Assembly (NCBI GenBank): GCA_030696435.1
Contig: JAUYSF010000366.1
Location: 1-14,341, forward strand
Direction: 5' to 3'
Origin: Desulfoprunum sp.
Lineage (GTDB): Bacteria; Desulfobacterota; Desulfobulbia; Desulfobulbales; Desulfocapsaceae
DNA: 14,341 bases
The translations under genes and the position numbers were made by a program. Under the pieces are notes generated by a model. It worked only from the letters and a program-made list of their open reading frames with translations. It searched no databases and was not told where the DNA came from. Below are positions 1 through 14,341 of the stretch, piece after piece. How positions within the stretch are numbered: the stretch's first letter is position 1; every line of letters starts with the position of its first letter.

Positions 1-1
1 G

Positions 2-871
2 GTCTGGACAAGCGCCAACGCACACACGGTAAGCATCGATCAGGGAATTGGCGTTGTGCCCTATAATGGTGCCATCGAGGTTAAACCGATTGCGGATACC
101 GATTACACCATCACCGCCACCAACAGCCACGGCAGCACCAGCCAGACCATCCACATCAAGGTCCTCGATCCGCTGCCGGCCCTTACCCTCACTGCAACCC
201 CGGATGCCGTTTGGCCCGGCAGCAGTGTAGTGCTCAGCTGGACTTGCGAACATACCCAATCCTGCACTATCGATCAGGGCATTGGTGAAGTGGATCTGAA
301 CGGCACTCTTACCGTGACACCGGGTGTAACCACCACCTATACCCTGACCGCGAAAAATGTCGAAGGGACTTCCACAAGCAAGGCGACGGTAACCGTAAAA
401 CGGGCCGGAATCACCTTGGATTCTCCCTTCGAGGCGATTGAGCCGGGAGGCACTGCTACCCTCAAATGGACCACCAACGATGCGGAAGATTGCACCATCG
501 ATCAAGGTATCGGCACGGTGGATCTGAACGGTACGAAGTCCCTGTCGCCAACAGTCACCACCGTCTATACCCTCACCTGCCATAGCCATGGCACCACCGC
601 CACGGCGCCTTTTACCGTGCATGTTAATGATTCCACTGCAAAACCCGTAGCCCAGCTTACGGCCGGTGCAACGGCCATCCATCAGGGTCAGTCCGTCACC
701 CTGAGCTGGTATTCCGGAAACGGCTCGGAATTCCATATCGATAACGGTATTGGCAAGGTTGCCTACCGGGGCACCCTGGCGGTATCGCCCGCCCATACCA
801 CCGCCTATACCTTCACGGTAATCGGACCGGCCGGTGTTGCCCGCTCCGAGGTCACGGTTCAGGTACTCGGC
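2..871 (+). repeat. Four tandem Ig-like protein repeats of about 75-81 residues
   Basis: Units are at about 2-169 (partial), 170-403, 404-628 and 629-871. Each carries a 'L-W' strand, a near-invariant 'IDxGIGxV' core, an 'NG' turn, and 'TTxYTxT' before a closing 'TVxV' strand. The DNA of the core is also similar between units (atcgatcagg/atcgatcaag), suggesting duplication within the gene. Units B and C have a Cys before the IDQGIG core. Such modules act as stalks in surface proteins; that role is inferred. Confidence 0.85.
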
Positions 872-2479
872 GATCCGGCCGCTCAGCCGCAGGGATCGTT
901 CGGCAAGGCCTATGAGGATCTGATCCCAGCCGACGCCACGGTAGAGAAGTACGAGGCCCGTCGGTTTGCCCTGGTTAAGGGAAGTGTCCAGGATATCCAT
1001 GGTCAGCCATTGGCCGGTATCACGGTTACCATGCTTGATCATCCGGAGTACGGCAGCACAGTCACCACCACAGAGGGCGAATACACCCTGCCGGTGGAAG
1101 GCGGCGCCGGTATGACCGTCGTCTATCGCAAGGCAGGCCTATTGCCCAGCCAACGCCAGGTCTACGTGCCGTGGAACGATGTCGCTCTGATCAAACCGGT
1201 GCAGATGATCGCCGAGGATTCAAGCAGTACCACGGTGCATTTCGACGGCAATGCCGATACCGTTGTCACCCATCGAGCCGGCGTGGTCACCGATCAGTTC
1301 GGCAGCCGGGCCATGACCATGGTCTTCCGAGGTGACAATACGGCCTATATGGTCGACGAGAAGGGAGCGACAGTCAAGGAAATGCCGACCATCGTCACCC
1401 GCGCCACTGAATACAGCACGCCGCAATCGATGCCGGCGGAACTGCCCAAGATCTCGGCCTATACTTACTGCGCCGAGCTGACCGTCGATGGCGCTCAGCG
1501 GGTCAGGTTTGCCAAGCCGGTAGTCACCTTTGTCGAGAACTTCCTCGGTTTTGCGGTTGGGCAGGCCGTGCCTCTGGGCTACTACGACCGTGATCGAGGC
1601 GAGTGGATCGCCGAACCCAACGGCTTGGTCGTCAAACTTTTAGACAGCGACAGCAATGGCGTGGTCGATGGCCTCGATAAAGACGGCGACGGCACGGCCG
1701 ACGACCTGAACGACGACGGCGACGTGCATGACGAGGTACGTGGGCTTGAAGATGCCGCGATCTATGTCCCTGGGGCTACCTTTTGGCGGGCCGAGATTCG
1801 TCACTTCTCGCCTTGGGATTGGAACTGGTGCACCTATGAAAGCCTTATGAACCTGTTCGGCCACGGCAAACCACAAGTGGATGGCCAAACCTGCAAAGAT
1901 GGCAGCACATGTGTCGGTTCCTCGGTGAGCAATGAGTCCCGCATCTTCCATGAAGATATCGGTATTCCCGGAACCGGGTTTAGCCTGTCCTATGTCAGCG
2001 ACCGGACCGATGGCTATAAGACCCGGTTCACGGTGCCGGCCAGCGGGCCGGAAATTCCCGATGACCTCAAACGGATCGTCGTCGAAGTCGATGTCGCCGG
2101 CCGTCTGTTGAGCCAGACCCTGGAGGCGAAACCGAACCAGATAGCCGAGTTCCTCTGGGATGGCCTCGATTTCCGGGGCCAGAAGGTCGACCACAAGGTC
2201 ACCGCCCATGTGAAGATCGGCTACGTTTTCGCTTCGGTCTATATGGAGTCCAATTATCTCAAGATGTCCTTTGCCGAGTTCGGCACGGCCATCACTCAGG
2301 TTCCGACCAGGGACGAGGTGATCAGCTGGCAGCAAAGCGAGATGATCATCAACGTGGCGGGGAAAGGCCACGGTCTGGCCCAGGGCTGGTCGATCTCGGC
2401 CCACCATATTCTGAGCCCGACCGACCCCTCGACCCTGTATAAGGGCGATGGCTCCATCACCCGCAACATCACCTCGGTG

Positions 2480-3560
2480 ATGAGCACCGTGGCGGGCAAT
2501 GGCGAGGAAGGCTGGCCGCAGACCGGCAACCAGGCCTTGCAGACCCCGTTCACGAGCCCGGTCAGCGTAGTGAACGACAGCGCCGGCGATCTCTATGTCG
2601 CCAACCAGATCCACGCCAGTGTCGTTAAGATCAAACGGGACGGCACCGTCGAGGTGCTGGCCGGAGGAATAGCCGGGCAGAAGGAAGAGGACGGTATCGA
2701 CGCCCGCGAGGCCCAGCTGCAGATGCCCTCCGATCTGGCCCTGGATTCACGCGGCCGACTCTATATCGCCGATGCCGGTAGTTGTAAGATCCGCCGCATC
2801 GACGAAAAGGGCATCATCACCACCATAGCCGGCAACGGCACCTGCAAGTCGAGCGGCGACGACGGCCCGGCCCTGCAGGCTGAGATCACGCCGAACAGCC
2901 TGGCAGTCGACGATTTCGGCAACGTCTACTTCATCGAGAGTACCTCATGTGTCGGTGGCGAGGTCGATCCGGTCACCGGCGTCTGTACCGGCGGTACCAC
3001 CGTCGAGGGCAGTTACCGGGTGCGCAAGGTCTCGACCAATGGCCAAATCGCTACCGTGGTCGGGACCGGCGAGAAATACGATCCCAATGTCCATACAACT
3101 ATTGGCGATGAGGGACCGGCGAGTGCCGCGGTCCTGGTTAATCCCACCTCGCTGAGCATCGATCCGGATGGCAATATTTACCTGGCCGACGGCTCGCGGA
3201 TCCGCAAGATCAACACCAGCGGCCTGATCACCACAGTAGCCGGCAGCGGTGCCTCCGGCTACAGCGGTGACGGCGGTCTGGCCAAAGACGCCAGGATCAC
3301 CCTGGCCTCGGGCATCACCTTTGACCGCAGCGGCAACTTCTACTTCTCGCAGTTCTATGGCAACGGCGATGTGGTTCGCAAGGTGACGAGCAACGGTTAT
3401 ATCTCCACCGTGGCCGGCAAGGGCACACCGGGGCTCGATGGCGACAACGGCCCGGCTACCCATGCCCTGCTCAAGCAGCCCAACCGGGTGGCCATCGATC
3501 CGGCCGGTTTCATCTATATTCCGGATCGGGGCAATCACCTGATCCGCAAGGTGTCGATCG
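2480..3560 (+). repeat. Six NHL (beta-propeller) repeats
   Basis: Six units of about 55-65 residues follow the pattern 'ST/TTVAGxG...GDxGPA...AxLxxPxxLAxDxxGNxYxAD...xIRKI'. Clear examples are 'LALDSRGRLYIADAG' near 2740-2780, 'LSIDPDGNIYLADGS' near 3150-3195 and 'VAIDPAGFIYIPDRG' near 3490-3535. Six blades are enough for a closed propeller, as in teneurin/Rhs-type NHL domains located just before the YD shell. The order NHL then YD here matches that architecture. Confidence 0.85.
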
Positions 3561-3951
3561 AGAGCTACAGCGAAAAGGAGACCCGCTTTGCCGAAGAAAA
3601 CGGCCTGGGCCACCTGATCTCGGCCGCCGGTCTGCACCTATCGACCTACGATCTGAAGACCGGGGTAACTCTGTTGAGTTTTGGCTACGATACGGAGAAC
3701 CGGCTGATCTCGATTACCGACCAGTTTGGCCGGGTGACCAGCATTGTGCGGTTGGGCGACGGCACAGCCAGTGCCATCGTCTCCCCGACGGTCTGCGTAC
3801 CGAGCTAAGCATCGACAGCCTTAACCAGCTCACCAAGATGAACTATCCCGGTAACGAATCCTTCTCATTCGAGTACGGCAACAATGACGGTCTGCTGACC
3901 GCCAAGGTTGAACCGAACGGCAACCGCTTCGAGCATTTCTTCGACACCAAT

Positions 3952-4323
3952 GCAGCATGGCCTCCTTACCCGAACCACCAGTCCGGCAAACGCTCTATCG
4001 ACATGTTGCCCCTAATGGAAGCCTGCGTGGTGACGGTGAAAAACTGTTGGAGGGTAAACGAAAATAAACTTGTAATGACGGCTAGATGGGATGAAAAGAA
4101 GACGCTACTTTGCACTTGGTTGCACGAATGTTGGGGTTACCCCAACTACGTCGTCGCCAAGCGTTTCACAAAACGGCAACAGATGCAGTGGAGCCCGAAG
4201 GGAGCCCATTTGCTCTTGCAGATGAGGACACGGGTACTTAACGGGGAATTAGAACAAACGTTCCGGGATTGGCATCCCGGTTTTCGGGTGAGGGGCGATA
4301 CAAAACTCACAGTCGCGGCTTAG
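3952..4323 (+). mobile_element. Insertion-sequence scar with C-terminal transposase remnant
   Basis: The open frame that continues after the Rhs part changes character at about 3952. Its last part, roughly 4095-4323, reads 'KRFTKRQQMQWSPKGAH', then 'LLLQMRTRVLNGELE' and 'FRDWHPGFR', ending at TAG 4321-4323. This resembles the conserved C-terminus of a DDE transposase group (QQMxW, GAHxLLQxRTxVLN, FRxWxPGFR). I recognise the pattern but do not assign an IS family. The N-terminal catalytic part is absent and 3952-4095 has no recognisable coding content, so this is an internal-deletion remnant. No matching left inverted repeat is visible. Base composition is lower in GC than both flanks. It separates two genes that are each damaged at this point. 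Confidence 0.65.
4130..4146. repeat. Short perfect inverted repeat in the transposase remnant
   Basis: Arms GTTGGGG (4130-4136) and CCCCAAC (4140-4146) are separated by three bases. There is no U-tract after either arm, so it is not called a terminator. It may mark a deletion joint within the element or be chance. Confidence 0.4.
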
Positions 4324-5559
4324 CCTCCCCTGGTTTTGCATGCTCTCTGATCCCTTGGTGAAAACCTCAAGACTCTCTCTGGCTATAGCAAGTTCTTCAT
4401 TGGTGGGGATGATCCAGATCTGGATTCGGCTGTTCGCGCTACTTATCAGGACTGGTTCTTTCTCACATCGGAGGTTGGCAGCTATATCGAGTTCTATGCC
4501 GAACTGCTCGAGCCCGGTCAACGATTTCTGTCTGACAATGGCATCATTCTCGCCTATTCCGGCGGTAAAGACGATGGCATCGACATGGCCAAGTACTGCC
4601 AGGTAGGCGCCGATGTACTTGCGGTTCCGGTAAGTCTGGACCTCAAGGGCCAGGAGTGCCCGTTCGTTGCCGGTCTGGATCGCGGCATGAATATCGCGCA
4701 TGTCGTTCATGCCGCAGAGGCCCTTGAGACCGGAGTCATTGTTCAGCATCCGGTCGATGGCTTCAATATCCATGCCGGCGTTTCTGGCAAGAAATGAGTG
4801 GATGGCCGGATCAACATCGCCACTGCGGGTGCCCATGACCAGGCCTTCCAAGGGGGTCATGCCCAGCGTCGTATCGATGCTCAATCCCTGTTCGATAGCA
4901 GTCATGGAGCAGCCGTTACCCAAATGGATAGTGATGAGGTTGCATTGCCCAAGTTGCCTGCCAAGCAGCCTGGCACACTCGCCGGCGACATATTTATGCG
5001 AAGTCCCGTGAAAACCATATCTGCGAATTCTATGACGTTCATACATTTCGTAGGGCAGGGCATAGAGATAGGCCCGGGCGGGAATCGACTGGTGAAAGGC
5101 GGTGTCAAAGACGGCAACCTGCGGGATGCCGGGAAAGAGTTCCCGGGCCACTCTGATACCGTCGAGGTTGGCGGGATTGTGCAACGGCGCCAGTGGGCTG
5201 ATTCTTTCAATAATGGCGATCAGCTCATCGTTGATCAGGGTCGGGTGGCGCACATATTCGCCGCCGTGCACCACTCGATGGCCGATGGCATCGATGTCGG
5301 TGAAATCCCGGATGACCCCCTTGTCCGGGTCGGCCAGGAGGTTGATCACCAGGCGCATACCGTCCTCGTGATCGGCAATAGGGCGTTCGAGTCTCAGTTT
5401 CCGGCACCGGTCCGTACCCGGTCTGAGTGTGCACTGCAGCAATCCTTCAGATTTGCCGATCTTTTCCACCAGCCCTGTTGCCAGGAGTGATTCGTCCTCC
5501 ATGTCAAGGAGTTGGAATTTGATTGATGAACTTCCGGAGTTAATAACCAAGATTCGCAT
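4249..5559 (-). CDS. ackA: Acetate kinase with aberrant C-terminal tail
   Basis: Acetate/propionate kinase (acyl-phosphate + ADP to carboxylate + ATP), cytosolic, ASKHA fold. Family motifs are all present: NSGSSSIKF (7-15), GHRVVHGG (93-100), FDTAFHQSIP (151-160), YGFHGTSH (181-188), HLGNGCS (212-218), GTRSGD (243-248), FTAGIGEND (331-339) and IPTNEEL (384-390). The start ATG at 5559 has an AGGGG motif 8 bases upstream. Family members usually end near residue 400; this one runs to 436. The last 36 residues are encoded antisense to the transposase remnant, so the native stop was lost and the tail is junk from the scar. The core should still be active because every active-site motif lies before residue 391. 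As the last gene of the BMC cluster it fits the ATP-yielding step after PduL. A -10-like TATAAT upstream suggests it can also be transcribed alone. Confidence 0.95.
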   Translation of the reverse strand: MRILVINSGSSSIKFQLLDMEDESLLATGLVEKIGKSEGLLQCTLRPGTDRCRKLRLERPIADHEDGMRLVINLLADPDKGVIRDFTDIDAIGHRVVHGGEYVRHPTLINDELIAIIERISPLAPLHNPANLDGIRVARELFPGIPQVAVFDTAFHQSIPARAYLYALPYEMYERHRIRRYGFHGTSHKYVAGECARLLGRQLGQCNLITIHLGNGCSMTAIEQGLSIDTTLGMTPLEGLVMGTRSGDVDPAIHSFLARNAGMDIEAIDRMLNNDSGLKGLCGMNDMRDIHAAIQTGNERALLALEVQTYRNRKYIGAYLAVLGHVDAIVFTAGIGENDAIVRQKSLTGLEQFGIELDIAANLRCEKEPVLISSANSRIQIWIIPTNEELAIARESLEVFTKGSESMQNQGRLSRDCEFCIAPHPKTGMPIPERLF

Positions 5560-5591
5560 TTTTTCGCCCCTTTTTCGGCCTGAGCCTGGAT

Positions 5592-5607
5592 CGTGGTAAT
5601 GACCACG
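5592..5607 (-). other. Hairpin in the ackA leader
   Basis: CGTGGT (5592-5597) and ACCACG (5602-5607) form a perfect 6-bp stem with a 4-base loop. It lies 33 bases upstream of the ackA start and just downstream of the candidate -10 box, so it would be in the 5' leader of an ackA transcript. Function unknown. Confidence 0.45.
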
Positions 5608-5616
5608 GTATTGAGC

Positions 5617-5645
5617 ATTATAGTAAGACCGAACATGGGGATTGC
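5617..5645 (-). promoter_or_regulatory. Candidate ackA promoter (-10 box)
   Basis: On the minus strand a perfect TATAAT lies at 5622-5617, preceded by TAC. It is about 58 bases upstream of the ackA ATG. No good -35 hexamer is present at 16-18 bases spacing; that position falls in the arm of the 5639-5677 hairpin. The match could be chance, but its location between a terminator-like hairpin and ackA is where a separate promoter would be expected. Confidence 0.35.
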
Positions 5646-5677
5646 CTCAGTCTGAACTCGACAGGTTGAGGCAATCC
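5639..5677 (-). terminator. Terminator-like hairpin after the porin gene
   Basis: Perfect 11-bp arms GGATTGCCTCA (5639-5649) and TGAGGCAATCC (5667-5677) enclose a 17-base loop. It begins 5 bases after the porin stop codon (5683-5685). There is no T-tract on the distal side in either direction, so it is not a classic intrinsic terminator. It may act as an attenuator, an RNA 3'-end stabiliser, or a barrier between porin and ackA transcription. Confidence 0.5.
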
Positions 5678-5682
5678 ATCTC

Positions 5683-6402
5683 TCAAAATACGTAGGTGAA
5701 GCTCAGGCCAACCATGACCTCTTCCTCGATCCCGCCGAGATCCTTGGCGTCGTCGCTCAGCGGCACGGAATAGGTGACGGCCGGAGTGAGGCTTATTTTT
5801 TTGTTGATCGACCAATCGACGGCGGCGCGAAATTCGGCCATCTGGAAATTGCTGTAGGCTTCACTGGTTGAATAGTTTTCAGCATTGTAACCTACGGTGC
5901 TGCCCAGGCTCAGGCCCAGGTTTTCCATCAGGCTGAAACGGTGACTCACCCCGAGAGTCGCCCACACCCCGGTTTCAGTTGACGCATCCCAGTCGTAATA
6001 TACTTTCAAGGTGGGTGCCAGCAGGGTGTTCAGGGTACAGGCCACATAGAGTTCGTTGGTGTCCGGGACTCCATCGTAGACGTAGTAGGCGTTGCCAAAA
6101 CTTAATGATACCAAATCATTAACGGCGTAGGTGTAATCAAGGGTGATGTCAGTCTCGGTCACTTCGCTGGAATTTTCATCGTAATTAGCCCACAAACTGA
6201 CTTTAAAGCCGCCAAAACCCAAGTCGAGTCCGGGTTGGACCACAAAATCGGCGTTAGGCAGGACATCGATACCACGGGAAAGATACATGTTGTTGACTCC
6301 GACATAGACATCGCCTGTTACAGCGGCCTCTTCAGCCATGGCGTTCAAGCCGGTGGAAACGAGCAGGGTTGCGGTTGCCACAATGATATAGAACTTTTTC
6401 AT
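5683..6402 (-). CDS. TorF-family putative porin (Gcw_chp-like outer-membrane beta-barrel)
   Basis: A 239-residue exported protein. Residues 1-23 form a signal peptide: KK at 2-3, a hydrophobic core, then AMA before a predicted cut at 23/24. The mature part is alternating beta-strand sequence with many aromatic residues and ends in 'LSFTYVF', a terminal Phe as in outer-membrane barrels. The segment 'YLSRGIDVLPNADFVVQPGL' resembles the RG-containing opening motif of the TorF/Gcw_chp family. The start has a GAGGAG motif 5 bases upstream. It lies on the operon strand between the pduT-like gene and ackA, 153 bases after the former, with a hairpin behind it. BMC operons usually carry inner-membrane facilitators rather than outer-membrane pores, so a link to substrate or product passage is only an inference from position. 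Confidence 0.8.
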   Translation of the reverse strand: MKKFYIIVATATLLVSTGLNAMAEEAAVTGDVYVGVNNMYLSRGIDVLPNADFVVQPGLDLGFGGFKVSLWANYDENSSEVTETDITLDYTYAVNDLVSLSFGNAYYVYDGVPDTNELYVACTLNTLLAPTLKVYYDWDASTETGVWATLGVSHRFSLMENLGLSLGSTVGYNAENYSTSEAYSNFQMAEFRAAVDWSINKKISLTPAVTYSVPLSDDAKDLGGIEEEVMVGLSFTYVF

Positions 6403-6555
6403 CTGATCTCCTCGAATAATGACTGTGTTATGTGCATTGCATTGAAAACCACGAATTCGCGATAAAATTATTTTTTTATGTTGCCACCTCCTTTGCTTAC
6501 GGATACCGATTGATCGGGGCGCTAGCTTTCCTGAAAAAGCCGTGCCGTTTGGTCG
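6403..6555 (-). promoter_or_regulatory. Leader region of the porin gene with orphan Shine-Dalgarno
   Basis: This 153-base gap separates the pduT-like stop from the porin start. It is AT-rich near 6465-6480. On the minus strand it contains AAAGGAGGTGG (6494-6484), a near-perfect complement of the 16S rRNA 3' end, but no ATG, GTG or TTG opens a usable frame at proper distance; an ATA codon stands there and the frame stops after two further codons. A second, used SD (GAGGAG) sits directly before the porin ATG. No convincing promoter pair or terminator is visible. Confidence 0.4.
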
Positions 6556-7107
6556 TTACAGTAGGGTTTGCTTCAGCTCCCCGGCGGGAGACGGGATCAC
6601 CACATGGCTGACCACCGGGCTCGTTTCGCGAATACGTTCGATTCCGGCTTGTACCGAGGCCTCTACTGAGGCGACATCGCCGGTCAGGGTGACGAAGGCC
6701 TTGCCCGCCAGTCCTGCAGCAGAGCGGATTTCGATGAGCTCGACCTGGCCCGCCTTGGCGGCGGCATCGGCGGCGAGAATGCAGGACGCGGTGGAGTACG
6801 TCTCTATCACCCCGAGGGCCTGGATCTGCAGGACCGTGCCGGTGCCGGCAAGGGCCGGCAGGATTGCCGGATGGATACTGGCGAGGGTAAACCAGTCGAT
6901 GACCATCTCGCCGCCGGTCCGGCGGCCGACGTCAACTGCTGTGGTCACCGAGCCGGTATCGCCACCAACCATGATCAGGTAGCGTCCCGGACAGGTGGTG
7001 CGGGCGATAAGCAGCTCGATCGCGGCTGCCTTGATCATGGTGTCGGCGGTGAGGATGCCGATGGCAATACTGTTCAGTTCTACGCAGCCTATCGTTTTCA
7101 GGGACAT
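6556..7107 (-). CDS. pduT: PduT-like tandem-domain BMC shell protein with Fe-S cysteine
   Basis: A 183-residue protein made of two BMC folds (about 1-90 and 93-183), forming pseudohexameric trimers in shell facets. It matches PduT closely in layout: 'IGCVELNSIAIG' at the start, 'TTCPGRYLIMVGGD' around 37-50, 'ASIHPAILPAL' at the domain link, 'ALGVIETYSTASCILAAD' opening domain 2, and 'VSHVVIPSPA' near the end. Cys39 in the TCPGRY loop corresponds to the PduT cysteine (Cys38 in Salmonella, as I recall) that binds one [4Fe-4S] cluster at the pore through three subunits. The start ATG overlaps the end of the pduS-like gene by 10 bases, with GAGG 6 bases before it. Coupling with PduS fits the known PduS-PduT partnership that passes electrons across the shell. 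Strong call. Confidence 0.93.
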   Translation of the reverse strand: MSLKTIGCVELNSIAIGILTADTMIKAAAIELLIARTTCPGRYLIMVGGDTGSVTTAVDVGRRTGGEMVIDWFTLASIHPAILPALAGTGTVLQIQALGVIETYSTASCILAADAAAKAGQVELIEIRSAAGLAGKAFVTLTGDVASVEASVQAGIERIRETSPVVSHVVIPSPAGELKQTLL

Positions 7108-8444
7108 GGCAAGCCTCGGTTGGTGGATTCGATGGTGATGGCGGTTTCGGTCACCGAGGTAACCCGGCCGTCAATACTGGCATGAATGCGGGCACCAAGG
7201 GCCTGGCCGGGAATATCGCCGATCAGATCGCCGGTCGTAACAATCTCGCCGCGGGCCACCACGGGCACGGCCGGTGCGCCGATATGCTGCTGCAGGCGGA
7301 GAATGACGCGGGACGGCCTGACTTCCCGGGTATCGTAAGCCGGGTGGCTGTGATAAGCGGCGAGACCAAGCCGCTCAAGCAAACGGCTGGTCGGGATTTT
7401 GCGTTCCTGCCGTAACGCCCTGAGTTGCATGGGCGCATTGCCGGGCTGCCACCTAATCCCTTTGGCACGCAGCTCCTGTTTGATTTGGGCATTGATCTCG
7501 CGGGGCGAAAGGAGCATCGGGCAGGCATATTTTTCACAGATGCCGCACTCGGAGCAGAGCAGGGCCTCGCGGGCAATCTCTCCGGTCAGCAGCTGCGTCC
7601 CGAAGCCGCGCATCAGTTTATGGGGATGGAGGGAGTGGCCGAGCAGATAGCGTGGGCAGAGATCTGTGCACATTGTGCACTGACAGCAGACTGTCTGGGT
7701 GAACCGGCGCAGTTTCTCGGGATCCATGACTTTCGCCCGTACCACGTTATGATCATCCGGCAGCACCAGGATGCCGCTGGTGGTTTTGGTGACCGGTTGA
7801 TCACTGTCGGCCAGGACCCTGCCCATCATCGGTCCGCCGTCGATGATTCGAAAGGCGCGAACCGTCGCCCCACCGGCCAGGGCGATGATGTCGCCGACCG
7901 GGGTTCCCACCGGCACCCGCAGGACCAGGGGGGTCCGAACTTCCCCGGCGACGGTGAGAAAGCGATGGGTGACCGGCAGGCCGGCCGCCGCCCGGTCGAT
8001 ATTACAGAGGGATTCAACGTTGGCGACCAGAACGCCGACCTGCAACGGCAGACCGGCCTCCGGGACCGTGCGGCCGAGCACCTCGTTGACCAGCACGTGC
8101 TCATCGCCGGCCGGGTAAAAATCACCCAGCTCAAAAAACGTCAAGCGGTCATCGACGGCTACGGCCCGGCGCAACTCGGCAACGGCCCCCCGGTGTTTCC
8201 CTTTCACACAAACGATACCGCGAGCGGCGCCGGTATGATCGAGAACACGCACAAGGCCGTGGAGCATGCTCGCCGCCTCGTGCTCCATCAGCACGATATC
8301 ACTGGCGAGGAGCGGCTCGCAGGAAGCGCCGTTGACCAGCACCGTGTCCACCTTGGCCTGCACCTTGACATGGGTGGGAAAGCCGGCACCGCCGGCGCCG
8401 ACCACCCCGGCCTTTCTGATCAGTTCATCGAGTGCTGCCGGCAT
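7098..8444 (-). CDS. pduS: PduS-like RnfC-type flavo/iron-sulfur protein (BMC electron transfer)
   Basis: About 448 residues from the chosen start. It has the RnfC/NuoF-type 'GAGGAGFPTHVK' nucleotide/flavin motif (16-27), 'NGASCEP' (38-44), an SLBB-like segment (about 160-195), and two 4Fe-4S motifs: CxxCxxCxxxCP (253, 256, 259, 263) and CxxCxxCxxxxCP (297, 300, 303, 308). A small barrel-sandwich-like segment closes the C-terminus. In Pdu systems PduS reduces cob(III)alamin and docks on PduT; in other BMCs the same family likely reoxidises NADH. I chose ATG at 8444 because GGAG lies 8 bases upstream and the family begins shortly before the glycine motif. An alternative TTG at 8480, also with GGGAG upstream, would add 12 residues. 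The next gene, the pduT-like one, overlaps its 3' end. Confidence 0.92.
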   Translation of the reverse strand: MPAALDELIRKAGVVGAGGAGFPTHVKVQAKVDTVLVNGASCEPLLASDIVLMEHEAASMLHGLVRVLDHTGAARGIVCVKGKHRGAVAELRRAVAVDDRLTFFELGDFYPAGDEHVLVNEVLGRTVPEAGLPLQVGVLVANVESLCNIDRAAAGLPVTHRFLTVAGEVRTPLVLRVPVGTPVGDIIALAGGATVRAFRIIDGGPMMGRVLADSDQPVTKTTSGILVLPDDHNVVRAKVMDPEKLRRFTQTVCCQCTMCTDLCPRYLLGHSLHPHKLMRGFGTQLLTGEIAREALLCSECGICEKYACPMLLSPREINAQIKQELRAKGIRWQPGNAPMQLRALRQERKIPTSRLLERLGLAAYHSHPAYDTREVRPSRVILRLQQHIGAPAVPVVARGEIVTTGDLIGDIPGQALGARIHASIDGRVTSVTETAITIESTNRGLPCP

Positions 8445-8500
8445 GGTCGATTCTCCGTAATCCACTGTTTTCCCGTTCAATCCCCATCTCCCGCCGGCCC

Positions 8501-8953
8501 TTACTGATCCTGCCAGTCGGCCGGATAGGTCACGTACATAAAGCGGGTTGAATCCGGGGTGCTGAAGGTAATCGACGAGTTTTTCGGGATAAGCAGGATG
8601 TCGCCGGCCCTGGCCGTAACGGTGCGGCCGTCGATGCGAATATCGAGGATGCCGTCGATGATATAGTCGATTTCATCGTACTTCAGGGTCCAGTCAAATG
8701 AGGAACCGCCGCGCATCGCCATGATGCCGGAGCCGAGCCGGGGGCTTTCAGCCCGGCTGAACACATCCTGGATAAACACCTGGGTACCGGGCTTACCGGT
8801 GTCAAAAGGCGGTGGATCTATCGTGGTGGCCCGGACGGCGATGATGCCGCTGGCTGCATCCACCTGTTTATTGATTTCCTGGCTGCGATTGCCAAGGGTT
8901 TCGCTGATCACTTTGCGGATCAGCTGCTCAAGGGTCTTTTCATCAAGGGTCAT
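8501..8953 (-). CDS. eutQ: Short EutQ-like cupin with N-terminal encapsulation-peptide-like helix
   Basis: 150 residues, against about 230 for enterobacterial EutQ. Residues about 57-150 match the EutQ cupin: 'FDWTLKYDEIDYIIDG' (86-101), 'ARAGDILLIPKNSSITF' (114-130), and 'RFMYVTYPADWQ' near the end. EutQ has been described as a BMC-associated acetate kinase needed in anaerobic ethanolamine use. The usual N-terminal domain of about 90-100 residues is absent. Instead the protein opens with the amphipathic helix 'LEQLIRKVISETL' (8-20), very like the PduP/PduD lumen-targeting peptides, followed by a polar linker (21-35). A similar helix sits inside full-length EutQ just before the cupin, so this protein may be EutQ cut at that helix. 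The start ATG has GAGG 6 bases upstream. Whether catalytic activity survives without the N-terminal domain is unknown. Confidence 0.88.
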   Translation of the reverse strand: MTLDEKTLEQLIRKVISETLGNRSQEINKQVDAASGIIAVRATTIDPPPFDTGKPGTQVFIQDVFSRAESPRLGSGIMAMRGGSSFDWTLKYDEIDYIIDGILDIRIDGRTVTARAGDILLIPKNSSITFSTPDSTRFMYVTYPADWQDQ

Positions 8954-9011
8954 GGTTTACCTCATCGACTTCCGGGACAATCCTTCAGGTGACACTGCAC
9001 ATCCTGAGACC

Positions 9012-9026
9012 TTATCCCCTGGATAA
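9012..9026. repeat. Small inverted repeat after the BMC-H stop
   Basis: TTATCC (9012-9017) and GGATAA (9021-9026) form a 6-bp stem with a CCT loop, about 8 bases downstream of the BMC-H stop on the minus strand. The T run precedes the stem in the transcript rather than following it, so it is not an intrinsic terminator. Confidence 0.3.
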
Positions 9027-9033
9027 AAAACGC

Positions 9034-9324
9034 TTATTCCTGGATCGGTTTGGCGATCGGCAGGATTGCCTCCACATCGCCATGGGGTCTTGGAATCACA
9101 TGGACGCTGACCAGTTCTCCAACCCGGGTTGCGGCGCTGGCCCCGGCCTCGGTGGCAGCTTTGACCGCGCCGACATCGCCCCGAACCATGACTGTGACCA
9201 GCCCACTGCCAACCTGTTCCCGGCCGATCAAGCGGACATTGGCGGCCTTTACCATGGCGTCGGCTGCTTCAATGGCGGCGACTAAACCCCTTGTTTCTAT
9301 CATTCCCAGTGCATTCATGGTCAT
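9034..9324 (-). CDS. BMC-H shell protein (PduA/EutM-like), GSG pore
   Basis: 96 residues, single BMC domain, forming hexamers of the shell facets. Hallmarks are '[20 protein letters not shown]' (5-24), '[17 protein letters not shown]' (38-54) and '[18 protein letters not shown]' (68-85). The pore loop is G39-S40-G41, as in PduA, whose serine lines the pore for small polar metabolites. It is about 85% identical by eye to the other BMC-H in this operon. An AGGAG motif lies 4 bases before the ATG at 9324 and 10 before a second in-frame ATG at 9318, so the start could be two codons later. A strong intercistronic hairpin stands directly upstream, which may set its high expression. Confidence 0.96.
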
Positions 9325-9346
9325 TTATCTCCTGTGTTGGTTTTTA

Positions 9347-9395
9347 GTGCCTTAGAAATTCATTTCTTGTTTTTTAATGAATTTCGTGAAGGCAC
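9347..9395 (-). other. Long intercistronic mRNA hairpin before the BMC-H gene
   Basis: Outer arms GTGCCTT (9347-9353) and AAGGCAC (9389-9395) and inner perfect 10-bp arms GAAATTCATT (9355-9364) and AATGAATTTC (9376-9385) are separated only by A versus GTG. The loop is 11 bases. In the transcript it starts at the base after the stop codon of the Cys-rich gene and ends 22 bases before the next start codon. No T-tract follows on the minus strand. This is best read as an RNA stabiliser or processing site that could raise shell-protein output relative to upstream genes; partial termination is the alternative. Confidence 0.7.
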
Positions 9396-9803
9396 TTATA
9401 CCCCCTTGTGGGGTGTTAGTTGACTGACGATGTTCAGACAGACCGCCTCCCGGCGGGTTTTATCGGTAATCCCCATGGTGATCATAATCTCCTCGGCCCG
9501 GACCAAAACCCGACACAGCGAACCCGGGCCGGTCGCCTGACAATCGGCTGCCGACGGGCAAGCTTTGGTGGCGTCACGGCAGCACGTGCTTTGCTGGCTG
9601 CTCAATGCAACCTTCTGAAGGGCCTCTTGGGCACCTGGCGGCTTTGTTCCAGGTCGCGGTCCGTAGCTGATCGCTATGCCGCGATTGCGCAGCAGGTCTT
9701 TGGCGCCCGGACTGAGGATCATATCCTTGGTAATAACAATGGTCTTGGTATCTATTTCGATGTGGGCGTCAACATTGTGAGCGCCGATTAAGTGCTTTGC
9801 CAT
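9396..9803 (-). CDS. Small Cys-rich protein with EutQ/EutT-N-like domain
   Basis: 135 residues, no confident family. Residues about 18-48 ('TIVITKDMILSPGAKDLL', then 'RNRGIAISYG') follow the pattern 'T/SP-A---L----I-V/I' seen at the N-terminus of EutT-type adenosyltransferases and of full-length EutQ; the EutT-like protein of this operon has 'ILTPAATQYLKEMRVTVK' at the same place. A Pro-rich linker follows, then a Cys cluster (C74, C75, C82, C88, C97, plus C122) and a helical C-terminus (about 98-128). The Cys spacing does not match a standard ferredoxin motif but could bind metal or a cluster. It lies 4 bases after the BMC-T stop, with GGTG about 6 bases before its ATG. It may be the detached N-terminal domain of EutQ, since the EutQ here lacks one. 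Function unassigned. Confidence 0.8.
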   Translation of the reverse strand: MAKHLIGAHNVDAHIEIDTKTIVITKDMILSPGAKDLLRNRGIAISYGPRPGTKPPGAQEALQKVALSSQQSTCCRDATKACPSAADCQATGPGSLCRVLVRAEEIMITMGITDKTRREAVCLNIVSQLTPHKGV

Positions 9804-9807
9804 ACTT

Positions 9808-10356
9808 TCACCCCAGTATCCTGGTCAGTTCACCCAGCACGGCCTGGTCCGGTGCCGCCAGGACCATCGTGTCGATGAGGTTGTTTGCTAAAACGTCCAC
9901 TGCCGCTCTCACGCCGGCCTCGACCGAGGACAGTTCGCCGCAGAAAACACAATACGATTTGCCGTTGATACCCTGGCCGGTCACCAGTTTCGCCAGGCTG
10001 ACGGCGGCAGCCTTCACCGCGGCATCGGCGGCGACAATCCCTGAGGTGGCGGTCCTTGCTTCGACAACGGCGATGGCCTGGCCTAGCCGCACGCCGGAAG
10101 GTCGGCGCAGCGCATCAAGGACTTCGCTGCTGACTTGGGGAATGAGATATTTGCCGATGATTCGCGATCCGTCTTCGGCGGCAACGGCCAGAGCCGCTGC
10201 CACCGCCGCCCTATCCCCTTCGACCTGGATCATATAGCGCCCACCGCAGATCGTCGTGGCACGAAGCAGGTTGACGTCAGCCTCCTTGACCATGCGATCG
10301 GCAAGACCCACGCCGGCGGCGATACCGGCCGTTTCGACAAGTCCCAGGGCCGGCAT
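9808..10356 (-). CDS. Second tandem-domain BMC-T shell protein with candidate Fe-S cysteine
   Basis: 182 residues, two BMC folds (about 1-88 and 92-182): 'ALGLVETAGIAAGVGLADRM' (3-22), 'TTICGGRYMIQVEGD' (34-48), then 'AIAVVEARTATSGIVAADAA' (94-113). Cys37 sits where PduT has its cluster ligand, but the loop reads ICGGRY rather than the PduT-type CPG. Domain 2 adds C136 and C139 in 'SYCVFCG', not typical of PduT. It could therefore be an Fe-S-bearing facet protein distinct from the PduT-like one encoded later in the operon. The start ATG overlaps the vertex-protein stop by one base (TGATG) without its own clear SD, implying translational coupling. Confidence 0.9.
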   Translation of the reverse strand: MPALGLVETAGIAAGVGLADRMVKEADVNLLRATTICGGRYMIQVEGDRAAVAAALAVAAEDGSRIIGKYLIPQVSSEVLDALRRPSGVRLGQAIAVVEARTATSGIVAADAAVKAAAVSLAKLVTGQGINGKSYCVFCGELSSVEAGVRAAVDVLANNLIDTMVLAAPDQAVLGELTRILG

Positions 10357-10628
10357 CAGTCGCGGGAAATTTCTACGGCATCAATGATGCCAATGATGGT
10401 TGCATCAACCGGTGCTTGGTTCACCGCTATCGACTTGCGGGCGGCGCTGCCTGTTGCCACCAGTACCTTCTCGCCGATACCGGCACCAACAAAGTCGACG
10501 GCCACGAGGGTATCGAGATCTTTGTCGGAAAAAGGATCGATGCGTTGCACGACCATCAGTTTTAAACCGTTCAAGGATTCCTCCTTGCGGGTAGCCCAAA
10601 CATTACCGATAACTTTACCTATGAGCAT
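10356..10628 (-). CDS. eutN: EutN/CcmL-family pentameric BMC vertex protein
   Basis: 90 residues, the usual size. Opens 'MLIGKVIGNVWATRKEESL' and carries 'GLKLMVVQ', 'DTLVAVDFVGAGIGEKVLVA' and a closing 'VDATIIGIIDAVE', the pattern of the OB-like BMC-P fold that caps the shell vertices as pentamers. GGGGG lies 5-9 bases before the ATG and overlaps the end of the pduM-like gene (TAG stop at 10637). Its stop overlaps the next start by one base. Only one vertex gene is seen in this window; others may lie upstream. Confidence 0.95.
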   Translation of the reverse strand: MLIGKVIGNVWATRKEESLNGLKLMVVQRIDPFSDKDLDTLVAVDFVGAGIGEKVLVATGSAARKSIAVNQAPVDATIIGIIDAVEISRD

Positions 10629-10636
10629 AGTGCCCC

Positions 10637-11221
10637 CTATTTTCGTTCGAGAAGCAAATGGTTGTCCCGCGCGCAGTCTACGGCAAGCGGAGTGAGGCGC
10701 CAGGTGCGGCCAACCTGCAGACGAGTGACGCCATCGGCCAGCAGGGCCCGGATGTCGCGTTCGGTAATCAGCCGTCTGTCGGTGAAAGTTTTGTCCGGCT
10801 GGACTGGGCGGTATGGCCGGATGCCAAAATCGGCCAATTGTTGTGCCTGGGATTCATAGAGTCTGTACAAGGCCGGCGGCGCTGTTTCACGGTAGCGCCT
10901 GTGTTCGTAGGCCAACACCTCGATGGGGCGACCGGCCAGCACCTCGGCGAGCACGGCCTGCGCCACCGGGTCGCTCGCCGTGCCCCGGGCAAGATCTGCC
11001 AGCTGGGCGATGCGCAGGAAAGGCATGATCCGCCGGGTCGCCTGGGGTGGCAGGTCGGGGTCGTCGCAGTACACCAGCCGGTCGCCGTCCAGCTCGACCG
11101 GCAACTGCAGCTGGGCCGCTGCCGTCCTCGGTGCCAGAATGAGGGTGGTCCGCCTTGTATCCTGCTGCAGGTGCCGATGAATTTCGCCGGTTAAGCGGCT
11201 GATTAAGGCTTCAATATCCAT
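10637..11221 (-). CDS. pduM: PduM-like microcompartment assembly protein
   Basis: 194 residues from ATG 11221. The C-terminal third ('LITERDIRALLADGVTRLQV', then 'LTPLAVDCARDNHLLLERK') matches the end of PduM, where a similar 'R---------V----TA-ARDxA----I-L' pattern occurs. The N-terminus 'DIEALISRLTGEIHRHLQ' is an amphipathic helix like the PduM opening and like lumen-targeting peptides. PduM is needed for normal Pdu compartment structure, with unknown biochemical role. The chosen start follows from homology length and an 11-bp overlap with the pduL end; the SD is weak (AGAGAA). A longer upstream reading (to 11353) runs antisense-like through pduL and has no homology. It is about 30 residues longer than enterobacterial PduM. 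Confidence 0.82.
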   Translation of the reverse strand: MDIEALISRLTGEIHRHLQQDTRRTTLILAPRTAAAQLQLPVELDGDRLVYCDDPDLPPQATRRIMPFLRIAQLADLARGTASDPVAQAVLAEVLAGRPIEVLAYEHRRYRETAPPALYRLYESQAQQLADFGIRPYRPVQPDKTFTDRRLITERDIRALLADGVTRLQVGRTWRLTPLAVDCARDNHLLLERK

Positions 11222-11879
11222 GACTTTGTTCTCTTTGACCGGCAATGATATGGCCCGATTTATCAGGTTCCCAGCCACAGGCGTTGCCTTCATCAAAATC
11301 GATGTGCATGGCCAGGCGAAAATCGTCGGCGACCCGGACCAGGACATCTTCAAGGATCAACGGCCGCTCGCAGTCCATGCGCACCCGCACCAGCTGCCGA
11401 TCTTTTATCCCTTGTTGCTGTGCATAATCGCTTGGCATATGGATATGCCGGGCGGCGACAATAACTCCCTCGTCGAGACCGACCAGGCCCTGGTGGGAGG
11501 CCAGGATAATCCCCGGTGTCCCGGGCAGATTGCCGGAATTCCGGATGGGTGCCCGTACCCCGAGAGTGCGCGCGTCGGTGAGAGAGATCTCAACCTGGGT
11601 CCGATTACGGCTCGGGCCGAGGATCGCCACATTATCGAGGATTCCTTTCGGCCCGATGAGCCGCACCCGCTCCTTGCAGAGAAACTGGCCCGGTTGGCTG
11701 AGTGGCCGATCAAAGGTGAGATCACTACCGAAAAGTTGGTTGGCATGTTCAGCACTGAGATGAATGTGGCGGGCGGACAGCTCTACGGGAATGGCCCGGC
11801 CGTTCATCCGGTCGATCATGGCCACGACCCCTGCGACAATCGTGTGCACCAGGGAGGCATCGATGGTTTGCGGGTTCAT
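11211..11879 (-). CDS. pduL: PduL-type phosphotransacylase
   Basis: 222 residues. Converts acyl-CoA + Pi to acyl-phosphate + CoA in the compartment lumen, recycling CoA for the aldehyde dehydrogenase. The two beta-barrel halves each carry the zinc-binding His motif: 'SARHIHLS' (35-42) and 'AARHIHMP' (142-149). Also seen are 'NLPGTPGIIL' and the C-terminal 'LAMHIDFDEGNACG'. Residues 1-25 form a helix ('IDASLVHTIVAGVVAMID') that may serve as the N-terminal encapsulation peptide known in BMC-associated PduL. The start at 11879 is supported by AGGAG 7 bases upstream and an ATGA overlap with the preceding stop; an ATG 7 codons earlier has no SD. Its end overlaps the pduM-like gene by 11 bases. Confidence 0.96.
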   Translation of the reverse strand: MNPQTIDASLVHTIVAGVVAMIDRMNGRAIPVELSARHIHLSAEHANQLFGSDLTFDRPLSQPGQFLCKERVRLIGPKGILDNVAILGPSRNRTQVEISLTDARTLGVRAPIRNSGNLPGTPGIILASHQGLVGLDEGVIVAARHIHMPSDYAQQQGIKDRQLVRVRMDCERPLILEDVLVRVADDFRLAMHIDFDEGNACGWEPDKSGHIIAGQREQSHGY

Positions 11880-12580
11880 TGGTATGCTCCTGTCTGCCAT
11901 TTCAGCATCATCACATAGACCGCACTGCTCATCCGGTTGAGGGCTAAAAGCAGATCGGGTCGTTCAACCCTTGCGCCGTGAACAAAGGCGGTAACCGCCG
12001 CCAGTTCGACCTTGCGTACCTCGGTGCGCAAGAGATTCAATTCAAGCAGCATCCGGTCCATCCGGTGGTCGGGAAGGACATGCCCGATGCCGAAATGACG
12101 TTGGGGATGATGAGATCTGTCGCGTAGTTCCGCCTCGTTACAGCTCATCATCTCAACCTTTTCGAGCGGGACATTCAACACCTCCGACTTAAGGATATTC
12201 CGGCTGAGGTCAAGTACATCAGCGAGGTCGGCCACCAGCGCCGCCTTCTTACCGGCCAGTTTCTGGAGGAGAATGATTTCGGCCTGAAGGTGGTCGAGAA
12301 GGCCGCGCAGAAGGATGCGTGGATGATCTTTGACCACCAGGGTATGGCCGTGCAATTGGGTCATGTGCTCCGCTTTCTTGGCGGCACCGGTCCCAAGGCT
12401 CTCGACCGGCCGGCGTCCGTTCTGAGCATGCTCGCCGGTCGTACGCTTGACCGTCACCCGCATCTCTTTGAGATACTGGGTTGCAGCCGGGGTTAAAATC
12501 TGCCCGGTTTCGAGAGCAATGGACTCAGGAGCACCCGGTCTGAAAGTGCTCCTGAGATAGGCTTCGGTGATGACTTTCAT
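11876..12580 (-). CDS. eutT: EutT-like cobalamin adenosyltransferase
   Basis: 234 residues, four-helix-bundle corrinoid adenosyltransferase type, ATP + cob(I)alamin to adenosylcobalamin. The C-terminal half aligns well with EutT: 'CNEAELRDRSHHPQRHFG' (147-164), 'LNLLRTEVRKVE' (181-192) and 'ERPDLLLALNRMSSAVYVMM' (206-225). The N-terminal 'ITEAYLR' (4-10) and 'ILTPAATQYLKEMRV' (28-42) also match. Salmonella EutT has an HX11CCX2C metal motif between these parts; here the region has no cysteine (only Cys147 in the whole protein), so it would belong to the metal-independent type. This gene points to a B12-dependent signature enzyme upstream, although such genes also occur as passengers in glycyl-radical BMC loci. 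It ends with a 4-bp ATGA overlap into pduL and starts 21 bases after the BMC-H stop with only a weak SD. Confidence 0.88.
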   Translation of the reverse strand: MKVITEAYLRSTFRPGAPESIALETGQILTPAATQYLKEMRVTVKRTTGEHAQNGRRPVESLGTGAAKKAEHMTQLHGHTLVVKDHPRILLRGLLDHLQAEIILLQKLAGKKAALVADLADVLDLSRNILKSEVLNVPLEKVEMMSCNEAELRDRSHHPQRHFGIGHVLPDHRMDRMLLELNLLRTEVRKVELAAVTAFVHGARVERPDLLLALNRMSSAVYVMMLKWQTGAYQ

Positions 12581-12601
12581 GGCCTGCTCGAAGGTGCTGT
12601 C

Positions 12602-12868
12602 TTACAGGATACTTTCCACATCGCCATGGGGGCGGGGAATGACATGCACGCTGACCAGCTCGCCAACCCGTTCCGCTGCGGCCGCACCAGCATCGGTGGC
12701 GGCTTTGACCGCGCCGACATCGCCACGGACCATGACGGTCACCAGTCCGGCCCCGACCTGCTTGCTACCGACCAGTTTAACGTTGGCGGCTTTGACCATG
12801 GCGTCCGCTGCTTCAATTGCGCCGACGAATCCTCGTGTTTCAATGAGTCCTAATGCATTTCCTGACAT
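12602..12868 (-). CDS. BMC-H shell protein (PduA/EutM-like), GAG pore
   Basis: 88 residues from ATG 12868. '[20 protein letters not shown]' (5-24), '[17 protein letters not shown]' (38-54) and '[18 protein letters not shown]' (68-85) define a single-domain hexameric BMC protein. The start was set at 12868 because AGGAG lies 6 bases upstream; the longer reading from 12886 would contain that SD within its codons. The pore loop is G39-A40-G41, so the pore-lining residue is alanine rather than the serine of its near-identical paralogue at 9034-9324. It lacks the short C-terminal extension of the paralogue, ending at ILE-SIL. Confidence 0.96.
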
Positions 12869-12923
12869 GTTTTTCTCCTGTTTCATCTAGTGTTTATTGG
12901 TGAATCATCTCTGATGGTCATTT

Positions 12924-14341
12924 TTAGGTCATGGCCTTGATCTGGGTCATGATCATTTTGGTGAGCCGGTCGATATCCAACTCTGCTGCCACGGGGGGCG
13001 GACTGATTGTGGATTCCGCTACAGGATCAACCATCCCGTAGGCAACCCGCCGGATGTTGAACAGGTGGAGGGTATCGACATTGTCCGAGGTGGAACTGCC
13101 GCCCACCGTTCCGCAGCCAAGGGTGAGCGACGGAGTGAGATTGGTGCTGAGACCAACGGCTCCATGGGTTGTGGGGGTGTTGACCAATAATCGCGACACC
13201 GGCTTTTTCAGGGCAAACTGGCGAATGACTTCTTCATTGTTCGAATGGATACCCAGGGTATGGCCGATACCGCCCTGCTCGAGCAGTTTGAAACACAATT
13301 CGCAGGCCTCCTGCCAGTCGGCCACGGTGTAGAAACCGATCAGGGCGCAGAGCTTTTCCTTGGAGAAGGGGTACCCAGGGCCGACCCCTTCCTCTTCGCA
13401 TACCAGCAGCCTGGTTCCTGCTGGGATGCTGATTGCGGCAAGCGCGGCGATGGTCTCGGCGTTCTTGCCGACAATGGCCGGGTTCATACTGCCGTCGGGA
13501 CGCTCCATAATGGCCTTTACCCGCCGGAGAGATTCGCCGGTAAGGAAGTAGCCGCCGGCGGCAATAAGCGTGGCCTTCACCTGATCAGCGCGGATTCGTT
13601 CTGTGATGATGGCCTGCTCGGAGGCGCAGACCGTGCCGTTGTCGAACAGTTTGCTGACCATGATGCGGCGGATGGCGGCGTCGATATCGGCGCTCCGTTC
13701 GATATAAACCGGCACGTTTCCGGCACCGACACCGAGGGCCGGGGTGCCGGAACTGTAGGCCGCTCGGATCATCGCCGGTCCGCCGGTGGCAAGGATCAGA
13801 TCGGCCCGGCGCATCAGCTCGCGGGTGCCGTCGACAGAAGGGTAGCACATCACCGTGACCAGATCGGCGGGCAGCCCCTGCTCGACCAGAACACCCTGGA
13901 CCAGTTCAACGACCGCCGTTATGCATTTCAAGGCACTTGGATGGGGGCTGAAGACGACGGCGTTGCCGGCCTTGAGGCTGATCAGGCTTTTATAGATCGT
14001 GGTGGAGGTCGGGTTGGTCGACGGGATCAGGGCGGCAATGACTCCGGCGGGTGTGGCAATCTCGATGATGCCCCTTTCCCGGTCTTCGCGGAGAACGCCG
14101 ATGGTTTTCAAGGGGAGGATATGCTGCCGGATTTTTTCGCTGGCCAACAGGTTTTTTTGGACCTTGTCCTGCCAGCGACCAAAGCCGGTCTCGGCCACGG
14201 CCATTTTTGCCAGCTCTTCGGCCTTGGCGGAAGCTTTACGGCCGACGGCCTCGACCAGATCGTCGATTTGCGCCGGGTTCAGTTTGGCAAGGCGGGTCAG
14301 CGCGCTCCTGGCGCAGCGTACCAAGGTCCGTGCTTCCTGGA
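12924..14341 (-). CDS. CoA-acylating aldehyde dehydrogenase (EutE/PduP/CutF family), 5'-partial, C-terminal encapsulation peptide
   Basis: At least 472 residues in frame; the frame stays open to the window edge, so the start is upstream. It oxidises an aldehyde to acyl-CoA with NAD+ and CoA in the lumen. Residues (counted from the TTG at 14324): 'ETGFGRWQDKVQKN' (45-58), 'AALIPSTNPTSTTIYK' (97-112), 'NAVVFSPHPSA' (121-131), 'GVGAGNVPVYIE' (198-209), and 'FDNGTVCASEQAII' (227-240) with catalytic Cys233. After the catalytic fold ends near 'RRVAYGMVD' there is a Ser/Pro linker and a final helix 'IDRLTKMIMTQIKAM' (about 451-465), a typical encapsulation peptide at the C-terminus, whereas PduP has it at the N-terminus. 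C-terminal peptides are known from dehydrogenases of several non-Pdu BMC types including glycyl-radical ones. Aldehyde chain length cannot be read from this. Confidence 0.95.
   Translation of the reverse strand, partial: QEARTLVRCARSALTRLAKLNPAQIDDLVEAVGRKASAKAEELAKMAVAETGFGRWQDKVQKNLLASEKIRQHILPLKTIGVLREDRERGIIEIATPAGVIAALIPSTNPTSTTIYKSLISLKAGNAVVFSPHPSALKCITAVVELVQGVLVEQGLPADLVTVMCYPSVDGTRELMRRADLILATGGPAMIRAAYSSGTPALGVGAGNVPVYIERSADIDAAIRRIMVSKLFDNGTVCASEQAIITERIRADQVKATLIAAGGYFLTGESLRRVKAIMERPDGSMNPAIVGKNAETIAALAAISIPAGTRLLVCEEEGVGPGYPFSKEKLCALIGFYTVADWQEACELCFKLLEQGGIGHTLGIHSNNEEVIRQFALKKPVSRLLVNTPTTHGAVGLSTNLTPSLTLGCGTVGGSSTSDNVDTLHLFNIRRVAYGMVDPVAESTISPPPVAAELDIDRLTKMIMTQIKAMT

Follow-up and report, generated by a model that had tools for sequence, protein, structure and literature searches.

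Two proteins have been published as linkers between the shell and the enzyme core of bacterial microcompartments, EutQ and PduM. Residues 1–99 of EutQ from Salmonella and E. coli comprise an N-terminal module followed by a flexible linker and two helices; in Salmonella, helices H1 and H2 (residues 9–41, inside the module) associate with the shell, H3 and H4 (residues 62–99) associate with cargo peptides, and shell and cargo come apart when residues 9–99 are deleted (PMC12487888). PduM carries an encapsulation signal at its N-terminus (PMC12108088), and its deletion causes a partial separation of shell and core; in a Salmonella mutant without the PduB N-terminus PduM colocalized with cargo and not with the shell (PMC9132943). 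A later study doubts that PduM and the PduB N-terminus form the link jointly (PMC12108088). Short forms of EutQ have also been described, namely those of the Gram-positive Enterococcus faecalis and Listeria, which are without the first three helices (PMC12487888), and CD1925 of C. difficile, which has about 157 residues (PMC3483176). For species whose EutQ is without these three helices, the 2025 EutQ study leaves the question of assembly open (PMC12487888). Neither PMC12487888 nor PMC9132943 names both EutQ and PduM, the word EutQ is absent from PMC12108088, and a stated link of EutQ to PduM or to TIGR02536 was found in none of the passages covered.

We analyzed a stretch of 14,341 nucleotides from a Desulfoprunum genome, here called the window, the minus strand of which holds the second half of an ethanolamine-utilization microcompartment operon. 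The 135-residue cysteine-containing protein at 9396–9803 (minus strand) is named SMALL in what follows. The features of the operon are these.

12924–14339, minus strand: acetaldehyde dehydrogenase of the EutE type, truncated at the end of the contig
12602–12886, minus strand: EutM-like BMC-H shell protein
11876–12580, minus strand: EutT-like adenosyltransferase, with a module at residues 2–43
11211–11900, minus strand: PduL-type phosphotransacylase
10637–11353, minus strand: TIGR02536-like protein, with a C-terminal module at about 10646–10774; probable start near 11221, by inspection
10356–10628, minus strand: EutN vertex shell protein
9808–10356, minus strand: PduT-like BMC-T shell protein, directly upstream of SMALL
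9396–9803, minus strand: SMALL, a free module protein of 135 residues with six cysteines; proposed stand-alone shell-to-core linker
9669–9797, minus strand: module of SMALL (residues 3–45), a domain of the EutQ/EutT/TIGR02536/PduM type
9513–9668, minus strand: Cys-rich linker of SMALL (residues 46–97)
9414–9461, minus strand: last helix of SMALL (about residues 115–130), encapsulation-peptide-like, predicted from the sequence pattern
9034–9324, minus strand: BMC-H shell protein between SMALL and the cupin
8501–8953, minus strand: short EutQ cupin of 150 residues (Pfam and NCBI EutQ models)
8894–8944, minus strand: N-terminal helix of the cupin (about residues 4–20), encapsulation-peptide-like by sequence
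7098–8480, minus strand: PduS/RnfC-like electron-transfer protein
6556–7107, minus strand: second two-BMC-domain (BMC-T) shell protein
4249–5559, minus strand: acetate kinase

Read from high to low coordinates, the operon thus runs acetaldehyde dehydrogenase, BMC-H, EutT-like protein, PduL, TIGR02536-like protein, EutN, PduT-like BMC-T and SMALL, and then BMC-H, cupin, PduS/RnfC-like protein, second BMC-T, outer-membrane-like protein and acetate kinase. The outer-membrane-like protein (5683–6402, minus strand), between the acetate kinase and the last BMC-T gene, has a weak DUF481 match. Contig C482 of the same assembly carries, one after the other, genes related to eutS, P, B, C, A, L and K, and the eutK relative ends 11 bases short of the contig end. 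The first half of the operon is probably on C482, and we infer that the two contigs adjoin. On the plus strand, a long reading frame that is open at its 5' end runs from position 2 to a stop at 3808 and encodes NHL and TTR-like domains of teneurin-like type, and a 161-residue open reading frame without a Pfam match (3838–4323) appears by eye to continue it; the region 2–4323, which converges on the operon, may be the decayed gene of an RHS/teneurin-type surface protein.

An earlier note on this DNA had placed SMALL two genes upstream of the cupin and had drawn attention to the motif SPGAKDLL and to six cysteines, and all of this is correct: a single BMC-H gene lies between the two, the motif occupies residues 31–38 and the cysteines are residues 74, 75, 82, 88, 97 and 122. 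SMALL belongs to an unnamed family with 58 protein-database matches at E ≤ 0.01, itself included. It gives no Pfam match at E ≤ 1, so it has no Cob_adeno_trans domain as in EutT, and no Pfam or NCBIfam model reaches its cut-off on the window's protein. The NCBIfam search returned a weak match of residues 5–45 to the tail of TIGR02536 (E 0.18), in which the 11.4 bits over the last 41 or so model positions do not reach the whole-protein cut-off of 152.6 bits; the PduM model (TIGR04493) is absent from the matches at E ≤ 1. Searches of PDB sequences with SMALL and with module profiles gave only unrelated-looking matches.

Members of the family are built of a module, a linker that varies and is often rich in cysteine, and a last helix that resembles encapsulation peptides. 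For this last comparison we used 83 unique termini from AldDH, PduL, EutC, TIGR02536-like proteins and cupins, which we take to be encapsulation peptides. The profile of the last helix scores at least 3 bits in 48% of them, compared with 4.0% of shuffled and 1.1% of internal windows; the statistical significance is overstated because the termini come from related loci, but the contrast is large. By their sequence pattern the last 40 or so residues of SMALL resemble two helices. Homology of this pair to helices 3 and 4 of the enterobacterial EutQ, in which they are fused to the cupin, was considered and rejected, as the score of −0.9 bits was reached or exceeded by 4463 of 8864 reported shuffles.

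The module, of about 43 residues, occurs on three proteins of the window, at the start of EutT, at the end of the TIGR02536-like protein and at the start of SMALL, and it is present also in E. coli EutQ and at the C-terminus of PduM. Iterated profile searches, seeded with columns 1–48 of an alignment of SMALL with four relatives from the database and run over the open reading frames of the window and ten fetched loci, gathered 27 copies (11 SMALL, 11 TIGR02536-like C-termini and 5 EutT N-termini). A profile made solely from the window and loci of its phylum, and containing no EutQ, scores E. coli EutQ (residues 3–38) at 18.7 bits and E. coli EutT at 13.8 bits, the next of 17 E. coli Eut proteins reaching 2.0 bits. 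None of 20,000 shuffles of EutQ residues 1–107 attained 18.7 bits (best 15.6), nor did any of 20,000 shuffles of EutT residues 1–95 attain 13.8 bits. These scores support the proposal, made before, that SMALL carries the N-domain module of EutQ and EutT. Outside its own family, a profile of enterobacterial EutQ scores highest on the C-terminus of a TIGR02536-like protein (26.4 bits, E 3.9e-7 in a search of 1546 open reading frames).

Pairwise the signals are fainter. A profile built from SMALL alone misses E. coli EutQ and gives a weak match to the fused form in Enterococcus raffinosus (10.9 bits, E 0.01), the profile-to-profile alignment of SMALL with EutQ residues 1–107 is co-linear and weak (probability 7.9%, E 0.0044), and single-family module profiles cross-match mostly weakly. 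Judged on sequence, the link between SMALL and EutQ goes via the other module proteins, with a homology that is firm when the set is taken as a whole and weak in pairwise comparison; it is likewise by way of the wider set, and not of SMALL alone, that the part holding the shell-associating H1 and H2 is recognized in SMALL. Fifteen genomes were chosen by hand, 11 with known microcompartment loci and 4 lacking EutN. Matches to the module profile at E ≤ 0.05 numbered 24 in this set, all in microcompartment loci and none in the 4 genomes that lack EutN.

A further module profile, A5 (20 rows), gave 12 matches on four named records. Cetobacterium, Acetoanaerobium and Fusobacterium have three each, all in the eut operon, and their trio is that of the window, i.e. 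EutT, TIGR02536-like protein and SMALL; the three in Listeria are EutT, TIGR02536 and PduM. The score of Listeria PduM with A5 exceeds all 10,000 shuffles and that of E. coli PduM was reached by 7 of 10,000, and the TIGR02536 profile gives 18.4 bits for the C-terminus of E. coli PduM; a profile of EutQ only does not find PduM (1.2 and −0.8 bits). PduM (TIGR04493/PF15953), the published structural linker of Pdu microcompartments, resembles SMALL in combining a module with an encapsulation signal, but in reversed order, signal first and module last, and with a middle part that SMALL is missing. The TIGR02536 family, present in all 16 SMALL loci of the window's phylum, has the module at its C-terminus and, unlike SMALL, a middle part of its own (about 190–280 residues in all). 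EutT has it at the N-terminus, as does SMALL, but continues into an adenosyltransferase domain. In E. coli EutT a CCxxC motif follows directly on the module; among 13 EutT-like sequences compared it was seen solely there, the Klebsiella window being misplaced by an early start of the open reading frame, and the EutT of the window (11876–12580, minus strand) is without it. Residues 46–65 of E. coli EutQ contain one cysteine.

Linking shell to core is the published role of both PduM and the N-domain of EutQ, and we therefore favor the view that SMALL is a microcompartment linker that stands alone, its module placed at the inner side of the shell and its last helix directed to the enzyme core, a reading in which our confidence is somewhat better than even. 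The module would dock on the inner face of the shell and the last helix would join the core by packing with encapsulation peptides, a flexible and often metal-capable Cys/His linker lying between the two. The N-domain would do the same job in enterobacterial EutQ, and so would the module in PduM and in the TIGR02536-like protein, where it sits at the other terminus, while the short EutQ cupin would enter the lumen on its own N-terminal helix. Behind this reading stand the homology of the module, its restriction to microcompartment loci in the genomes searched, the conserved gene order and the likeness of the last helix to encapsulation peptides, from which we infer that SMALL itself binds the shell, binds the core and links them. 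Against it count the modest score of E. coli PduM with the mixed profile, the faint direct match of SMALL to EutQ, a helix pair without homology to H3 and H4, the behavior of PduM in the mutant without the PduB N-terminus, the later doubt about a joint link by these two, and the loci with a short EutQ and no SMALL.

EutQ is module, peptide-binding helices and cupin, PduM is signal, middle part and module, and on the simplest reading SMALL would be the barest form of the same linker kind, with module, linker and signal-like helix. CsoS2, CcmN and residues 1–37 of PduB are other shell-to-core linkers with the same proposed job, likened here by role only (PMC12487888). The module joins by homology two linkers that were described separately, and it offers a testable answer for species with a short EutQ, in that other proteins of the operon carry it; SMALL may be the missing tether where EutQ is truncated. 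If the linker reading is true, a tag of about 45 residues could dock proteins inside engineered shells and the poorly understood role of PduM would gain a mechanism.

The cysteines suggest another function, in which SMALL is primarily a metal or Fe-S carrier that stores metal or serves as a redox relay between PduT and PduS, with a module that does no more than keep it in the shell. Cysteine makes up 10.0% of the linker in SMALL relatives versus 2.2% and 1.5% in the flanks, at least two linker cysteines are present in 53 of 71 sequences (a set that includes some duplicates) and some linkers are His-rich; of the 16 loci from the window's phylum, 15 have PduS downstream of SMALL and the other one is cut. 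A module protein is fused to a BFD-type [2Fe-2S] domain in L048, a microcompartment locus of another family (1242–1940, minus strand). Four cysteines are invariant in five near relatives of the window's protein; over the 71 sequences, however, the number and spacing of cysteines vary, 6 linkers have none and the Cys pattern is not conserved. Two of the three named SMALL loci (L053 and L058) yielded no PduS-like gene. Nor does a tie between the number of linker cysteines and the presence of PduT help, as the Mann-Whitney p of 0.019 is unreliable, the loci being related and L053 having a PduT-like protein. We regard this carrier function as unlikely. A broader proposal, in which the module is a general shell-docking plug of catabolic microcompartments (in EutQ, PduM, EutT, TIGR02536 and SMALL) and the tether of SMALL doubles as a metal or electron relay from the PduT pore to PduS via a metal- or Fe-S-loaded linker, strikes us as rather improbable.

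It could also be that the module binds something in the lumen, e.g. encapsulation peptides or itself, and organizes the core without touching the shell. PduM followed the cargo and not the shell in the mutant without the PduB N-terminus (PMC9132943), so the partner of the module may not be the shell itself, and EutT, an enzyme, carries the module as well. Against this, it is residues 9–41 of Salmonella EutQ that associate with the shell, the peptide-binding part being residues 62–99 (PMC12487888), and we consider a purely lumenal module distinctly improbable.

The cupin at 8501–8953 (minus strand, 150 residues) had been described as EutQ without its N-terminal domain, and the Pfam and NCBI EutQ models agree. 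Residues 4–149 match Pfam EutQ (PF06249) with E 2.8e-49, which makes it a EutQ-type cupin, and it is a relative of 4axo and 2pyt. Because the match to the NCBI model begins at position 87 of 233, the first 86 or so residues of EutQ are missing; the N-terminal shell-to-cargo domain, a property of the enterobacterial form only, is absent from the cupin. In E. coli EutQ, the Pfam model itself covers the protein from residue 85 onward, and a short EutQ is therefore not unusual. A LEQLIRKVISE-like pattern near the N-terminus is common to ten short cupins and lines up, by eye, with QLMEKV of EutQ H4, Leu-11 and Val-15 of the cupin falling on Leu-89 and Val-93 of Salmonella EutQ, two residues of H4 that are required to bind the peptide of EutC (PMC12487888). 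Profile comparison of termini bore out the resemblance of this helix to encapsulation peptides, and on its sequence the helix fits the earlier idea that it could target the cupin to the lumen.

Gene order was compared in 19 SMALL loci, 16 of the window's phylum and three named ones (two Fusobacteriota and one Bacillota), and these support the view that the Cys-rich protein is an unnamed microcompartment component. The order in the 16 loci is TIGR02536-like protein, EutN, (PduT), SMALL, (BMC-H), (cupin), PduS and BMC-T, where the genes in brackets are sometimes absent and one locus (L032) stops at the contig edge after the cupin. A short EutQ cupin is found in 8 of the 19 loci, of ethanolamine type, and no cupin in the stretch read of the other 11. 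Seven of the eight have an EutB relative (that of the window being on C482), and L032 is cut before the position of EutB. Nine of the 11 loci without a cupin have a close relative of the choline enzyme CutC; of the other two, L029 encodes a sulfopropanediol dehydratase and L030 showed no signature enzyme in the stretch read. At the other end of one choline-type locus (L027, 791–3220, plus strand) there is a second CutC-like glycyl radical enzyme reading frame of 809 residues.

The 257 genomes of one class contain 11 copies of SMALL, spread over 9 genomes, and 13 of EutN, spread over 11. SMALL is within about 1 kb of 11 of the 13 EutN genes; the remaining two EutN loci appear Pdu-like and have the module at the end of a flavoprotein-like protein. 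The same genomes contain five EutQ cupins (in four genomes), every one with SMALL within about 1 kb. The SMALL profile matched in 8 of 395 genomes drawn from the phylum, two of the matches not being of SMALL type (L041, a BFD fusion, and L042), and weak matches in the searches for relatives were L020, L021 and L042. A profile scan of contigs with SMALL and its five-row alignment found no relative, whereas the genome search did. A search with the EutQ region returned, among the best 120 of 470 matches, nearly all close enterobacterial copies.

Loci without SMALL divide into three with a fused EutQ (E. coli, Klebsiella and the choline locus of Enterococcus raffinosus), three with a short EutQ (L050, Listeria and C. 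difficile) and three without EutQ (L048, L085 and L086). The earlier note had held that SMALL and full-length EutQ should not share a locus, and indeed none of the 19 SMALL loci has a fused EutQ; this exclusion is suggestive and unproven, because only three fused loci are at hand, two of them near relatives. SMALL is not obligatory, since it is missing from the neighborhood of the short EutQ in C. difficile, Listeria and G583.

What remains of the suggestion that EutQ is split in two is that the cupin is without the N-domain and that SMALL has its module. An actual fission, in which SMALL and the cupin arose by breakage of one ancestral EutQ gene and function together as its two halves, would account for the company of SMALL beside all five cupins of the class and for the lack of a fused EutQ in the 19 SMALL loci, but we judge it very improbable, given the 11 cupin-less SMALL loci, the absence of any EutQ match at E ≤ 1e-15 from the five class genomes that hold six of these, the three loci with a short EutQ and no SMALL, the short EutQ forms already published for Gram-positive species, the presence of the module on EutT, the TIGR02536-like protein and PduM as well, a helix pair in SMALL that is not H3/H4 of EutQ, and an enterobacterial EutQ module that lies closer in score to TIGR02536-like C-termini than to SMALL.

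The module was met in several other contexts. In Acetoanaerobium, PduL and a TIGR02536/module part share one reading frame of 300 residues (L054, 13601–14503, plus strand), and the choline locus of E. raffinosus encodes, besides its fused EutQ, a second unnamed module protein in a reading frame of 194 residues (L056, 13701–14285, plus strand). Flavoprotein-type proteins end in the module in two Pdu-like loci (L085, 8512–9354, plus strand, and L086, 9638–10474, minus strand), and one of them weakly matches, at the module, an E3-binding domain (E 0.032).
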